Assembly: GCA_013141385.1 (NCBI GenBank)
Contig: JABFRB010000005.1
Location: 1-64,000, forward strand
Direction: 5' to 3'
From: Bacteroidales bacterium
GTDB lineage: Bacteria; Bacteroidota; Bacteroidia; Bacteroidales; Tenuifilaceae
Length of the DNA: 64,000 bases
Shown here in pieces: positions 1 through 64,000 of this stretch; positions within the stretch are counted from its first letter, which is position 1; each line of letters begins with the position of its first letter. The notes beneath the pieces are model-generated. The model ran no database searches. It was not told the origin of the DNA and was given only the letters and a program-made list of their open reading frames with translations. A program made the position numbers and the translations under genes.

Positions 1-54
1 ATTAAAAATCTAATTATAAACAGGGAACATTATTCCCATTAAAACAAATACTTT

Positions 55-720
55 ATGAAGTTACCGTCAGAAAGTTCTTCGAGTGAGGTATTGGTTAACT
101 ACTCTGTTTACACATCGGTACGGGTGGATGTTAAACATGAAACCAATCAATTATCCGCTCCAATAGTTGATGCTTACGAAGCATTAGAAACAAAAATTAC
201 AGAACGAAAAAAGAAGACAAAGGAAAGTGCTGCAAAGCTGGCAATGCGCGACGAAAAAAACGATTGTTGCGATAGTGCAGTTGTAAATTTATCGTTAGAG
301 CTCCTAAGTGCCACTGGAAACAACAGGGAGGATATTCGCTATAAGAGTTTATTTACTAAAACTCCAAGTAGAATAACAGTACAACCAATTAAAGATAAAT
401 CGAGCGATGTAAAAGTATTAATACAAAAACTTAGTACCAATAGTGGGGATGCTATATATGCAAAGCATTTATCATTAATACAAGCGGCAGTAGCTGAGCT
501 TGATGAAGCAGAAGCAAGCTACCAAACAGCATTGGTAAATGAGCAAAGCAGCTACGATTTCGAAAGAGCATCCCAAGCAGCATTACGCAGTACCTTAGTA
601 AGAACCTACGGAAAGCTTATTGATATAGCAGGGAAAAAGAATGCAGATAATTATTTTAAGAAATCAGCAGATAAAAAGAAGAAAGAAAAAAAACAGGGAG
701 AAAAACCCATTGAGCCTTGA
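55..720 (+). CDS. DUF6261-like helical protein
   Basis: Predicted soluble, almost entirely alpha-helical protein of 221 aa with no signal peptide or membrane segment. The C-terminus is a lysine-rich tail (about residues 200-217). The layout, an N-terminal helix pair followed by a D-x-x-x-D segment and later long Ala/Glu/Leu helices, resembles the DUF6261 proteins common in Bacteroidales and the gene at 60620 in this window, although direct identity is low. The start is the first ATG after an AT-rich leader. Function is unknown. It borders a cluster of accessory ORFs. The family call is an inference from architecture; that the frame is coding is well supported by length and composition. Confidence 0.6.
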   Translation: MKLPSESSSSEVLVNYSVYTSVRVDVKHETNQLSAPIVDAYEALETKITERKKKTKESAAKLAMRDEKNDCCDSAVVNLSLELLSATGNNREDIRYKSLFTKTPSRITVQPIKDKSSDVKVLIQKLSTNSGDAIYAKHLSLIQAAVAELDEAEASYQTALVNEQSSYDFERASQAALRSTLVRTYGKLIDIAGKKNADNYFKKSADKKKKEKKQGEKPIEP

Positions 721-1116
721 GTAAATAGAATGATATAAAAGTAAAACCCTTTACGGAAATCTAATCTCACAGGATAACATTTCCTCCCTCGAAAGTGTCT
801 GCACATTTTGATTTTTGCTCAAAGCTCCCCAGCAAAGCAAAAAACACAAAAGGAGCAGACACTTTTGTTTTATCTATCTCCAATTTGATATAATAGAATA
901 TGGCTGTTAGTAAAACCCAAAAAAAGATAAAATTGCCTTTTGATAATTTATAATAAATTGCTAAGTTTGGAGAAAAGTTAAACAAAAGGTGTATAAATAA
1001 ACCTTTGGTTGGATGTAAATGAGTTGGCGGTAAGCATGAAGAATATTAGCGAGTGAAAATCACAATAATATAATGATTAAATTAGTCTAATTATTAAACT
1101 CTTAATTAAAACCAAA
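721..1116. other. Intergenic region with hairpin and direct-repeat copy A
   Basis: No gene is supported here. There is an imperfect inverted repeat, AAGTGTCTGC near 793-803 against GCAGACACTT near 855-864. It overlaps copy A (827-929) of a roughly 100-bp direct repeat whose second copy is at 3080-3184. A GTTGGCGGTAA motif near 1022-1032, close to the start of the next gene, resembles the right end of an integron attC site. Confidence 0.5.
827..929 (+). repeat. Direct repeat copy A (about 103 bp)
   Basis: This stretch is near-identical to 3080-3184: both read CCCC-A/G-GCAAAGC, then GAGCAGACACTTTTGTTTT, then TCTCCAATTTGAT, then AGAATATGGCT, ending in AAAAAAGATA. The two copies point the same way and bracket the short ORFs, the attC-like site and the nuclease gene. 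They may be remnants of a non-autonomous element or a duplication that accompanied insertion. Confidence 0.7.
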
Positions 1117-1347
1117 ATGAAGTTAGTTGAAAAGATTAATGCAAATGCGCTGAATTTTCAAATTCAAGATTTAAAATCAATTGAGACAAATAAAGCATTG
1201 GAATTATTATTTTACTCAATTAGGATGGCTATTTCAAATGATACCTTTGAAACAGACGAGGAGATAGATGATATTTTAAAGTTTCAATTTTACTTGTCAA
1301 TAATTTACAAAAACCATATTGGAAAGGTAATGATAAAGGGAATTTAA
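1117..1347 (+). CDS. Hypothetical protein, likely N-terminal half of a frameshifted gene
   Basis: A 76-aa acidic helical protein that I do not recognise. It has no signal peptide and no transmembrane segment. The reading frame of the next ORF (1374-1604) is already open upstream of this stop and reads sensibly across the gap from about 1323. A single missing G near 1327 would fuse the two into one protein of roughly 160 aa. Its small size and its place in an accessory patch, followed by an attC-like site, would suit a cassette gene such as an immunity or antitoxin protein, but nothing in the sequence proves that role. Confidence 0.45.
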   Translation: MKLVEKINANALNFQIQDLKSIETNKALELLFYSIRMAISNDTFETDEEIDDILKFQFYLSIIYKNHIGKVMIKGI

Positions 1348-1373
1348 ACTACGATGATTATTTTCAATCTAAA

Positions 1374-1604
1374 ATGGATATTAAATTTGCAAATGATAGA
1401 AATGGCGCTATAAATCAATTGTTCAAATTGTGGCTAGATAAAAAGACAATTACTATAGAATATAATCTCCGGGGGTTAGAGTTTTTAACGAGTGAATCAT
1501 TTTATGAATTTGATAAATCTGTAATAAAGATGATAATTAACATCCTCAAACCATTTATAGATAAAGCAGAACAAGTAATAAATAATGAAACTGCTATTTG
1601 CTAA
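1374..1604 (+). CDS. Hypothetical protein, likely C-terminal half of a frameshifted gene
   Basis: A 76-aa helical protein of unknown function. Its frame stays open upstream of the ATG back to at least 1287, overlapping the 3' end of the preceding ORF. The ATG at 1374 may therefore be an internal methionine rather than a true start. Together with 1117-1347 it would form one protein of about 160 aa, with the break near 1327. Either the gene is a recent pseudogene, the assembly has a 1-base error, or there are two short proteins. No motif was recognised. Confidence 0.4.
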   Translation: MDIKFANDRNGAINQLFKLWLDKKTITIEYNLRGLEFLTSESFYEFDKSVIKMIINILKPFIDKAEQVINNETAIC

Positions 1605-1663
1605 ATAATGTAAAATACTACATATATCCAATTCTTTATAAAGAAATTATTAATCTTATTATT

Positions 1664-2017
1664 ATGCCAATAAATTTAAATTACGACGACCCTATTACAA
1701 TTAAGCGTATACTTGGAATTATTCAGATTAAATATCCGTCACTTGGTATTGGTGATTATGTTTCACAAGCAGATAAACAAGCAGATGGTGTTCCTGTCTT
1801 TTTAACTAATGGTAGAATTGTAATTGATTTTTCTACAATTAATGATGTTGGTTCAGCTAATTCATTACCTGATTATGGGGCTAGATCAGTTTCGACATTT
1901 ATTTCTAATAATCCTATGACAAATCAACCAACTATAGTTCAATCAAAAGTTCCTAGATTATCACTTTGGCAAAAATTGTTTGTTCTTTTGGGATTTAAAA
2001 ATAATGACAGCCGCTAA
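1664..2017 (+). CDS. Hypothetical protein
   Basis: A 117-aa protein if translation starts at the ATG at 1664 (MPINLNYDDPIT). The frame is open further upstream, to a TTG at 1598, but that extension is low-complexity AT-rich sequence. The middle section is rich in Asp, Ser and Asn, and the C-terminus has a short amphipathic or hydrophobic helix (LWQKLFVLLGF). I do not recognise the family. The stop codon lies inside the left end of the attC-like site that follows, as is usual for genes carried in integron-type cassettes. Confidence 0.5.
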   Translation: MPINLNYDDPITIKRILGIIQIKYPSLGIGDYVSQADKQADGVPVFLTNGRIVIDFSTINDVGSANSLPDYGARSVSTFISNNPMTNQPTIVQSKVPRLSLWQKLFVLLGFKNNDSR

Positions 2018-2140
2018 CAAATGCTAAAGTTAATGTAGGTTTCAGAGGTTTTGCAAGTGCAGTTCCTGCAGACAAGGGTTGTCTCAATTTATAAGGACGT
2101 AGCCACGCAATCCAGCACTGCGCATAGCTGCGATCGTTAG
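2009..2140. repeat. attC-like recombination site (candidate)
   Basis: About 130 bp begin with GCCGCTAACAAATGC and end with GCTGCGATCGTTAG. They thus have a CTAAC-type left core and a GTTAG right core, the layout of large attC sites such as the Vibrio repeats. The interior has self-complementary parts, for example GACAAGGGTTGTC, and AGTGC pairing with GCACT. The preceding gene stops inside the left core, and the next ORF starts 18 bp after the right core. No integrase is present in the window, so this may be a stray cassette. The call rests on sequence layout only. Confidence 0.4.
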
Positions 2141-2158
2141 AATCAAGTCAAAATAAAT

Positions 2159-2941
2159 ATGATTAGAGAAATAAATAATCTTTCAATTTGTATTTTCAAT
2201 TATCTTGGGAAGGTATTTGCACATAAATCTAGAATGTCCGAAACAGGAATCACAGATTTTTTGTTCAATCATATAATTCTATCTTCTGTTTTTACTGGAA
2301 ACATAAGATTATTAAAACTAAAATCGAATATTGAATCTGTCTTTGGAAACGATTTAGACTTATTTGTCAAAGTTGGCACTAACCAATATAAATGGTTTGT
2401 ATTCCAAGCTAAAGTCGCCGAATATACAGGGGCTTTTAATGACTTAAAAAAGAGAAATAAATTAAGTTTTCCACAATGGTATAAATTGAAAATCCACCAA
2501 CTGCTTTTTGATAGTCAACCATATTATTTATTCTATTATGGACAATCGAGCATAAAATCAAGAAAGATAAAAGGCAATATTGGCTTTACAGATTGTATGG
2601 GAAATGCAAATTATCGTGAATTAGGATTATCAGCAGTAGAATTGGACGAAGTTATAAAAAACCGAAAAGGAAAAGGAATTTCACAGCTAACATACTTTAA
2701 AGATTTTTTTCCTAATAACGTAAGAGCATTTAGATATTTTTTCTGTCAAAACGGAATTGATAAAACTGCAAGTCGTTACTATTCTCTTGAAGAAATTATT
2801 GAAACTCGTTATTATAACGAAATTAATTTAGAATCCTTAAAAGAGTCAATGAATGAATCCGACGAAGAAGACTTGGAGGAAATTATTATAGAAAGTGGAC
2901 AAGGAAATACGAGAATAGTTTTGGACTTACAATCGGATTAA
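2159..2941 (+). CDS. Predicted PD-(D/E)XK-type nuclease, DUF6615-like
   Basis: A 260-aa soluble protein. The first 90 residues carry a spaced set resembling a restriction-endonuclease-like core: E28 in an S-E-T-G-I-T-D helix, then G-N-D-L-D (D65/D67), then a beta strand ending in Q83-A-K85. This E...D...QxK arrangement is typical of PD-(D/E)XK nucleases, and the order resembles the uncharacterised DUF6615 family. The C-terminal third is acidic. No methyltransferase or ATPase partner is adjacent. It directly follows the attC-like site, so it may be a cassette-borne defence gene. The nuclease assignment is inference from motif spacing; the family name is less certain. Confidence 0.5.
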   Translation: MIREINNLSICIFNYLGKVFAHKSRMSETGITDFLFNHIILSSVFTGNIRLLKLKSNIESVFGNDLDLFVKVGTNQYKWFVFQAKVAEYTGAFNDLKKRNKLSFPQWYKLKIHQLLFDSQPYYLFYYGQSSIKSRKIKGNIGFTDCMGNANYRELGLSAVELDEVIKNRKGKGISQLTYFKDFFPNNVRAFRYFFCQNGIDKTASRYYSLEEIIETRYYNEINLESLKESMNESDEEDLEEIIIESGQGNTRIVLDLQSD

Positions 2942-2953
2942 GGCTCCCGCTCA

Positions 2954-2983
2954 ACGAAGTTTAGCGAAGCATAACTTCGTCGT
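2954..2983 (+). repeat. Orphan REP hairpin
   Basis: ACGAAGTTTAGCGAAGCATAACTTCGT forms a stem ACGAAGTT/AACTTCGT with a TAGCGAAGCAT loop. It matches the outer hairpin of the REP units flanking the RAYT gene. The second hairpin normally found about 20 bp away is degenerate here (GAGGTCTTAAACCGC near 3043). Confidence 0.65.
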
Positions 2984-3079
2984 AATTAACCGAACGAATC
3001 CCGAAGGGATCAACGAAGTCAACTGAGCTCATCGAAAATAAATAGAGGTCTTAAACCGCACCAATACCAAATTAAAATT

Positions 3080-3184
3080 CCCCGGCAAAGCAAAAACACA
3101 AAAAGAGCAGACACTTTTGTTTTTCCCATCTCCAATTTGATGTAATATAGAATATGGCTATTTATAAAAGACCAAAAAAGATAT
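3080..3184 (+). repeat. Direct repeat copy B (about 105 bp)
   Basis: Second copy of the repeat at 827-929, in the same orientation. It keeps GAGCAGACACTTTTGTTTT, TCTCCAATTTGAT and AGAATATGGCT with a few substitutions and small indels. Confidence 0.7.
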
Positions 3185-3290
3185 CAATAATGCTGGTTAA
3201 AATTTATTTATGAACTGTCAGGACATAAAAGAAGTAAAGCCACTGAGATTTATATAGATGTAACAGAAAAGAGTAGCAGAAAAATTCGAT

Positions 3291-3356
3291 CTCCCCGCTC
3301 GGCGAAGTTTAGCGGAGCGTAACTTCGTCGTTTTTAAATAGCGGTCTCTGACCGCA
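3291..3356 (+). repeat. Left REP unit
   Basis: Two adjacent hairpins. The first is GGCGAAGTT/AACTTCGTC around TAGCGGAGCGT, and the second is GCGGTC/GACCGC around TCT, joined by TTTTTAAATA. Its reverse complement reappears at 3987-4056. Confidence 0.75.
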
Positions 3357-3411
3357 CAAATACCAAATTAAAACCATTGACTTATTAGAAACCCACTACT
3401 TTGCTACTAGA

Positions 3412-3975
3412 ATGTCCACAGGTTATAAAATAGAAGATCAAGCAGCATTATACTACCTAACACTTCAAGTTGTGGATTGGATAGATATTTTTACAAGGCA
3501 GATTTACCGTGATATTGTAATCGACAGTATCAAATACTGTAAGCAGAACAAAGGACTGCAAGTATTTGGTTACGTAATAATGTCAAACCATTTACATCTA
3601 ATAGCCAATAGCCCAAACGGTCATTTAAGCGAAACGCTAAGGGATTTCAAAAAATTTACTGCACGAACAATTATTAGCACCATAGCTAATGGCAATGAAA
3701 GTCGTAGGGATTGGATGCTGAATAGATTTGAATTTAATGCAAAGCAACATAGCCGAAATGAGAAGTATCAGTTCTGGACACACGAGAATCATGCTGTTAT
3801 TCTGTACTCTAATGATTTTATTCAAGAAAAGCTGGAATACTTACATAACAATCCAGTACGAGCAGGAATAGTAGAAAAACCAGAAGAATACTTATACTCA
3901 AGCGCACGCAATTACGCTGATTTGGATGGACTACTCGAAGTTTCTTTTATTGATTTGAAGTGGAAAACGTATTAG
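3412..3975 (+). CDS. REP-associated tyrosine transposase (RAYT, Y1/HUH family)
   Basis: A 187-aa single-domain transposase of the IS200-related RAYT/TnpA_REP group. These enzymes nick and join single-stranded DNA at REP hairpins and are thought to spread REP sequences. Seen here: the HUH-type metal motif S-N-H60-L-H62-L, preceded by a G-Y-V-I-M strand, and the family C-terminal signature Y143-L-H-N-N-P-V-R-A-G-I-V, whose tyrosine is the likely nucleophile, followed by Y-x-Y-S-S-A-R-N-Y. Length is normal for the family and there is no frameshift, so the protein could be active. It lies between inverted REP units with short spacers on both sides and has no accessory gene. Confidence 0.9.
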   Translation: MSTGYKIEDQAALYYLTLQVVDWIDIFTRQIYRDIVIDSIKYCKQNKGLQVFGYVIMSNHLHLIANSPNGHLSETLRDFKKFTARTIISTIANGNESRRDWMLNRFEFNAKQHSRNEKYQFWTHENHAVILYSNDFIQEKLEYLHNNPVRAGIVEKPEEYLYSSARNYADLDGLLEVSFIDLKWKTY

Positions 3976-3986
3976 TAGGAATTTAA

Positions 3987-4056
3987 TGCGGTCAGAGACC
4001 GCTATTTAAAAACGACGAAGTTACGGCTATCGCCTAAACTTCGCCGAGCTGAGGGG
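3987..4056 (-). repeat. Right REP unit (inverted)
   Basis: Inverted copy of the left unit: GCGGTCAGAGACCGC, then TATTTAAAAACGACGAAGTT, then GGCTATCGCCT in the loop and AACTTCGCCGAGC, followed by a G-run. The loop differs from the left unit while the stems are kept, which is what selection on the hairpin would give. Confidence 0.75.
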
Positions 4057-4146
4057 GGGGGGATAAAACCCTATTAAGTTAGCGGTAATTATATGGCTAA
4101 AAACTGAGTTCTTGTTAAAACGATTACGAATGAAATAAATAATATA

Positions 4147-4668
4147 ATGAAACAAATATTATTCTGCACAATTTGGATTTTTATTGTATTTTCTTCATGC
4201 AATAATTACATAAATAATAATACATCTACTTCTGGAATTGAGATATCAGAACTTATTAAACAAGCGAATGATTTTTACCAGAAAAGTAATTATGAAAAAG
4301 CAGTAATGCTTTATGATAGAATAATAGCGATAGATACAACTATAGGAGAAGTCTATTACAATAGAGGATATTGTAATTCACAAATTGATGAATACAAAAA
4401 ATCAGTTGACGATTACTTAATGGCAATAAAACATGGATATAAGACAAAAGATGCCATATTTAATTTAGGTTTTGCATATAGTTTATTAGAAAACGACACA
4501 TTAGCACTTAAATATTTCTTAAAAACACTAGAATTGGAGCCTAAACAACCTGATGCAACTTTAAGAGTAATTGAAATAAAATTAAAATTTGCAATGATTG
4601 AGTTATATATGAAAATGGGTTATAGTCATGAAGAGGCATGTAGAAAAGTAAAATCTGACGGCCATTGA
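4147..4668 (+). CDS. TPR-repeat lipoprotein
   Basis: A 173-aa predicted lipoprotein. The signal peptide ends in a lipobox F-S-S-C with the acylated cysteine at residue 18. It is followed by about three tetratricopeptide repeats (residues 33-135), with signatures such as Y-N-R-G-Y and A-I-F-N-L-G-F-A-Y, a scaffold for protein binding at the periplasmic or outer-membrane face. No enzymatic domain is visible and no partner is adjacent. A GTTAGCGGTAA motif some 65 bp upstream resembles an attC right core, so the gene may also have arrived as a cassette. The exact role is unknown. Confidence 0.75.
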   Translation: MKQILFCTIWIFIVFSSCNNYINNNTSTSGIEISELIKQANDFYQKSNYEKAVMLYDRIIAIDTTIGEVYYNRGYCNSQIDEYKKSVDDYLMAIKHGYKTKDAIFNLGFAYSLLENDTLALKYFLKTLELEPKQPDATLRVIEIKLKFAMIELYMKMGYSHEEACRKVKSDGH

Positions 4669-4710
4669 CATATATGAATTGACAATTGATTGAAAAATTG
4701 AGAAAATAAC

Positions 4711-4776
4711 TACCTCGCTCGGCGAAGTTTAGCGAAGCGTAACTTCATCATTTTTATATAGCGGTCTTAGACCGCA
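4711..4776 (+). repeat. Orphan REP unit, left-type orientation
   Basis: TCGCTCGGCGAAGTTTAGCG and the following AACTTCATCATTTTTATATAGCGGTCTTAGACCGC match the left REP unit of the RAYT element, with substitutions in the spacer. Confidence 0.7.
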
Positions 4777-4916
4777 CCCCGCTAGCGCGGATTTGCAACC
4801 GACCAAAGGGAGTTCAGCAAAGCTAATCCGTGCTAGAATTAAAAGTAATACATATAGTAATTGGCAATAAAATTTAAACGAATAGGAATATTCCCGCTTT
4901 GCAAATCTTTTCATCA

Positions 4917-4935
4917 ATATCGCACTTTGCGATAT
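4917..4935. repeat. Short palindromic repeat (TATCGCA type)
   Basis: ATATCGCACTTTGCGATAT is a near-perfect palindrome. Related palindromes occur at 49826-49846, 61510-61526 and 61890-61905, all in intergenic DNA. Confidence 0.6.
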
Positions 4936-4958
4936 ATTATATAAAATCCCAGAAACTC

Positions 4959-4990
4959 AACGAAGTTGCGGCTATCGCCTAAACTTCGTC
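4959..4990 (-). repeat. Orphan REP hairpin, inverted
   Basis: ACGAAGTTGCGGCTATCGCC followed by TAAACTTCGTC matches the right REP unit of the RAYT element but lacks the second (GCGGTC) hairpin. Confidence 0.6.
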
Positions 4991-5076
4991 AAACTTCCGT
5001 GATTTTAAATGGTTGCGTTGGTTTAGTTATCGGTTGTTGATTGTCTGTTAGATTTTGAAATTTGTCCTAAACTGTC

Positions 5077-8000
5077 TTATAAATCATTTGATAATCTCAC
5101 CAAATCTTTTAATTCTTTATTACTAAGTTCACCAAGCCATTTCTCGCCAGAACTAACGGTTAAATTGGCAAGGTCTTTTTTATCTCTTATCATTTCGTCA
5201 ATACGTTCTTCCAATGTACCCTTATTAATGAGGCGGTGAACAATTACTTTGTTTTTCTGTCCAATTCTATATGCCCTATCCGTTGCCTGTGTTTCAACTG
5301 CGGGATTCCACCACAAGTCATAGTGAATAACATTTTGTGCTTGAGTCAGATTTAGCCCAGTACCACCCGCTTTAAGCGATAAGATGAAAATCTTCCGATG
5401 TGCTTTGGTTTGAAAATCCTCAACCAGCTTTTCTCTTTGTTGGCGTGTAAGCGATCCATGCAGGAATAGCGGTTCTGTTTTAAGTTCATCTCGGATAAGT
5501 ATCTGAAGCAGATCGCCCATTTCCTTGTACTGGGTGAATATTAACGTTTTTTCATTATTATCGATAATAGCGTGAAGTAATTCAAATAAAACGGATAGCT
5601 TACCCGAAAGTTCGGGTGAATTCGATCCTGTTTTTAGGTACTGATAGGGATGATTTCCAATTTGTTTTAAAGCAATCATCATTTTCAGAACCATCCCTTT
5701 CCTCTCAATACCCTCACTGCTTTCGATTATTTTCATTGCACTTTTAACGGTACTCTCGTAAAGGGCTGCTTGCTGTTTTGTAAGTATGCTATACTGGTTA
5801 TTTTCAATTTTATCTGGAAGATCACTAATAATGCTTTTATCGCTTTTCATACGACGCATAATAAACGGAGAAGTAATTTTTTTAAACACATCTAATTGTT
5901 TATGACTTCTCTCAATGGTGATAGGTTTGGTAAATTCATCATTAAAATTCTTAATGGAACCTAAATATCCCTTGTTTGTGAAATCAAAAATACTCCAATA
6001 CTCGCTAAGCCTATTTTCAACAGGTGTTCCGCTCAATGCAATTTTAACATTTGAATGAATTGATTTTATTGCTTTGGTTTGATCGGTATTATGATTCTTA
6101 ATGTTTTGCGCCTCGTCGATAATAAGTATCTGCCATTTATGTTTATTTAACACCTCAGCATCCGAACGTGCAGTTCCATAAGATGTTAATAGGATATCTT
6201 TATCAATAAATTCATTGATATTACGTTTATTCCCGTGATAAATTAAATAGGTTAAGCCAGGGGCGAATTTCTGCATTTCCTTACCCCAATTGGTAAGTAA
6301 GGTTGTTGGAACTATAACAAGTGCCTTCTGGGTTTTAAGAATCTGCTCCTCTTTTAACTTTAATAGTATTGCAATAGTTTGTAACGTTTTCCCAAGACCC
6401 ATATCATCGGCAAGAATGCTACCAAAACCAATTTTACTATTCTTATACATCCATTCAAATCCTCGCAGTTGATAAGGGCGTAATTGTCCTTGTAAACCTA
6501 TCGGCAAAGGGATGGGGTTACTATTATTAAATTGCCGTAATATTTTTTGGATTTCTTCCGATATCTCAATCTTTTCTCCCTGATATTCATTCGCAAACAA
6601 AACTTGCAGCATTTGATGTTTGCTCAGCTTATTATCGGATTGTAAATGCTTTAATAGCTTATCTAATTCCTCTTTACTAACATGGATAAAATGGTCTTTA
6701 ATTTTAACAATACCATCCATACCCTTCACCAGTTTAATAAACTCTTTCTCGCTCAATAGCTCATCACCCACAGCAACCTGCCATTCAAAGTTGAGTAGTG
6801 AACTTAAATCCATATACGTTTTAACACCAGCTATTGGCCCATTGCTTTTAACCTTAAGCGATGCTGCCGGCTTAATTATGCTTTTCAGCGATTTAGGAAT
6901 AAGGATTTCTACCCCCAATAAGTTTAATACAGGAATTATTTGCAGTAAAAAATTGGCAAACTTATCGGATTTATAGCTGATAATCTGCTTGTCATCATTA
7001 TTTAAAATGGTGTTAAATTCTGGAAAATGTTCCTGCAGTTGCACTAAATCTTTAGTAACGGAAAGAAGTTGGCTTTTATGCTTCTTCTTAAACTGATGAA
7101 AAGGAATAGGGGCTTCAATTTTATCTTTCGAATTTGTTCGAATTTGTAAACCAACGCTAAATTCGGGATAGTTTTCGGCTACCTCCAATACAGGAATATA
7201 CAAACGTTTATGGCTATGAATCTTATTTAACCATAGCTGAATGGCATTAAATATCTCTTTATTGATTTGCTTAAGCGTATACGATACCCCAAAAAATAAG
7301 CTTAAAACAGGATCGTATCTAGGAATTTTGCTGCTTTGGCTTATAATGTCATCAACTATTTTAGTAGTAAAAATTGAAGATAACATAACTGAAAATTGCT
7401 CCTGATTGGAATAGTAAGTTAACTTCTTTCCATTTTCTTGTATAATGTTGATATAAGAAAAGTACCTGTTAAGAATTTCAACTTGTAATTTCACTGAAGC
7501 ATCCTGTAATAATGGAAGCCAATGTATTTGGTAAGTATCATTAAAAACGATTAGCTGCGGTATAACTGCACCTTGTTCAACAATCTTTTTTGCAAAAAGA
7601 AAATAATAATAAAGCACCTTAATGGAATCGGAAACTTGCGATAATTTAAAATTCTCAGTATCGTTGAAGATTTGGAATAGAGCAATAAGTGAAATCCGAA
7701 TTACTTGATACTCAAAAACAAGTTCTACCAAAAATTCCTCCCCTATTTTATTGGATACAATTGTTGCTTTTATGCAATTTTGTATGTCGATTGTGGTTTT
7801 TTTTCCATGTAAATTAAAGCTGTGCTTGCTTACGTTCTTTGATACATACTTGAAATGTGTAAGCAGTTCGGATTTAAAATTTTTTTCGTAGAATGGAGGG
7901 TTTGGTGAGAGCAGATTTAAAAACTTATCGTCGTACTTTGGAATTACCGTAAAGTCTAATTCATCTAAACCTCCAATTGATATACTTTCTAATAGTTCCG

Positions 8001-8574
8001 AAGGTTTTTTTGTAAAAAACTCATCCCACGATTCAATTTTTTCGCTTGCGCTATTCTCAATTTCTACACCTTGCTTTGTAAGCTCTTTAATTACATCTAA
8101 GCCATGCAATTCGAGTACTTTAAAAGGGTTTAAATCTATTTCATTAGCAATCAGATAAATTACTGCCGCTAAATGTTTGCATGGTACAGCCCAATCGGGG
8201 CAGCTGCAATTCATACTAAAGTCCTTCCATTCCCTTGGGAATATTTGGACTCCTTTATTTAAGGCAATTTGAAGTAAATCCTCTGGAAGCTGGCGGTTGA
8301 GTAAAGTTGCTAATATGGTAGGGTTACTCTGTATGGCATCTAGTAGCTGTAATTTCTGGTTTTCGGTAAACTCAGGAACAATAATATCAATATCATAAGG
8401 ATTTGGACGACTTCCTATAACTTTTGCTTCAATTTTGTTTTTATCAATAGTAATACTTCTTACCGAACCATTCGATGCATAACTTCTACCACGAGGTAAA
8501 CGGTTGCTAAAATCAATGTTTTCGAGAGCATTTAAAAACTGCGCTCCCCAGTATGTTTTACCATATTTTGCCAT
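5077..8574 (-). CDS. SWIM zinc finger / SNF2-family helicase
   Basis: A 1165-aa Swi2/Snf2-type ATPase predicted to translocate on double-stranded DNA and remodel protein-DNA complexes. Near the N-terminus is a SWIM zinc finger, C123-x-C125-x6-C132-x-H134. A long poorly conserved middle follows. The two RecA-like lobes fill the last 450 residues: motif I D-D-M-G-L-G-K-T near residue 720, motif II D-E-A-Q near 817, and motif VI Q-A-T-D-R-A-Y-R-I-G-Q near 1097. The length is usual for bacterial SWIM-SNF2 proteins. It stands alone, with no restriction or methylase partner, next to the REP-rich patch. The biological target is unknown; a role in repair, transcription recycling or defence is possible. 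Confidence 0.9.
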   Translation of the reverse strand: MAKYGKTYWGAQFLNALENIDFSNRLPRGRSYASNGSVRSITIDKNKIEAKVIGSRPNPYDIDIIVPEFTENQKLQLLDAIQSNPTILATLLNRQLPEDLLQIALNKGVQIFPREWKDFSMNCSCPDWAVPCKHLAAVIYLIANEIDLNPFKVLELHGLDVIKELTKQGVEIENSASEKIESWDEFFTKKPSELLESISIGGLDELDFTVIPKYDDKFLNLLSPNPPFYEKNFKSELLTHFKYVSKNVSKHSFNLHGKKTTIDIQNCIKATIVSNKIGEEFLVELVFEYQVIRISLIALFQIFNDTENFKLSQVSDSIKVLYYYFLFAKKIVEQGAVIPQLIVFNDTYQIHWLPLLQDASVKLQVEILNRYFSYINIIQENGKKLTYYSNQEQFSVMLSSIFTTKIVDDIISQSSKIPRYDPVLSLFFGVSYTLKQINKEIFNAIQLWLNKIHSHKRLYIPVLEVAENYPEFSVGLQIRTNSKDKIEAPIPFHQFKKKHKSQLLSVTKDLVQLQEHFPEFNTILNNDDKQIISYKSDKFANFLLQIIPVLNLLGVEILIPKSLKSIIKPAASLKVKSNGPIAGVKTYMDLSSLLNFEWQVAVGDELLSEKEFIKLVKGMDGIVKIKDHFIHVSKEELDKLLKHLQSDNKLSKHQMLQVLFANEYQGEKIEISEEIQKILRQFNNSNPIPLPIGLQGQLRPYQLRGFEWMYKNSKIGFGSILADDMGLGKTLQTIAILLKLKEEQILKTQKALVIVPTTLLTNWGKEMQKFAPGLTYLIYHGNKRNINEFIDKDILLTSYGTARSDAEVLNKHKWQILIIDEAQNIKNHNTDQTKAIKSIHSNVKIALSGTPVENRLSEYWSIFDFTNKGYLGSIKNFNDEFTKPITIERSHKQLDVFKKITSPFIMRRMKSDKSIISDLPDKIENNQYSILTKQQAALYESTVKSAMKIIESSEGIERKGMVLKMMIALKQIGNHPYQYLKTGSNSPELSGKLSVLFELLHAIIDNNEKTLIFTQYKEMGDLLQILIRDELKTEPLFLHGSLTRQQREKLVEDFQTKAHRKIFILSLKAGGTGLNLTQAQNVIHYDLWWNPAVETQATDRAYRIGQKNKVIVHRLINKGTLEERIDEMIRDKKDLANLTVSSGEKWLGELSNKELKDLVRLSNDL

Positions 8575-8944
8575 ATTAAATTCTGTTTATTTTTTATGGT
8601 ATTCTTGTATCTTGTTTGGTTAAATGGACATTCATTATTTTATCAAATCATGTCAAACCTACAAATACTTTCTGTTTTGATGTAAAATGATTTTAAATAA
8701 TTATCAACATTATTGGCAAATAATACCGATTTGCTTCCGAATTCTTAATATTAATATGTTTGTGTATGACTTTGTTTAATTGGCTCGTTGGTAAGGTTGG
8801 ATTCAGGTTTGACATACACGACAACAAATTCGATTTGAAAGTCAAATCGCATTTTTGTTTGCAAATGTGTGTTTCAACAATTAGTTACGCAACCAAAAAC
8901 GCTTTCGTTACATCTTTGTTTAAACAAATAGTAAAACTCACTAT
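8575..8944. other. Divergent intergenic region
   Basis: This AT-rich spacer separates the SNF2 gene (minus) from the serpin gene (plus) and must hold both promoters. A CATCTTTG box near 8912-8919, about 25 bp before the serpin ATG, is one mismatch from the Bacteroidota -7 consensus. A 62-codon ORF at 8760-8948 looks non-coding. Confidence 0.4.
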
Positions 8945-10174
8945 ATGAAGACAAAACTATTACCCTTGATTATTTCATCACTTATTGCATTTACAGCATG
9001 TGAGAAAGAATCTATTAAACCCACCCACAATCCTAAAACGTTTAATCTACCAGTAGAAGCTAATGAGATAATTTCTAAGAGCAATAATTTTGGAATTGAT
9101 CTTTTTAAAAAGACCGCAAGCATTGAAGAAGGGAATATAATGCTTTCACCGTTGAGCGCAAGTGCTGCTCTTACCATGCTACTGAATGGGTGTAGCAATG
9201 ATACATACAATCAAATTCAACAGATGCTTGGGTTTGAAGGGATGAGTACCATAGATATAAACGAAACCTATAAAAGTCTTGTTGATCAACTTTTAAATGC
9301 CGATCCCGAAGTTAAACTGGCAATAGCAAATGCTATATGGTACAGACAGGGGTTTGATGTAAAGCCTCCATTCCTGAATACAATGCAAAATGATTTCTCG
9401 GCACATATTGAAGGTCTTGATTTTAGTCAGCAATCGGCTTTAACCACCATGAATAAATGGGCAAGCGATAATACTTATGGTAAGATTCCCAAAGTGTTGA
9501 ATGAAATCTCGCCAGATGCTGTAATGTTCTTAATGAATGCACTTTACTTTAAAGGTACATGGACTTATCAATTCGATAAATCAAAAACAAATACTGAAAA
9601 TTTTTATAAGGAGGATGGCTCTGCTGCTAGTGTTAGTATGATGCATATTAACTTAAATACAAATGTTTATAGCAATACCAGCTATAGGGCAATTGAATTG
9701 AACTACGGCCGAACAAACTTTTCGATGATAGTTATAGTTCCAACAAATTCAATAAATGATTTATACAACAACTTTAGCAATGATGATTGGAATAGCCTAA
9801 CTAGCTCTTTTAACACAACTCAATCAAAACCTGAATGGGCGGTTTCCCTTCCTAAATTTACGTTCTCGTACGAAAAAGTGCTAAATGATCAGCTCCAGAG
9901 TATGGGTATGATTGATGCCTTCGACCCAATGGCTGCTAACCTTACTGGAATATCTGATGCTGATATATTCGTAAGTTTTGTGAAACAAAACACCTTTGTT
10001 GATGTAAACGAGGAGGGAACCGAAGCAGCAGCTGTAACAACAATTGGCATTGAATTAACTAGTATTGGCGACTCCCATGTGTTTATTGTCAACAAACCAT
10101 TTGTGTTTGCAATTCGCGAAAGAACCACAAATACAATTCTTTTTATGGGAAAGGTAGCCGATCCATCCCTTTAG
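8945..10174 (+). CDS. Serpin-family lipoprotein
   Basis: A 409-aa bacterial serpin, a suicide inhibitor of serine or cysteine proteases. A signal peptide ends in the lipobox F-T-A-C (Cys19), so the protein should be anchored in a membrane, probably at the cell surface. The complete serpin fold is present: the N-I-M-L-S-P-L-S-A-S-A-A-L helix B region, the L-M-N-A-L-Y-F-K-G-T-W strand, the hinge E-E-G-T-E-A-A-A-V-T-T around residue 357, and the C-terminal F-V-F-A-I-R-E...F-M-G-K-V. The small-residue hinge is of the inhibitory type. Aligning it with alpha-1-antitrypsin puts Thr at P1 and Ser at P1', which is inference. Monocistronic, followed by a hairpin. Confidence 0.92.
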   Translation: MKTKLLPLIISSLIAFTACEKESIKPTHNPKTFNLPVEANEIISKSNNFGIDLFKKTASIEEGNIMLSPLSASAALTMLLNGCSNDTYNQIQQMLGFEGMSTIDINETYKSLVDQLLNADPEVKLAIANAIWYRQGFDVKPPFLNTMQNDFSAHIEGLDFSQQSALTTMNKWASDNTYGKIPKVLNEISPDAVMFLMNALYFKGTWTYQFDKSKTNTENFYKEDGSAASVSMMHINLNTNVYSNTSYRAIELNYGRTNFSMIVIVPTNSINDLYNNFSNDDWNSLTSSFNTTQSKPEWAVSLPKFTFSYEKVLNDQLQSMGMIDAFDPMAANLTGISDADIFVSFVKQNTFVDVNEEGTEAAAVTTIGIELTSIGDSHVFIVNKPFVFAIRERTTNTILFMGKVADPSL

Positions 10175-10193
10175 GCTCCAGTTCACATCAGTC

Positions 10194-10240
10194 AAAACCC
10201 GGTGAAAATAGAACAACATGAATAGCCGGGTTTCTTTTTG
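10194..10240 (+). terminator. Intrinsic terminator of the serpin gene
   Basis: The inverted repeat AAACCCGG (10195-10202) / CCGGGTTT (10226-10233), with a 23-nt loop, is followed by CTTTTTG. It lies 20 bp after the serpin stop codon. Confidence 0.7.
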
Positions 10241-10572
10241 GATTTATTAAACACTACACACCAAAATAATTTCTACTCCTTGATAAGGGTCTGTTTAACA
10301 TATCAAACTGGAAAATAACAATACCCTGCTTAGCTGTGTCTTGTCTATTGGAGTATTGTATTGGGAGACTACTTGTAGTAAAAATAGCAGCCTTAAAATC
10401 ATATAAGAACCTGCAGATTTAAATGAACTAAACCACAGAATATCTTATCAATACACATCAACATGAAACTGCTATTCACGCTATTAAAGTTATGGAGTAT
10501 AGGAAACTAATCCATATCCCCAATACTCCATAACTTAAATACGATACTTAAACAAACGATACTACTAAATAT
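10241..10572. other. Intergenic region with a strong hairpin
   Basis: No gene was found. A perfect 14-bp inverted repeat, AAGTTATGGAGTAT (10487-10500) and ATACTCCATAACTT (10523-10536), lies just beyond the 3' end of the minus-strand operon and probably ends or stabilises its transcript. The remainder is unremarkable AT-rich sequence. Confidence 0.55.
10487..10536 (-). terminator. Hairpin at the 3' end of the minus-strand operon
   Basis: The stem is a perfect 14 bp with a 22-nt loop, 37 bp past the stop of the 328-aa gene. Read on the minus strand it is followed only by TTTAATAG, so the T-tract is weak. It may be a transcript-stabilising hairpin rather than a true terminator. Confidence 0.5.
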
Positions 10573-11559
10573 TTACAAAATCATATCCGAAAATGGTTCC
10601 AAATGACTCTGGCGATATAGTTCGTCAATCGCCACTTTATGTTCATCTAGCAATGATTTTTCCTTAAGTAATTCCTGCTCTGCCTTATCCATAACCCCCT
10701 CGTAAGTAATTAAACTAACCTTAGAATCGAAACGAAATTTTTTAGAGGGGGTTGAGAAAGTTGCAGGCCAACCATGTATTGGCACCATGTTAAAAGCATA
10801 AGATTCTGGATCATTTATAATTAACTTAAGTCTCTCTTTATTGATGAAATAAATTGCAATAGCGGCTTCGAAACAATTTATAATAAGAAAGCGGTTATTT
10901 GGTGATTTACTAAACTCAAAAGCCTTTAAAATATAGTTTATTTTATCACTCTCATTATTAACAATCGCCGGAATAATATTCTCGTAAAAGAACTTTACAT
11001 ATAATTTTGCTCTAAACCAGTTTTCTATACTATTAGTATTCCCTGTTGTATGGTAAATACGTTCGGCCTTGCAGGCTATAAGATCATGTGTGCTTTGTTT
11101 CGTTTCATCAATTTTACCATCCTTTCCAAGATATCGATCATTAAGGTAATTCTTGATTTTATCGAAATCATGTAAAGAGTAATCGGAGGGGATAAATAGT
11201 AATTTCCGGATTTCTTGGCTTGCCTTAAAATAGTTAGAATCAGCATCGCCTGTTTTATTATTAAACCAAACAAAATATGCTTTAAGTAATTTAATATCTT
11301 TCTCCCATACACTCTCTAATATCGGATAGGATTCTGGTTGTACCTGATTAAATGGTATTTTACCACTTAAAATTTCTAAAACCACAAATGAAGTGGCTCT
11401 ATTCCAATCATCTAGCATTTCTCGTTCAGTACTAGAAATACTTTCGATAAGCCTATGTAAATGCTCTTGATCTGCAAAGACTTTCTCTACTTTTCGAAGT
11501 TTACTCAGCAAATAGGCATATGCTTTGACATAACTATTTAACATTTGTTTTGTTTCCAT
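10573..11559 (-). CDS. Hypothetical protein, last gene of a three-gene operon
   Basis: A 328-aa soluble, mainly helical protein with no signal peptide, membrane segment or known catalytic motif. I do not recognise the family. The start at 11559 is supported by an unusually good Shine-Dalgarno (AGGAGGG, 7 nt upstream), rare in this genome. It follows a 56-aa gene by 17 bp and a membrane-protein gene before that. The grouping suggests the three products work together, perhaps at the inner membrane, but nothing indicates a reaction. Confidence 0.6.
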   Translation of the reverse strand: METKQMLNSYVKAYAYLLSKLRKVEKVFADQEHLHRLIESISSTEREMLDDWNRATSFVVLEILSGKIPFNQVQPESYPILESVWEKDIKLLKAYFVWFNNKTGDADSNYFKASQEIRKLLFIPSDYSLHDFDKIKNYLNDRYLGKDGKIDETKQSTHDLIACKAERIYHTTGNTNSIENWFRAKLYVKFFYENIIPAIVNNESDKINYILKAFEFSKSPNNRFLIINCFEAAIAIYFINKERLKLIINDPESYAFNMVPIHGWPATFSTPSKKFRFDSKVSLITYEGVMDKAEQELLKEKSLLDEHKVAIDELYRQSHLEPFSDMIL

Positions 11560-11576
11560 AATAATCCCTCCTAGTA

Positions 11577-11747
11577 TTAGATTGATTGTTCATCATTTGG
11601 GTATATTTTTCCTTCTTCCTGAATATTTTCTTCAGTTTTCTTTATAGCCAATTCTATTTTCTCCTTTAAAATTCTGATAGCATCCCTAGTGTTGGCGTTT
11701 ACCAGATCATCCAAATTTTTCAAAATATCATCTAAATCTTCACTCAT
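11577..11747 (-). CDS. Small acidic helical protein (56 aa)
   Basis: Read on the minus strand from the ATG at 11747, this gives 56 residues beginning M-S-E-D-L-D-D-I-L-K and ending N-D-E-Q-S-I, a charged, probably coiled-coil helix. The ATG overlaps the stop of the upstream membrane-protein gene in an ATGA arrangement, which strongly supports translation by coupling. The next gene starts 17 bp downstream. Function is unknown; it could be an adaptor between the membrane protein and the 328-aa protein. Confidence 0.6.
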   Translation of the reverse strand: MSEDLDDILKNLDDLVNANTRDAIRILKEKIELAIKKTEENIQEEGKIYPNDEQSI

Positions 11748-12121
11748 TTCTTTTTCTTTTTATCGTTTTGTTCCTTTGCAAGTATTTGATTAATTAGAGA
11801 ATGTAGTGAGTCCGTTTTTTCTTTTTGTAATTCAATGTTTTCTTTTTGAAGCATATTTGTAATAAAGGCGCTACCTCCAACCCCACTTAAGGTACAAATT
11901 GCTATCATCTTATATATTTCAAAATCCATTGCTCCTAGCCCCCAGATAATTATGCTAGCCCCAATGCCCATAGCTAAGTTACCTAAACAACCTGCTTTAA
12001 TTGTTGTTATTTTATCATCTTTTATCTTAATTGGCAAGATAAAACCCTTTTCATAAAGTAAACAGTTTAGTATTCCTCCAATTATTCCAAAAATTATAGG
12101 TATATATATGGTTTCCATCAA
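11744..12121 (-). CDS. Small inner-membrane protein with cytoplasmic coiled-coil tail
   Basis: A 125-aa protein with about three hydrophobic segments (roughly residues 4-22, 43-65 and 70-88) and a charged helical C-terminal tail ending in a polylysine run. The glycine-rich layout is reminiscent of the small DUF4257-type membrane proteins, but I hold that loosely. It is the first gene of the operon and its TGA overlaps the ATG of the 56-aa gene. Either of the two methionines at the N-terminus could be the start. Confidence 0.55.
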   Translation of the reverse strand: MMETIYIPIIFGIIGGILNCLLYEKGFILPIKIKDDKITTIKAGCLGNLAMGIGASIIIWGLGAMDFEIYKMIAICTLSGVGGSAFITNMLQKENIELQKEKTDSLHSLINQILAKEQNDKKKKK

Positions 12122-12131
12122 TTAAAGAGGG

Positions 12132-12336
12132 TTAAAGTGAATTTTGTAGCTTCTTCTTACTCTTTCGACTAATATTAAAAAAGGATTTAGAATCATGATT
12201 GTTTTTAATAGTAATTACTGTAAAACCTATATGACCATTGAATTCTTCAATTTCATGAACCTATTCAGATGATCCAACAATAAATGTACTTCTACTATTA
12301 ATAATGAAAAAGGTAAAGTGTCCAAGAAAAAAACCC
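12132..12336 (-). pseudogene. Fragment of an unknown gene with an in-frame stop
   Basis: On the minus strand one frame reads a protein-like sequence (G-H-F-T-F-F-I-I-N-S-R-S-T-F-I-V-G-S-S-E) into a TAG at 12261-12263. It then continues in the same frame (V-H-E-I-E-E-F-N-G-H-I-G-F-T-V-I-T-I) to a TAA at 12132-12134. There is no start codon at the upstream end. It looks like the remains of a broken gene upstream of the three-gene operon. The parent family is unknown. Confidence 0.3.
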
Positions 12337-12585
12337 TAATTATCAAAAAGCATAAAAGGCAATTGTATTGCTTAAAGGTCAGTATCTGTCGTAATAAAAA
12401 GTTAAGTGTCCGCAGTTCTCACGTTTTTACATTGAAAATTTCGATACTAAATTTACGATATTCCATATATCAATGTCAATAGATAGCACAAAAATATATT
12501 TCAGTCCACTTAACATAGTTTCAAACTACATTTTCCTAGCAAACGTTCTTAAACCGCACATGAATCAATAAATTTAAATTAACAA
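12337..12585. other. Intergenic DNA, nothing recognised
   Basis: AT-rich sequence with no convincing ORF. The short phrase AAGTGTCC occurs twice (near 12315 and 12403), but no element boundaries could be defined. Confidence 0.4.
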
Positions 12586-12617
12586 AAAAAACGCCACCAG
12601 TATTGGCAGCGTTTTTT
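12586..12617 (-). terminator. Intrinsic terminator of the antiporter gene
   Basis: AAAAAACGC (12586-12594) pairs with GCGTTTTTT (12609-12617), with inner CC/GG pairs. On the minus strand the stem ends in a run of T, 18 bp past the stop codon of the antiporter. Confidence 0.75.
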
Positions 12618-12635
12618 AAATTGCTTATTAAAACC

Positions 12636-14024
12636 TTATTTCGAATTTTCCTTTATCTTTTTCATAATATCTGCCTTAATTTTTACTGGGCAATCCTTAA
12701 CCTGACAGTTTTGTGGTGGTTCCTTATGTTCTTTATTACTTGCAGGTTCCCATCCCATAAAAAACAGAAGAACAAAAAAGCCAACGATATAGGCTAAAGT
12801 TACATGCCATCCTTTTCTTAACCAAAGCATTACATTTCGTGATTCTGGGAATTTGTTGGTAATCGCCACGCCCGCTGATGAACCAAACCAAATCATTGAC
12901 CCACCAAATCCAACTGAGTAGGCAAGCATACCCCAATCGAAGTGACCCTGTTCGAGGCAAAGCTTTGTTAATGGAATATTATCAAATACCGCAGACACAA
13001 ATCCTAGAATAAATGCGGACATCCAAGAAGCATCTGGCAATGTTTCAACAGGCATAAACGATGCCGCTGTAACCAAACACATCAAGAATATTGAACCCTT
13101 AATTGACGCACCAATTTCGCCCCAAGGAATCTTTGTAAAGATTGCACCAATCAGTATAGCAATCCACACGCCGAGTGCAGGCATATCATAGTATACGTTT
13201 GATAAGATAGCGCCTATCAAAATCAGTACAACAACTCCCAGACGAACCCAATCAATCTTAGCCCCTGGTTTTGCATCAGCTGTAATTCTCTGATGCTTAT
13301 CTTGCTGGTGAGCAGCAAACCAAGCAATAATAACAAGAGCAACTCCTGCTGCAATAAATCCATGTAGTACATTAAATGCCGAAACGCCGTCAATCCACAT
13401 CATGGTTGTTGTTGTGTCGCCAACAACACTACCAGAACCCCCAGCATTTGAAGCAGCAACAATACCTGCAATGTAACCAATATGTACCTTATTCTTAAAT
13501 ACAACCAATGCGATAGTACCCCCAATCATTGCGGCAGCAATATTATCGAGGAATGAAGAAAGAATAAATACGAATACTAAAAGCACAAAGGGACCTTTCC
13601 AATCATTGGGTAAATATTTTGGAAGAATATCGGGAACTCCTGATTCCTCAAATATCTTGGCAAGTACTGCAAAGCCTAATAGTAACCCAAGAAGGTTTAG
13701 TAAAATACCCCATTCCCCTTGGCGCAACTCCTTATGCAAAAACTGATCTACTAAAGAATTAGTGCCCAGGAAATGCTCGAAAAAAGGATATCCTGCTATA
13801 AAAATCAACTTATATAAAACAATAACAGTTAAACCTGTTAGAGCAACATAAAATGTTTGATGATGAAAAAGTGCTACACCAAGAAGGGTTAATCCAAATA
13901 GAAAAAACTCAATTCTGATTCCTCCAATCGAAGGGCCAGCCGCTCCACCCTCTGCAAAAGCAAAATAAGGGATTAAGATTAAGGCCGAAATCATTAATAG
14001 CCATTTAGTAATTTTTGATGCCAT
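12636..14024 (-). CDS. nhaD: NhaD-type Na+/H+ antiporter
   Basis: A 462-aa inner-membrane transporter of the ion-transporter superfamily (ArsB/NhaD/citrate-transporter fold), predicted to expel Na+ or Li+ in exchange for protons. There is an N-terminal signal-like segment, then about 11-12 hydrophobic segments. The two family half-motifs are clear: S-S-F-L-D-N-I-A-A-A-M-I-G-G-T in the first half, and V-F-D-N-I-P-L-T-K-L in the second, with re-entrant S-N-A-G-G-S-G-S-V-V-G-D and G-F-G-G-S-M-I-W-F-G-S-S-A-G. The C-terminal tail is charged with two cysteines (N-C-Q-V-K-D-C). Monocistronic with its own terminator. Substrate is inferred from the family. Confidence 0.8.
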   Translation of the reverse strand: MASKITKWLLMISALILIPYFAFAEGGAAGPSIGGIRIEFFLFGLTLLGVALFHHQTFYVALTGLTVIVLYKLIFIAGYPFFEHFLGTNSLVDQFLHKELRQGEWGILLNLLGLLLGFAVLAKIFEESGVPDILPKYLPNDWKGPFVLLVFVFILSSFLDNIAAAMIGGTIALVVFKNKVHIGYIAGIVAASNAGGSGSVVGDTTTTMMWIDGVSAFNVLHGFIAAGVALVIIAWFAAHQQDKHQRITADAKPGAKIDWVRLGVVVLILIGAILSNVYYDMPALGVWIAILIGAIFTKIPWGEIGASIKGSIFLMCLVTAASFMPVETLPDASWMSAFILGFVSAVFDNIPLTKLCLEQGHFDWGMLAYSVGFGGSMIWFGSSAGVAITNKFPESRNVMLWLRKGWHVTLAYIVGFFVLLFFMGWEPASNKEHKEPPQNCQVKDCPVKIKADIMKKIKENSK

Positions 14025-14048
14025 AAATAGATGTTTTAATTATTTTGC

Positions 14049-14236
14049 TAATTCTACTTTGACAGATTAGATTTTTACTTGATTTTTGACTTCATCGAAC
14101 TCGTTTCACTTCGGTTCTACTTTTTAACCCCTTGCCCTAAAGGGAGAAGGCAGAAAAATCAACCTACACCCTTTAGAGGCAGGGGTAAATTAGGTTGATT
14201 TTTCGTGTATTTTTCGAATCTGTCAAAGTAGAATTA
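14049..14236. repeat. 188-bp foldback (MITE-like) element
   Basis: The outer ends are a perfect 20-bp inverted repeat: TAATTCTACTTTGACAGATT (14049-14068) and its complement at 14217-14236. Inside is a second inverted pair (GAAAAATCAACCTA near 14152 and TAGGTTGATTTTTC near 14191) and a third (ACCCCTTGCCCTAAAGGG against CCCTTTAGAGGCAGGGGT). The nesting lets the whole unit fold on itself. No transposase is inside and no clear target duplication could be read. Confidence 0.65.
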
Positions 14237-14452
14237 ATATATTCATTAATTTTAAGCAAGTAAAAGTAGAAAAATATAATTTGTTTCTCCTTTAGTTTTG
14301 ACAAGAAAGTATAATTCAGATTGAAAAACTAAATGTTTTTCAATCATGTAAGTCTTTGCTAAATTTGAAATCGTCATAAAATATATTTATCTGATTATTA
14401 AATACATAAAATATAAAACAACATGATTTACATCTTCAACACTTCTTTTTGT

Positions 14453-14460
14453 TATTTTTG
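14453..14460 (+). promoter_or_regulatory. Bacteroidota-type -7 box
   Basis: TATTTTTG matches the TAnnTTTG consensus of the Bacteroidota housekeeping sigma factor, 45 bp upstream of the ATG at 14505. Confidence 0.5.
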
Positions 14461-14504
14461 TATGCCTCAAAGCAAAGGAATATAATATTAACTCTATTTT
14501 TCGA

Positions 14505-15440
14505 ATGAAAAGAAGTCCTGCTTTGTTTGTCTTGATTTTTGCTTTTAACTTATCAATGGGTCAAATCGATAGCACTTCGATTAATATAAACAATCAGATT
14601 ACAGATGATAAATTGCTTGAAAAGGGATTTTATAAAATTACTCAAAATGATTCTATCTATCTTCTGATTAAAAATAGGAGTATTGTCAAATTTCTTGATT
14701 TTTCAAATTGCCAACATTCAACGACTAGAAAAGCCAAACATAAACTGAAAAAATTTCTCGACAGTACTGAAACTATTTTTAGAGCATCGGGTCAAAATTT
14801 ATTATATGAATCCAAGTATAGAATAATTTCAAAGGACTTGAAGATTGATCTTAATCAAAGAAATAAGGAGTTTTACTTTATTGAAAATTACACCTATAGT
14901 TTATTCCCTCGAAATTTCTTTGGAGTTTATACGGCTGATTATTTGAGGGTCAAAGGTCAGTTTTCTATTAAAATATTAAACTTAACGCCAAGAGGGAAGT
15001 ATGTAAAATTTGAGTGCAACAACGACTATCTTTCCTCCAATTTTAATGCAGAAGAATATATCCATTCCATTATTAAATCTAAAGATACAATCCCCTTAAT
15101 GATTTGGTTTCCAATGATTGGTTCAGGAAGGATAATCAAATCAGGTAAGCTGAATAAGTGCATTGAAGAATCACTCTCAAGCGAAAATCTATTTAAATAT
15201 CAAAAAACATTTTCAACATTTCCAGATACTTCTCGTCTAATTTGTTTAACCTACAACAAATATTTCCCAAATGATGGTAATCCATCGCTGTTTCAGCCAT
15301 ACCTTGAGATATTTTTTACAGTCTATGGCAACAATAGTACCATATTAATTTCTAATGGGAAAGGCTATTCTTTTTATACATTTGATAAGATCTCAATAAT
15401 ACGAGAGTTTATCAGAAAAACTTTTAAAAATCCAAATTAA
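14505..15440 (+). CDS. Secreted protein of unknown function
   Basis: A 311-aa protein with a Sec signal peptide cleaved around S-M-G/Q (residues 19-20) and no lipobox, so probably periplasmic or exported. The mature part is a mix of beta strands and helices, rich in Asn, Ser and Lys, with no motif I recognise. It lies 11 bp before uppP and is almost certainly co-transcribed with it, which hints at a cell-envelope role, but the link is positional only. Confidence 0.65.
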   Translation: MKRSPALFVLIFAFNLSMGQIDSTSININNQITDDKLLEKGFYKITQNDSIYLLIKNRSIVKFLDFSNCQHSTTRKAKHKLKKFLDSTETIFRASGQNLLYESKYRIISKDLKIDLNQRNKEFYFIENYTYSLFPRNFFGVYTADYLRVKGQFSIKILNLTPRGKYVKFECNNDYLSSNFNAEEYIHSIIKSKDTIPLMIWFPMIGSGRIIKSGKLNKCIEESLSSENLFKYQKTFSTFPDTSRLICLTYNKYFPNDGNPSLFQPYLEIFFTVYGNNSTILISNGKGYSFYTFDKISIIREFIRKTFKNPN

Positions 15441-15451
15441 GTTTCAACAAG

Positions 15452-16219
15452 ATGACAATTATTCAAACAATTATTCTATCCATCATCGAAGGATTGACTG
15501 AATTTCTTCCAGTTTCATCAACCGGTCATATGATACTTGCTTCGAGTATAATGAAAATTCATGACGATGCTTTTGTAAAAACTTTTGAGATTGCAATTCA
15601 ACTTGGAGCAATTCTGGCCATAGTAATGCTTTATGCTAAACGTTTTTTTCAAGGATTTTCTATATATTTTAAACTCGGCACAGCCTTTCTTCCAACAGCA
15701 ATTATTGGTTTTTTAGCATATCCCTTTATTAAAGCCTATTTGTTCAATCCCGTAATTGTAGCCGTTTCGCTTATAGTAGGTGGTATAGTTCTTATTCTAA
15801 TCGACAAAAGGGTCGTCAACCAACAAAGTAAGACCGATGTACTTGAAAGTATAACCTATAAGAATGCTTTTTTCATAGGTCTTATTCAGTGCATTTCCAT
15901 GATACCCGGTGTATCAAGAGCTGCTGCTACAATTACAGGTGGTGTATTCAACGGTTTGAATAAAAAACAAGCAACTGAATTTTCTTTTCTTCTTGCCGTT
16001 CCAACCATGTTTGCTGCTACTGGATACGATTTATTAAAAACACCAATTATATTCTCAAAACATGAAATAATCCTTTTAGGAATTGGATTAATTGTTGCTT
16101 TTATTACTGCTTGGATTGCTGTAAAAATATTTCTTAAAATTGTAGAGAATTATGGGTTTAAGCATTTTGGTTACTATAGGATTATAATTGGTATCATTTT
16201 TCTACTATTGATAAGATAA
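15452..16219 (+). CDS. uppP: Undecaprenyl-diphosphatase (BacA/UppP)
   Basis: A 255-aa integral membrane phosphatase that removes a phosphate from undecaprenyl pyrophosphate, recycling the lipid carrier for peptidoglycan and other envelope polymers. The family motifs are intact: the glutamate-rich I-E13-G-L-T-E17-F-L-P-V-S-S-T-G-H26 segment at the N-terminus, and the inverted-repeat counterpart I-P-G-V-S-R-A-A-A-T in the middle. About seven to eight hydrophobic segments are visible. The length is slightly short of the E. coli protein but complete. It follows a secreted protein gene by 11 bp. Confidence 0.95.
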   Translation: MTIIQTIILSIIEGLTEFLPVSSTGHMILASSIMKIHDDAFVKTFEIAIQLGAILAIVMLYAKRFFQGFSIYFKLGTAFLPTAIIGFLAYPFIKAYLFNPVIVAVSLIVGGIVLILIDKRVVNQQSKTDVLESITYKNAFFIGLIQCISMIPGVSRAAATITGGVFNGLNKKQATEFSFLLAVPTMFAATGYDLLKTPIIFSKHEIILLGIGLIVAFITAWIAVKIFLKIVENYGFKHFGYYRIIIGIIFLLLIR

Positions 16220-16927
16220 CTAAAACCTAAAGTAATGAGATAAGGGTGTGGCTTTTGTCGCACCCTACTATGCAATATTAAATTCAAATAATTTTAGATT
16301 TAATGTAGGCAATAAGTATTGGAGTTGCATGGAATGAAACAAGACTGATGATATCTTGGGTTAGCAACAAGATAACTTGAAAATTGATTATCTAAATCCT
16401 AGATAAGGAAACTGAAAAGAGAGACACCCCCCGCACAAAAGCAAAGTTTGTTCGTTCTCTACTTGACTCCCTTCACTGTCTTATATCGCTTTGCTTACCA
16501 ATCCATTCAATTGATAGTCTATTATCGTGTTGTGAATCTTTTCGCTTTTGTCAAATGAATTTCTGCATTTGCACGTAGCGAAAAACTCCAAATCTGAAAA
16601 TATTAAAAAACCCGTCCTATTTATGAGCTTTTATAAAACACAAAGGATAAATAAATTTTTTGCATTGTAAACATAACAAATATCATTGTTTTAGCAAAAA
16701 AAAATATTATAAAATAAACCCATCCTCTTGTTTTTTTTAATAAAAAAAGTTTTACATTCGCCACTGCAATTGAAAAAACATATGCCATATATAGTTCTAT
16801 ATGTGACATTTATGTTGAATCTTGTTATAAAATAATTGTTGTGTTTTTATTTTTTATCAAAACGATCATTTGAACAAATTCATATGATCTGGCATTTTAT
16901 TAACTAAATATTTTAAAAACAATCCTT
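16220..16927. other. Long intergenic region, hairpin after uppP
   Basis: No gene is supported; a 62-codon minus-strand ORF at 16621-16809 looks like chance in very AT-rich DNA. A hairpin AGGGTGTG (16243-16250) / CGCACCCT (16259-16266) follows uppP but lacks a T-tract. The last 100 bp before hppA must hold its promoter; no box close to consensus stood out. Confidence 0.4.
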
Positions 16928-19354
16928 ATGACAAAAAAGTTTCTGGGCATGACTGGTGCGTTACTTTTCCCGATTGTAGTATCGGCCAGTGAGGCAGATT
17001 TGAAAATTCCTACGCTGGATTCAGGCCAAAACAATCTATTACTGTTTGGTTTTCTGATATGCTTATTGGGCTTCGGCTTTGGAGTATTTCAGTATTTAAA
17101 GGTAAAACGAATAAAGGCGCATTCATCAATGCTTGATGTAGCCCAAATAATATTCGAAACCTGTAAGACGTATCTTATTCAACAAGGTAAATTATTAATG
17201 ATTCTTTTTGCATTCATTGCAGCTTGTATCGTTTTTTATTTTGGGTATTTACAGCACAACTCTTTTGGTGGTGTAATGCTTATCCTGATGTGGGCAGTAA
17301 TTGGAATATTAGGTTCATATAGCGTTGCATGGTTTGGTATTCGTATGAATACACTTGCCAATAGCCGTATGGCTTTTGCCTCACTTGAAAGAAAGCCTGT
17401 AAAACTCTTTAATATACCCCTAGATGCGGGCATGTCAATAGGTGTGCTATTGATTTCTGTTGAGCTCATAATGATGCTTACTATACTTCTATTTGTTCCT
17501 CGCGAATATGCTGGAGCAAGCTTTATAGGATTTGCTATCGGTGAATCATTAGGTGCAAGTGTGTTAAGAATTGCTGGTGGAATTTTTACAAAAATCGCAG
17601 ATATTGGTGCCGACCTAATGAAGATTGTTTTTAATATAAAGGAGGATGACCCGAGAAACCCAGGTGTTATTGCTGACTGTACAGGTGATAATGCAGGTGA
17701 TAGCGTTGGGCCAACTGCCGATGGATTTGAAACATACGGTGTTACTGGTGTTGCACTTATATCTTTCATAGTACTTTCGGTTACAAATATTAAATATCAA
17801 ACTGAACTTTTAACCTGGATTTTTTTGATGCGAATACTGATGATTGTAACATCAGTACTTGCATATTGGATTAATAGGATTCATAGCACATATCTTTATA
17901 CTGGTAAAGACGATATCGACTTTGAACGTCCACTAACCCGACTAATTTGGATATCCTCTATCCTATCAATAATTGGAACGTTTATATCTAGTTATTTCCT
18001 AATCGGACCAGGAACAAACCTTGGGTCTGAACATCCTATTTTATGGTTGGCATTATCTGCTATTATCAGTTGTGGAACTTTAGGGGCTGCAATTATACCG
18101 GAATTAACTAAGAAATTTACAAGTCCAAACTCAAAGCACGTAAAAGAGGTTGTTCAGGTTTCTCGCGAAGGGAATTCATCCCTAACAATTCTCTCTGGAT
18201 TTGTAGCTGGTTGTTTTAGCGCATTTTGGATGGGAATCATATTCATAATGTTGATGTTTTCTGCGCTCATCATCAGTCGATTTGGCCTACATGAGATTAT
18301 GACCTACGAGACAATTTTTGCTTTTGGATTGGTTGCTTTTGGGTTTCTAGGTATGGGACCAGTTACTATTGCGGTTGATAGCTACGGACCTGTAACCGAT
18401 AATGCGCAATCGATTTACGAATTATCGCAAATTGAGCAGCGACCCGGTGTAGTAAAAGAAATTGAGCGTGATTTTGGATTTACTCCTGATTTTGAAAAAG
18501 CAAAATACTACCTAGAGGCCAATGATGGGGCTGGTAATACTTTCAAAGCAACAGCGAAACCTGTTCTAATCGGCACTGCAGTCGTTGGAGCAACAACCAT
18601 GATATTCTCGCTAATCTTAGTTATTCAAAACCAACTGAACATCGATCCCGATAAGATACTCAACCTGCTTAACCCATGGACAATAATTGGATTTATTGCT
18701 GGAGGTGCAGTTATTTACTGGTTTACAGGTGCATCCACTCAGGCAGTTACCACTGGAGCCCATAGAGCAGTTGAATATATTAAATTGCATATCAAACTTG
18801 ATGATGAAGCAGATACAAAAGCAAGTACTGAACACTCTAAAGAGGTGGTCAAAATTTGTACTCAGTACGCTCAGACCGGGATGTTCAATATTTTCATTGC
18901 GGTCTTCTCTTTCGCCTTAGCATTCGCCTTCATGTCGGCACCTACGGGAACCGGTGATGTAGCCAAAACCGCATCAATCTCATTATTTATAAGTTACCTA
19001 GTTTCTATAGCAGTTTTTGGCCTTTTCCAAGCCATTTTCATGGCCAATGCTGGAGGTGCTTGGGATAACGCCAAAAAAGTTGTTGAGGTAGATTTGAAAA
19101 TGAAGGGTACACCCATGCATGCTGCTACAATTATTGGCGATACAGTTGGCGATCCTTTTAAAGATACTGCATCGGTAACTTTGAATCCGATCATTAAGTT
19201 TACAACTCTTTTCGGGTTACTTGCCATGGAGATTGCTATTTCAGAATCATTTAGGGATTTAGCACCCTATGTAGGTGTGGTTTTCTTTGCTATTGCATTA
19301 TATTTTGTTTGGAGATCGTTCTATAAAATGCGTATTCCTGCAATTATTGAATAA
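16928..19354 (+). CDS. hppA: Membrane-bound proton-pumping pyrophosphatase
   Basis: An 808-aa membrane pyrophosphatase with about 16 hydrophobic segments. It couples cytoplasmic pyrophosphate hydrolysis to ion export across the inner membrane. The substrate site is visible: D-D-P-R-N-P-G near residue 240, running into D-C-T-G-D-N-A-G-D-S-V-G-P-T-A-D, and the C-terminal G-D-P-F-K-D-T. The sequence departs from the usual consensus (for example G-D-S-V-G-P-T-A-D in place of G-D-V-A-G-M-G-A-D), so this is a divergent subfamily. At the position that decides potassium dependence it has lysine (G-N-T-F-K540-A), which predicts a K+-independent enzyme. The transported ion (H+ most likely) is inference. 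Confidence 0.92.
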   Translation: MTKKFLGMTGALLFPIVVSASEADLKIPTLDSGQNNLLLFGFLICLLGFGFGVFQYLKVKRIKAHSSMLDVAQIIFETCKTYLIQQGKLLMILFAFIAACIVFYFGYLQHNSFGGVMLILMWAVIGILGSYSVAWFGIRMNTLANSRMAFASLERKPVKLFNIPLDAGMSIGVLLISVELIMMLTILLFVPREYAGASFIGFAIGESLGASVLRIAGGIFTKIADIGADLMKIVFNIKEDDPRNPGVIADCTGDNAGDSVGPTADGFETYGVTGVALISFIVLSVTNIKYQTELLTWIFLMRILMIVTSVLAYWINRIHSTYLYTGKDDIDFERPLTRLIWISSILSIIGTFISSYFLIGPGTNLGSEHPILWLALSAIISCGTLGAAIIPELTKKFTSPNSKHVKEVVQVSREGNSSLTILSGFVAGCFSAFWMGIIFIMLMFSALIISRFGLHEIMTYETIFAFGLVAFGFLGMGPVTIAVDSYGPVTDNAQSIYELSQIEQRPGVVKEIERDFGFTPDFEKAKYYLEANDGAGNTFKATAKPVLIGTAVVGATTMIFSLILVIQNQLNIDPDKILNLLNPWTIIGFIAGGAVIYWFTGASTQAVTTGAHRAVEYIKLHIKLDDEADTKASTEHSKEVVKICTQYAQTGMFNIFIAVFSFALAFAFMSAPTGTGDVAKTASISLFISYLVSIAVFGLFQAIFMANAGGAWDNAKKVVEVDLKMKGTPMHAATIIGDTVGDPFKDTASVTLNPIIKFTTLFGLLAMEIAISESFRDLAPYVGVVFFAIALYFVWRSFYKMRIPAIIE

Positions 19355-19682
19355 ACATTTTCATTTCAAAAAAGCCGTCTCAAAAATGAATTGAGACGGC
19401 TTTTTTAGGTTATTTTCAAAATGAATCTACCTTTAATTGAATTAAAAAAAACATTTCAAAACTGAAACCTCCATTATTTACACCGATTATACCAAAACAC
19501 ATCAAGTATAATATACACCAAATTTTTTTAAACATTCTCCTCCAAAAAATCGTAAACAATTCTGGCATTTAAATTGTATTCAAAATGGAGTTTAATAAAG
19601 ATTAAGAATTAAGACCCTATTAATCTTTCATTCAATTTTTATACATTTGATTTTTAGTATTTTTATCTTTTAAAATAATTTC
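19355..19682. other. Intergenic region after hppA
   Basis: It contains the hppA terminator. The remaining 270 bp are AT-rich with no recognisable feature. Confidence 0.5.
19368..19406 (+). terminator. hppA: Intrinsic terminator of hppA
   Basis: A 16-bp stem, AAAAAAGCCGTCTCAA against TTGAGACGGCTTTTTT, with a 7-nt loop, starts 14 bp after the stop codon. It ends in six T residues and should work in both directions. Confidence 0.9.
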
Positions 19683-20294
19683 ATGACTCCTCCTAAGGAA
19701 CACAATCATTTTCAGTCAATTAAAAAAGCGAAAAGAAACCAGTTGATGATCCATTTAAAAACTATGAGAAAAGTCCATTTCATAATAATAGGTATCCTGT
19801 TCACTCTTCCACCTACACTATTTGCTCAGTCCAAATCTTCAATTATTCTGGCAGATAATCTACTTATTACTCATTCGGTTAAGTGTTGTGGGTTAGACAA
19901 TTGTAGTTATTATCATCTAAAAGGTAATCCCCAGCCAGAGGATAAAAATATTTACAAGTTGATTGCCATTGGACAAGAAAATGAAATCAAAAAATACTTT
20001 AATGAGATTACTCTCGATGAATTAATGAGATCTGACACTGGAAATATTGTCAAGGCATTTAAAAAACTTAATACAAAAGAAAAGGTTACACGTACAATTT
20101 GGATTTTGGAGGAGGTCAAAAACCGAACCTTCGAAATTAAAAAATATGTTTACGAGGAACTCGAAAAGGTTGATTACAATAAACCATCGTTCTTTTTGAA
20201 ACAACTGATAAACAACTACTTTACTAATTTAAATGAAAAAGAAGTTACTCTGACTGAAAAGGTCACAGCGCTTCAAAAAAAGATGAATAGATAG
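19683..20294 (+). CDS. Secreted protein of unknown function
   Basis: The open frame gives 203 aa, but a normal signal peptide (hydrophobic core F-I-I-I-G-I-L-F-T-L, cleavage near F-A-Q) begins only at the methionines at 19746 or 19764. The real protein is probably 176-182 aa. The mature part has a Cys-Cys-x4-Cys cluster (K-C-C-G-L-D-N-C) followed by a mostly helical, lysine- and glutamate-rich region. I do not recognise it. It has no close neighbour on the same strand. Confidence 0.55.
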   Translation: MTPPKEHNHFQSIKKAKRNQLMIHLKTMRKVHFIIIGILFTLPPTLFAQSKSSIILADNLLITHSVKCCGLDNCSYYHLKGNPQPEDKNIYKLIAIGQENEIKKYFNEITLDELMRSDTGNIVKAFKKLNTKEKVTRTIWILEEVKNRTFEIKKYVYEELEKVDYNKPSFFLKQLINNYFTNLNEKEVTLTEKVTALQKKMNR

Positions 20295-20507
20295 CCAAGA
20301 TAATTTTTAAAAAATGCTCCATTAATAAGATCTATTTCAGTAAATTTGATAAACTTGAAATATTTCTGGAATCACTTAAGCATTCATTTAAAACCTGAAT
20401 ATCTTGATTCTTTTAGAATAGGTAAAAGTCTAAAAACTATATTTGTATATAAATTATCTAACGATATTAACATAATTCCAATAATTATTAATTTAATAAT
20501 AAAGCAT

Positions 20508-20864
20508 ATGAAGAAGTCAATTATTTACTTGGTAACCTTTTTATCAATCGCTTTCATGTTTAACTCTTGTACGAAAGATGATAATTTTGATGAAGCACTA
20601 CTTGCAGGGAAATGGCAATCGGGTACTGTTTTTTTCAGATACTCAAGCGATGGTAATGGTGTTACATGGGATACTGCTGATGATGTTACGGAAGCTGAAG
20701 GTCAAATATTCACTTGGACATTAAAGAAAGCGGAGTTGACTCAAATACATATTATGTCTATTGGGGGCAACGTACCAAAAGTTTATACTGTAACTGAATT
20801 AACCACAACTTCGCTTAAGTATCATGATAGTTTTGGCGTGAACTACTCATTTACAAAGGTGTAA
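20508..20864 (+). CDS. Small lipocalin-like lipoprotein
   Basis: A 118-aa lipoprotein: the signal peptide ends in the lipobox F-N-S-C (Cys22), followed by an Asp-rich tether and a beta-strand-rich domain beginning L-A-G-K-W-Q-S-G. This is the pattern of the many small lipocalin-like lipoproteins of Bacteroidota. The frame is open to 20346, but the residues before 20508 are AT-rich filler and the signal peptide fixes the start at 20508. The ligand is unknown. A terminator follows. Confidence 0.7.
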   Translation: MKKSIIYLVTFLSIAFMFNSCTKDDNFDEALLAGKWQSGTVFFRYSSDGNGVTWDTADDVTEAEGQIFTWTLKKAELTQIHIMSIGGNVPKVYTVTELTTTSLKYHDSFGVNYSFTKV

Positions 20865-20898
20865 CCTAACTTTATTCTTCGAAACAATTGGTGTATTG

Positions 20899-20936
20899 CC
20901 AATCTAAAGGGTATTGACATACGCCTTTTAGATTGG
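20899..20936 (+). terminator. Intrinsic terminator
   Basis: CCAATCTAAAGGG pairs with CCTTTTAGATTGG across a 12-nt loop (one G-T pair), followed by TTTGAG, 35 bp past the lipoprotein stop codon. Confidence 0.7.
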
Positions 20937-21062
20937 TTTGAGTTAATTAGGTTAATCAAATAAAATCCTAGTGACTTGTTGGTTCTTCAAACGGAGACAC
21001 TCACAAGTTAGTTTTTCAGCAATTTGCGTTTTTTTAGTCTTTAAAAACAAAATCGTACAGTA

Positions 21063-24000
21063 ATGAAAAAAATATTTAAAAGAATACTAATTGGATTTGT
21101 TGTATTGATATTTCTTCTGGTATCAACCATTGGAATCGCAATATGGTTTGTTTTTACCCCTGAAAAACTAACACCAATAATTCGTAAACAAGCCGCTAAG
21201 TATATCACCTGTAAATCCGAAATAGGAAAAGTAGAACTTACCTTCTTTAGTACTTTTCCACAGTTTGGTTTAAAGGTTAGTAAGTTTGTGTTGATAAATC
21301 CAGTGATCAATGCACCCTCAGATACTTTGATTAGTACTGATCAACTAATTGGTGCTGTTGATGTACGAGCATGGTGGAAACGCAATGAACTGGTATTAAC
21401 AAATCTGCAACTATGCAATGGAAAAATAAATGCATTTGTTGATAGTTTAGGGCACACTAACTTTGATATTACCCCTAAAGATACAATTCCAGCACCTCCA
21501 GATACGACAAAATCTGAAATGCCATTTCGATTTATCGATATAAAGAATGTTGAATTTGATAACATTGCTCTTACCTACCTCGACAAAACCCAAAAGATGC
21601 AGGCAAAAATAGACAACCTAGTTGTTCTTTTCTCAGGGTCATTAATCTCCGATACTCTTAATATGCATTTGAATGTTAATGACTGTATAATGTCATTTAA
21701 TTACGAGGGGGAAGACTATTTGAAGAATGCATCGATAAAGATGAATATGCCTGCGCAAGTAATTTTATCGAAACAGTTCATAAAATTTGGTGATGCTGAA
21801 GCTTCTGTCAATGATATAAGTTTAGCTTTCACAGGCACTGTTGAGAACGATACAATTCATAAAAGAATTAATACTGATATTAACTATAAAAGCAAGACAT
21901 TCCCTATAACAAGTGCTATTACACTAATACCGCCATCCTATCAATCATATGTAGAAGGATTGAATGCCGTTGGCACAGCTTCCTCCGATGGCAAAATCAC
22001 CGGGTTTTATTCCGACACAAAGTATCCATTAATGGATATACATATAGTACTTTACGAAGGGACTATTAAATATGCAAGCCTTCCATTACCGCTAACTAAT
22101 ACACAAGGGGATTTTACATTCTACTCCGATTTAGCTGACGATGCGTTGACCTATTTTCGCATCAATAAGTTCAGTGCCAACACACCCAAATCGTCATTTA
22201 GCACAAGTGGTATAATTACGCATTTATTTTCCGATATCTACTGCGATTTGACCACCTCAACGAACAATCTCAATCTTGTTGAATTTGCACCTATGATTCC
22301 AGCCGATATGAAGATGACCATAAAGGGAAATGCTTCTGGTACGATTAGGACAGCCTTCTCAATGTCGCAGTTGGATAAAATGCTTTTGGATAAGATGAAA
22401 TTTTCAGGTTCAGTAGCACTCTCAAACTTCGATGTGCTATATGATAGCATTTATATGAAAACGGATTACTCAACAGTTGATTTTTCATTGCCAAACTCCA
22501 ATACATCTAATAAGAATACACAATTTGTCTATTCAAAAATAAAATCAAAAAACCTTGAGGCTGGTACGTTGAAAAGTTATAAAACCTTCATGAAGAATGC
22601 CTTGATATCTCTTGAGACTTCTGATGTAATGGATACTACTCGATTACCAGATGTAGTTTGTACTTTTGCTATCGACTCACTTGCTGCAAGTATGGATACT
22701 ATAAAATTCACAGCACGTAAGCCTAGCGGAAATTTCACTATGTCATCCAAATCCAAAAAGGATAAAAATTCACAGGATAAAATAGTACTGGCCTATAGCA
22801 ATGAAAGAATGGAAACCAACATGGGTTCCAAAATGTCAATGCGAATGAACAAAGCCAATTTAAATGCAGATGTTGTTAACTTCATGACCAATCCAGCAAT
22901 TAAACTTGCTTTTTCAGGAAATAGTTTGGCAATGCGAATGGATACAATCACTGTTGGTATGGATAAAGCGCAAATGAATACTGAAGTTACTGACTACTCA
23001 ACTCAGCCTAAAGTAAAATTTGCTTATTCAAGTGATAATTTAGATATTCAAATGGGTAAAAATAATTCGGTACGAGTTTACAAAATCCAAATGAACACTG
23101 ATGTAGCAAACGATACAACTCAAAAAGACATATTTTTACAATGGCCCGTAAAAGGTTCTCTAAATATGGAAAATGGAATGATATCTATGTCATCATTTAC
23201 CAAACCCTTTGAAATTCCTTCCATTAGAATGGATTTTGATCCAGAAGTATTTAATATAAAGGAAAGTAAACTAAAGATTGACAGATCTGATTTTAGTCTT
23301 ACAGGAACATTAAAAAATATTAAATCATACTTCAAGAAAGACTCACTTCTACGTGGTAATTTCAATTTTGAGTCAAATCAAACCGATGTGTTACAACTAA
23401 TGAGTTTAACAAGTGGTATTGGTAGCGAAAAGACCGATTCGATTACCAAACCTGCTACTGCGGATCCTGCTACTGCATCTGGCCCATACATGGTTCCTAA
23501 AGGAATGGATGTAACACTTAGAACAAAAATTAATAAAGCATTTTTTGGCACCGAAATAGCCAAAGACATTAGCGGAGATGTAAGAGTAAAAGATGGTATT
23601 CTGGTATTGAATGATTTAATTTTCACAACACCAGCATCCAAAATGCAACTTACTGCAATGTATAAAACACCAAGAAAAAATCATATTTATGCAGGGTTCG
23701 ACTATCATATGCTTGACATAGAAATTGAATCGCTACTTAAAATGATTCCAGATTTGGACTCAATAATGCCGATGCTTCGTTCATTTAAGGGTAAAGGTGA
23801 GTTTCATATGGCAGCAGAGACCTACCTCGATTCAATGTATAATCCCAAAAAATCGACTATACGTGGAGCCTCATCAATTAAAGGTCATGATCTTGTCCTG
23901 ATGGATGGTGAAACCTTTTCCGGAATATCCAAAATGTTATTTTTTAATAAAAAAACTGAAAATAAGGTAGATAGTTTATCGGCAGAGTTTACCGTCTTCA

Positions 24001-24290
24001 AGCAGGAAATTGATGTTTATCCATTCATGTTGGTAATGGACAAATATAAAGCGGTGGTTTCTGGTCGACATAATATGGATATGAGCTTTAACTACGACAT
24101 TTCTCTTGTTCAACCTTTAAAACTCTGCTTAAATATAAGTGGTACTATGGATAAGATGAAAAAACGACTTGTAAAGTGTAAATATGGAGATCTATACCGT
24201 CCCACATCTAGGATGATGGTTCAAAACAAACAATTGGAGTTGCGAAGGATAATTCGTGAATCGCTACTTAAGAATGTAAAAAAAGAATAG
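21063..24290 (+). CDS. AsmA-like envelope protein
   Basis: A 1075-aa protein with one N-terminal transmembrane anchor (residues 9-32) and a very long periplasmic part dominated by repeating short beta strands, typical of the AsmA/TamB-like superfamily. The AsmA hallmarks are an F-x-P-E-K-L-T-P-I-I segment right after the anchor and I-G-K-V-E-L-T-F-F-S-T-F-P-Q-F-G near residue 60. Such proteins are thought to form lipid-conducting grooves between the inner and outer membranes. A low-complexity Thr/Ala/Pro stretch near residues 790-815 separates the C-terminal domain. It ends at a terminator shared with the convergent gldB. Confidence 0.85.
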   Translation: MKKIFKRILIGFVVLIFLLVSTIGIAIWFVFTPEKLTPIIRKQAAKYITCKSEIGKVELTFFSTFPQFGLKVSKFVLINPVINAPSDTLISTDQLIGAVDVRAWWKRNELVLTNLQLCNGKINAFVDSLGHTNFDITPKDTIPAPPDTTKSEMPFRFIDIKNVEFDNIALTYLDKTQKMQAKIDNLVVLFSGSLISDTLNMHLNVNDCIMSFNYEGEDYLKNASIKMNMPAQVILSKQFIKFGDAEASVNDISLAFTGTVENDTIHKRINTDINYKSKTFPITSAITLIPPSYQSYVEGLNAVGTASSDGKITGFYSDTKYPLMDIHIVLYEGTIKYASLPLPLTNTQGDFTFYSDLADDALTYFRINKFSANTPKSSFSTSGIITHLFSDIYCDLTTSTNNLNLVEFAPMIPADMKMTIKGNASGTIRTAFSMSQLDKMLLDKMKFSGSVALSNFDVLYDSIYMKTDYSTVDFSLPNSNTSNKNTQFVYSKIKSKNLEAGTLKSYKTFMKNALISLETSDVMDTTRLPDVVCTFAIDSLAASMDTIKFTARKPSGNFTMSSKSKKDKNSQDKIVLAYSNERMETNMGSKMSMRMNKANLNADVVNFMTNPAIKLAFSGNSLAMRMDTITVGMDKAQMNTEVTDYSTQPKVKFAYSSDNLDIQMGKNNSVRVYKIQMNTDVANDTTQKDIFLQWPVKGSLNMENGMISMSSFTKPFEIPSIRMDFDPEVFNIKESKLKIDRSDFSLTGTLKNIKSYFKKDSLLRGNFNFESNQTDVLQLMSLTSGIGSEKTDSITKPATADPATASGPYMVPKGMDVTLRTKINKAFFGTEIAKDISGDVRVKDGILVLNDLIFTTPASKMQLTAMYKTPRKNHIYAGFDYHMLDIEIESLLKMIPDLDSIMPMLRSFKGKGEFHMAAETYLDSMYNPKKSTIRGASSIKGHDLVLMDGETFSGISKMLFFNKKTENKVDSLSAEFTVFKQEIDVYPFMLVMDKYKAVVSGRHNMDMSFNYDISLVQPLKLCLNISGTMDKMKKRLVKCKYGDLYRPTSRMMVQNKQLELRRIIRESLLKNVKKE

Positions 24291-24342
24291 GATTATCCAT
24301 TAATTGTTAATTCAATGGATACTGACTAGTAATTTAGGATTA

Positions 24343-24389
24343 AACAGAAACGCCAAATCTTAAAGTTTTGAAGATTTAGCGTTTCTGTT
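24343..24389. terminator. Bidirectional terminator
   Basis: AACAGAAACGC-C-AAATCTT and AAGATTT-A-GCGTTTCTGTT pair over 18 positions with one mismatch and a 9-nt loop; TTTTTT follows on the plus strand. It sits between the convergent AsmA-like and gldB genes. Confidence 0.85.
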
Positions 24390-24398
24390 TTTTAAAAA

Positions 24399-25418
24399 TT
24401 ACGGACGATATTTTGATCGATTAAAAATTTTCTGATAGTCACGTTCTTTCATCAATTGTTGAAAGGAAATCTCCTTGTTATTCTTCAAATACGAATCGAC
24501 AATTCGATAACCTAACCAAACAACAGCCCTCCCGGGTGATTCCTGAGAAAAACCTGATGTAAATGGTGCATCATTAATATATTTATTGATAATGAATGAA
24601 TCGGTAATAAAAAGCATCTTATTCTCAATAAAATAAGTCCAAAGCTGTTTCTCATTATTTTTGCACCACTTCATTTTGACTGGCGAAAAGCCAAAAATCA
24701 AACTATCAGATTGCTCCGAAAGCATTTTTTTAGTAAAATACATCAACTTTCCCTCATAGATAATATTGTTAATCATATTATCGATTGAATCGTTGAAAGG
24801 AAACTCACCAATAGCCCATGCCCGCATACAATCCGAAGTAATCTTTGAGGGTTTCATATTCCTAATTGAATATTTGGGTATACCTAAACTAAGATAATAA
24901 CTACAATCACCACCTAAATATCTATCAAGACCAACACCTAAGAGGTTATCATCTAACATTGTTGATAGGTTAAAACCCGAAACAAATGAATAAACAGTTG
25001 GTATATTATTGTTTGGAAAGTAATAATGATAACGTTTAAAAGCATCGGTGAATTCATCGTTTAGTTTATCCAAATTAGGGAAAACATCCTGAACTTTTTT
25101 ATAGGTGTCCTTAACCATCGGATTGGTAACAAAACTCTCTAAATATCCAGCAAAACCAGGCTCATCAATTTTGCCAATTTTTATTATCCCCTCCCCAAAT
25201 AGTTGGAAAAAGCGTCCATATTCATGTGATAGTTTAGGTATTGAGTTTCTCATACTATCTGGGTTAATGCTAAATAAAGCCTTATCAAACCGCTTAATTT
25301 GAACACTAACATCTATTTTATTTAAATTAATATCATCATGTTTACTCCAGCATGAACTTAAAGTAATTACAGCAAGTAGAAGGAGGTAAAGAAAACTTCT
25401 TTTCATTTTCATGTTCAA
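24399..25418 (-). CDS. gldB: Gliding motility lipoprotein GldB
   Basis: A 339-aa lipoprotein with a clear lipobox (T-L-S-S-C, Cys about 23). The body has the GldB-family features: I-K-R-F-D near the mature N-terminus, a Y-L-G-G-D-C-S-Y-Y-L-S-L-G-I-P-K-Y motif in the middle, and a C-terminal S-P-G-R-A-V-V-W-L-G-Y-R-I-V-D-S-Y. GldB is needed for gliding in Flavobacterium and is conserved more widely in Bacteroidota, where it is linked to the T9SS/gliding apparatus; its reaction is not known. It may start at the first Met (25418) or the third (25406). Confidence 0.88.
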   Translation of the reverse strand: MNMKMKRSFLYLLLLAVITLSSCWSKHDDINLNKIDVSVQIKRFDKALFSINPDSMRNSIPKLSHEYGRFFQLFGEGIIKIGKIDEPGFAGYLESFVTNPMVKDTYKKVQDVFPNLDKLNDEFTDAFKRYHYYFPNNNIPTVYSFVSGFNLSTMLDDNLLGVGLDRYLGGDCSYYLSLGIPKYSIRNMKPSKITSDCMRAWAIGEFPFNDSIDNMINNIIYEGKLMYFTKKMLSEQSDSLIFGFSPVKMKWCKNNEKQLWTYFIENKMLFITDSFIINKYINDAPFTSGFSQESPGRAVVWLGYRIVDSYLKNNKEISFQQLMKERDYQKIFNRSKYRP

Positions 25419-25697
25419 TTAATTTATCAGGAATCAAATATAATGAAATTAGAATCGCAAATCTTGATATTTTGAGTTACCAGCCTCACTAAAACTTCCT
25501 CTCTATTATTGCAATAAATCGTGGCTTTATATTTTTCATTTTATTCAATCATATCACTTGTTAGTTTCCGCACATTTTATAAACAGTTTATCAAAGTTTT
25601 TTGGGTGATTATAAAAAAATAAAGTAAGTTTGAAACTAAACGTAATCTTTAATGTTATTATTTACGTACAATATTTAAAATTGATATAAAAATAGTG
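25419..25697. other. Divergent intergenic DNA
   Basis: AT-rich spacer between gldB (minus) and a small plus-strand ORF. It presumably holds the gldB promoter; no clear box was identified. Confidence 0.4.
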
Positions 25698-25874
25698 ATG
25701 ACTGAACGAAGGACTTTTATTGGTGTTGACCGACTTATGGTTGATAGAATTGATTCACTTGATGAAAAATGGTTTGTAGAATTCTGGGTGGTTAAATATT
25801 ACTTCTTTGGAATAGAGATTCATACACAAAAAAAAGAAATTGTAAAGCATAACCGCAAGCATAGTTTTCTTTAA
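25698..25874 (+). CDS. Small hypothetical protein (58 aa)
   Basis: An ORF of 58 codons plus stop that reads like real protein: it starts M-T-E-R-R-T-F-I-G-V-D-R, has an aromatic-rich middle (W-F-V-E-F-W-V-V-K-Y-Y-F-F-G) and a basic end (H-N-R-K-H-S-F-L). The order suggests three beta strands and a charged tail. Codon choice fits the neighbours better than chance AT-rich ORFs do. It is isolated in a 740-bp gap. Function is unknown. Confidence 0.45.
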   Translation: MTERRTFIGVDRLMVDRIDSLDEKWFVEFWVVKYYFFGIEIHTQKKEIVKHNRKHSFL

Positions 25875-26162
25875 ACATGACATTACAAACAACACCCCTC
25901 TTTCTATAATTTTCAAAATTTATCTCTTCTGTTAATTTGAAATGAATATATATCTAAAAAATAGATAATGTTCATTTTCTAAATAAACAATTCAAAAACA
26001 AGAATCAAATATATTTCAGATAAAAACATCTGGATAAGTACCCTGAAAAAAATTTAAAGAAAGTAATTGACACAATTAAAAGCGAAATATTTTATCTTCT
26101 TAATTTCTTTAGGTTTTTCATTTTAGATTTCGTATTATTGGTTGGAAATATAACAACTTATA

Positions 26163-28592
26163 ATGCAACCAAAAAGAACTACAATATTTTATCTGCTTTT
26201 AATTTTATTAATTGCACCTTCAATAAGATCTACTGGTGCAAAAGATTTTATTTCAGACACATCCAAAATAAAAGCAATTCTTAAAAAGGCTGAGATTAAA
26301 TTAGATAGTAATAAAAACCAAGAATCACTTCAACTTTCAAGATCAGCCTTAGATTTTTCTAAAAGAAGCGGTTATACTTATGGTATTGGAAAATCATTAT
26401 TACAAATCGGACGTATTCAACTTGAAAATGGAAAAAATGACTCATCAATTTCATCGTTAAAGAAAGCGTTACCTCACTTAAGAAGCATTAATAAAGAATT
26501 TGAAGTTGGTTTAGCGCTAAATGGAATTGGGAAAGCGTTTGGAGATATTGGCAATCAAGATAGTGCAGAGGTATATTATAATGAGGCATTAAAGATCAGA
26601 CAAAGAATAAACGACAAGAGTGGAGTAGCTACTACAATTCACAACCTTGGTTTAGTTTATAGATCGAGAGGTATTTATCCCAAGGCACTTGAATATTACT
26701 TTCTTTCCCTATCAATAAACGAAGAATTGGGCGATAAATACAAACAAGCAATAACTTTAAATAGCATTGGGGTTGTTTTTAGGAATCAAGGCGATTATAC
26801 AAAAGCTCTTGAATTTTACTTTAAATCCCTAAAGATTAATGAAGAATTAAAAGACCTAAAGTGGACTGCATATCTCTATAATAATATAGGTATGGTATAC
26901 CAGCATATCGGTGATAACAAAATGGCTCTTAAATATTATAATGAATCACTCAGAATAAAACAATCATTAGATGAAAAACTTGGCATGTCGACTTCATATA
27001 TTAACATAGGTGATATATATGAGAAACAAGGCGATTTGGAAAAAGCTATGGAGTTCTATAGAAAAGCAGAGGATATAAGAAAAGCGATTTCAAATTTTCC
27101 AGGATTGGCAAATCTTTATTTAAGTATGGGTGAACTATATAAGCTAATGCATAACCCCTTAAAATCTCTTGAAATTCTTAATGAAGCTGAAAAAATATAT
27201 ACTAGAATTGAAGATCCTAATGGATTGGCAAATTGTTTTATCCAGACCGGACTAACTTATTATGAATTAGGGGATAAGAATAAAGCTATTAATTATTGTC
27301 TGTCAGGAATTAATCAAGCCACAAAGATTGGAGCATTTGATTTAATTCTGCAAGGCTACGAAAATCTTTCAAGAATGTATGAAGGTTTGGGTAAAACTTC
27401 TCAAGCGTTCAACTCATATAAATTATATATAACACTTAGAGATAGTTTAAGTGGCATAGAAAATTCCAAAGAAATTGTAAGAATCCAAATGCAAGCAGAT
27501 TTTGATAAGGTGATGCAAAAGCAAAAGATTGAACAAGAACAGCAACTTGAGATTGCTCAGTTAAAATCCAAGAAACAAACAATGATCGCTAACATTTTCA
27601 TTCTTGCCTTTACACTTACCCTATCTGTATTCATTTTATTCTATTTAAATTTTCGTCAGAAACAGAGACATAATGATTCACTTGCATTTCAGCAACTTGA
27701 CATGGAGCGCCAAAAAAGTGAATTGATGAACCAGCGCGATGAGTTAGAGATACAGAAAAATTTAGTAATTCATCAACGAGATAAGATAATGACCATGTTG
27801 ACCGATCTTGGGGAGTCAATTGATTATGCTCGAAAAATACAACAAGCCTTACTTCCGTCTGATAAAACCTTGGAAAGTATTTTAGGAAAATATTTTTTAT
27901 TTTTTCAACCTAGGGAATCCGTTGGGGGTGATTTCTACTGGGTTGCAAGACATGAAAATAATATTTACTTTGCTATTGCAGACTGCACTGGACACGGGGT
28001 GCCTGGCGGTTTTATGAGCATGCTTGGAGTATCATTGCTTAACGAAATGATATCACGTTCAGAATGCGATTCTCCTGCAAAAATGCTTTGGAAGTTAAGA
28101 GATATGATTATAAGAGCACTTAACCAAACTGGACTTGATGATGATAGTCAGGATGGAATGGATATAGCTCTTTGCATGTATAATCCCGTAAATCGCAATT
28201 TAGTATTCTCTGGAGCAAACCTTTCATTAATAATTGCAACTTCAAATCCACCTGAGGAAGGGGAAAAAATACTTGTTCAGGATAATATTGTTGAACTAAA
28301 ACCCAATAGAATGCCAGTTGCTTTCTACCAACGAATGGAAGAATATAACGAATATCATTTAGTTCTAAATCCAGGGGATTCAATTTACCTATTCTCAGAT
28401 GGATATGCAGATCAGTTTGGTGGTGCACATAATAAAAAATTCGGTTATTCAACTTTTAGAAACCTAATTTCATCCACTTCTAAAAAACCATTTGAAAATC
28501 AACATGATATTTTTTGGAATGAATTTGATAGGTGGAAGGGTGACGAAAATCAGACTGATGATGTAATTGTAATGGGGATACAAATATCCTAG
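26163..28592 (+). CDS. TPR-containing SpoIIE-type serine/threonine phosphatase
   Basis: An 809-aa signalling protein. Order: signal peptide (1-24), at least eight TPR repeats in the periplasm (about 70-420; repeated N-x-x-I/L-G-x-V-Y...A-L-E/K-Y-Y), a single transmembrane helix (474-496), a cytoplasmic coiled coil (500-550), then a PP2C/SpoIIE phosphatase domain (551-809). That domain has G-G-D-F-Y-W, I-A-D-C-T-G-H-G-V-P-G-G and the late D-D metal-site residues. It probably senses a periplasmic partner and dephosphorylates an anti-sigma-antagonist-type protein, but no such partner is encoded nearby. This architecture is common in Bacteroidota. Confidence 0.9.
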   Translation: MQPKRTTIFYLLLILLIAPSIRSTGAKDFISDTSKIKAILKKAEIKLDSNKNQESLQLSRSALDFSKRSGYTYGIGKSLLQIGRIQLENGKNDSSISSLKKALPHLRSINKEFEVGLALNGIGKAFGDIGNQDSAEVYYNEALKIRQRINDKSGVATTIHNLGLVYRSRGIYPKALEYYFLSLSINEELGDKYKQAITLNSIGVVFRNQGDYTKALEFYFKSLKINEELKDLKWTAYLYNNIGMVYQHIGDNKMALKYYNESLRIKQSLDEKLGMSTSYINIGDIYEKQGDLEKAMEFYRKAEDIRKAISNFPGLANLYLSMGELYKLMHNPLKSLEILNEAEKIYTRIEDPNGLANCFIQTGLTYYELGDKNKAINYCLSGINQATKIGAFDLILQGYENLSRMYEGLGKTSQAFNSYKLYITLRDSLSGIENSKEIVRIQMQADFDKVMQKQKIEQEQQLEIAQLKSKKQTMIANIFILAFTLTLSVFILFYLNFRQKQRHNDSLAFQQLDMERQKSELMNQRDELEIQKNLVIHQRDKIMTMLTDLGESIDYARKIQQALLPSDKTLESILGKYFLFFQPRESVGGDFYWVARHENNIYFAIADCTGHGVPGGFMSMLGVSLLNEMISRSECDSPAKMLWKLRDMIIRALNQTGLDDDSQDGMDIALCMYNPVNRNLVFSGANLSLIIATSNPPEEGEKILVQDNIVELKPNRMPVAFYQRMEEYNEYHLVLNPGDSIYLFSDGYADQFGGAHNKKFGYSTFRNLISSTSKKPFENQHDIFWNEFDRWKGDENQTDDVIVMGIQIS

Positions 28593-28656
28593 GATTTATA
28601 GTAATTTAGAGAACAAATTACCATAAATTATTGTTAAAAATAAAAACAAATAATAT

Positions 28657-29235
28657 ATGAAACACGAACTACCTAAGTTACCGTATGAGCTAGATGCATT
28701 AGCTCCGGTAATATCAAAACAAACGCTTGAGTTTCACTATGGAAAACATCACCAAGCTTATGTGAATAACCTCAATAACTTGATTGTTGGAACTAAATTT
28801 GAAAATTCCGATTTGGAAACCATAATCCATGAAGCTGATGGGGGAATCTTCAATAATGGTGCACAGATTTGGAATCACACATTCTATTTTAACTCTTTTT
28901 CTCCAAAACCTAAACTGGAGCCATCGGGTAAGTTGGCTGAAATGATTATTAAAGATTTTGGCTCATTGGCAGAATTTAAGGAGAAGTTTAATAAGGCAGC
29001 CGCCACCCTATTTGGTTCGGGTTGGGCTTGGTTGGTTGTTGACTCATCTGGCCATCTGGATATCAAACAGGAATCTAATGCTGGAAATCCTCTAAAAAAT
29101 AATCTTAAACCCCTAATAACATGCGATGTATGGGAACACGCATACTATCTAGATTATCAGAATAGAAGGCCCGATTATATTCAAACTTTCTGGAATGTTT
29201 TGGACTGGAATGTTATTGAAAATCGTATAAAGTAG
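28657..29235 (+). CDS. sodB: Iron/manganese superoxide dismutase
   Basis: A 192-aa cytoplasmic superoxide dismutase converting superoxide to oxygen and peroxide. All four metal ligands are present: His27, His74, Asp157 and His161 (D-V-W-E-H-A-Y). The [13 protein letters not shown] stretch is of the iron-type or cambialistic group. Length is normal and there is no signal peptide. It follows the SpoIIE gene by 64 bp and is closed by a strong terminator, so it is probably its own unit. Confidence 0.95.
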
Positions 29236-29250
29236 TATTATTTATTTGCA

Positions 29251-29290
29251 AAGAGTGTTATTAAAAAAGGTAACACTCTTTTTATTTTTT
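29251..29290 (+). terminator. sodB: Intrinsic terminator of sodB
   Basis: AAGAGTGTTA (29251-29260) pairs with TAACACTCTT (29271-29280) over a 10-nt loop, followed by TTTATTTTTT. Confidence 0.88.
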
Positions 29291-29302
29291 AGATAAAATA
29301 TT

Positions 29303-29875
29303 ATGCTTAAAGATTTAGTGCTTAGGAATCGTAGCTATAGACGTTTTGATCAATCTAAAAAGGTTGATAAGAAAACTCTACTCGAGTTTGTAAGGTTAGC
29401 TTTAAATACTCCTTCAGGACGTAATTTGCAAACTCTTAAGTATTTTATATCGGCAGATGCAGAACTAAACTCCAAGATTTTTCCAAACCTTGCTTGGGCA
29501 GGATATTTAAAGGATTGGAATGGTCCAGAAGAAGGAGAAAAACCTTCTGCTTATATTGTCATACTTGAGGATACAAAAATTGGGAAAAACCTTGTTCATG
29601 ATCAAGGCATTGTTGCTCAAACCATTCTTTTAGCAGCAGTTGAGAAAAGTCTTGGTGGTTGTATTATTTATACTATTAAACGCAATGAGTTAATTGAGAC
29701 ATTAAGCCTACCCGCGCATCTAGATGTTGTCCTTGTACTTGCCATAGGTAAACCAGTTGAAGAGGTTGTACTTGAGCCTATGCCTGCAAATGGGGAGGTA
29801 AAATATTGGCGTGATGAGAAACAGATTCATCATGTACCAAAGCGAAGCCTAGAAGAAGTTGTGATCAACCTTTAG
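29303..29875 (+). CDS. Nitroreductase-family flavoprotein
   Basis: A 190-aa FMN-dependent oxidoreductase of the nitroreductase family, likely using NAD(P)H to reduce nitro, quinone or similar compounds. The FMN phosphate-binding start R-N-R-S-Y-R-R-F is present, followed by A-L-N-T-P-S-G-R-N-L-Q, the dimer-interface D-Q-G-I-V-A-Q-T-I-L-L-A-A-V-E-K-S-L-G-G-C and the C-terminal V-L-A-I-G-K-P. The short length fits the small nitroreductase subgroup. The physiological substrate cannot be told from sequence. It starts 13 bp after the sodB terminator's T-tract. Confidence 0.88.
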   Translation: MLKDLVLRNRSYRRFDQSKKVDKKTLLEFVRLALNTPSGRNLQTLKYFISADAELNSKIFPNLAWAGYLKDWNGPEEGEKPSAYIVILEDTKIGKNLVHDQGIVAQTILLAAVEKSLGGCIIYTIKRNELIETLSLPAHLDVVLVLAIGKPVEEVVLEPMPANGEVKYWRDEKQIHHVPKRSLEEVVINL

Positions 29876-30004
29876 GATGACACTAATTATATACACTACC
29901 GTCTTTGAAGGAGAATTCTTTCCTGAACGCCCTCTTGCTATTAGCCTGACTTACCTCTCATTTATTAATCAATTCAGGTTTTTTAAGAGAATATCAATTT
30001 TAAA

Positions 30005-31012
30005 TTATGCCATAGTAACTACAGAAAGATCACATTCCTTGCAACTCCCATCTGCATTGAGACCAACCAATGATGAATAAAAGCCATCCCGATTAATTAA
30101 TACGTTTCCACATTTAGGGCAATTTGTATTGTTTTCTACCTCTAAATTGGGAACATTTCCAATGTAAACAAACTGAAGTTTTTGCTTTGCTATATTAAAG
30201 ACATGGGTAAGAGTCTCAATTGGAGTTAGTGGATTATAAACCAAATGAGCTGGATGATAACGGCTAAGATGTAAAATTGTATGCTCGCCCAACTCATTGG
30301 CAATCCAATCTATCATCGATTTTGCATCATCCATATTATCGTTCAAATTCGGGATCACAAGAAATGTTATCTCAAGATGTTTCCCGCTTTTTCGGATTTC
30401 CTTTAAGGAATCAAGGACAGGTTGAAGCCTACCGCCTGTATATTTTCTATAAAAAATATCTGTAAAAGCCTTTAAATCTATATTGAATGCATCAATAAAC
30501 TCAAATAGGACGGAAAGGGGTTCTTTATTTATGTACCCATTGGATACCATAACATTCTTCAACCCGTCAAGTTTAGCAATTCTAGCAACTTCCAGCATGT
30601 ACTCATAGGAGATTGTAGGCTCATTGTAAGTATAGGCAATTCCTATGTTATTAGGATGGATTTTTGCTTTCATTACCACCTCCTGGGGCAAAACTATTCT
30701 CAGATTATCAATATTTTGTGGAACGTATTGGGATATCTCATAATTTTGACAAAATGAACATTTCAGGTTACATCCAAAACCACCAATAGAATAAATCATT
30801 TTACCGGGGAAGAAATGGTATAGCGGTTTTTTCTCAATTGGATCAAGTGATGAAGATGAAATAACGCCCCACTGGGTCGACTCCAATACTCCATTTCGGT
30901 TTAAACGAGTATTACAAATCCCCACCCTCTCGTTTTTTATTTTACAAAAATGGGGGCATAACTGACATTCCGTAGAGCCTGAATCGGACTTTATGTAAAA
31001 TTGCGATACCAT
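30005..31012 (-). CDS. amrS: AmrS-like radical SAM protein
   Basis: A 335-aa radical SAM enzyme of the AmmeMemoRadiSam (pyruvate-formate-lyase-activase-like) group. It has the [4Fe-4S]-binding C81-x3-C85-x2-C88 in G-F-G-C-N-L-K-C-S-F-C-Q-N, an additional N-terminal cysteine set (C-Q-L-C-P-H-F-C...G-I-C) and a C-terminal C-x2-C...C-x2-C zinc ribbon. The biochemical role of AmrS is not settled. The usual partners, AMMECR1 and Memo, are not next to it here. The end of the gene is convergent with the nitroreductase gene. Confidence 0.85.
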   Translation of the reverse strand: MVSQFYIKSDSGSTECQLCPHFCKIKNERVGICNTRLNRNGVLESTQWGVISSSSLDPIEKKPLYHFFPGKMIYSIGGFGCNLKCSFCQNYEISQYVPQNIDNLRIVLPQEVVMKAKIHPNNIGIAYTYNEPTISYEYMLEVARIAKLDGLKNVMVSNGYINKEPLSVLFEFIDAFNIDLKAFTDIFYRKYTGGRLQPVLDSLKEIRKSGKHLEITFLVIPNLNDNMDDAKSMIDWIANELGEHTILHLSRYHPAHLVYNPLTPIETLTHVFNIAKQKLQFVYIGNVPNLEVENNTNCPKCGNVLINRDGFYSSLVGLNADGSCKECDLSVVTMA

Positions 31013-31269
31013 TCGAAACGATCTAATCGGCTTACAAGTTAATTGTTTGGTTAATTGAAATCAAGTAATTAAAACTTTGGGGCAAAATATTATTGGCTAA
31101 TTAGGTATTTATCTATATATTAGATATATAGCAAGATTATGCTTAATACAAAACAGAGTATATTAATCTATAGTTCATAAAAATCCATTGATATTTTGCT
31201 CCGTTTTTCAATGTTTTCTAAAATCATTAATTACAACAATTCTTTTACAAGATATAAAATATTCATTTA

Positions 31270-31484
31270 TATGATTGTCCGTAATAATACCTAATGAAGA
31301 ATAAATAATCCAAATTGTCATTGCCTTACGGCAAACTCGCAAAATACGCTCGGTTCCTGCGAACCGTTAGCTCATGAGCGAAGCGAATAATGCAGAAATC
31401 TATCTCTTTCAAGGGATTCCGGGGCTTCGCCCGGAATGACAATGGATTGTGTTTTGCTTATAGATATTATAACGGATATGCATA
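31270..31484. mobile_element. MITE-like element, TATGATTGTCC family, copy 1
   Basis: About 215 bp with imperfect terminal inverted repeats: TATGATTGTCCGTAATAATA at the left, and the complement of a related sequence (ATAACGGATATGCATA) at the right. An inner inverted pair ATTGTCATT...AATGACAAT encloses a hairpin ATTCCGGGgcttcgCCCGGAAT. It has no coding capacity. Relatives lie at 59536 and 59851. Confidence 0.6.
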
Positions 31485-31747
31485 TTCTTTTAATATTCAC
31501 AAATTTAACACATTTGTAATTTTAGGGTTTATGCAATACTAAGAAACTTAAATTTATTGCGCTTCAAACTTAAACGTCAAACCTTACTTTGATAATTGAC
31601 GTTACATTTATCATATCTTGTGATAATATAAAAACTCAAAACCATTTTTAATAAAAATATTTGCTTCCGAATTACACATATTTCTAGAAATTTTATTTTT
31701 GTTGATAAACTCTTCCAAAAAAAAGTTTAAAATCCAAAGTTCAATTC

Positions 31748-31755
31748 TACTTTTG
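31748..31755 (+). promoter_or_regulatory. dnaB: -7 box of dnaB
   Basis: TACTTTTG is an exact match to TAnnTTTG, ending 15 bp before the dnaB ATG; the transcript would have a very short leader. Confidence 0.65.
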
Positions 31756-31770
31756 TAGAAAGAACTCAAT

Positions 31771-33312
31771 ATGGCTGAAAGACGCACAAATGCTCGTTTA
31801 CCAAAAACAAATCTAGCAAGTTTTGAACTGGGAAAGATACCTCCCCAAGCACTGGAACTCGAAGAAGCTGTTCTTGGTGCAATTATGGTAGAAAAGGATG
31901 CGGTAATCTCAATCCTTGATATTATTAAACCAGAAAGTTTTTATAAGGAAACCCACCAAACAATATTTAAAGCAATTATAGACCTCTCAACCCGTCTTGA
32001 GCCAATCGATTTACTAACTGTTTCGGAAGAACTGAGACGCAGAAATCAACTTGAAGAGATTGGTGGTCCTATATATCTTGCGCAACTTACCTCAAAGGTT
32101 GGTTCTGCAGCCCACCTTGAGTTTCACTCAAAAATCATTGCTCAGAAATATATTCAGCGTGAACTAATCCGAGTTTCATCCGATATACAGAATCGTGCAT
32201 TTGACGATAGTATTGATGTGGACGATCTATTGGATTACTCTGAAATGGAACTTTTTAAGGTTGCCGAAGGCAATATTAAGAGAGAAACAGCACAAATTAA
32301 TGTACTTGTAAAGCAGGCTCTTAAAAATATAGAGGAGGCAGGGAAGCGTGAGGACGGATTAAGTGGCGTACCCTCGGGATTCTCAGATCTTGATCGAATG
32401 ACTTCTGGTTGGCAAAAATCCGATTTGGTTATTGTTGCTGCACGTCCTTCTATGGGTAAAACAGCATTCGTTCTTTCGATGGCTCGAAAAATGGCTGTAG
32501 ATCATAAAACTGCAGTTGCCTTCTTTTCGCTCGAAATGTCGAATATTCAACTTGTAAATAGATTAATTGTCAGCGAATCGGGAATTCCTTCCGAAAAAAT
32601 TCGAAATGGAAGGCTAGATCCACATGAATGGACTCAACTTGTTGTAAAGATTAAAGATCTTACAGAGGCAAAGATATTTATTGATGATACCCCTGCCCTT
32701 TCAATATTCGAGTTTAGAGCTAAATGTCGAAGATTAAAAGCCCAGTATGATGTAGGAATAATTGTAATTGACTACCTACAGCTAATGACTGGCCCAACTG
32801 AAACCAAAGGGAATCGCGAACAAGAAGTAAGTACTATTTCTCGCTCATTAAAGGCGATTGCCAAAGAATTAAACGTCCCAATTATTGCCCTATCTCAGCT
32901 TAATCGTTCTGTCGAAACACGTGGTGGAAACAAACGCCCTCAACTATCGGATTTACGTGAATCGGGTGCAATTGAGCAGGATGCCGACGTTGTAATCTTT
33001 ATTCACCGTCCCGAATATTATGGATTTCTTGAAGATGAGGATGGTAATTCTTTAGCTGGATTGGCTGAAATAATCCTTTCAAAACACAGAAATGGTGCAG
33101 TTGGCGACATCAAACTAAGATTTGAGAAGGAAATGGCTCGTTTCTCCGACTTTGAAAATGTTGACTACATGGATTATATTGCAAAAGCAGGTTCAGAAAG
33201 CGCACAACCAGCAGTAACTTACAAATCGAGGATGAACGAGGATGTGCTGAGCGGTAAAGAAGGCTTTGGGTTTGAGCCTAACCGATCACCTGATTCTGAT
33301 ATTCCGTTTTAA
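31771..33312 (+). CDS. dnaB: Replicative DNA helicase DnaB
   Basis: A 513-aa hexameric 5'-to-3' helicase that unwinds DNA at the replication fork. The N-terminal all-helical primase-interaction domain (about 20-180, L-E-L-E-E-A-V-L-G-A-I-M) is followed by a RecA-type domain with Walker A A-R-P-S-M-G-K230-T and Walker B I-I-V-I-D-Y-L-Q-L-M. The DnaB signature L-S-Q-L-N-R-S-V-E-T-R and the arginine finger region K-H-R-N-G are also present. Full length, no intein. It is transcribed alone. Confidence 0.97.
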   Translation: MAERRTNARLPKTNLASFELGKIPPQALELEEAVLGAIMVEKDAVISILDIIKPESFYKETHQTIFKAIIDLSTRLEPIDLLTVSEELRRRNQLEEIGGPIYLAQLTSKVGSAAHLEFHSKIIAQKYIQRELIRVSSDIQNRAFDDSIDVDDLLDYSEMELFKVAEGNIKRETAQINVLVKQALKNIEEAGKREDGLSGVPSGFSDLDRMTSGWQKSDLVIVAARPSMGKTAFVLSMARKMAVDHKTAVAFFSLEMSNIQLVNRLIVSESGIPSEKIRNGRLDPHEWTQLVVKIKDLTEAKIFIDDTPALSIFEFRAKCRRLKAQYDVGIIVIDYLQLMTGPTETKGNREQEVSTISRSLKAIAKELNVPIIALSQLNRSVETRGGNKRPQLSDLRESGAIEQDADVVIFIHRPEYYGFLEDEDGNSLAGLAEIILSKHRNGAVGDIKLRFEKEMARFSDFENVDYMDYIAKAGSESAQPAVTYKSRMNEDVLSGKEGFGFEPNRSPDSDIPF

Positions 33313-33325
33313 AAGGCAACTAAAT

Positions 33326-34045
33326 TTATAGTATTTTACTTAACTCTATTAGGGAATGAATTTCATGAGTTGGCTTAGTCTTATGGCTTTTTTTGTAACG
33401 ATTAAAGTACACCTGATCGATACCGAACTTTTTAGCACCAATAATATCTATCTCTAGATCATCCCCAATCATAATACTCTCGTTCTTTTTAGCATTTACA
33501 GACGAGAGTGAATATCCAAATGCCTCAAGGCAAGGTTTATGGTAACCAGATGTTTCAGATGTAATTATCTTTTCGAAGTATTTTGCTATATGACATTTTT
33601 CAAGTTTCGGAAACTGAACTTCGTTAAAACCATTGCTAATTATATAGAGTTTATACTTTGGACTAAGATATTCTAGCATCTCCCGCGCTTGAGGTATTAG
33701 AGCCGTTTTAGTAGGTGTTATACGAATATACTCATCTCCCATCTCTTTAGCTAAAATTTGATCGTTAACACCATAATCTCTAAGGGTTAAATCGAATCGC
33801 TTAAATCTTAATACATCTTTCTTAAGCTCACCAAGACGATATTTTTCCCAAAGATAATCGTTATGCTTAGTGAAGGTATTTATAAAAGTTTGAATATCAG
33901 GGTATACAACATTAAGATTGAAATCAAAATATACATCACGCAGTGCATCAATCATGTTCTGATCAAAATCCCAAAGAGTTCTATCAAGATCAAAAAATAT
34001 ATGTTTGTAAACTTTTACTTTTTTATTAAAAAGGCCATTAAACAT
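33326..34045 (-). CDS. yjjG: HAD-family nucleotidase, YjjG-like
   Basis: A 239-aa haloacid-dehalogenase hydrolase. Motif I F-F-D19-L-D21-R-T-L-W-D-F, a helical cap, motif II I-S-N-G, motif III K-P and motif IV I-G-D-D-L-E-I-D-I-I-G-A are all in order. The W-D-F after motif I and the overall pattern match the YjjG subgroup, which removes phosphate from pyrimidine nucleoside monophosphates, including damaged ones. It is convergent with dnaB with a 13-bp gap and no obvious terminator between. Confidence 0.8.
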   Translation of the reverse strand: MFNGLFNKKVKVYKHIFFDLDRTLWDFDQNMIDALRDVYFDFNLNVVYPDIQTFINTFTKHNDYLWEKYRLGELKKDVLRFKRFDLTLRDYGVNDQILAKEMGDEYIRITPTKTALIPQAREMLEYLSPKYKLYIISNGFNEVQFPKLEKCHIAKYFEKIITSETSGYHKPCLEAFGYSLSSVNAKKNESIMIGDDLEIDIIGAKKFGIDQVYFNRYKKSHKTKPTHEIHSLIELSKIL

Positions 34046-34294
34046 AAGAAAAAAACTTTTTTATTAAAAAGAGTCAAACAAGTTCTCAAACGAAATTTTT
34101 ACAATATTTGTTTCGAAATTTATTTTTCAAAAAATATATTTCTAATATTTAAGGGCATTGAACTGAATTTATGGTTGTTAAATAACTTGAAAAATTGAAC
34201 ATAAAAACCTCTATACCTAAAGATTAATAAAAAAGGTCTATTCAGGTAATCAACTATTAATAAAACCAAAAGATTAACTACAGACAAAAAAAGC

Positions 34295-34302
34295 TAACTT
34301 TG
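34295..34302 (+). promoter_or_regulatory. -7 box of the DEAD-box helicase gene
   Basis: TAACTTTG is an exact TAnnTTTG match, 32 bp before the TTG start. Confidence 0.65.
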
Positions 34303-34333
34303 CACAATATCAAAACCATAAAATAGAAATACA

Positions 34334-35467
34334 TTGACTTTCGAAGATTTTAATTTTCATCCTGATATAATTGGTGGCATTAAGACTATGGGGTTTGAAA
34401 AGCCAACCCCTGTTCAGGAACTTGCAATCCCTTTTATACTTCAAGGGAAAGATTTAATTGCGTGTGCCCAAACTGGAACTGGGAAAACAGCTGCTTTTGT
34501 TCTTCCAATTTTAAATAAGCTTGCATTATTACCAGTCAAGCTAAACTACATTAATACTCTTGTAATTGTTCCAACTCGTGAGTTGGCTCTACAAATTGAC
34601 CAACAGGTAGAGGGTTTTGCCTATTTTTCACCAGCCAGTTCAATTGCAGTTTATGGTGGAAACGATAGTGGTAACTGGGATCGCCAAAGGGCTGCCATTG
34701 AAAGTGGCGTTGATTTCTTGATTGCAACCCCTGGAAGACTTATCCAACATCTTCAAATGGGGTATGTATCACTTGATCGTGTTGAACATTTCATTCTTGA
34801 TGAGGCCGATAGGATGCTCGACATGGGGTTCTATGAGGATATTATGGCAATTGTTGAGAAACTTCCTAAGAAGAGGCAAACGCTTTTATTCTCGGCAACC
34901 ATGCCTGAAAATATTAGGAAACTTTCAAAAGTTATACTTAACAACCCCAAAGAGATTAGCTTATCAATCTCCAAACCAGCAGATAACATACTACAAGCAG
35001 CCTATTTTGCAGAGGATCAACAAAAACTATCGCTACTTACATCATTGGTTGAGGGGAAAAGCAATATTCAAAGTGCTTTAGTATTTGCCTCAACTAAATC
35101 GGAGGTTAGAGATATTGAAAAGAAATTAATTAAAGATAATGCTAGTGCTCGGGCTATTCATTCCGATTTAGATCAACAAGCCCGTGAAGAGGTATTGAGA
35201 GATTTTAAAAACAGAAAGTTCCAAATTCTTGTTGCTACAGATATTATATCAAGAGGTATTGATATTGAGGATATTGACCTAGTTGTAAACTACGATGTTC
35301 CGCGCGATCCAGAGGATTATGTTCATCGCATTGGTCGTACAGCTCGGGCTCAATCCGATGGGGTTGCCCTCACATTTATTAATAAGAAACAACGGAAATC
35401 ATTCGAGAAGATTGAACACTTCCTAGGCACAAAAATCTATAAAATACCCATACCTAAAGATTTATAG
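34334..35467 (+). CDS. DEAD-box RNA helicase (RhlE-like)
   Basis: A 377-aa ATP-dependent RNA helicase. The motifs are complete: Q motif (F...P-T-P-V-Q), motif I A-Q-T-G-T-G-K-T, Ia P-T-R-E-L, Ib T-P-G-R, motif II D-E-A-D, motif III S-A-T, motif V A-T-D-I-I-S-R-G-I-D and motif VI H-R-I-G-R-T-A-R. It lacks the long basic C-terminal tail that many RhlE proteins carry and ends right after the second RecA lobe. Translation must start at TTG (34334), since the next in-frame ATG is beyond the Q-motif phenylalanine. Role: RNA remodelling or ribosome assembly. Confidence 0.92.
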   Translation: MTFEDFNFHPDIIGGIKTMGFEKPTPVQELAIPFILQGKDLIACAQTGTGKTAAFVLPILNKLALLPVKLNYINTLVIVPTRELALQIDQQVEGFAYFSPASSIAVYGGNDSGNWDRQRAAIESGVDFLIATPGRLIQHLQMGYVSLDRVEHFILDEADRMLDMGFYEDIMAIVEKLPKKRQTLLFSATMPENIRKLSKVILNNPKEISLSISKPADNILQAAYFAEDQQKLSLLTSLVEGKSNIQSALVFASTKSEVRDIEKKLIKDNASARAIHSDLDQQAREEVLRDFKNRKFQILVATDIISRGIDIEDIDLVVNYDVPRDPEDYVHRIGRTARAQSDGVALTFINKKQRKSFEKIEHFLGTKIYKIPIPKDL

Positions 35468-35472
35468 AAGGA

Positions 35473-36474
35473 CTACTCCTTTGCCTTTTGCAGAATTGCA
35501 TCCTCAATTACCAAACTGAATATCTCGTCCATATCTTTACCAAATGCAGATACCTGTTGAGGAACTATACTTGCCTCGCTCATTCCTGGTACAGTATTAA
35601 TTTCCAAAAAATAGAGTTTATCATCGCTATAGATATAATCAATTCTAACAATCCCTCTACAATCTAATCTATCATAAATTTTTGATGATAAATGTTGAAT
35701 TCTTTCAGATAGTTCCGGGTTAATATCTGCTGGAGTTATCTCAGATGATTCGTTGAGGTACTTTGCATTATAGTCAAAAAACTCGTTTTTGGATAAAATC
35801 TCTGTTACAGGGAAAATATACTCTTTTTCAGATGTTTTAACCAATCCACAAGTTAATTCACGACCTGCAATAAACTCTTCGATTAATACAGTCTTATCCT
35901 CTTTTAAAGCGGTTGTTACAGCACGAGCAATATCTTCTTCAGTTTTAACCTTACTTACACCGTAACTACTACCACTTTCATTAGGTTTTACAAAAACTGG
36001 AAGGCCAAGTTGCACAGCTAGTATCTCGGGATCTACAACCTGTCCTTTACGGATTAACACACCCTTGGCCAAATCAACCCCTGTATCCTTAACCAACTCT
36101 TTACAAAAATATTTATTAAAGGTTACAGAGGTATTCATTACACCTCCCGTAGTGTAAGGAATGTCAAGCATTTCAAAATATCCTTGCAAGAGACCATTTT
36201 CGCCAGGTGTTCCATGTATAGCGATTAAAGCACAATCAAAAGTAATTTTATCGCTATTTATGGTTACGCTAAAATCGTCCTTAGATATTTCGAAATCTCC
36301 GAATTCAGGGTGTTTCAGAGTCCAATTAACACCCTTAACAAGTATTGTGTAAACGTTATAATTTGTTTCACTTAGCCATTGAGTGATTTGTGCTGCGCTT
36401 TTCAGCGATATTCCTTCCTCTGATGAGTTACCTCCTGCAAGAATTGCTATATTTTTATGTTTGCTCATAGTCAT
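35473..36474 (-). CDS. ddl: D-alanine--D-alanine ligase
   Basis: A 333-aa ATP-grasp enzyme making D-Ala-D-Ala for the peptidoglycan stem peptide. It shows the N-terminal L-A-G-G-N-S-S-E-E loop, H-G-T-P-G-E-N-G, the ATP-grasp lid V-K-P-N-E-S-G-S-S-Y-G-V and the metal-binding E-I-N-T-V-P-G-M-S-E near the end. It is the last gene of a minus-strand run PASTA protein - T9SS protein - rluD - ddl, 100 bp after rluD. The start could be Met1 or Met3, 6 bp apart. Confidence 0.95.
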   Translation of the reverse strand: MTMSKHKNIAILAGGNSSEEGISLKSAAQITQWLSETNYNVYTILVKGVNWTLKHPEFGDFEISKDDFSVTINSDKITFDCALIAIHGTPGENGLLQGYFEMLDIPYTTGGVMNTSVTFNKYFCKELVKDTGVDLAKGVLIRKGQVVDPEILAVQLGLPVFVKPNESGSSYGVSKVKTEEDIARAVTTALKEDKTVLIEEFIAGRELTCGLVKTSEKEYIFPVTEILSKNEFFDYNAKYLNESSEITPADINPELSERIQHLSSKIYDRLDCRGIVRIDYIYSDDKLYFLEINTVPGMSEASIVPQQVSAFGKDMDEIFSLVIEDAILQKAKE

Positions 36475-36574
36475 GCCTATTTCAAAAGAATATCAAAGAT
36501 ACTGAAAAGAGTTAAATTTTAGAAGTAAAAAATGTTTGAGAATTGGTACTATGAAATCTGTAGATACTATTTTA

Positions 36575-37648
36575 CTATTCCACAATTTCTCTGCCAGCAA
36601 CGTAGTTCCGCCATTTTTCAATAACGTTTTTCATATCGGCAGGTAATTCAGATTCAAAATACATTTCTTTGCCTGATGTAGGATGTTTAAAACCCAAGGA
36701 TTTAGCATGAAGCGCATGTCTGGGACAAAGTGCGAAGCAATTATCAACAAATTGTCGGTATTTAGTAAACACTGTTCCCTTAACAATAATATTTCCACCA
36801 TATCGATCATCATTAAACACTGGGTGGCGAACATACTCAAAATGAGCCCTTATCTGATGAGTTCTACCTGTTTCGAGTTTACACTCTACAAGGTTCACAT
36901 AACCTAAGCGTTCCACTACTTTCCAATGAGTTACGGCATGTTTACCTTGATCTCCTTCGGGGAAAACTTGCATTTTTTTCCTATCACGAATACTACGACC
37001 GATATGGCCTGTAATAGTTCCCTCATCGGCATCCAAATTGCCCCATACCAAAGTAATATACTGGCGCGATGATGTTCGATCAAAGAATTGCTTAGCCAAT
37101 CGGTTCATGGCAATTTCGCTTTTAGCAATCACCAAAATCCCGCTTGTGTTCTTATCAATTCTGTGAACCAAACCCGGGCGAACTTCTCCAGAACTAAAAA
37201 GTGGAACATCTTTTAGATGGTACATTAATGCGTTTACCAATGTTCCCGAAAAATTTCCATGCGCTGGGTGCACAACCATCCCTGGTTCTTTATCAACGAC
37301 TATTAGGTCATCGTCCTCAAAGAGAATATTTAAGGGTATATTCTCTGGCTTGATATCCGTATCCCTAGGCGGATAAGCCATCACGATAGAAATGGAATCA
37401 AACGGCTTGACTTTATAGGATGATTTCACAGCCTTTCCATTGACTAGGATATTATCAGCATCAGCGGCTGCTTGAATTCTATTCCTCGATATTTGATGAA
37501 TTTTGCCGGTTAGAAATTTGTCTATCCTAAGCATTGCCTGACCTGGGTCAACATCAAAATGGAAATGTTCGAATAATTCCGATTGCTCCTCCGAGGCTTC
37601 ATCGAGCTCATCGTCAGGATCGGTAAGTGAATCTTTAGGGTTGATCAT
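36575..37648 (-). CDS. rluD: RluD-like 23S rRNA pseudouridine synthase
   Basis: A 357-aa enzyme that converts uridines in large-subunit rRNA to pseudouridine. An S4 RNA-binding domain (about 38-95, L-R-I-D-K-F-L-T) precedes the catalytic domain with H-R-I-D165-K-N-T-S-G-I-L, where Asp165 is the nucleophile, and G-R-T-H-Q-I-R-A-H. The acidic N-terminal 35 residues are an extension. Its ATG overlaps the stop of the T9SS protein gene by 4 bp, so the two are translationally coupled. Confidence 0.93.
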   Translation of the reverse strand: MINPKDSLTDPDDELDEASEEQSELFEHFHFDVDPGQAMLRIDKFLTGKIHQISRNRIQAAADADNILVNGKAVKSSYKVKPFDSISIVMAYPPRDTDIKPENIPLNILFEDDDLIVVDKEPGMVVHPAHGNFSGTLVNALMYHLKDVPLFSSGEVRPGLVHRIDKNTSGILVIAKSEIAMNRLAKQFFDRTSSRQYITLVWGNLDADEGTITGHIGRSIRDRKKMQVFPEGDQGKHAVTHWKVVERLGYVNLVECKLETGRTHQIRAHFEYVRHPVFNDDRYGGNIIVKGTVFTKYRQFVDNCFALCPRHALHAKSLGFKHPTSGKEMYFESELPADMKNVIEKWRNYVAGREIVE

Positions 37649-39597
37649 TTTATGATTACCAACTTTTTAGTGGTTGTAGTTCTGTTGTGAAATGTTAGCT
37701 GGAACATGTAAATTCCAGTGGAAAGATTTCCTAAATCGACACTATTGCTTTGATACAATTTACTTATAACAACTTGTCCTGAAAGGTTAAAAACCCTTAT
37801 CAATTCGGGTTTAGCGTCCTCATCAATATTCAGATTTATAAAATTCGATGCTGGATTTGGGTAAATAGTAAAATCAGCGGGAGTTGTTAGTTTTTCAACT
37901 ATAGTAGGATTATGGGTAAGATTACCGAATACAGGTCGAATCATAAGAGACCCCTCGAATTGTGATTTCGTCCATTCTCCAGTAAGATTGTAGTAAAGTT
38001 TATCGTTATGAACATTATTTAAATCAAAACCCACGTTGAGCATATCAGTAGAAGTATTTACCCATCCCACCCAAAAATCACCTCCAATTTTCAATGGTTT
38101 ATCCACTGCATAGAGAATAAACTTATTCAAGCCATTCTTATAAATGGGTTTTAATCCTATTTTCTGATACAGAGTATCACCAGGTTTGCCATTTAAATCC
38201 TTCCATACCGTTAGTTTAAAAGAAACCTGTTCAGGATAGTAATGAAGCAATGTATCAGCGTGTATACGGTTAAAATAAATCCAAACTCCTTTTAGAGAAT
38301 CTTCGACGTAAGAGTAAAATTTCTGTGCTACCATTCCTGTCTGACTACCCTCACCGTAAATCCCATAACCATTCTCAGCAGAACCATCATCGTAGGCGTA
38401 GTAGTTGAGAAATTGTTGGGTATACCTAGTTGTATCGTTCCACCGAAGGTATCTTGTGCTATCATCAAGATCGGTTACAAGAAAACTCTCCATCGTATAT
38501 TTAGCTGAATCCTCCCAATTTGATGAAAAAGGGTATTCAAATTCTCGAGAATGGTAAAATGTTTCCAAAAAGGTTATATTGTCTGCACCTCCTGAGAAAA
38601 GGAAGGGAACGCTCGGTTCAGATTGATCGGTAATAATATATTTTCGAGTTACGTTCCATGTCTCTTGACCAAGATTTTTATAAGTAATATCGAAAGTTAA
38701 TGGATTTGCCAACTCAGATTGTTTGGCTACACCATTAAAATGTTTCCAGGGAATTGATTCGTAATTCTTTAGTAATGATTTTAAAGGTTTACTAAATGAA
38801 ATATCTCTAAGTAAAGTATCAGCATTTGAACGATTTTTGTTGATATATACTAAATCGATATGCCAATGATCGCCATTACCCCTTAAGCTGGGTATTTGAA
38901 TATTCAAGGGTAAAGATGCATAGTTCACAAATCTCAGCCGGAATCCTGTCTTTAGGAAGCGAACATCCTTAATAGGGATCATCACATTAAAAAAATGATT
39001 CGAGATATCGATCGCTTTTTGAGCAACCACTTTTTTATATAGTTGATGCTTTTCATGTACAATATTATTCGTAAAATCCGCTGAAACCGACCAAGCACGA
39101 ATCCATTTATTATCTTGATTCGACAGGAATTCAACTACAAGTGAATCATTTGGTTGTGGTGCCTTCCCTAACCCTTTTGGTTGGTATTGAAACGAAAAAT
39201 ATATGCTGTCACTTTCTGGAAAATTTAGATCAATGGGTTGTGATGATAGAGTGTCTGCAATCTGCGAAGTTGTTGAAAGGTACTTGTAAAGTTCGCCTTT
39301 CTGATTTATTGCATCAAACGTAGCAACTCCGATAGTCGGAGGGTTAATGGGATAGGTTTGATTTATAAACACATATGAATTTGTCCACTTATCCGGATCA
39401 GGGTAATCTAATCCTTTCGAAAAATCATCAAAGAAAGGTACAGTTAGCAACGAACTTGACTTGACTTTAGCTTTTATTTTAGTAACCTTAACATCCTTAA
39501 TGGGTAGTGTTTGCAGATCTAATAGCATTTCCTGTCCATAAGAATTTACAGATTGTCCAATTAATAGAATCAAAAAAAGTAAAAAGCCTGTTCTCAT
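37645..39597 (-). CDS. Secreted protein with T9SS type A sorting domain
   Basis: A 650-aa exported protein. A Sec signal peptide (1-21, ending Y-G-Q) leads into a large beta-rich ectodomain with no recognised enzyme motif. The last 75 residues form a Por secretion-system C-terminal sorting domain: I-Y-P-N-P-A-S-N-F-I-N-L, then V-F-N-L-S-G-Q-V-V and L-S-T-G-I-Y-M-F-Q, ending K-K-L-V-I-I-K. The protein should therefore cross the outer membrane by the type IX system and be anchored or released at the surface. The gene overlaps both its neighbours by 4 bp. Confidence 0.88.
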   Translation of the reverse strand: MRTGFLLFLILLIGQSVNSYGQEMLLDLQTLPIKDVKVTKIKAKVKSSSLLTVPFFDDFSKGLDYPDPDKWTNSYVFINQTYPINPPTIGVATFDAINQKGELYKYLSTTSQIADTLSSQPIDLNFPESDSIYFSFQYQPKGLGKAPQPNDSLVVEFLSNQDNKWIRAWSVSADFTNNIVHEKHQLYKKVVAQKAIDISNHFFNVMIPIKDVRFLKTGFRLRFVNYASLPLNIQIPSLRGNGDHWHIDLVYINKNRSNADTLLRDISFSKPLKSLLKNYESIPWKHFNGVAKQSELANPLTFDITYKNLGQETWNVTRKYIITDQSEPSVPFLFSGGADNITFLETFYHSREFEYPFSSNWEDSAKYTMESFLVTDLDDSTRYLRWNDTTRYTQQFLNYYAYDDGSAENGYGIYGEGSQTGMVAQKFYSYVEDSLKGVWIYFNRIHADTLLHYYPEQVSFKLTVWKDLNGKPGDTLYQKIGLKPIYKNGLNKFILYAVDKPLKIGGDFWVGWVNTSTDMLNVGFDLNNVHNDKLYYNLTGEWTKSQFEGSLMIRPVFGNLTHNPTIVEKLTTPADFTIYPNPASNFINLNIDEDAKPELIRVFNLSGQVVISKLYQSNSVDLGNLSTGIYMFQLTFHNRTTTTKKLVIIK

Positions 39598-40472
39598 TCA
39601 ACTATATCATCAATTTTTGTAGTATCAATCTTTATATATGATGAATCAAGTCCCAACTCTGCCTTAATCTTTGGAACTCTTGACTCATTTAGAGTTAACC
39701 AGATATCAACCCTTGCGCCAAAGCTAATAGAATTTGATTCCTCAGAGTATGCAGGGTACTGACTATACACCATTGCATTCAACGTGTCCTTGTAGTCTTT
39801 TATTGTTTCATCGTACCTAACCTGACCTAAATTTAAGGAAGCATCAATTAATCTACTTCTCGATTCACTCTGATTAAGACCTATTAGCAAGGGAAGTCCT
39901 CCTTTTTCGTTTTGCATACCCCTACCCAAAACCAAATCTATCCTCGAACCTTTAGGAATCATAGTGCCGGGTTCAAGGAATTTTCCTTTGAATTTTTGTT
40001 CAAGAATATTGTTCACTGCAATATCTGGAACAAAAACTAAATTGCCAACTATAAGTCCTTGTTGGTCAAGAATTCCTTTTGCTTGACGAAGTGTAACACC
40101 AACAATATTAGGCATCTCAACCTTCTTAGGATTGCGAGCATTAATGGTAAGAAGTACTCGGCGATTCTGCTTTACTTTGGTACCTGCAATTGGGATCTGG
40201 TCAACAACCGTTCCTGGTTTACGTGTTAGAATATAAACCGAATCGGCTATCTCCGCCCTTAACTTATACTTTTTAGCCAGTTTAACCACTTCGTTGTGTT
40301 TCAACCCGCTAAAACTTGGAACAGGATAACTTTGTCCATGACGAGTGAAAATGAATAAAAAAATAAAAAACAGAAGGACCGAGCCAATCATAAAACCTAA
40401 AGGGTATAGAACGGTTTGAACGTTATAGTTTGAGTATACCCTTTTAATTATCTTTTTAAAATACTCCAACAT
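39594..40472 (-). CDS. PASTA-domain membrane protein
   Basis: A 292-aa protein with one N-terminal transmembrane helix (about 22-43) and three PASTA domains outside: residues about 47-112 (P-S-F-S-G-L...V-D-Q-I-P-I-A-G-T-K-V), 115-187 (M-P-N-I-V-G-V-T-L-R-Q-A) and 190-262 (L-P-L-L-I-G-L-N-Q-S-E-S). PASTA domains bind peptidoglycan or beta-lactam-like ligands. Here no kinase or transpeptidase domain is attached, as is usual for the stand-alone Bacteroidota form found beside rluD and ddl. First gene of the operon. Confidence 0.88.
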   Translation of the reverse strand: MLEYFKKIIKRVYSNYNVQTVLYPLGFMIGSVLLFFIFLFIFTRHGQSYPVPSFSGLKHNEVVKLAKKYKLRAEIADSVYILTRKPGTVVDQIPIAGTKVKQNRRVLLTINARNPKKVEMPNIVGVTLRQAKGILDQQGLIVGNLVFVPDIAVNNILEQKFKGKFLEPGTMIPKGSRIDLVLGRGMQNEKGGLPLLIGLNQSESRSRLIDASLNLGQVRYDETIKDYKDTLNAMVYSQYPAYSEESNSISFGARVDIWLTLNESRVPKIKAELGLDSSYIKIDTTKIDDIVE

Positions 40473-40582
40473 GACTGAACTTAACTTATTTCAAGCAATA
40501 AAACTTAAGAAAACTGATTAAATAATCTATGACAAAATTATAATTATATGCCTAAATAACTATGCTATTACGCATTTTGGTA

Positions 40583-41719
40583 TTAATAGTACTTAATAAT
40601 ATTGTAAAGAGAATCTCTTTCAACAGGAGTTTTACCCGAATTTTTTATAATATCAGTAAGCATTTCAACGGTCATAGAGGGTTTTTGATCCTCTGCTCCT
40701 GCCATTGAGTAAATCTTTGTTGTATCATCAATTGTTCCATCAATATCATCAACCCCAAAAGAGATTGCTAACTTTGTATTTTGCTTCCCCAGCATTGGCC
40801 AATAGGCCTTAATGTGGTTGATATTATCGAAGAATATTCTAGAAACTGCAAAATTTCTTAAATCTTCAACCGTTTCTACCTCTCCAAGATAACCTAGTTT
40901 GTTATGTTGCGCCCTAAACTTTAAAGGAATAAAGCAGTTAAAACCTCCGGTTCTATCTTGAAGATTCCGAATAGCATACATGTGCTCAGCACGGTGCTTA
41001 TAACTTTCGATATGCCCATAGAGCATTGTCGCATTCGAGGGCACTCCTTCTAAATGTGCAGCCTCATGAACCTCAAGCCATTGCCGGCCTGTAGCTTTAT
41101 CGGAACATATTTTTTCGCGAACTTCGGGATCAAATATTTCAGCACCTCCTCCTGGAATGGAATCCAATCCATACCCTTTTAATTTCTTCATTCCTTCTCG
41201 ATGGCTGAGATTTGCTTTTTTTATAACATACTCCAATTCAATTGCAGAAAAGGCTTTTACGTGCACATTGGGCAGCACTTTCTTGATGCTCTTAATTATT
41301 TTTCCATAGTAGCCAATATCCCATTTAGGATGAACACCCCCAACAACATGTACTTCGGTAATGCTTTTTCCTTCATAGCTTTCGGCAAGTTTTGCAATTT
41401 CATTTAGTGTCATCTCCCAACTCTCAGGATCACTTGCCGCTTTGTGGTATGAACAGAATTTACAATTGTAGATACATGTATTTGTTGGCTCGATATGAAA
41501 ATTCTTATTAAAGTAGACGTGATTTCCATTTTTTATATCACGAACATAATTTGCTAACATACTTAATAAACCCAAATCAGCATTTTCATAAAGCTGAACA
41601 GTTTCGGAAATGGTTATTCGTCCTCCTTTTAATATTTTGCTCGATATTGAAGCTAATGGTTCAACGAACTTATTCTTTTTTATAAAAGCACTTAAATCTA
41701 AGTTTCTATGAGGATCCAT
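40583..41719 (-). CDS. mqnE: Aminofutalosine synthase MqnE
   Basis: A 378-aa radical SAM enzyme of the futalosine pathway for menaquinone. MqnE joins 3-[(1-carboxyvinyl)oxy]benzoate with S-adenosylmethionine to give aminofutalosine. The cluster motif is C82-x3-C86-x2-C89 in N-T-C-I-Y-N-C-K-F-C. E-V-H-V-V-G-G-V-H-P and G-G-G-A-E-I-F are typical of the MqnE/MqnC/CofH group, and the overall pattern suits MqnE best. It is the only menaquinone gene in the window, so other steps must be elsewhere. Confidence 0.88.
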   Translation of the reverse strand: MDPHRNLDLSAFIKKNKFVEPLASISSKILKGGRITISETVQLYENADLGLLSMLANYVRDIKNGNHVYFNKNFHIEPTNTCIYNCKFCSYHKAASDPESWEMTLNEIAKLAESYEGKSITEVHVVGGVHPKWDIGYYGKIIKSIKKVLPNVHVKAFSAIELEYVIKKANLSHREGMKKLKGYGLDSIPGGGAEIFDPEVREKICSDKATGRQWLEVHEAAHLEGVPSNATMLYGHIESYKHRAEHMYAIRNLQDRTGGFNCFIPLKFRAQHNKLGYLGEVETVEDLRNFAVSRIFFDNINHIKAYWPMLGKQNTKLAISFGVDDIDGTIDDTTKIYSMAGAEDQKPSMTVEMLTDIIKNSGKTPVERDSLYNIIKYY

Positions 41720-41834
41720 TCTCTAACTATTTTTAATAGGAATACAAAAGTAGCCAAGATTTGTTCTGGAAAAGATAAAATAGTAGTAAAAGGTAAATTC
41801 TTTTTTATAGTGGAGTGAATTTGCAATAAAATAA

Positions 41835-41862
41835 AAAGGCAGGTCACAACCTGCCTTTCAAA
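41835..41862 (-). terminator. rpmH: Intrinsic terminator of rpmH
   Basis: AAAGGCAGGT pairs with ACCTGCCTTT across a 4-nt loop; on the minus strand TTTTTATTTTATT follows. It lies about 20 bp beyond the rpmH stop. Confidence 0.85.
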
Positions 41863-41879
41863 TGTTTTCCTATATGGTA

Positions 41880-42038
41880 TTACCTTTTGTGACTTGGTTC
41901 GTCAGAAACAGTAAGTCTCTTTCTTCCTTTAGCACGACGAGCGGCCAACACTCTTCTTCCATTTGGGGTTGCCATACGCTCGCGGAAACCATGTTTATTT
42001 TTCCTCTTTCTGTTTGAGGGTTGGAACGTTCTTTTCAT
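41880..42038 (-). CDS. rpmH: 50S ribosomal protein L34
   Basis: A 52-aa basic protein. Read on the minus strand it starts [22 protein letters not shown] and continues [19 protein letters not shown], a textbook L34. The C-terminal extension ([10 protein letters not shown]) is typical of Bacteroidota. The gene is followed by its own terminator. The usual rnpA-rpmH-dnaA context is absent on this side. Confidence 0.97.
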
Positions 42039-42162
42039 TGCTTTATGCTTTTATATTTTTCTACTACTTGTGATTTTCAATACAATAAGTTCATCACCAG
42101 AACTTTTTTTGAGACTGCAAAGATAAACTTTTTTTGAAAGTAAAAAAACATCAATCAAAATT

Positions 42163-42786
42163 CTATTTGCGGGGGACAAATATAATTGATTTTCCTTCAA
42201 AATACTCCTCTTCAAAAAAAAATTCAATATCCCACTTTGTTAAATCCTTTTTAAAAGGGGCAAGTTCTTCCTTTAAATCACCCCCCTTTAACGCTATAAT
42301 TCCATTAGGAAGTTGATTTAAACCTCCCGGTTTAACAAGTTTCTGAACCCAATTAGCGATTGTTGATAAAGGGGCAACTGCACGGGTAATAACAAAATCG
42401 TATTCGCCATCTAATTCTTCTGCACGAGCTTTTAGAACCTTAACATTAGCTAAACCAAGCGATTGGGCTATTTCATTCGCCACAATAACCTTCTTTCCTA
42501 TAGAGTCAATCAGGGTAAATTTACAGTAAGGGAAAAAAATTGCCAATGGAATTCCAGGAAAACCACCCCCAGTTCCAACATCCAAAATCTTCGTGTTTTT
42601 TGCAAAAGATATAACCTTTGCTATAGCTAGTGAGTGAAGAACATGGTGAATATAAATATTCTCAATATCTTTCCTAGAAATTACATTGATACGTAAATTC
42701 CAATCCCTATACAGTGGTTCAAGTTGCAGTAATTGCTGACGTTGAATGGAATTTAACTCTGGAAAATATTTGATTATTTGATTCAT
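42163..42786 (-). CDS. rsmG: 16S rRNA (guanine-527-N7)-methyltransferase RsmG
   Basis: A 207-aa SAM-dependent methyltransferase for G527 of 16S rRNA. The N-terminal N-L-R-I-N-V-I-S-R-K-D and H-H-V-L-H-S-L are RsmG signatures. Motif I reads L-D-V-G-T-G-G-G-F-P-G-I-P-L, and the R-A-E-E-L plus I-T-R-A-V-A-P-L segments complete the fold. Length is normal. Confidence 0.95.
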   Translation of the reverse strand: MNQIIKYFPELNSIQRQQLLQLEPLYRDWNLRINVISRKDIENIYIHHVLHSLAIAKVISFAKNTKILDVGTGGGFPGIPLAIFFPYCKFTLIDSIGKKVIVANEIAQSLGLANVKVLKARAEELDGEYDFVITRAVAPLSTIANWVQKLVKPGGLNQLPNGIIALKGGDLKEELAPFKKDLTKWDIEFFFEEEYFEGKSIIFVPRK

Positions 42787-42961
42787 GGTTAAACTAATAA
42801 TATCGAAGTAATTTATCTGACTTTTAGAAAAATTGCTATAGTCATGGGATAATTTGCTTTTATTGGTTGTCTAATAATGACTTTTTAGCTAATTTTCTAG
42901 TATTGTTTCAATTAATCAATGATATGGCAACCACTAGATTACAGCAAACAAATTCGGTTAT

Positions 42962-43570
42962 TTAATGACGGGGACTATTTTTAAGAATATTGAAGAGTAG
43001 TTCACGAGCTCTGAACAACTGCGCTTTAACCGTTCCAATAGGAAGACCGAGTTCATCTGCTATCTCCTCATATGAAAACTCGCTAAAGTATCTTAATTCA
43101 ATTAACTTACGATATCTTGGTTTGAGTTTTCCAACAACCTCTTGAATTAGTTTAATATTTTGCTCTTTGATCAGCTGCTCTTCAGGATCGAGGTTACTCG
43201 ATTGTAAATGTGCGGTTGGGGATGAGATAGGGCCCTCCTGATCCTCCGCAGTATTGTCAATGGAAATAAGATTCGCTTTCTTTTTTCGGATAAAGTCGAT
43301 ACAATTATTTGTTGCTATTTTAAATAACCATGTGCTAAAAGCGTAATTTGGAGTGTATTGGTGGATGTTTTTAAATGCTTTTCCGAAAGCCTCAATTGTT
43401 AAATCCTCTGCATCACTCTTATTATTAACCATTTTCAGCAACATAAAGTAAATGGCATCCTTATATCTATCAAGTAATTCAGCGTAGGCCTTTTGATCAC
43501 CTTGAATGGCTTGGTCTACCAATACTAGATCGAATTTGGCTTTTTCTGATAGATTAGAATTTATCTCCAT
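42962..43570 (-). CDS. ECF-type RNA polymerase sigma factor
   Basis: A 202-aa sigma-70 family factor with regions 2 and 4 only. Region 2: D-A-E-D-L-T-I-E-A-F-G-K-A-F and F-S-T-W-L-F-K-I-A-T-N-N-C-I-D-F-I-R (about 55-100). A Ser/Pro-rich linker follows. Region 4 helix-turn-helix: L-R-Y-F-S-E-F-S-Y-E-E-I-A-D-E-L-G-L-P-I-G-T-V-K-A-Q-L-F-R-A-R. No anti-sigma gene is adjacent. Its start overlaps the 3' end of the glycosyltransferase gene by 10 bp, so the two are probably co-transcribed. Confidence 0.92.
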   Translation of the reverse strand: MEINSNLSEKAKFDLVLVDQAIQGDQKAYAELLDRYKDAIYFMLLKMVNNKSDAEDLTIEAFGKAFKNIHQYTPNYAFSTWLFKIATNNCIDFIRKKKANLISIDNTAEDQEGPISSPTAHLQSSNLDPEEQLIKEQNIKLIQEVVGKLKPRYRKLIELRYFSEFSYEEIADELGLPIGTVKAQLFRARELLFNILKNSPRH

Positions 43571-44703
43571 GTTGGCTTCCGAGGATTTAAACGATTTAGT
43601 AATAATAACCCTCCATAGAAGAAGAGCGAATAGAAATCGTAAAATAGCGAAAGTAGCAATAATTTCTTTTCACTCAAACGATTCATCACTCCTTTTATTA
43701 TTGATAGTTGCACTACCCACCGCAAAATGAAGGCGCTACCAATAACCCATGGATAGTAAACCATCGCTAGTAAAGCAATTGTAGAACCAAAAAATAAAAT
43801 TCGGGAGGTAATTTCACCACTTAACATTATCTTAGATAATAGATTATATCTTTTTGAAGTCGTGAGGTGTCTACGCTTCTGATTCACCCATCGCTCATAG
43901 GTATCTCTGGGAATGGTTCTAGTATGCGCATCATGTCTAAATTCAACTCTTGTGTTAGAATCTTTTGCTACCTCATTGATAAACAGGTCGTCATCACCAG
44001 AACAGAGATGAGCATGTGAGGCAAATCCTTTATTCTTAAAAAACAGATCTTTTCTGTATGCCAAATTTCTACCTACACCCATGTATGGTCTACCGTTTAG
44101 TGCAAATCCCAAATATTGCATTGCTATAAATAGCCCATCAAATCGAATGATTTTATTTAAAAATCCTTTTTCCTCAAAAAAACCTCCATAACCTAATACA
44201 ATCTCACAATTATCAGAAAACCCATCAGCTATTGATGAAAGCCACTTCTTACTATTGGGTCTACAATCCGCATCAGTTAAAACGAGCCAATCATTTTTAG
44301 CTGCTTTAATACCAACAGTTAGGGCTAACTTTTTGTTATGGGTAAATTTCTCATCCTGCTTTATTGTCGTTATCCGAAGGTTATCGTATTTTTTCGCAAG
44401 CGCTTCAAGCGTATATTCGCTATTATCAGACGAACAATCGTTAACAACAACTACCTCAAAGTCAGGATATTCCTGCTCCATAACGGAAGGCAAAAAGGAT
44501 AATAAATTTTCCTCTTCATCTCGGGCGCAAATTATTACCGAAATAGGTAGTCTAGGTGTTAAATGCTCTTCCAATTTATTTTTGTGTAATACTACTTTTA
44601 GGTAAATTCCAAGATAGTAATATAGCTGAATTAGAAAGGAGATGATAAAAATTGAAACTAGTACTAATTCGTAAATAGTTGAATTTGAAATTATTTCTCT
44701 CAC
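43561..44703 (-). CDS. Family 2 glycosyltransferase, membrane-bound
   Basis: A 380-aa inner-membrane glycosyltransferase. A transmembrane helix (about 11-33) precedes a GT-A domain with V-I-I-C-A-R-D-E-E-E-N-L, V-N-D-C-S-S-D-N-S, the D-A-D nucleotide-sugar/metal motif (L-T-D-A-D-C-R) and a late Q-K-R-R-H basic pair like the Q/RxxRW of processive enzymes. Two or three C-terminal transmembrane helices follow. Acceptor and product are unknown. It is upstream of, and overlaps, the sigma factor gene. Confidence 0.88.
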   Translation of the reverse strand: MREIISNSTIYELVLVSIFIISFLIQLYYYLGIYLKVVLHKNKLEEHLTPRLPISVIICARDEEENLLSFLPSVMEQEYPDFEVVVVNDCSSDNSEYTLEALAKKYDNLRITTIKQDEKFTHNKKLALTVGIKAAKNDWLVLTDADCRPNSKKWLSSIADGFSDNCEIVLGYGGFFEEKGFLNKIIRFDGLFIAMQYLGFALNGRPYMGVGRNLAYRKDLFFKNKGFASHAHLCSGDDDLFINEVAKDSNTRVEFRHDAHTRTIPRDTYERWVNQKRRHLTTSKRYNLLSKIMLSGEITSRILFFGSTIALLAMVYYPWVIGSAFILRWVVQLSIIKGVMNRLSEKKLLLLSLFYDFYSLFFYGGLLLLNRLNPRKPTWR

Positions 44704-44968
44704 GGTAAAGTCTTATTAAAACGACGACAATGATATTAAACATTTTTGTGTTTACCAACATGAGTTTGTATTGTTAAATCAAGATTTGTTAATAGAAACA
44801 GCTTATAATATTAAATTGTTCGTTTTCATTGAATTATCAATATAGTATTGGCTGATCAAAGTCCTACTTTTTATTTCAGCAAAATTCTATATTTTAATAG
44901 ATAATTCAACAATAAATTGTACCCTAATGATGAATTTGAAGCAAATTATTTTCAACAATGTTTTTAAT

Positions 44969-44976
44969 TATCTTTG
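44969..44976 (+). promoter_or_regulatory. tgt: -7 box of tgt
   Basis: TATCTTTG matches TAnnTTTG exactly, 20 bp before the tgt ATG. Confidence 0.65.
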
Positions 44977-44995
44977 ACCCTGAAAAATTGGGCTA

Positions 44996-46126
44996 ATGGA
45001 TTTTATACTTGAACATACTGACAGATCGTCAAAAGCTCGTGCAGGGAAAATTGCAACAGATCATGGTGAGATATTAACTCCAATTTTTATGCCTGTTGGC
45101 ACGGTTGGAAGCGTAAAAGGTATTAATCATCAGGATCTGGAGAATGATATTAATGCTCAGATAATCTTAGGGAATACCTATCATTTGTACCTACGTCCAG
45201 GATTAGAGGTTCTTGAAGCTGCGGGCGGTTTACATAAATTTTCGAGCTGGAATCGTCCAATCCTTACGGATAGTGGTGGGTATCAGGTTTTTTCTCTTAC
45301 CGAAAATAGAAAACTAACACGCGAAGGAGCCACGTTCCGTTCCCATATTGATGGCTCAAAACACAAATTTACACCCGAATACGTCGTTGATATCCAGCGA
45401 ATTATTGGAGCGGATATTATTATGGCATTCGATGAGTGCCCACCGGGTAACTCCGATTTTGAATATGCACGTAAATCGCTTGATTTAACTCAGCACTGGC
45501 TCGATAGGTGCATTAAACAATTCGATAGTACTGAACCCAAGTATGGTTATGGTCAAACTATTTTCCCAATCGTACAAGGATGTGTATACCCTGATTTACG
45601 TCGCAGAGCAGCAGAATATATAGCTGAGTTAAACCGCGAAGGGAATGCGATTGGTGGCCTGTCGGTTGGAGAGCCTGCCGAGGTTATGTATGAAATGGTT
45701 GATGTTGTAAACGAAATTCTCCCTAAAGATAAACCTCGCTATTTGATGGGGGTTGGAACACCAGAAAACATCCTCGAAGGAATTGCTCTTGGGGTGGATA
45801 TGTTTGACTGCGTTATGCCAACCAGAAATGGTAGGAACGGCATGCTTTTTACTAGTGAAGGGATTATAAATATTCGCAACCAAAAATGGAAGGACGATTT
45901 TTCATCAATTGATCCAAATGGTCTATCTTTTGTTGATATAAGATATTCCAAAGCATATTTAAGGCATCTATTTATTTCGGCTGAAATGCTTGGCCCACAA
46001 ATTGCAAGTATTCATAATTTAGGATTTTACCTTTGGCTGGTAAAAGAGGCTCGCGAACATATTTTGCAAGATGATTTTGCAGCATGGAAAAATCAAATGG
46101 TTAAAAAATTATCAGCGCGATTATGA
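44996..46126 (+). CDS. tgt: tRNA-guanine transglycosylase lacking the zinc cysteines
   Basis: A 376-aa enzyme that swaps guanine-34 of certain tRNAs for the queuosine precursor preQ1. The catalytic core is intact: L-T-D92-S-G-G-Y-Q-V-F-S-L, G-G-L-S-V-G-E and the nucleophile region D-M-F-D-C-V-M-P-T-R-N-G-R. The zinc site is odd. Where bacterial Tgt normally has C-x-C-x2-C before Y-S-R-A-Y-L-R-H-L, this protein has P-N-G-L-S-F-V-D-I-R-Y-S-K-A-Y-L-R-H-L, with no cysteine. The distal I-H-N-L is kept. The gene overlaps lptG by 4 bp. Confidence 0.94.
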   Translation: MDFILEHTDRSSKARAGKIATDHGEILTPIFMPVGTVGSVKGINHQDLENDINAQIILGNTYHLYLRPGLEVLEAAGGLHKFSSWNRPILTDSGGYQVFSLTENRKLTREGATFRSHIDGSKHKFTPEYVVDIQRIIGADIIMAFDECPPGNSDFEYARKSLDLTQHWLDRCIKQFDSTEPKYGYGQTIFPIVQGCVYPDLRRRAAEYIAELNREGNAIGGLSVGEPAEVMYEMVDVVNEILPKDKPRYLMGVGTPENILEGIALGVDMFDCVMPTRNGRNGMLFTSEGIINIRNQKWKDDFSSIDPNGLSFVDIRYSKAYLRHLFISAEMLGPQIASIHNLGFYLWLVKEAREHILQDDFAAWKNQMVKKLSARL

Positions 46127-47217
46127 GAGAAAAATACAGATTAAAAACAATTGACTATTACATAATTCGTAAGTTTATTGGAACTTATCTGTTTGCTATT
46201 GCTCTTATAGTAGGTATTGCAGTAGTTTTTGATATTTCAGAGAAATTGGATGATTTCATGGAAAAGAAACCTCCACTGAGTTATATCGTATTCAAATACT
46301 ACCTTAACTTCATACCCTATTTTGCTAACCTATTCAGCTCACTATTTACTTTTATTGCAGTTATTTTCTTTACATCGAAAATGGCCTATAACACTGAGAT
46401 AATTGCAATTCTTAGCAGTGGTGTCAGCTTCAAACGGCTGATGTACCCATACTTTATTTCAGCAACAATTATCGCTGTCTTTTCATTTTTTCTCACAAGC
46501 TTTATTATACCGCCAGCAAATCGAGTGAGGCTAGATTTTGAGAATACTTACATAAAAAGGCCTTTTCAGAATAGCGATCACAACATCCATAAGCAGGTTC
46601 GCCCAGGGGTTTTTGTATACATGGAAGCCTATAACTCATTTAGCCAAACTGGCTATAAATTCTCTCTTGAACATTTTGTGGATGGAAAATTACAGTCAAA
46701 GCTAATGTCGGACTACGCACGATGGGATTCTACTAAGGGAAAATGGGCAGTTCAAAACTATTACATAAGAACATATCTTGCAGAAGGTCAGGATATTAAA
46801 AAAGGAGAAAGGATTGATACTTCTATCTTTATTACCCCCAAAGATTTTACAATGAGAACAAGCGTTGTTGAAACCATGAATCTTTTCCAATTAAATGAAT
46901 TCATAGACCAACAGCGCCTTCAAGGTGCCGATACCATTGATGTGTTTTTAATAGAAAAACACAGCAGACTTGCATTCCCTTTCTCAACCTTTATTTTAAC
47001 GTTAATAGGAGTATCCCTATCGTCCCGAAAGGTAAGAGGTGGTATAGGTTTACATATTGGTCTTGGTTTAGCTATTAGCTTCTCTTACATCCTCTTCATG
47101 CGATTCTCCACCATGTTTGCCGTTGGTGGTTCATTAACCCCACTCTCTGCGGTTTGGATCCCAAATATTCTATTTGCTATTATAGCAGTTGGGCTTTACA
47201 GAATGGCACCAAAATAA
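46123..47217 (+). CDS. lptG: LptF/LptG-family lipopolysaccharide export permease
   Basis: A 364-aa inner-membrane permease of the YjgP/YjgQ family, part of the ABC complex that pulls lipopolysaccharide out of the inner membrane. It has three N-terminal transmembrane helices (I-D-Y-Y-I-I-R-K-F-I-G-T-Y at the start is typical), a periplasmic beta-jellyroll of about 150 residues and three C-terminal helices. The start overlaps tgt (ATGA). The last 130 bp of the gene are duplicated, in decayed form, at 49459-49747, beyond the peptide locus. F versus G cannot be decided from sequence alone. Confidence 0.88.
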   Translation: MREKYRLKTIDYYIIRKFIGTYLFAIALIVGIAVVFDISEKLDDFMEKKPPLSYIVFKYYLNFIPYFANLFSSLFTFIAVIFFTSKMAYNTEIIAILSSGVSFKRLMYPYFISATIIAVFSFFLTSFIIPPANRVRLDFENTYIKRPFQNSDHNIHKQVRPGVFVYMEAYNSFSQTGYKFSLEHFVDGKLQSKLMSDYARWDSTKGKWAVQNYYIRTYLAEGQDIKKGERIDTSIFITPKDFTMRTSVVETMNLFQLNEFIDQQRLQGADTIDVFLIEKHSRLAFPFSTFILTLIGVSLSSRKVRGGIGLHIGLGLAISFSYILFMRFSTMFAVGGSLTPLSAVWIPNILFAIIAVGLYRMAPK

Positions 47218-47273
47218 GATACGCAAAATCTGTTTTTCACATAACTATCCGCCAATATACCATATTATTTATT

Positions 47274-47281
47274 ATTTTTGA
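47274..47281 (+). promoter_or_regulatory. -7 box upstream of the thiol-oxidase fusion gene
   Basis: TATTTTTG fits TAnnTTTG, 95 bp before the ATG at 47376. It shows that the locus has its own promoter after lptG. Confidence 0.45.
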
Positions 47282-47375
47282 CAATATAATTAGCACCTAG
47301 TCGTACTAATTATCAATACGTATGTATTGTACGGATTAGTCCGAATAATATATTATATCATAAATAATATATAAT

Positions 47376-48995
47376 ATGCCCATTAATGATTCATTTATTT
47401 TTATTATTCACAAATTACTTCGCTCAAACAACTATGTTATTAATAAAAAAGAGCTGATTTTTCAATTAAACAGCAATCCATTTTATCCTAGTTTGCGAGC
47501 TGTTACAGGTTCTTTACAGCACTTTGTTAAAGAATGCTCTGCCATTGAAATTCCTGTTAACAAAACAGTTTTATGCCAATTACCTCATACTTTTATTGCC
47601 CAAACAAAAAGAGATGGACAGGAACTTTTTGTTTATGTAGAAAACAATGAGAATAACATTACTATTTATTACGACTCTTTAGATAAACAGAAACTTTCGC
47701 AGGAGAGTTTTCTGGAAATATGGACAGGAGTAATTGTAGCAATTGAAAAAAACCCATTGCCTTCAAATAAGCAGTTATCTAAATATCGGGAAATATCTGT
47801 TGGCGTTTTAATTATTATAGTCCTTGGTATATTTATCAATAGTAATGCTGGCATTTTTGAATTCTCCCATTTCTCACTTTCACTTTTAGGAATTGTTGTG
47901 TGCTGGTTAATTATTATGTATGAAATGGGTATACAATCGAACATCCTTGACAAAATATGTTTGGAGAATAATGAAGTATCTGGTTGTGATGCCGTAATGA
48001 ATTCATCAGGGGCAAAGCTGTTTGGGGAAATAAAACTCAGCGATGTAGGTATAGTGTATTTTATGTCCTTATCCTTGATTTGGATGTTTTGTGTATTTTC
48101 TCATTCAAACCCAATAGGAATCGTTCTAATTTCGGGCATCGCAATACCATTTACAATTTATTCGATATTTTACCAGTTCTGGATTGTAAAAAAGTGGTGC
48201 CCATTATGCCTTTCTATAGTTGGCATTTTATGGTTACAAGCCTTATCCGTAATATTTTACAAGCACAATAGTTTATTATCCATGGAGAATAATTCTATTT
48301 TGATAGTATTATTCTCAATCGTATTTTCATCAATTTTATGGGGCTTTGCTGCTCCAAAAATCATAGCAGAAAAGAATTTCCATGAAATTAAAGCCAAGCA
48401 CTATCGATTTAAACGAAATTTTTCTCTGTATAAAAAAATTATTGCCTCTAACCCAAAGGTAGATGCTAAAATCAAAGGGATTTCTGAAATCAGTTTTGGC
48501 AATAGAAATACTCCTCTTAATTTATGTTTCATCACCTCTCCTTTATGCGGCTATTGTAAGGAGGTGCATACCATGATAGGGAAAATTCTGACATTGGCTG
48601 ATAATAATGTTCAAATTACAATACGATTTAATATAAATACGAATTCAACAAGCAGTTTTTCTGCTAGAATATGTAGTCGGTTATTGGAAATATTTCATGT
48701 ATCGGGTGAAAGTAAATGTATGGAAGCTTTAGATGATATTTATGGTGATATAGCACCTGCTAAATGGATTCAAAAATGGGGAGAAACGGAGAATAGCAAA
48801 TTTAATACTATCCTATTAGAGGAACGGAAATGGTGTTTAGATAACAATGTTGATTTCACCCCTGAAATTTTTGTAAATGGCAGGGAGTTCCCAAAGGAGT
48901 ACGAAAGAACAGATCTATTGTTTTTTATCGAAGACCTTATTGAAAATCACGCTAATGATCAAATAAATCAAGAATTAATTACGGAAAAGCAATAA
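47376..48995 (+). CDS. C39-like / VKOR / thioredoxin fusion (peptide disulfide oxidase)
   Basis: A 539-aa membrane protein with three parts. Residues 1-128 resemble the C39 peptidase fold of bacteriocin exporters (F-Y-P-S-L-R-A-V-T-G-S-L, ending W-T-G-V-I-V-A-I-E) but have no N-terminal catalytic Cys, so this part probably binds a leader rather than cutting it. Residues about 140-335 are a vitamin-K-epoxide-reductase-type membrane domain with the loop pair C195...C204 (V-S-G-C-D-A-V-M-N-S) and the C275-P-L-C278 active site. Residues about 375-535 are a DsbA-like thioredoxin domain with C391-G-Y-C394. Such fusions form disulfides in exported proteins. The Cys-rich peptide gene 83 bp downstream is the obvious client (inference). 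Confidence 0.82.
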   Translation: MPINDSFIFIIHKLLRSNNYVINKKELIFQLNSNPFYPSLRAVTGSLQHFVKECSAIEIPVNKTVLCQLPHTFIAQTKRDGQELFVYVENNENNITIYYDSLDKQKLSQESFLEIWTGVIVAIEKNPLPSNKQLSKYREISVGVLIIIVLGIFINSNAGIFEFSHFSLSLLGIVVCWLIIMYEMGIQSNILDKICLENNEVSGCDAVMNSSGAKLFGEIKLSDVGIVYFMSLSLIWMFCVFSHSNPIGIVLISGIAIPFTIYSIFYQFWIVKKWCPLCLSIVGILWLQALSVIFYKHNSLLSMENNSILIVLFSIVFSSILWGFAAPKIIAEKNFHEIKAKHYRFKRNFSLYKKIIASNPKVDAKIKGISEISFGNRNTPLNLCFITSPLCGYCKEVHTMIGKILTLADNNVQITIRFNINTNSTSSFSARICSRLLEIFHVSGESKCMEALDDIYGDIAPAKWIQKWGETENSKFNTILLEERKWCLDNNVDFTPEIFVNGREFPKEYERTDLLFFIEDLIENHANDQINQELITEKQ

Positions 48996-49078
48996 CAATT
49001 GATTGATATCTAAAAATTTTACAGACTAAAACCGAGGGTGTCTATAAAGTTCCGAGGTAAAATAATAACAAATAACTT

Positions 49079-49279
49079 ATGTTAAAAAATTTATTAAACA
49101 TCGATGGTGCAAAACTTTTAAACAAAGTTGCACAAGAAAACATTAAAGGTGGTAAACCTGTACCAAGAATGTGTGCACTCGGCGGAATTTGTCCTCCAGG
49201 GTTTTGCTGTAAAAGTGGTGTTTGCATTGACGATACTCCAGGACCCGATGGGACTATTCCTGCATGTGATTCTTACTAG
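49079..49279 (+). CDS. Double-glycine leader, cysteine-rich peptide precursor
   Basis: A 66-aa precursor. Residues 1-25 form a leader (L-K-N-L-L-N...A-K-L-L-N-K...I-K-G-G) of the Bacteroidota natural-product-precursor type, ending in the Gly-Gly at which C39-type exporters cleave. The 41-residue core has six cysteines, C32, C38, C43, C44, C49 and C63: spacing C-x5-C-x4-C-C-x4-C-x13-C, the order used by inhibitor-cystine-knot peptides. A Gly/Pro-rich C-terminal loop lies between the last two. No modifying enzyme other than the upstream disulfide oxidase is present, and the cleaving exporter is not in the window. Activity (bacteriocin, signal or protease inhibitor) is unknown. Confidence 0.72.
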   Translation: MLKNLLNIDGAKLLNKVAQENIKGGKPVPRMCALGGICPPGFCCKSGVCIDDTPGPDGTIPACDSY

Positions 49280-49292
49280 ACCATAATCACTC

Positions 49293-49335
49293 AGAGGTTA
49301 TCTTCAAAAAACAGAAGCAACCTCTTGTTTTGAAT
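49293..49335 (+). terminator. Possible terminator 1 after the peptide gene
   Basis: GAGGTT and AACCTC can pair around an A-rich loop, followed by TTGTTTTG. This is weak; the stronger hairpin lies just downstream. Confidence 0.4.
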
Positions 49336-49344
49336 GAACTAAAG

Positions 49345-49374
49345 ATACTATGGATAAAAATCCATAGTATTTTT
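49345..49374 (+). terminator. Intrinsic terminator of the peptide locus
   Basis: ATACTATGGA (49345-49354) and TCCATAGTAT (49361-49370) pair perfectly around a 6-nt loop and are followed by TTTT. It lies 66 bp after the precursor stop. Confidence 0.85.
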
Positions 49375-49458
49375 AGTTATAGGCTTTTCTCCCAACCATC
49401 CAATATATTCTCAATAGCCTCATTTTATTCTAGCAACTCTTAAAAATTCAAACCAACT

Positions 49459-49747
49459 CTTCTTATATTCTTTTCATGCTATTCTTCACTATGTTTGCCG
49501 TTGGTGGTTAACCCCACTCTCTACGGTTTGGATTCCAAATATTCTATTTGCTATAAGAACGTCAGTTCGATGTAAGATGTCATCCTGAGCGAAGCAAAGG
49601 ATCTAATTGCCTAAAACCCAGACATTTCTCCTCGTTCAGCATGACAAAGTAACAATCTAATAGTGAACTGAGAATCAATATATTATACTTACATCGAACT
49701 GACGTTATAATAGTAGTTGGGCTTTATAGAGTAGCACACCCAAATAA
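49459..49747 (+). pseudogene. lptG: Decayed duplicate of the lptG 3' end, interrupted by a foldback element
   Basis: The stretches 49459-49555 and 49707-49747 align with lptG 47081-47217: shared runs include ATGTTTGCCGTTGGTGGTT, AACCCCACTCTCT, CGGTTTGGAT, CCAAATATTCTATTTGCTAT and GTTGGGCTTTA. Differences are mostly transitions plus a 3-bp loss (TCA) in the middle and stop codons, so the copy is old and non-functional. The break between the two pieces is exactly filled by the 149-bp foldback element. Confidence 0.88.
49558..49706. mobile_element. 149-bp foldback (MITE-like) insertion
   Basis: Perfect 19-bp terminal inverted repeats: AACGTCAGTTCGATGTAAG (49558-49576) and its complement (49688-49706). 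Non-coding interior. It is inserted in the lptG-tail pseudogene at the TAT-TATAG position of the parent sequence; TATAAG on the left and ATAATAG on the right may be a short imperfect target duplication. Its ends do not match the TATGATTGTCC family. Confidence 0.8.
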
Positions 49748-49825
49748 GGAAAATCTATTCTATGAATTCCAAATTGATTTACAATTTAGGTGCTTGAATT
49801 CCTGAATAACCAAATATCCTAACAA

Positions 49826-49846
49826 AATATCGCAATTTGCGATATT
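49826..49846. repeat. Short palindromic repeat (TATCGCA type)
   Basis: AATATCGCAATTTGCGATAT plus one T is a near-perfect palindrome, related to those at 4917, 61510 and 61890. Confidence 0.6.
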
Positions 49847-50004
49847 CCAAAAATTTGAGAAAAGGTGATGTATATGAAACATGCCTCAATTTGAATGTTT
49901 TCTAATCAATCCTTTTAAAACATCCTCCTTAACGATACATTAAAATGATTTTTGTATTTCCACCTTACTTTTATGTCTCCTCAAATGCAGCATCTGACTT
50001 AGGA

Positions 50005-50874
50005 TCAATTCATAGGATATAGGCGACCTTCAATCGATTCAACTACACTCAAAGTTTCAATAGCGTTCTCGATACCAAAACTTAAAGCTGATTTTTCAGA
50101 TATTTCTTGTATGTAAAGTTCCAGGTTTGCCATGAATCCTTCATCATTAAGCAGAAATTCTGGGGTTCTTAGAATATCCTCTTTAAATGCCAAACTATAA
50201 ATAGGCAATTCTTTAAAATACCCATCTTCGCCGGAAAAGAAGCGTAGCATACATTTCTCTGGCTCATTTACCCTTGTTAAACTTAATGCTATTACGCTGC
50301 CATTATCATATTCCAATCGAAGGTTAATGGCTTTGGGTGATTTAGTAAAAAGAGGCAAACCGTTAACTCTGAGTTTTCTCAAGCCACATGGTTTTATTCT
50401 AATAAAAGAGGCAATATCATATATCAGCATTCGCAAAAAAGCATCATCACTTATAGCTAAACCTGCATCTCGGGTGAGCTGTAACATAAAGTAATTACTT
50501 ATAATTTCATCTTGTTTTATTAAGATTTCACCAGCACAGCCAAAACCAACTGGAACGCCTATTTCAAGAGACAATTCATTGACTTCAATTAGTCCTGAAT
50601 GGGTGTAATCAGGAAGGCTTGCTAAAAAAATATTCACCCCTCTTCTAAGCACTTTAGCTGCAAAATTTAAATAGTTGGAGCTGTCAAGAAATACGAATGC
50701 CACATCTATTTGAACAAGGAGTTCATCCTCCGACTCAAAAGTCAATGGTTTTGAAACTATTGATCTATCATGATTTTTGAAGAAAGCCCCAACCAATTCG
50801 AAGTTATTGCTCTTTGCTATTTTAAGCAATAATTCTATACTGACTGGATATTGAAAAAAGAAGCCTGCTTTCAT
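50005..50874 (-). CDS. Gfo/Idh/MocA-like protein, divergent
   Basis: A 289-aa soluble protein. The N-terminal 110 residues look like a Rossmann-type domain as in Gfo/Idh/MocA oxidoreductases (V-A-F-V-F-L-D-S-S-N-Y-L-N-F-A-A-K-V-L-R-R-G-V-N-I-F-L-A-S-L-P resembles the region after the nucleotide fold). The Gly-rich dinucleotide loop at the start is not recognisable, so it may not bind NAD(P). The rest is mixed alpha/beta and unassigned. No operon partner. Treat the family call as tentative. Confidence 0.45.
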   Translation of the reverse strand: MKAGFFFQYPVSIELLLKIAKSNNFELVGAFFKNHDRSIVSKPLTFESEDELLVQIDVAFVFLDSSNYLNFAAKVLRRGVNIFLASLPDYTHSGLIEVNELSLEIGVPVGFGCAGEILIKQDEIISNYFMLQLTRDAGLAISDDAFLRMLIYDIASFIRIKPCGLRKLRVNGLPLFTKSPKAINLRLEYDNGSVIALSLTRVNEPEKCMLRFFSGEDGYFKELPIYSLAFKEDILRTPEFLLNDEGFMANLELYIQEISEKSALSFGIENAIETLSVVESIEGRLYPMN

Positions 50875-51115
50875 CTGTATAAATTTTTATAAAAAATTAA
50901 TATAGTATTAGTTATCATTTTGCTTGGTATTCTTTATCAACATGGACATTTCATAATCTTATTTATATTTCAATAAAATCAATACATTTTTTTTATCGTT
51001 AAATATTCAATTAATTTTTCTTACACAAACTTATTCCAAATTACTTCAAACAAGAGGAGTTTTCAACTCTTTTTATCAACTAAATAGTAACACCCTAAAA
51101 TCTTAAAACTCCTGT

Positions 51116-51123
51116 TATCTTTG
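51116..51123 (+). promoter_or_regulatory. pcm: -7 box of pcm
   Basis: TATCTTTG matches TAnnTTTG exactly, 29 bp before the pcm ATG. Confidence 0.65.
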
Positions 51124-51151
51124 CAATGATAATTATTGCTTAATAGCCAAG

Positions 51152-51796
51152 ATGCAGGATTCATACAGACATAAAGGGCTCAGAAAGAATTTGGTTGAAG
51201 AAATTAGGTTGAAAGGAATTTCTGATCAACGAGTTTTAGATGCAATAAATCGTGTGCCTCGCCATTTCTTTATGGATAGCGGTTTTATCAACTTTGCATA
51301 TAAAGATTCTGCTTTCCCTATTGGTGCTGGACAAACAATATCACAACCCTACACGGTTGCTTTTCAAACCCAACTATTGAGCATTCAACCCCACGAAAAA
51401 GTGCTCGAAATTGGTACCGGTTCAGGGTATCAAACAGCAGTTCTTATTGAAATGGGGGCAAATGTTTTTACCATTGAAAGGCAAAAGGAATTATATTTAA
51501 AAGCAAAAGCGTTGCTTGAAAGAATGGGTTATCGTCCACATCTCTTTTATGGGGATGGATATCTTGGAATGCCTAGCTACGGGCCTTACAATAAAATTAT
51601 TATCACTGCCGGAACGCCTGAAATCCCTGAGAAACTAATTGAACAACTGGATATTGGAGGGAAATTAATAGCTCCTGTTGGTGACAATACTAGTCAAGTA
51701 ATGACTTTAGTAGAAAAAATTAGTGCCACTGAAAGTAAGATAACTAAGCATGGAAACTTTATCTTTGTTCCCTTATTAAAAGGGGTAAAACAATAG
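51152..51796 (+). CDS. pcm: Protein-L-isoaspartate O-methyltransferase
   Basis: A 214-aa SAM-dependent enzyme that methylates isoaspartyl residues in aged proteins and so starts their repair. Signatures: V-P-R-H-F-F, Y-K-D-S-A-F-P-I-G-A-G-Q-T-I-S-Q-P-Y, motif I V-L-E-I-G-T-G-S-G-Y-Q-T-A and I-I-T-A-G-T-P-E-I-P. Length is normal. It starts a likely operon with the metallo-hydrolase gene 15 bp downstream. Confidence 0.95.
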   Translation: MQDSYRHKGLRKNLVEEIRLKGISDQRVLDAINRVPRHFFMDSGFINFAYKDSAFPIGAGQTISQPYTVAFQTQLLSIQPHEKVLEIGTGSGYQTAVLIEMGANVFTIERQKELYLKAKALLERMGYRPHLFYGDGYLGMPSYGPYNKIIITAGTPEIPEKLIEQLDIGGKLIAPVGDNTSQVMTLVEKISATESKITKHGNFIFVPLLKGVKQ

Positions 51797-51811
51797 TATA
51801 AATTTAACATA

Positions 51812-52447
51812 ATGGTACAAATCAAGCAGTTAATTCTTAATCCTTTTCAAGAGAATACTTACATTATTTACGATGAAACCAAAGAAGCAGTTATTATTGA
51901 TGCTGGTTGTCATACCCAGTCGGGTATTGATGAGGTTAAGAATTTTGTCGGTAAAGAAAATCTAAAGATTAAGTACTTATTAATCACACATGGACATATC
52001 GACCATATTATAGGGCTTCAACCACTTAAAGAAATATATCAAGTTGAATGTCTCGCTCATGCCGATGAACTTGCACTGATTAAATCAATTCCTGCACAGG
52101 CGCTTATGTTTGGATTTGAGATGGATAAAGCACCAGTAATTGACAAAACTTTTAAGGATGGCGATAAAATTACTTTTGGAAACTCATGTATTGAAGTAAT
52201 ACATACGCCCGGTCACTCAAAGGGTGGAGTTTGCTTTCTGCTTCGTGAGCCAAAAATTCTTATCTCTGGTGACACCCTTTTCCAAGGATCTATTGGTCGA
52301 ACTGATTTAGGAGGAAACTATGAAACATTAATTTCGAGTATTATTAATAAACTTATTCCGTTGGGTGACGATGTTGTGGTCTACCCTGGACATGGCGATT
52401 CCACAACTGTTGGGTATGAAAAAAAGCACAATCCGTTCCTCCGATAG
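51812..52447 (+). CDS. Metallo-beta-lactamase-fold hydrolase
   Basis: A 211-aa hydrolase with the zinc motif T-H-G-H-I-D-H, later ligands in H-T-P-G-H-S-K-G-G and S-G-D-T-L-F, and a final Y-P-G-H-G-D. The compact glyoxalase-II-like form is common in Bacteroidota; thioester or sulfur-compound hydrolysis is possible, but the substrate cannot be read from sequence. It follows pcm by 15 bp and precedes gcvP by 119 bp. Confidence 0.88.
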   Translation: MVQIKQLILNPFQENTYIIYDETKEAVIIDAGCHTQSGIDEVKNFVGKENLKIKYLLITHGHIDHIIGLQPLKEIYQVECLAHADELALIKSIPAQALMFGFEMDKAPVIDKTFKDGDKITFGNSCIEVIHTPGHSKGGVCFLLREPKILISGDTLFQGSIGRTDLGGNYETLISSIINKLIPLGDDVVVYPGHGDSTTVGYEKKHNPFLR

Positions 52448-52566
52448 CAACAATTACAAAAAACTTTTTCTAGAAATTGATATTTCTCAACTTTTATCAG
52501 CAATCCTTTTTTTAATTTTACATCACATTTTGAACTATTTTCAATTAAACTATAAATTCAAAAATA

Positions 52567-55434
52567 ATGATAACTGATTCCTTTGTTTCACGTCATATTG
52601 GTCCTCGCGACCACGAATTAGATGAAATGTTAAAAGTTATTGGCGTATCAACGCTTGATGAACTTATTAACCAAACAGTTCCAACCAATATACGCTTAAA
52701 AAGACCTCTCAACCTACCTGCTCCGATAACTGAACATGAGTACTTAAACAAAATCAATGCTTTAGCAGCAAAAAACAAGATTTTCCGTTCTTTTATTGGC
52801 TTGGGATATTATGGTACTGCGACTCCAGCAGTAATCATGCGCAATATATTTGAAAATCCAAGTTGGTACACTTCATATACTCCATACCAAGCAGAAATTA
52901 GCCAAGGTCGTTTAGAGGCTTTGTTAAACTACCAAACCATGGTTATGGATTTAACAGGTATGCAAATTGCCAATGCCTCGCTTCTTGATGAATCAACCGC
53001 AGCTGCTGAGGCAATGATTATGATGCATAACCTTCGTAGTCGCCAAGCAGTAAAGGATGGTAAGAATGTAATTTTTGTTGATAGAGATATCTTCCCACAG
53101 AATCTTGAGGTCATCATTACACGTGCAAAACCGCTGGGAATTGAAGTGGTAACAGGATGCTACAGCCAATACACCTACACAGGAAAAGAATTTGGTGCAA
53201 TTGTTCAGTATCCATCAGCCAAAGGAACTGTTAGAGATTATGCAGAATTTACAACCAAAGCTCACGAAGCAGGTGTTCTTGTTTCTGTAATCTCAGATCT
53301 TTTAAGCCTTGCCCTTATTACACCTCCTGGTGAATGGGGAGCTGATATCGTTGTTGGATCAACCCAACGATTTGGTGTTCCAATGGGATTTGGCGGTCCT
53401 CACGCTGCATTCTTTGCAACTAAAGATGAGCACAAACGCAGTATGCCGGGTCGTATCATAGGTGTTTCAATCGATAAACATGGCAATAAAGCGTTACGTA
53501 TGGCTTTGCAAACCCGCGAGCAACACATCAAGCGCGAACGTGCAACCTCAAACATCTGTACAGCACAAGCACTTCTTGCCACAATGGCTGGCATGTATGC
53601 TGTATATCATGGACAAGAGGGAATTAAGAGAATTGCTTCATACACCCATAGTGCCGCAGTAATTGTTGCTACCGAACTAACAAAATTAGGCTACACACAG
53701 AATGTAAGAAGTTTCTTCGATACTCTTGAGATTTCTCTTCCAGCATCAGTGAGTTTAAACACAATTAAAGAAAAAGCACTTGCAAACAAGTTGAATTTCT
53801 TCTATAAAGAGAACGGTAGTATTGGTATCAGCTTCGATGAACTAACCAACGTTAGTGATATTAACTGCATTTTAACTGTATTTGCCGAAGCAAATGGCAA
53901 AAAAGCAACAGCAATCACCGCAATCGTTGAATCAAACCAAATACCTGCTAACCTAAAACGTAAAAGCAGCTATTTAACTGAGAAGGTATTCAACATGTTC
54001 CACTCCGAAACCGAAATGATGCGGTATATCAAGAAGTTGGAACGTAAAGATATCTCCCTAACCCATAGTATGATTTCATTGGGTAGCTGCACTATGAAAC
54101 TTAACGGTGCTGCTTTAATGTTGCCACTTAGCCGTGCAGAATTCGGAAGCATCCACCCATTTGTTCCAGTGGATCAGGTTGCTGGTTATATGGAGATGAT
54201 TCACGATTTAGAAAAATATTTAGCCGAGATAACTGGTTTTGCAGCAGTTTCGCTCCAACCAAACTCTGGTGCAGCTGGTGAATATGCTGGATTAATGGTT
54301 ATCCGTCAGTATCATATCGATAGAGGCGACACGCATCGTAATGTTGCTCTAATTCCTGCATCTGCGCATGGAACAAACCCTGCAAGTGCTGCTATGGCAG
54401 GCATGGAGGTTGTAGTTGTTGCCTGCGATGAAAAAGGGAATATCAACGTAGATGATTTAAAGGCAAAGGCAGAACAGCTTAAAGATAAACTTTCATGCTT
54501 TATGGTTACCTACCCATCCACTCACGGGGTATTTGAGTTCAAAATTCGCGAGATGATGGATATTATTCACAAGAATGGTGGTCTAGTTTACATGGATGGT
54601 GCTAACATGAACGCACAGGTTGGACTTACCAGCCCAGGCGAGATTGGTGCTGATGTTTGCCATCTCAACTTACATAAAACCTTTGCAATTCCTCATGGTG
54701 GTGGTGGTCCAGGTGTTGGTCCAATTGCTGTTACAAAGGAACTTGCTCACTTCCTTCCTTCACACCCTGTTGTAAGAACTGGTGGTGATAAGGCTATTAC
54801 CGCCGTTGCCGCTGCTCCTTACGGAAGTGCAAGTGTTCTGCCAATTACCTATGGATATATCCTAATGCTAGGTGGCGAAGGTTTAACAAACGCTACCAAG
54901 TGGGCTATTCTAAATGCAAACTACATGGCCACCCGCCTAAAAGGACATTACAGCGTTCTTTACACTGGCGAAACTGGACGTGTTGCACATGAGATGATCC
55001 TCGATTGCCATCATTTTAAGGCAACCTACGATGTTGAAACAGGTGATATCGCTCGTCGTTTGATGGATTATGGATACCATGCTCCTACCCTATCATTCCC
55101 TGTTCATGAAACTTTAATGGTAGAACCAACCGAAAGCGAATCCAAGCAAGAACTAGACCGCTTTGTTGATACTTTAATTACCATTAAAAAAGAGCTTGAT
55201 GATATTAAAGATGGCAAAGCCGATAAGGTTGATAACGTAGTTAAGAATGCTCCTCACACAGCCACCGAAGTTACTGCCAATGAGTGGAACCATACCTATG
55301 GTCGTCAGAAAGCAGCATTCCCACTGCCTTGGATTGCTGGGAATAAGTTCTGGCCAGCAGTTGGAAAGATAGATTCTGGTTATGGTGATAGGAATTTAGT
55401 ATGCTCATGTGCTCCAATTGAGGAATACTTGTAG
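52567..55434 (+). CDS. gcvP: Glycine dehydrogenase (decarboxylating), P-protein
   Basis: A 955-aa PLP enzyme of the glycine cleavage system, releasing CO2 from glycine and passing the aminomethyl group to the H-protein lipoyl arm. Single-chain form with both halves: N-terminal F-I-G-L-G-Y-Y-G-T and G-V-P-M-G-F-G-G-P-H-A-A, and the catalytic half with H-G-T-N-P-A-S-A-A and N-L-H-K704-T-F-A-I-P-H-G-G-G-G-P-G, where Lys704 binds PLP. Codon use is visibly richer in GC and in preferred codons than in the neighbours, suggesting high expression. gcvT and gcvH are not adjacent. Confidence 0.97.
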   Translation: MITDSFVSRHIGPRDHELDEMLKVIGVSTLDELINQTVPTNIRLKRPLNLPAPITEHEYLNKINALAAKNKIFRSFIGLGYYGTATPAVIMRNIFENPSWYTSYTPYQAEISQGRLEALLNYQTMVMDLTGMQIANASLLDESTAAAEAMIMMHNLRSRQAVKDGKNVIFVDRDIFPQNLEVIITRAKPLGIEVVTGCYSQYTYTGKEFGAIVQYPSAKGTVRDYAEFTTKAHEAGVLVSVISDLLSLALITPPGEWGADIVVGSTQRFGVPMGFGGPHAAFFATKDEHKRSMPGRIIGVSIDKHGNKALRMALQTREQHIKRERATSNICTAQALLATMAGMYAVYHGQEGIKRIASYTHSAAVIVATELTKLGYTQNVRSFFDTLEISLPASVSLNTIKEKALANKLNFFYKENGSIGISFDELTNVSDINCILTVFAEANGKKATAITAIVESNQIPANLKRKSSYLTEKVFNMFHSETEMMRYIKKLERKDISLTHSMISLGSCTMKLNGAALMLPLSRAEFGSIHPFVPVDQVAGYMEMIHDLEKYLAEITGFAAVSLQPNSGAAGEYAGLMVIRQYHIDRGDTHRNVALIPASAHGTNPASAAMAGMEVVVVACDEKGNINVDDLKAKAEQLKDKLSCFMVTYPSTHGVFEFKIREMMDIIHKNGGLVYMDGANMNAQVGLTSPGEIGADVCHLNLHKTFAIPHGGGGPGVGPIAVTKELAHFLPSHPVVRTGGDKAITAVAAAPYGSASVLPITYGYILMLGGEGLTNATKWAILNANYMATRLKGHYSVLYTGETGRVAHEMILDCHHFKATYDVETGDIARRLMDYGYHAPTLSFPVHETLMVEPTESESKQELDRFVDTLITIKKELDDIKDGKADKVDNVVKNAPHTATEVTANEWNHTYGRQKAAFPLPWIAGNKFWPAVGKIDSGYGDRNLVCSCAPIEEYL

Positions 55435-55443
55435 CAAATACGA

Positions 55444-55484
55444 AAAAAGAGTTCCGAACTTTCAAAAAGTTCGGAACTCTTTTA
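55444..55484 (+). terminator. gcvP: Intrinsic terminator of gcvP
   Basis: AAAAGAGTTCCGAACTTT pairs with AAAGTTCGGAACTCTTTT across a short loop, then ATTTTG. Related hairpins at 55658, 59798 and 62002 show this is also a repeat family. Confidence 0.88.
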
Positions 55485-55754
55485 TTTTGTGGGTTTTCCC
55501 TCAACCCAAGACCTTTTGGGGTCGATAGACCCGAAAGAGTCTAAGATTGTTAAAACCTTATTTTCAGACATTAGTAGAAAATTATTGTTTATACGAAATT
55601 TCAACCTTATTAAAAAAGCTCAATATATGTATAAAAAAATATCATAATTAACACACCAGATCCGAACTTTTAAAAAGTTCGGATCTCTTTATATTTGGGG
55701 AGTATAGATAACTTCTTTTATAAACTTGAGTAAAGCAAAATCCTCTTAGTTTTG
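55485..55754. other. Intergenic DNA between gcvP and the signalling module
   Basis: No gene. It contains a second copy of the hairpin (55658-55686), which could terminate the minus-strand module. Confidence 0.5.
55658..55686. repeat. GAAC hairpin repeat, copy 2
   Basis: AGATCCGAACTTTTAAAAAG followed by TTCGGATCT forms a near-perfect stem and is followed by CTTTATATTT. Confidence 0.65.
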
Positions 55755-56285
55755 CTATAGAGCACCTACTAATTTCTCTAATTGATCAAAATAAGAAGGA
55801 GTCATATTTCCAATTACCAAAGACTCGTAGTAATTTCTAATAGTGCCTTTCATATTTTCATTAATACAATTTTTATCTTCTTTAATTGATGTTGTAAAAT
55901 GAATTACTGCAGATAACTTGTAATAATCTGGGGTATGCTCGGAGGTTAAGACAAATAAATACAATGTGTTTATTGGCAATTCATCATTGAATTTAAGTCT
56001 TGTCAAAATATTTTTCGATTCCCTATTAAGATCCTCTATCTTTTTAACGTTTTTTTCAACATCATTCCGCAAGTAATCAATAGAGGAGTTGTAAATAGAG
56101 TAAAGCCCAATAATTGATAATCCAATAATTATACCCACAACCACAATTAAGAGGTTAAGATAATTTTTAACAACTATTTCATCAACATTCTGAATTTTAA
56201 AGTGATATGAAATATTCAGTACCAGTGCTGTAAAACTTAGGATAATTGCTATAAACAGTAATATGTAGTAATTCTTTTGTTTCAT
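55755..56285 (-). CDS. Two-TM membrane protein of a signalling module
   Basis: A 176-aa protein with two transmembrane helices (about 8-27 and 41-64), a coiled-coil stretch (about 72-95, D-V-E-K-N-V-K-K-I-E-D-L-N-R-E-S-K) and a C-terminal helical domain of about 80 residues. I do not recognise a family. Its ATG overlaps the stop of the receiver-domain gene by 4 bp. It is therefore the third member of a coupled kinase - receiver - membrane-protein operon, and may be the effector or sensor of that pathway. Confidence 0.65.
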   Translation of the reverse strand: MKQKNYYILLFIAIILSFTALVLNISYHFKIQNVDEIVVKNYLNLLIVVVGIIIGLSIIGLYSIYNSSIDYLRNDVEKNVKKIEDLNRESKNILTRLKFNDELPINTLYLFVLTSEHTPDYYKLSAVIHFTTSIKEDKNCINENMKGTIRNYYESLVIGNMTPSYFDQLEKLVGAL

Positions 56286-56680
56286 AACTTTATATTTTTT
56301 TTAGCCAGGTCAACAAGTTGATTATCGTTTGTTCCATCTTTCTTCTCTTTATAATGCACGTTTCCTCCCCATGGTTTTGTAAAGATTGCAGTATGCCTTG
56401 TCCATACTACTATAGGTATTCTTTTATCTCTTAGTTCCTTCTCATATAGCACCCATCCCGTCTCCAACCCACCGTTGGTCTCTTCAACTGAATAAGGGTA
56501 ATTGGGCATTATAGAGTCCAAAAAGATCAGATCAAAAGAAATTCCCGATTCGTTCAGTAAGTATTTGGCAGCACTTACGCTACCTGCAATTTCAACCTTA
56601 TAATGCTTTTTCAGTTCCGTAATGAGTCTGTGAATCATATCCGCTTCATCCTCAATAATTAAAATGTTTTTGTTTCCCAT
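56282..56680 (-). CDS. Stand-alone response-regulator receiver domain
   Basis: A 132-aa single receiver domain if started at the ATG at 56680 (M-G-N-K-N-I-L-I-I-E-D-E-A-D); an in-frame TTG 18 bp earlier is less likely. The acidic pair E-D-E and the phospho-acceptor in L-I-F-L-D-S-I-M-P are clear. Between it and the switch Thr (V-V-W-T-R-H) is a longer, Gly-rich stretch (N-G-G-L-E-T-G-W), and the late Lys lies in Y-K-E-K-K-D. No DNA-binding output domain, so it probably acts by protein contact. Tightly placed between the kinase and the membrane protein. Confidence 0.8.
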   Translation of the reverse strand: MGNKNILIIEDEADMIHRLITELKKHYKVEIAGSVSAAKYLLNESGISFDLIFLDSIMPNYPYSVEETNGGLETGWVLYEKELRDKRIPIVVWTRHTAIFTKPWGGNVHYKEKKDGTNDNQLVDLAKKNIKL

Positions 56681-56709
56681 AATGTAATGTTTACTCAAGT
56701 TTATATTAT

Positions 56710-59430
56710 CTATTTTTTTATGCTAACAGTAAATTTAATATGTGAAATCGGTTCTTTCAAATAGAGAGTTGCCATTTCTTCGAACAAAATATTGTTTTCT
56801 TTCCTATATGCAATAAATTCTTTGATCAACTCATTATCCCGAAGTCGGAAAACACTGTATTTATTATATTTTTCAATTATATCAGGTGGAATAGGAAGTG
56901 ATAACTCTTCATAGTCTTTTTTCCCTTCTTTTGTAAAACAATTCAGCAGAGACATTCTTTTCTCATTTGATTCAATTTCTTTAAGAGCCTTATGTAGTCC
57001 TATGATTCCAAAAATATTATAATCAAATAAATCATTGTCCGCCTCAGCAATAACTGTTCCACCATGCGCTTCAACTATTCGCTGTACAAGAGAAAGACCT
57101 AAACCAGTACCTGTCAAGCATTTTTCTGTAGCTTTCTTTCCCCTGAAATTTTCTTCCCAAATCCTATTACTATCATCATCTGGAATGGCTATTCCCATAT
57201 TCTCTACAATTATTTTATATTCATCACCAGTGCTTATCATTTTAATAATCACACATGTACCCAAAACGGCATATTTTACTGCGTTATTTACTAAATTGAT
57301 AATAGCCGTTTGAAACAGTTGGTGTACATATATAGTGTTTTCGTATTTTGAATCATCATTAAAGATAACTCGTACATCTACCCCGCTTTTTCTTGCATCA
57401 GCCCTAAAAATGTCCAGTGATGACATAAGAAATGTTTTAAGATTAAGAGCTTCTCTTGCAGAATTTGCAGTTTCTCCATCAAAATTCTTCATTTTAGCAT
57501 ACTGAGAATAATTTCTTATAATAGAAGCTGCTCCGGATATTCTGTAAACTAAATTATTAATATGGTCTCTTTTACTTATTTTTTGATATTTAAGCTCCTC
57601 AATAATTGATTTTGCATTTTGAGTTATTACCTCCGTTTGTGCGGGTAATTCGTGATTAAGTTTACTTAAAGTTCCATCAGATATTTTGTATTGTTTTAAA
57701 ATTTGAATAGAAAGGCTAATGATATCCGAAGCAGTTGATGCAATATCGAAATGATAATACAGAAATGATGATCCTTTATCCTCTCCATCAATACTTTTTA
57801 TCTTATTGATAAGTTCTATAAATCCTACGATTTCTTTTTTATTATCCAGAATTGGAATAAGCATTGATGAATAGATGGGCTCTGTATCGTTATAAATAAA
57901 ATCTCTTTTAGAATAAATAAAAGGGGAAGTCTCAACATTGTCCTTCTCTAAAGATGTCCTATAATTATCAAACCAAATGCTAAAATTAGGGTATCTGCTT
58001 GATAAATCTGCCATACAGATATTTGGCGGAATGGTTATTTCCTCGTCAAACACTTTTTTAAGTGTAGTACCTTCATATAAGTAAATAAGGCATTCTTTAC
58101 ACCTAATTGAATTTCTTATTATTTCACATGCATTTCTATAATACTCTTTTTCCTTTTCAATAATAAAACCTGTTTCCTGAATAAGTTTTTCCCTTAATTT
58201 CCTTTGCATGTTTTGAATTACAATATATTGGCTCGAAAAAATTGTCCTAGAAACGGTTTCCAGAAAATTAAAGCTATTATAATATGAGTAACTTTTTTCA
58301 TCAAAATAAAGCGTCAAAAGTCCAAAATAATTTAATTTATTCTTATCAAAAGGAAAAATTGGAACTAAAACTAAAATATCTGATTTACACAAATTTTGTG
58401 ATTCAAGGAATACATCAAAATTGGTAAATTGATCATTTACTGTTGGAAATTGTTTCGGATCAATAATATCATTAAATTTAAGTTCCTCACCTCTTTTCAT
58501 TTTATCATAAATACTTTTTATATAATCGTAAAAGCAATGCTTTTTTCCATCATGAACTTCATTACGGTCAATAATGTAAGGTGTTGATTTTACTTGCTCC
58601 TGTGATTTCCCCAAAAAATTGGAGGTATGTTCTTTTTCTAAAAAAATATCCTCTGGGTTATTGTCATTTAACGACCAAAGCGAGGCGTAAACTAAATGGC
58701 TATGTCGTTGGTTTGTTTCATCACCATTATCTACAAATAAATGTTTTAATGCATCAAATACTTTTTTATTCTTTTCAATTATACTATCAACATTGATTAC
58801 AATTGACAAGTCGTTTATGAACTGGTTTAATCTTTTGTCGGCATCCTTTGTCGTTTTCATTGTTATGAAAACACTTAGAATATCTGAAAGACTTTTAAGT
58901 TGATATTCATTAACAGTAACATTATCCTTATTTGAAAATAATACTAAAACTGCATGAAGAATTCTTTTTTCACTATTATCAGAGTACTTATCCTTAATAT
59001 ATACAGGAAGAAAATATTCTGAATTATAACCAGTAAGAATTTCCTCATAATACCTATTTAATTCATTTGTCTTATTGTTTTTAAATAGATCAACGTCTTT
59101 AATTGAAATATAACATTTGTCATATTCTTTGTTTATAAATTTCTTAGCCACATAAATAATCAAACCCTCGCCATCCCTAATTTCACCATTAAGATCTAAA
59201 TCAAGTTTCTTAATATGCTCGTTTATACTAGTTTTTAAATTTTCAATTTCTGGAGGATAAAAATCGTAACAATTTATAGTATTTCTAAACTCATTACATG
59301 AAAAGTAGCAAGCAGCTTTAAAACTATCATCATTAGCTACAATAAACTGTAAGGCATCTGGTAGAGTTTGCTCTTCAATCCTTGGAATATTTATAAAATT
59401 TGTAATTAACTTTTCACTTATTAAGTACAT
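56710..59430 (-). CDS. GAF-type sensor histidine kinase
   Basis: A 906-aa cytoplasmic protein, no transmembrane helix. The C-terminal part is a histidine-kinase ATPase domain: N box I-I-N-L-V-N-N-A-V-K-Y, G1 V-E-N-M-G-I-A-I-P, F box W-E-E-N-F-R-G and G2 G-T-G-L-G-L-S-L-V near residue 773. The likely phospho-accepting helix has L-N-H-E-L-P-A-Q near 591. The 580 residues before it are probably two or three GAF-like sensor domains (inferred from size and the S-M-L-I-P-I-L-D...G-F-I-E-L-I-N pattern near 530-545). A further 100 residues follow the ATPase domain. First gene of the three-gene module. Confidence 0.82.
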   Translation of the reverse strand: MYLISEKLITNFINIPRIEEQTLPDALQFIVANDDSFKAACYFSCNEFRNTINCYDFYPPEIENLKTSINEHIKKLDLDLNGEIRDGEGLIIYVAKKFINKEYDKCYISIKDVDLFKNNKTNELNRYYEEILTGYNSEYFLPVYIKDKYSDNSEKRILHAVLVLFSNKDNVTVNEYQLKSLSDILSVFITMKTTKDADKRLNQFINDLSIVINVDSIIEKNKKVFDALKHLFVDNGDETNQRHSHLVYASLWSLNDNNPEDIFLEKEHTSNFLGKSQEQVKSTPYIIDRNEVHDGKKHCFYDYIKSIYDKMKRGEELKFNDIIDPKQFPTVNDQFTNFDVFLESQNLCKSDILVLVPIFPFDKNKLNYFGLLTLYFDEKSYSYYNSFNFLETVSRTIFSSQYIVIQNMQRKLREKLIQETGFIIEKEKEYYRNACEIIRNSIRCKECLIYLYEGTTLKKVFDEEITIPPNICMADLSSRYPNFSIWFDNYRTSLEKDNVETSPFIYSKRDFIYNDTEPIYSSMLIPILDNKKEIVGFIELINKIKSIDGEDKGSSFLYYHFDIASTASDIISLSIQILKQYKISDGTLSKLNHELPAQTEVITQNAKSIIEELKYQKISKRDHINNLVYRISGAASIIRNYSQYAKMKNFDGETANSAREALNLKTFLMSSLDIFRADARKSGVDVRVIFNDDSKYENTIYVHQLFQTAIINLVNNAVKYAVLGTCVIIKMISTGDEYKIIVENMGIAIPDDDSNRIWEENFRGKKATEKCLTGTGLGLSLVQRIVEAHGGTVIAEADNDLFDYNIFGIIGLHKALKEIESNEKRMSLLNCFTKEGKKDYEELSLPIPPDIIEKYNKYSVFRLRDNELIKEFIAYRKENNILFEEMATLYLKEPISHIKFTVSIKK

Positions 59431-59535
59431 AGAATAGAGGATTTTAAATTCATATCTAAATTACTATATTTTTCTAAAAATGTTACTCTTAGGTTATTTA
59501 TTTTTAAAAGATATAGAACCATACATTAATTTAAT

Positions 59536-59720
59536 ATGATTGTCCACAATAATTCCCACCAAAGAATAAATAATCCAAAATGTCATTGCCTTTCGGCGAA
59601 CTCGCACAACTTGTCCCGATATTCTTTATCGGGAATACGCTCGGTTTCTGCGAACCATTAGCTCATGAGCGAAGCGAACCGAGCTTGCGAGTTCACCGAA
59701 GGTAATAATGCAGGAACTGA
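59536..59720. mobile_element. MITE-like element, TATGATTGTCC family, copy 2 (truncated)
   Basis: It begins TATGATTGTCCACAATAATT and shares AGAATAAATAATCCAAA, GTCATTGCC, ACGCTCGGTT and TGCGAACCATTAGCTCATGA with copy 1 at 31270. The right terminal repeat was not found, so the end given is approximate. An inner pair GAACTCGC...GCGAGTTC is present. Confidence 0.55.
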
Positions 59721-59797
59721 CCAAAGAGAACTCAGCCGAGCTAATCCCTAACTTACAGGAATTAAACCTTAACTCACATATAACTAAAAATGAAAAA

Positions 59798-59828
59798 GAG
59801 TTCCGAACTTTTTAAAAGTTCGAAACTC
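59798..59828. repeat. GAAC hairpin repeat, copy 3
   Basis: GAGTTCCGAACTTTTTAAAA followed by GTTCGAAACTC; one mismatch in the stem. Confidence 0.6.
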
Positions 59829-59850
59829 TACAGTTTAGCAATAAATAAAT

Positions 59851-60008
59851 TATGATTGTCCGCTATAATTCCTAATCAGGAATAAACAACCCAAGTTGTC
59901 ATTCCTGCGAATGCAGGAATCCCGTTCTTTATAATCTAGATTCTGGGACTTCGCCCAGAATGACAAGGGGATCATTTTAGATATTAGGTATAATAGAGGA
60001 TATTCATA
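59851..60008. mobile_element. MITE-like element, TATGATTGTCC family, copy 3 (complete)
   Basis: 158 bp with terminal inverted repeats of about 26 bp: TATGATTGTCCGCTATAATT at the left, and at the right the complement of TATGAATATCCTCTATTATA. Flanking AATAAATTA on both sides looks like a target-site duplication. The interior holds TTCTGGGacttcgCCCAGAA and TGCGAATGCAGGAAT-type short hairpins. No coding capacity. Confidence 0.7.
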
Positions 60009-60198
60009 AAATAAATTATCCTCTTCCTTATCAAATTTTGGAATTTTAAAATCCACAAAATAATTTAGGCATTACATTACAGGTTTTGAGGGCTCTTCTA
60101 AACTTGGGAACTCTTTTTTACCATTAATGAATTACCCGTAAGCTAAATTTGGCTATTCTTTTATTTTTTGATTTTTCATAACCTGAGTGGGATAATTT

Positions 60199-60430
60199 CC
60201 CATTCGTTTGGGAACGAACTGGTGGAAATAGGACTCCATCCAAACGGTTTGGGAGGGGGTTAAGTCTTCTGGAAGTACTTCTAAACCGTTTGGGGGCTAA
60301 CTGGTGAAAAAGAGGTTCTTCCCAAACGGTTTGGGAAGAGGTTAAATTTTCCCAAGGTGTTTCAAAACCGTTTGGGAATTATCTGGTGGGGAAAAAGTTC
60401 CTCCCGCACGGTTTGGGAGGGACTAAATCT
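60199..60430. repeat. Tandem array of palindromic units
   Basis: A unit of about 83 bp is repeated nearly three times. Each unit holds two near-palindromes with the core AAACGGTTTGGG or AAACCGTTTGGG, at 60239, 60284, 60321, 60365 and 60403, with a weaker one at 60200. Between them lie recurring AACTGGTGGAAA / TCTGGTGGGGAAA and GAGGTTAA / GGGTTAA blocks. The array ends about 190 bp before the GC-rich gene at 60620. Confidence 0.75.
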
Positions 60431-60619
60431 CCCACAGGTAGCATCTAAACAATCCCGAATAGCATACACTCCTATTATTGGCATAACTTTTGATTTGTGC
60501 CAGACCATGGGGAACGACCTACCAGTAGCGGAAGGGCACGGAAATATCCCCGCAAAAATATTCACCTTTAAAATACAATTATATCATTAAATCACGTTTT
60601 ACTGGCAACAGTAAATACA

Positions 60620-61402
60620 ATGTTTAACCAAAAATTTACAGCTATGATTAGTACCGTAAACTTTTCACTTTTTCCAAGCGATGAGCTTTTTACCTTTACC
60701 AAGGGGGCATTAACCATTGTGGAGGAGAAACGATCAAAAATTCCAACGTTGGCTCCTTTTCTGGATAAGGCCAACCAGCAGCTTTCCCTTTACCAGAATG
60801 CCCTTGAGCGTGCCAGGAAGAATCCCTACACCCAGCTGCTGGCCGAGAAGGATGCTCTTCGCGATGCCTCCTTTTTGGTGCTACGTACCTACGTGGAGGC
60901 AATGAACCACCGAACCAAGGAAGGGTGGTCGTACGCATCGTCAAAAATACTTGAGGTAATCCGCCGCCATGGATGGAGTGCTGCCTCAATGGGTTATAAG
61001 GCAGAATCGGCAGCAATAAATAATATCACCTCCGAGCTGCGGGGAAAATGCGCTACCGAAATCACATTCCTAAACGCCGAGGAGTTTCTTGCCGAGCTGG
61101 AAGCCGATCAGAAGGCTTTTGAGGAAACCTCCCACCAGAACGTAAAGAGTGCTCCAACCAACGAGTTCACAATATGGGATGTACGCCCCTCGTTAACAAA
61201 CTCGTTAAAATCGCTTTTCACGTTTATCTCGCTGCTTAACTCATCATCACCTACTCGTGATCTTACGGATCTTGAAACTGTGCTTAGCGAGCTGATTGTT
61301 CGTTCGCTGGCTACGGTGAAAGCTGCTGATACCCGCTCTGAGAGTCCGAAGAAGAGCTCCACATCCCATGAGGTGGCTAGCGAGCAGGAAACGGTTAATT
61401 AG
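60620..61402 (+). CDS. DUF6261-like helical protein, GC-rich gene
   Basis: A 260-aa (or 252-aa, from the ATG at 60644) helical cytoplasmic protein. Layout: a hydrophobic start, a long helix with Q-N-A-L-E-R-A-R, then E-K-D-A-L-R-D-A-S-F-L-V-L-R-T-Y, an E-V-I-R-R-H-G-W segment and a Ser/Thr-rich tail. It resembles DUF6261 proteins of Bacteroidales, as does the gene at 55. Its base composition stands out: many GCC, CTG, GAG and CGC codons where the neighbours use AT-ending ones, which suggests transfer from another Bacteroidota lineage. Function unknown. It follows the palindrome array. Confidence 0.65.
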   Translation: MFNQKFTAMISTVNFSLFPSDELFTFTKGALTIVEEKRSKIPTLAPFLDKANQQLSLYQNALERARKNPYTQLLAEKDALRDASFLVLRTYVEAMNHRTKEGWSYASSKILEVIRRHGWSAASMGYKAESAAINNITSELRGKCATEITFLNAEEFLAELEADQKAFEETSHQNVKSAPTNEFTIWDVRPSLTNSLKSLFTFISLLNSSSPTRDLTDLETVLSELIVRSLATVKAADTRSESPKKSSTSHEVASEQETVN

Positions 61403-61509
61403 GAGTTATCCTGTTCGTATTTGGTTTGAGCGAAGCCCTAAAGCTTCGCTTTTTGCTGTTTATATGCTAGAGCTTTGCTGTAACTCTGGTTCTGTGGGGT
61501 TTTTATAAC

Positions 61510-61526
61510 TATCGCAAAATGCGATA
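61510..61526. repeat. Short palindromic repeat (TATCGCA type)
   Basis: TATCGCAAAATGCGATA, a palindrome with one central mismatch pair. Confidence 0.6.
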
Positions 61527-61642
61527 TATTTTGAACGGTTATTTACGAATTTATTAATAAACCTCGCAACCCTCCTCCTTAAGAAGGGCTAATTGAGTAT
61601 TGGAAATGGGTTTGTTTTTAGAAGGAAAGTTAAAGAGTATAC

Positions 61643-61697
61643 GAAAATCTGTTTAACCCCCTATTTTTAGGGGGAAGGGGGTAAATTAAAAACAGAA
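61643..61697 (+). repeat. G/C-run hairpin repeat, copy 1
   Basis: AAAATCTGTTTAACCCCCTA, then TTTTTAGGGGGAAGGGGGTA, then AATTAAAAACAG. The CCCCCT/AGGGGG part forms a hairpin. Copy 2 is at 61935. The inner part also resembles the core of the foldback element at 14049. Confidence 0.55.
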
Positions 61698-61889
61698 CCA
61701 AAAATATTTCCCCACCTCAATAAATCCCATCGGAATGAGATAGGATTGGAAGTTAGTAGAGGATGGATGGTAGAAATGTCATTCGATATCATCTCTAGCG
61801 GGATTTTTAAAAACTTTCATATTACTCTTTACCGACATAACGTCCCTACGGGACTGTCCAGTTGGAACAAAATATTGGTAGAGCCTAGG

Positions 61890-61905
61890 TATCGCATTTT
61901 GCGAT
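61890..61905. repeat. Short palindromic repeat (TATCGCA type)
   Basis: TATCGCATTTTGCGAT, related to the copy at 61510. Confidence 0.55.
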
Positions 61906-61934
61906 TTTTTGTTGCAAACCATTTTCCTGTCTTC

Positions 61935-61990
61935 GAAAATCTGTTTTACCCCTTTTTTTCAAGGGGGCAGGGGATAAATTTTAAAAACAA
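61935..61990 (+). repeat. G/C-run hairpin repeat, copy 2
   Basis: GAAAATCTGTTTTACCCCTT, then CAAGGGGGCAGGGGATAAAT, then TTTAAAAAC; same orientation as copy 1 at 61643. Confidence 0.55.
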
Positions 61991-62001
61991 TCCTCTTCTC
62001 T

Positions 62002-62026
62002 CCAAACTTTTTAAAAAGTTCGAAAC
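62002..62026. repeat. GAAC hairpin repeat, copy 4 (degenerate)
   Basis: CCAAACTTTTTAAAAAGTTC followed by GAAAC; keeps the AACTTTTTAAAAAGTT core of the family. Confidence 0.5.
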
Positions 62027-62353
62027 GCTTATCAAACTCAAAACAGCTTAATCTATATAATGTCTAATCTGAATAATGATATAAAATGTGAAAAGGCCCA
62101 CTTTCGCAGACCTTTTCAGCTAAACAACTAATTAACCACCGGAGATTAGATATAATTCTTTTCTCACACTCAAATTTACTCTTCAAAAGCATAACATCGT
62201 CCTTTGATTTGACTAACAAACCCTTTTGCTAGGTCAATGTATCTTTTTTATATGTATTGCTTTTTAACAGATACTTGAAAACAATATTTTTTTCATAATT
62301 CAATCATTAAAACGTATTTTTACTTGCTAAGATTTACAAATAATTAAAAGGTT

Positions 62354-63622
62354 ATGAACGAAGGGATTGAAATCGATATTAAATCGGAGATAGGTGAACT
62401 AGAAGGGGTTATCCTTCATACTCCTGGGGCTGAGGTAGAAAACATGACACCACAAAATGCCCAGCGTGCGCTTTACAGTGATATACTTAATCTCTCTATT
62501 GCCCGTAAGGAATACTCACAGCTCAGCGGTATTCTTTCAAAAATTACAAAAACCTTTCAAGTCCAAGAACTTCTTGTAAAAGTTCTATCAAAGGAAGCTT
62601 CAAAGCAGGAACTCATTACAACAATCTGCAAGCATGAAAATGCTCTTTTCTTAGTTGACGAACTTCTAGGTATCCCTGCTAAAGAACTAGCAAACCTTTT
62701 AATTATTGGTATGCCTTTGAAGATGAATAATCTAACAAATTTTTTAAGCCACGAAAGGTTCTCACTACCTCCTCTTTACAACTTCTATTTTACCAGAGAT
62801 GCATCAATTTCAATGCTCAACCAAGTGCTAATTTCCAGAATGGCAAATAGAGTTAGGGATTTGGAGTGCATAATTATGGAAGCAATATTTAAACATTCTG
62901 GCGTTTTCTCAACAACAACAGTAAATCCCCTTAAATTTGATTGTGAAGATAATACTACTATCGAAGGGGGTGATGTTCTAATTGCCCGTGACGATATTTT
63001 TTTAATTGGTAATAGTATCCGAACTACAACTCATGGTATTGATTTTATACTAAACAGATTAGTAACTCAAAATGATAAAAAGAAAAGACATATTATAGTT
63101 CAGGAATTACCTGAATCGCCAGAATCATTCATCCACCTTGATATGGTATTTACTATGCTTGATGTTGACAAGTGCATGGTATTTGAGCCTGTTATTCTTA
63201 AGCCTAATCGCTACCAAACGGTTCAAATCACAGTACAAAACGGGAAAGTACTTGAAATTAAAACCGTTGAGAATATGCTTACCGCATTAAAAGGTCTTGG
63301 AATGGATCTTAAACCTATAATCTGCGGAGGATCTCGTGATCCTTGGATTCAGGAACGGGAGCAATGGCATAGTGGAGCTAATTTTTTTGCTATTGGACCA
63401 GGTAAAGTAATTGGCTATTCGCGCAATACGTATACCATGGATGAAATGAATAAAAACGGGTTCGAGATTATTAGAGCAAAGGATATTCTTGCCGAAAAAG
63501 TTAATATCACTGATTACAAAAAATACGTCATTACAATTGATGGGAACGAACTGCCTCGCGGTGGTGGAGGTGCAAGGTGTATGACTATGCCTATCCGTAG
63601 AAAAAATGTTATGTGGAAGTAA
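62354..63622 (+). CDS. arcA: Arginine deiminase
   Basis: A 422-aa enzyme hydrolysing L-arginine to citrulline and ammonia, the first step of the arginine deiminase route to ATP. The catalytic pieces are present: Y-F-T-R-D-A-S, the E-G-G-D-V-L loop, the F-I-H-L-D-M-V-F-T-M-L-D histidine segment and the nucleophile in R-G-G-G-G-A-R-C409-M-T-M-P. Full length. The other pathway genes (carbamoyltransferase, carbamate kinase) are not adjacent, so the enzyme may serve acid resistance or nitrogen supply instead. The next gene is a small membrane protein 50 bp downstream. Confidence 0.94.
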   Translation: MNEGIEIDIKSEIGELEGVILHTPGAEVENMTPQNAQRALYSDILNLSIARKEYSQLSGILSKITKTFQVQELLVKVLSKEASKQELITTICKHENALFLVDELLGIPAKELANLLIIGMPLKMNNLTNFLSHERFSLPPLYNFYFTRDASISMLNQVLISRMANRVRDLECIIMEAIFKHSGVFSTTTVNPLKFDCEDNTTIEGGDVLIARDDIFLIGNSIRTTTHGIDFILNRLVTQNDKKKRHIIVQELPESPESFIHLDMVFTMLDVDKCMVFEPVILKPNRYQTVQITVQNGKVLEIKTVENMLTALKGLGMDLKPIICGGSRDPWIQEREQWHSGANFFAIGPGKVIGYSRNTYTMDEMNKNGFEIIRAKDILAEKVNITDYKKYVITIDGNELPRGGGGARCMTMPIRRKNVMWK

Positions 63623-63672
63623 ACTTTAATAGTTCTTGTTTGTTTAATTAGTAAATAATAAATTACAACAAA

Positions 63673-63870
63673 ATGAAGAAGAATGTTGGTACAGTTGACA
63701 TGATCATCAGAATAATCATTGCATTGATTATTGGTGTTCTTGGTATTGTATACCAAAGTTGGTGGGGATTAATTGCAATCCTACCTCTGGTAACTGCATT
63801 TATTAAGTTTTGTCCTCTTTACACTGTGCTTGGATGTAGCACTTGCACTGTAAAAGAAGAAAAGGTGTAA
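63673..63870 (+). CDS. DUF2892-type small membrane protein
   Basis: A 65-aa protein starting M-K-K-N-V-G-T-V-D-M-I-I-R, with two hydrophobic helices (about 9-27 and 31-49) and a C-terminal C-P-L-Y-T-V-L-G-C-S-T-C. This is the DUF2892/YgaP-like transmembrane family, often found attached to or near sulfurtransferases. The function of the stand-alone form is not established. Three cysteines near the end are typical. It ends at a shared terminator. Confidence 0.9.
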   Translation: MKKNVGTVDMIIRIIIALIIGVLGIVYQSWWGLIAILPLVTAFIKFCPLYTVLGCSTCTVKEEKV

Positions 63871-63876
63871 AGAAGC

Positions 63877-63902
63877 AAAAACCGAGGAGTTCCTCGGTTT
63901 TT
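63877..63902. terminator. Bidirectional terminator
   Basis: AAAACCGAGGA (63877-63887) pairs with TCCTCGGTTTT (63891-63901) around a 3-nt loop, with T-runs on both strands. It sits between the DUF2892 gene and the convergent sucC end. Confidence 0.88.
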
Positions 63903-63906
63903 GTTT

Positions 63907-64000
63907 TTAGGCAACGGCTACTTTCACCAAATTTGCCGCCTCTTGCAAGGATATTGCAGATGAAACTTTTAACCCCGATTTATCTATCAAATCCTTCCCT
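63907..64000 (-). CDS. sucC: Succinate--CoA ligase, beta subunit (3' end only)
   Basis: Reading the minus strand from the window edge gives 30 codons ending at a TAA (63907-63909): G-K-D-L-I-D-K-S-G-L-K-V-S-S-A-I-S-L-Q-E and then A-A-N-L-V-K-V-A-V-A. This matches the conserved C-terminal end of SucC (E-G-K-x-I-L-x-x-S-G-L...L-x-E-A-A-x-x-V). The gene continues past the window. The call rests on only 30 residues. Confidence 0.65.
   Translation of the reverse strand, partial: GKDLIDKSGLKVSSAISLQEAANLVKVAVA

Follow-up and report, generated by a model that had tools for sequence, protein, structure and literature searches.

The two genes at positions 47,376-49,279 of the window, the 64,000-nucleotide stretch of a Tenuifilaceae (Bacteroidales) genome that was analysed, raise the question of why a membrane-bound thiol oxidase should be followed by the gene for a small peptide rich in cysteine, and at which membrane face the one might act on the other. 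The initial annotation described the first product as a fusion of a C39-like domain, a vitamin K epoxide reductase (VKOR) domain and a DsbA-like domain, the second as a precursor with a double-glycine (GG) leader, and the pair as an oxidative-folding machine for that one peptide. The reading favoured here, at a probability of about 0.6, is that the fusion is a dedicated, cytoplasm-facing membrane oxidase that would fold GG-leader, Cys-rich peptides with the leader attached, before their export by a C39-peptidase ABC transporter (PCAT).

Domain architecture of the fusion protein

The fusion gene (47,376-48,995; plus strand, as are the other coding features below) encodes 539 amino acids. Pfam searches placed a VKOR domain (PF07884) at residues 168-290 (E 7e-15; 55.8 bits against a curated cut-off of 27.5), a Peptidase_C39 domain (PF03412) at residues 54-126 (27.7 bits, cut-off 22), and Thioredoxin_4 at residues 371-514, this last under the family cut-off (E 9e-4). 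The structure was predicted with AlphaFold2 from 72 sequences (mean pLDDT 89.8, pTM 0.72), and the comparison of the model with solved structures was a re-examination of the best 1000 chains from Foldseek. Residues 160-303 (47,853-48,284), the VKOR core, resembled Synechococcus VKOR (4nv2) with a Z of 13.9, which is modest for a helical bundle; the Pfam match backs the identity. Residues 359-525 (48,450-48,950), the DsbA/ScsC-like domain, resembled ScsC (5idr, Z 16.9). The core contains the loop cysteines C195 (47,958-47,960) and C204 (47,985-47,987) and the CPLC motif of residues 275-278 (48,198-48,209), so that both marks of the VKOR family, a match above the curated cut-off and two cysteine pairs, are present; the DsbA/ScsC-like domain contains the CGYC motif of residues 391-394 (48,546-48,557). 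These six cysteines and P496 were invariant in 22 diverse fusions collected by whole-protein search, where they made up seven of 11 invariant columns. They were likewise seven of 24 invariant columns in 72 fusions found mostly by pattern, although the invariance of C391, C394 and P496 in that set is partly due to selection because the search patterns included C391/C394 and T495-P496. The redox parts named in the initial annotation therefore form a complete six-cysteine relay.

Residues 1-128 (47,376-47,759) constitute the putative GG-leader receptor. The Pfam match spans only positions 61-131 of the Peptidase_C39 profile, and thus the half with the catalytic cysteine is absent. In the model this region resembled PCAT1 (VIA-align Z 14.3) and, at Z 13.5, the structure 6mpz of a C39 protease in complex with a leader peptide, and hhalign matched it to the C39 domains of 49 exporters from the same loci as fusions (E 7e-5, probability 62%). 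In the alignment derived from hhalign, the position aligned with the catalytic histidine (residue 84) is histidine in six of 72 fusions. An active C39 protease was rejected because the Pfam match starts past the Cys motif and so few rows keep the histidine. What the domain has is a C39 fold without catalysis, as in HlyB. The C39 domain of a PCAT acts on GG peptides, and the C39-like domain of HlyB is an inactive substrate receptor; in both the fold is joined to an ABC transporter, whereas in the fusion it is joined to an oxidase. The proposed composition, including a C39-like domain without its catalytic cysteine, was borne out by the Pfam matches, the invariant cysteines and the structural comparisons.

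Several relatives depart from this architecture. One (L189:4387-6042) retains DCGPSC in its C39 domain, which is joined to a VKOR and a thioredoxin-like part, and it is possibly an ancestral form or an oxidase that is able to cleave too; its cluster also contains a TIGR04148 radical SAM peptide maturase. Three others (L190:5624-6697, L191:5592-6596 and L192:5598-6701) are C39-like/VKOR proteins of 334-367 amino acids without a thioredoxin domain, and they were rejected as loci of the bacteroidetocin type (see below) since no adjacent GG Cys peptide or exporter was recognised by eye. In a Parabacteroides distasonis plasmid record (L187:5499-7044) the annotation has two overlapping genes, one for the C39-like part and one for the VKOR/thioredoxin parts. 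Such separately annotated parts, also seen at L151 and L160, were dropped as evidence on topology because the overlapping frames look like frameshifts.

Precursor peptides paired with the fusion

The precursor gene (49,079-49,279) starts 83 bases after the stop of the fusion gene. Its 66-residue product comprises a GG leader of residues 1-25 (49,079-49,153; GG at 24-25) and a 41-residue core (49,154-49,276) with the spacing C-x5-C-x4-CC-x4-C-x13-C, formed by C32, C38, C43, C44, C49 and C63, which agrees with the Cys-rich precursor first described. A homologue, 42% identical and with the cysteines and a GPxGxxPAC end kept, directly follows the fusion in a genome of another family. No Pfam or NCBIfam family matched the window peptide up to an E-value of 1, five paralogous peptides gave sub-threshold matches only (for example to leader_Chryseo and TIGR04149), and no curated RiPP precursor family scored above its cut-off for the window peptide or the scanned relatives. 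The C-C-CC-C-C order of the six cysteines is that of conotoxin VI/VII and of many knottins, a likeness in Cys order alone, here in a bacterial peptide with a GG leader. The peptide model was weak (pLDDT 64), and a structure search with it returned nothing significant; the nearest folds were mostly cyclotides (kalata), with a conotoxin and an engineered knottin, at E 3.5-9.4, and since no match was better than E 3.5 the knot fold, with its 1-4, 2-5 and 3-6 disulfides, is not established. Of the knottin-like client proposed earlier, the cysteine spacing therefore stands and the fold does not.

AT-rich DNA readily yields small open reading frames by chance, in which case the second gene would be spurious and unrelated to the first. 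Pairing was first counted among 84 genes of the same genome, taken from the window and six further stretches picked around VKOR fusions and exporters. Only three have, no more than 1 kb downstream and in the same orientation, an open reading frame with a GG leader and at least four cysteines, and all three encode close fusions. The genome has four VKOR proteins, of which these three are 39-40% identical; the fusion on contig C36 is followed by three GG Cys peptides and that on C11 by two. The fourth, a distant fusion on C41, has no GG Cys peptide downstream. It adjoins a protein with a Cys-rich end that appeared SPASM-like on reading the sequence.

Within the family, 7 of 27 genomes had a match to the fusion; the corresponding counts were 15 of 393 genomes for the order (at 1e-20) and 24 of 395 for the class (at 1e-15), the own genome included each time. 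Scanning species genomes turned up 93 relatives, and the best 80 of the 93 loci were kept, mostly from Flavobacteriaceae (Tenacibaculum, Lacinutrix, Aquimarina) and Bacteroidales metagenome genomes. A same-strand reading frame with a GG leader and at least four cysteines lies within 1 kb of 60 of the 77 fusions for which 1.1 kb or more of downstream DNA was available (two of the three remaining fusions also have a peptide), compared with 42 of 352 other genes of the same loci, a control inflated at least partly by long peptide arrays such as those of L063 and L095. Under a rule accepting GG or GA leaders a peptide lies within 1 kb in 64 of the 80 loci and not in the other 16, the two counts differing because the leader rules differ. 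When the whole fetched locus and both strands are considered, with no background control, the same rule finds a peptide in 75 of 80. Five loci were without a peptide with a GG leader and at least four cysteines: L086, where only 274 bases lie downstream, L113, L115, L129 and L131. In samples not chosen by pattern, a peptide was present within 1.4 kb in 13 of 14 loci from the order and 18 of 25 from the class (none in 7 of 25). The order sample omits own-genome rows as well as L043, L044, L045 and L046, which are cut or contain VKOR only; the class sample omits L151, L160 and L161 (split frames), own-genome rows and matches without a given locus; and both partly overlap the 80 loci (for example L033 = L053, L034 = L062 and L133 = L104).

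A chance origin of the small reading frame was rejected on these counts, made both within the genome and across genomes; with a homologue that keeps the cysteines and the terminal motif, it is scarcely credible. The initial annotation had named two outcomes that would speak against it, fusions seldom near GG Cys peptides and a 66-residue frame that is not conserved; pairing proved common and a homologue was found, so the dedicated pairing is upheld. The pairing defines a widespread family, often with several peptides and usually with its own exporter. Relatives have up to 8 peptides per locus, so that the notion of a machine for a single peptide had to be given up. Arrays of up to 8 different GG Cys peptides per fusion, with 4-8 cysteines, occur at L056, L060, L071, L072 and others. 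In the plasmid records consulted, the fusion is labelled 'vitamin K epoxide reductase family protein', and 'hypothetical protein' is the label of the small genes that follow.

The 80 loci gave 177 distinct cores, for which at least two cysteines were required by rule. Of these, 162 have an even and 15 an odd number of cysteines (p 2.5e-32, ignoring relatedness), with two cysteines in 2 cores, three in 2, four in 81, five in 7, six in 60, seven in 6 and eight in 19; the leaders contain 2 cysteines in 4136 residues. The C-C-CC-C-C framework of the window peptide recurs in 26 of the 177 cores and C-C-C-C in 77, and most cores differ from that of the window. The peptide alignment set the window peptide beside 21 of the 26 peptides of this framework, so that the invariance of its cysteines is by choice. 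Among 210 same-locus peptide pairs, leaders are 73% identical and cores 25% (cysteines excluded). Judged by sequence, conserved leaders joined to hypervariable cores are the pattern of diversifying toxins.

The same pattern bears on what the C39-like domain does. It might bind no leader, and instead dock the oxidase to the PCAT exporter or persist as an ancestral relic, and the relative that keeps DCGxxC (L189:4387-6042) allows that the domain descends from an active C39 peptidase and has lost its job. We consider this doubtful, since substrate reception is a known role of C39 domains and of the inactive C39-like domain of HlyB, and the leader is conserved across unrelated cores. In the favoured reading, the leader would be held by the inactive C39-like domain.

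It may also be asked whether disulfides are the main modification. TIGR04148 radical SAM maturases lie beside some relatives (L189, L196), and a LanC-family gene beside one, as would suit thioether-crosslinked or otherwise modified RiPPs for which the fusion is a late accessory. Against this, no modifying enzyme was recognised by eye among the open reading frames of 42,000-55,000 in the window, and the TIGR04148 cluster of L196 has its own precursor gene while a knottin-type peptide follows the fusion; we regard the proposal as quite improbable.

The DNA around the cassette was also inspected. A 19-bp inverted repeat after the peptide gene (49,337-49,378, unstranded) is a possible transcription terminator, of which only the minus-strand reading was flagged, and a sigma-70 promoter scan gave 10 sites against 13.3 expected. 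At 49,461-49,748, on the plus strand, the 3' end of lptG is present a second time in decayed form, and this copy matches the real lptG end (47,083-47,218) at 88% over 98 columns and 81% over 43. Because the cassette is flanked by both copies, it may have been inserted at, or duplicated with, the lptG end. The decayed copy is split by a MITE-like element (49,551-49,713; about 163 bases, 26-bp terminal inverted repeats), whose 19-base end has 54 occurrences genome-wide with at most one mismatch, compared with 0 for the reversed control.

Exporter genes and membrane sidedness

Among the 71 loci that extend 6.9 kb or more beyond the fusion, a same-strand C39-peptidase ABC transporter (with DCGxxC) was found in 48, a HlyD-type adaptor in 48 and both in 46, the usual order being fusion, peptide(s), C39-peptidase ABC exporter and HlyD adaptor. 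The minimal two-gene system first proposed is therefore not general in the family. Contig C5, which holds the window locus, has no C39 match besides the fusion itself and hence no linked exporter. The three C39-peptidase ABC transporters of the genome are on contigs C2, C16 and C22, and that on C16 is a likely partner in trans because it is 89% identical to the exporter adjoining the fusion in the sister locus L059; from this identity, the unlinked C16 PCAT is probably the exporter for the window fusion. PCAT channels are able to carry small folded cargo. In several Tenacibaculum loci (L060, L064, L066, L071, L072, L073, L093, L109 and L111) an open reading frame of 941-942 amino acids, with a phmmer match to an ABC-exporter query, ends about 0.9 kb upstream of the fusion.

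Six membrane helices are present in the fusion model. Its match to Synechococcus VKOR begins at residue 160, at the first helix of that VKOR, and the preceding helix of residues 132-155 (47,769-47,840) is extra. With this helix, the C39-like domain shares a membrane face with C195/C204, CPLC and the DsbA-like domain, the redox side being assigned by counting model helices. In the model, all the redox parts and the C39-like domain are thus on one side of the membrane. The loops of the redox side carry 7.94 Lys and Arg per protein (0.159 per residue) versus 0.75 (0.031) on the other side, and the bias is toward the redox side in all 72 fusions of the alignment, which holds 71 of the 80 loci besides the window fusion. 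The sign was the same in all 21 rows of a second alignment (13 new proteins and 8 repeats) and in 17 of 17 further proteins, among them three that lack a thioredoxin domain and one whose C39 motif is intact. Neither the six cyanobacterial VKORs nor the two C39-less Bacteroidales VKORs showed the inverted bias, all eight having the opposite sign. Under the positive-inside rule, the Lys/Arg excess points to a cytoplasmic redox face. The first 120 residues of the fusions have a mean of 12.2 Lys/Arg, and no hydrophobic segment lies ahead of the first helix; the absence of such a segment before a charged 128-residue domain agrees with the same orientation. A cytoplasm-facing redox side is, from these sequence features, most likely. 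The positive-inside argument is statistical and made over related rows, and the redox-side loop is long, so that substrate binding is another possible role of its lysines.

A disulfide enzyme that faces the reducing cytoplasm is unusual in mesophilic bacteria. Characterised bacterial VKOR/DsbA pairs act in the periplasm, and the nearest folds of the DsbA-like domain are periplasmic ScsC/DsbA-type proteins. The fusion might accordingly be a dedicated oxidase in the usual orientation, whose periplasmic VKOR and DsbA-like parts oxidise the peptide after its cleavage and release; the C39-like domain would then be periplasmic too, or cytoplasmic if helix 132-155 fails to span the membrane. This reading appears rather unlikely: the charge bias is inverted throughout the fusions and normal in every conventional VKOR compared, the charged N-terminal domain would have to cross the membrane with no hydrophobic segment before it, and cleavage after GG would leave the C39-like domain no leader to hold. 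With a cytoplasmic orientation, leader binding and oxidation of the core could be combined in one protein ahead of export; the conventional orientation would not allow this.

In the cytoplasm-facing reading, the client would be the 66-residue product, one of the small GG-leader, Cys-rich peptides to be exported. With its leader still attached, its core cysteines would be oxidised on the cytoplasmic face by the DsbA-like domain, which would be reoxidised by the VKOR core, electrons passing from C391/C394 to C195/C204, to C275/C278 and to quinone. The folded, perhaps cystine-knot-like precursor would then reach the PCAT, probably that of C16, which would cut after GG and secrete a peptide that is probably bacteriocin-like.

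Comparison with known systems and implications

The closest parallel found is with the bacteroidetocins, class IIf bacteriocins of Bacteroidota of which A and B have four cysteines; in the accessible text of the source (PMC6671954) their loci contain, besides a GG peptide and a C39-type ABC transporter, a thiol oxidoreductase and a 5-TM protein. According to the same text, deletion of the thiol oxidoreductase attenuates toxin activity, and the enzyme is proposed there to form the disulfides. The fusion family resembles these loci in combining a GG-leader Cys peptide, a thiol oxidoreductase and a C39-type ABC transporter, the two oxidoreductases being likened by description and locus content only. 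The bacteroidetocin loci differ in having the 5-TM protein and four-Cys peptides, and the portion of that source available describes no leader receptor or sidedness. The window locus has a GG-leader peptide with at least two cysteines, and no C39-peptidase ABC transporter was found in it. The family would work like bacteroidetocin loci, and a cytoplasm-facing, leader-guided oxidase would go further.

Synechococcus VKOR (4nv2/4nv6) shares with the fusion the four-helix core, two cysteine pairs and a fused Trx-fold domain; the fusion differs in its N-terminal C39-like domain, one more helix, a DsbA/ScsC-like domain and the inverted charge bias. The VKOR of Aeropyrum pernix is a general oxidase and not a peptide-dedicated fusion. 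Its reported action in two compartments (Hibender 2017, cited in PMC12453122) provides an archaeal precedent for a VKOR topology serving a second, cytoplasmic compartment. In the open-access literature searched, no description was found of VKOR paired with GG peptides, bacteriocins or knottins. Whether the fusions amount to a widespread class of leader-guided, cytoplasm-facing oxidases, in which an inverted VKOR with a GG-leader receptor would fold hypervariable, conotoxin-like peptides before export, we judge to be an even bet.

If the reading is correct, a self-contained, leader-selecting enzyme would install the disulfides of exported peptides in the cytoplasm, an unusual place for their formation in bacteria, and leader-dependent disulfide formation would become a RiPP-like maturation step. 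Such an enzyme would be a portable tool to fold Cys-rich peptides in ordinary laboratory bacteria, and the 177 distinct cores of the 80 loci would open an uncharted set of Cys-rich peptides. In the accessible text of PMC6671954, Bacteroides is said to lack general disulfide machinery; a dedicated oxidase of this kind would help to explain how disulfide-rich peptides are produced in Bacteroidota.
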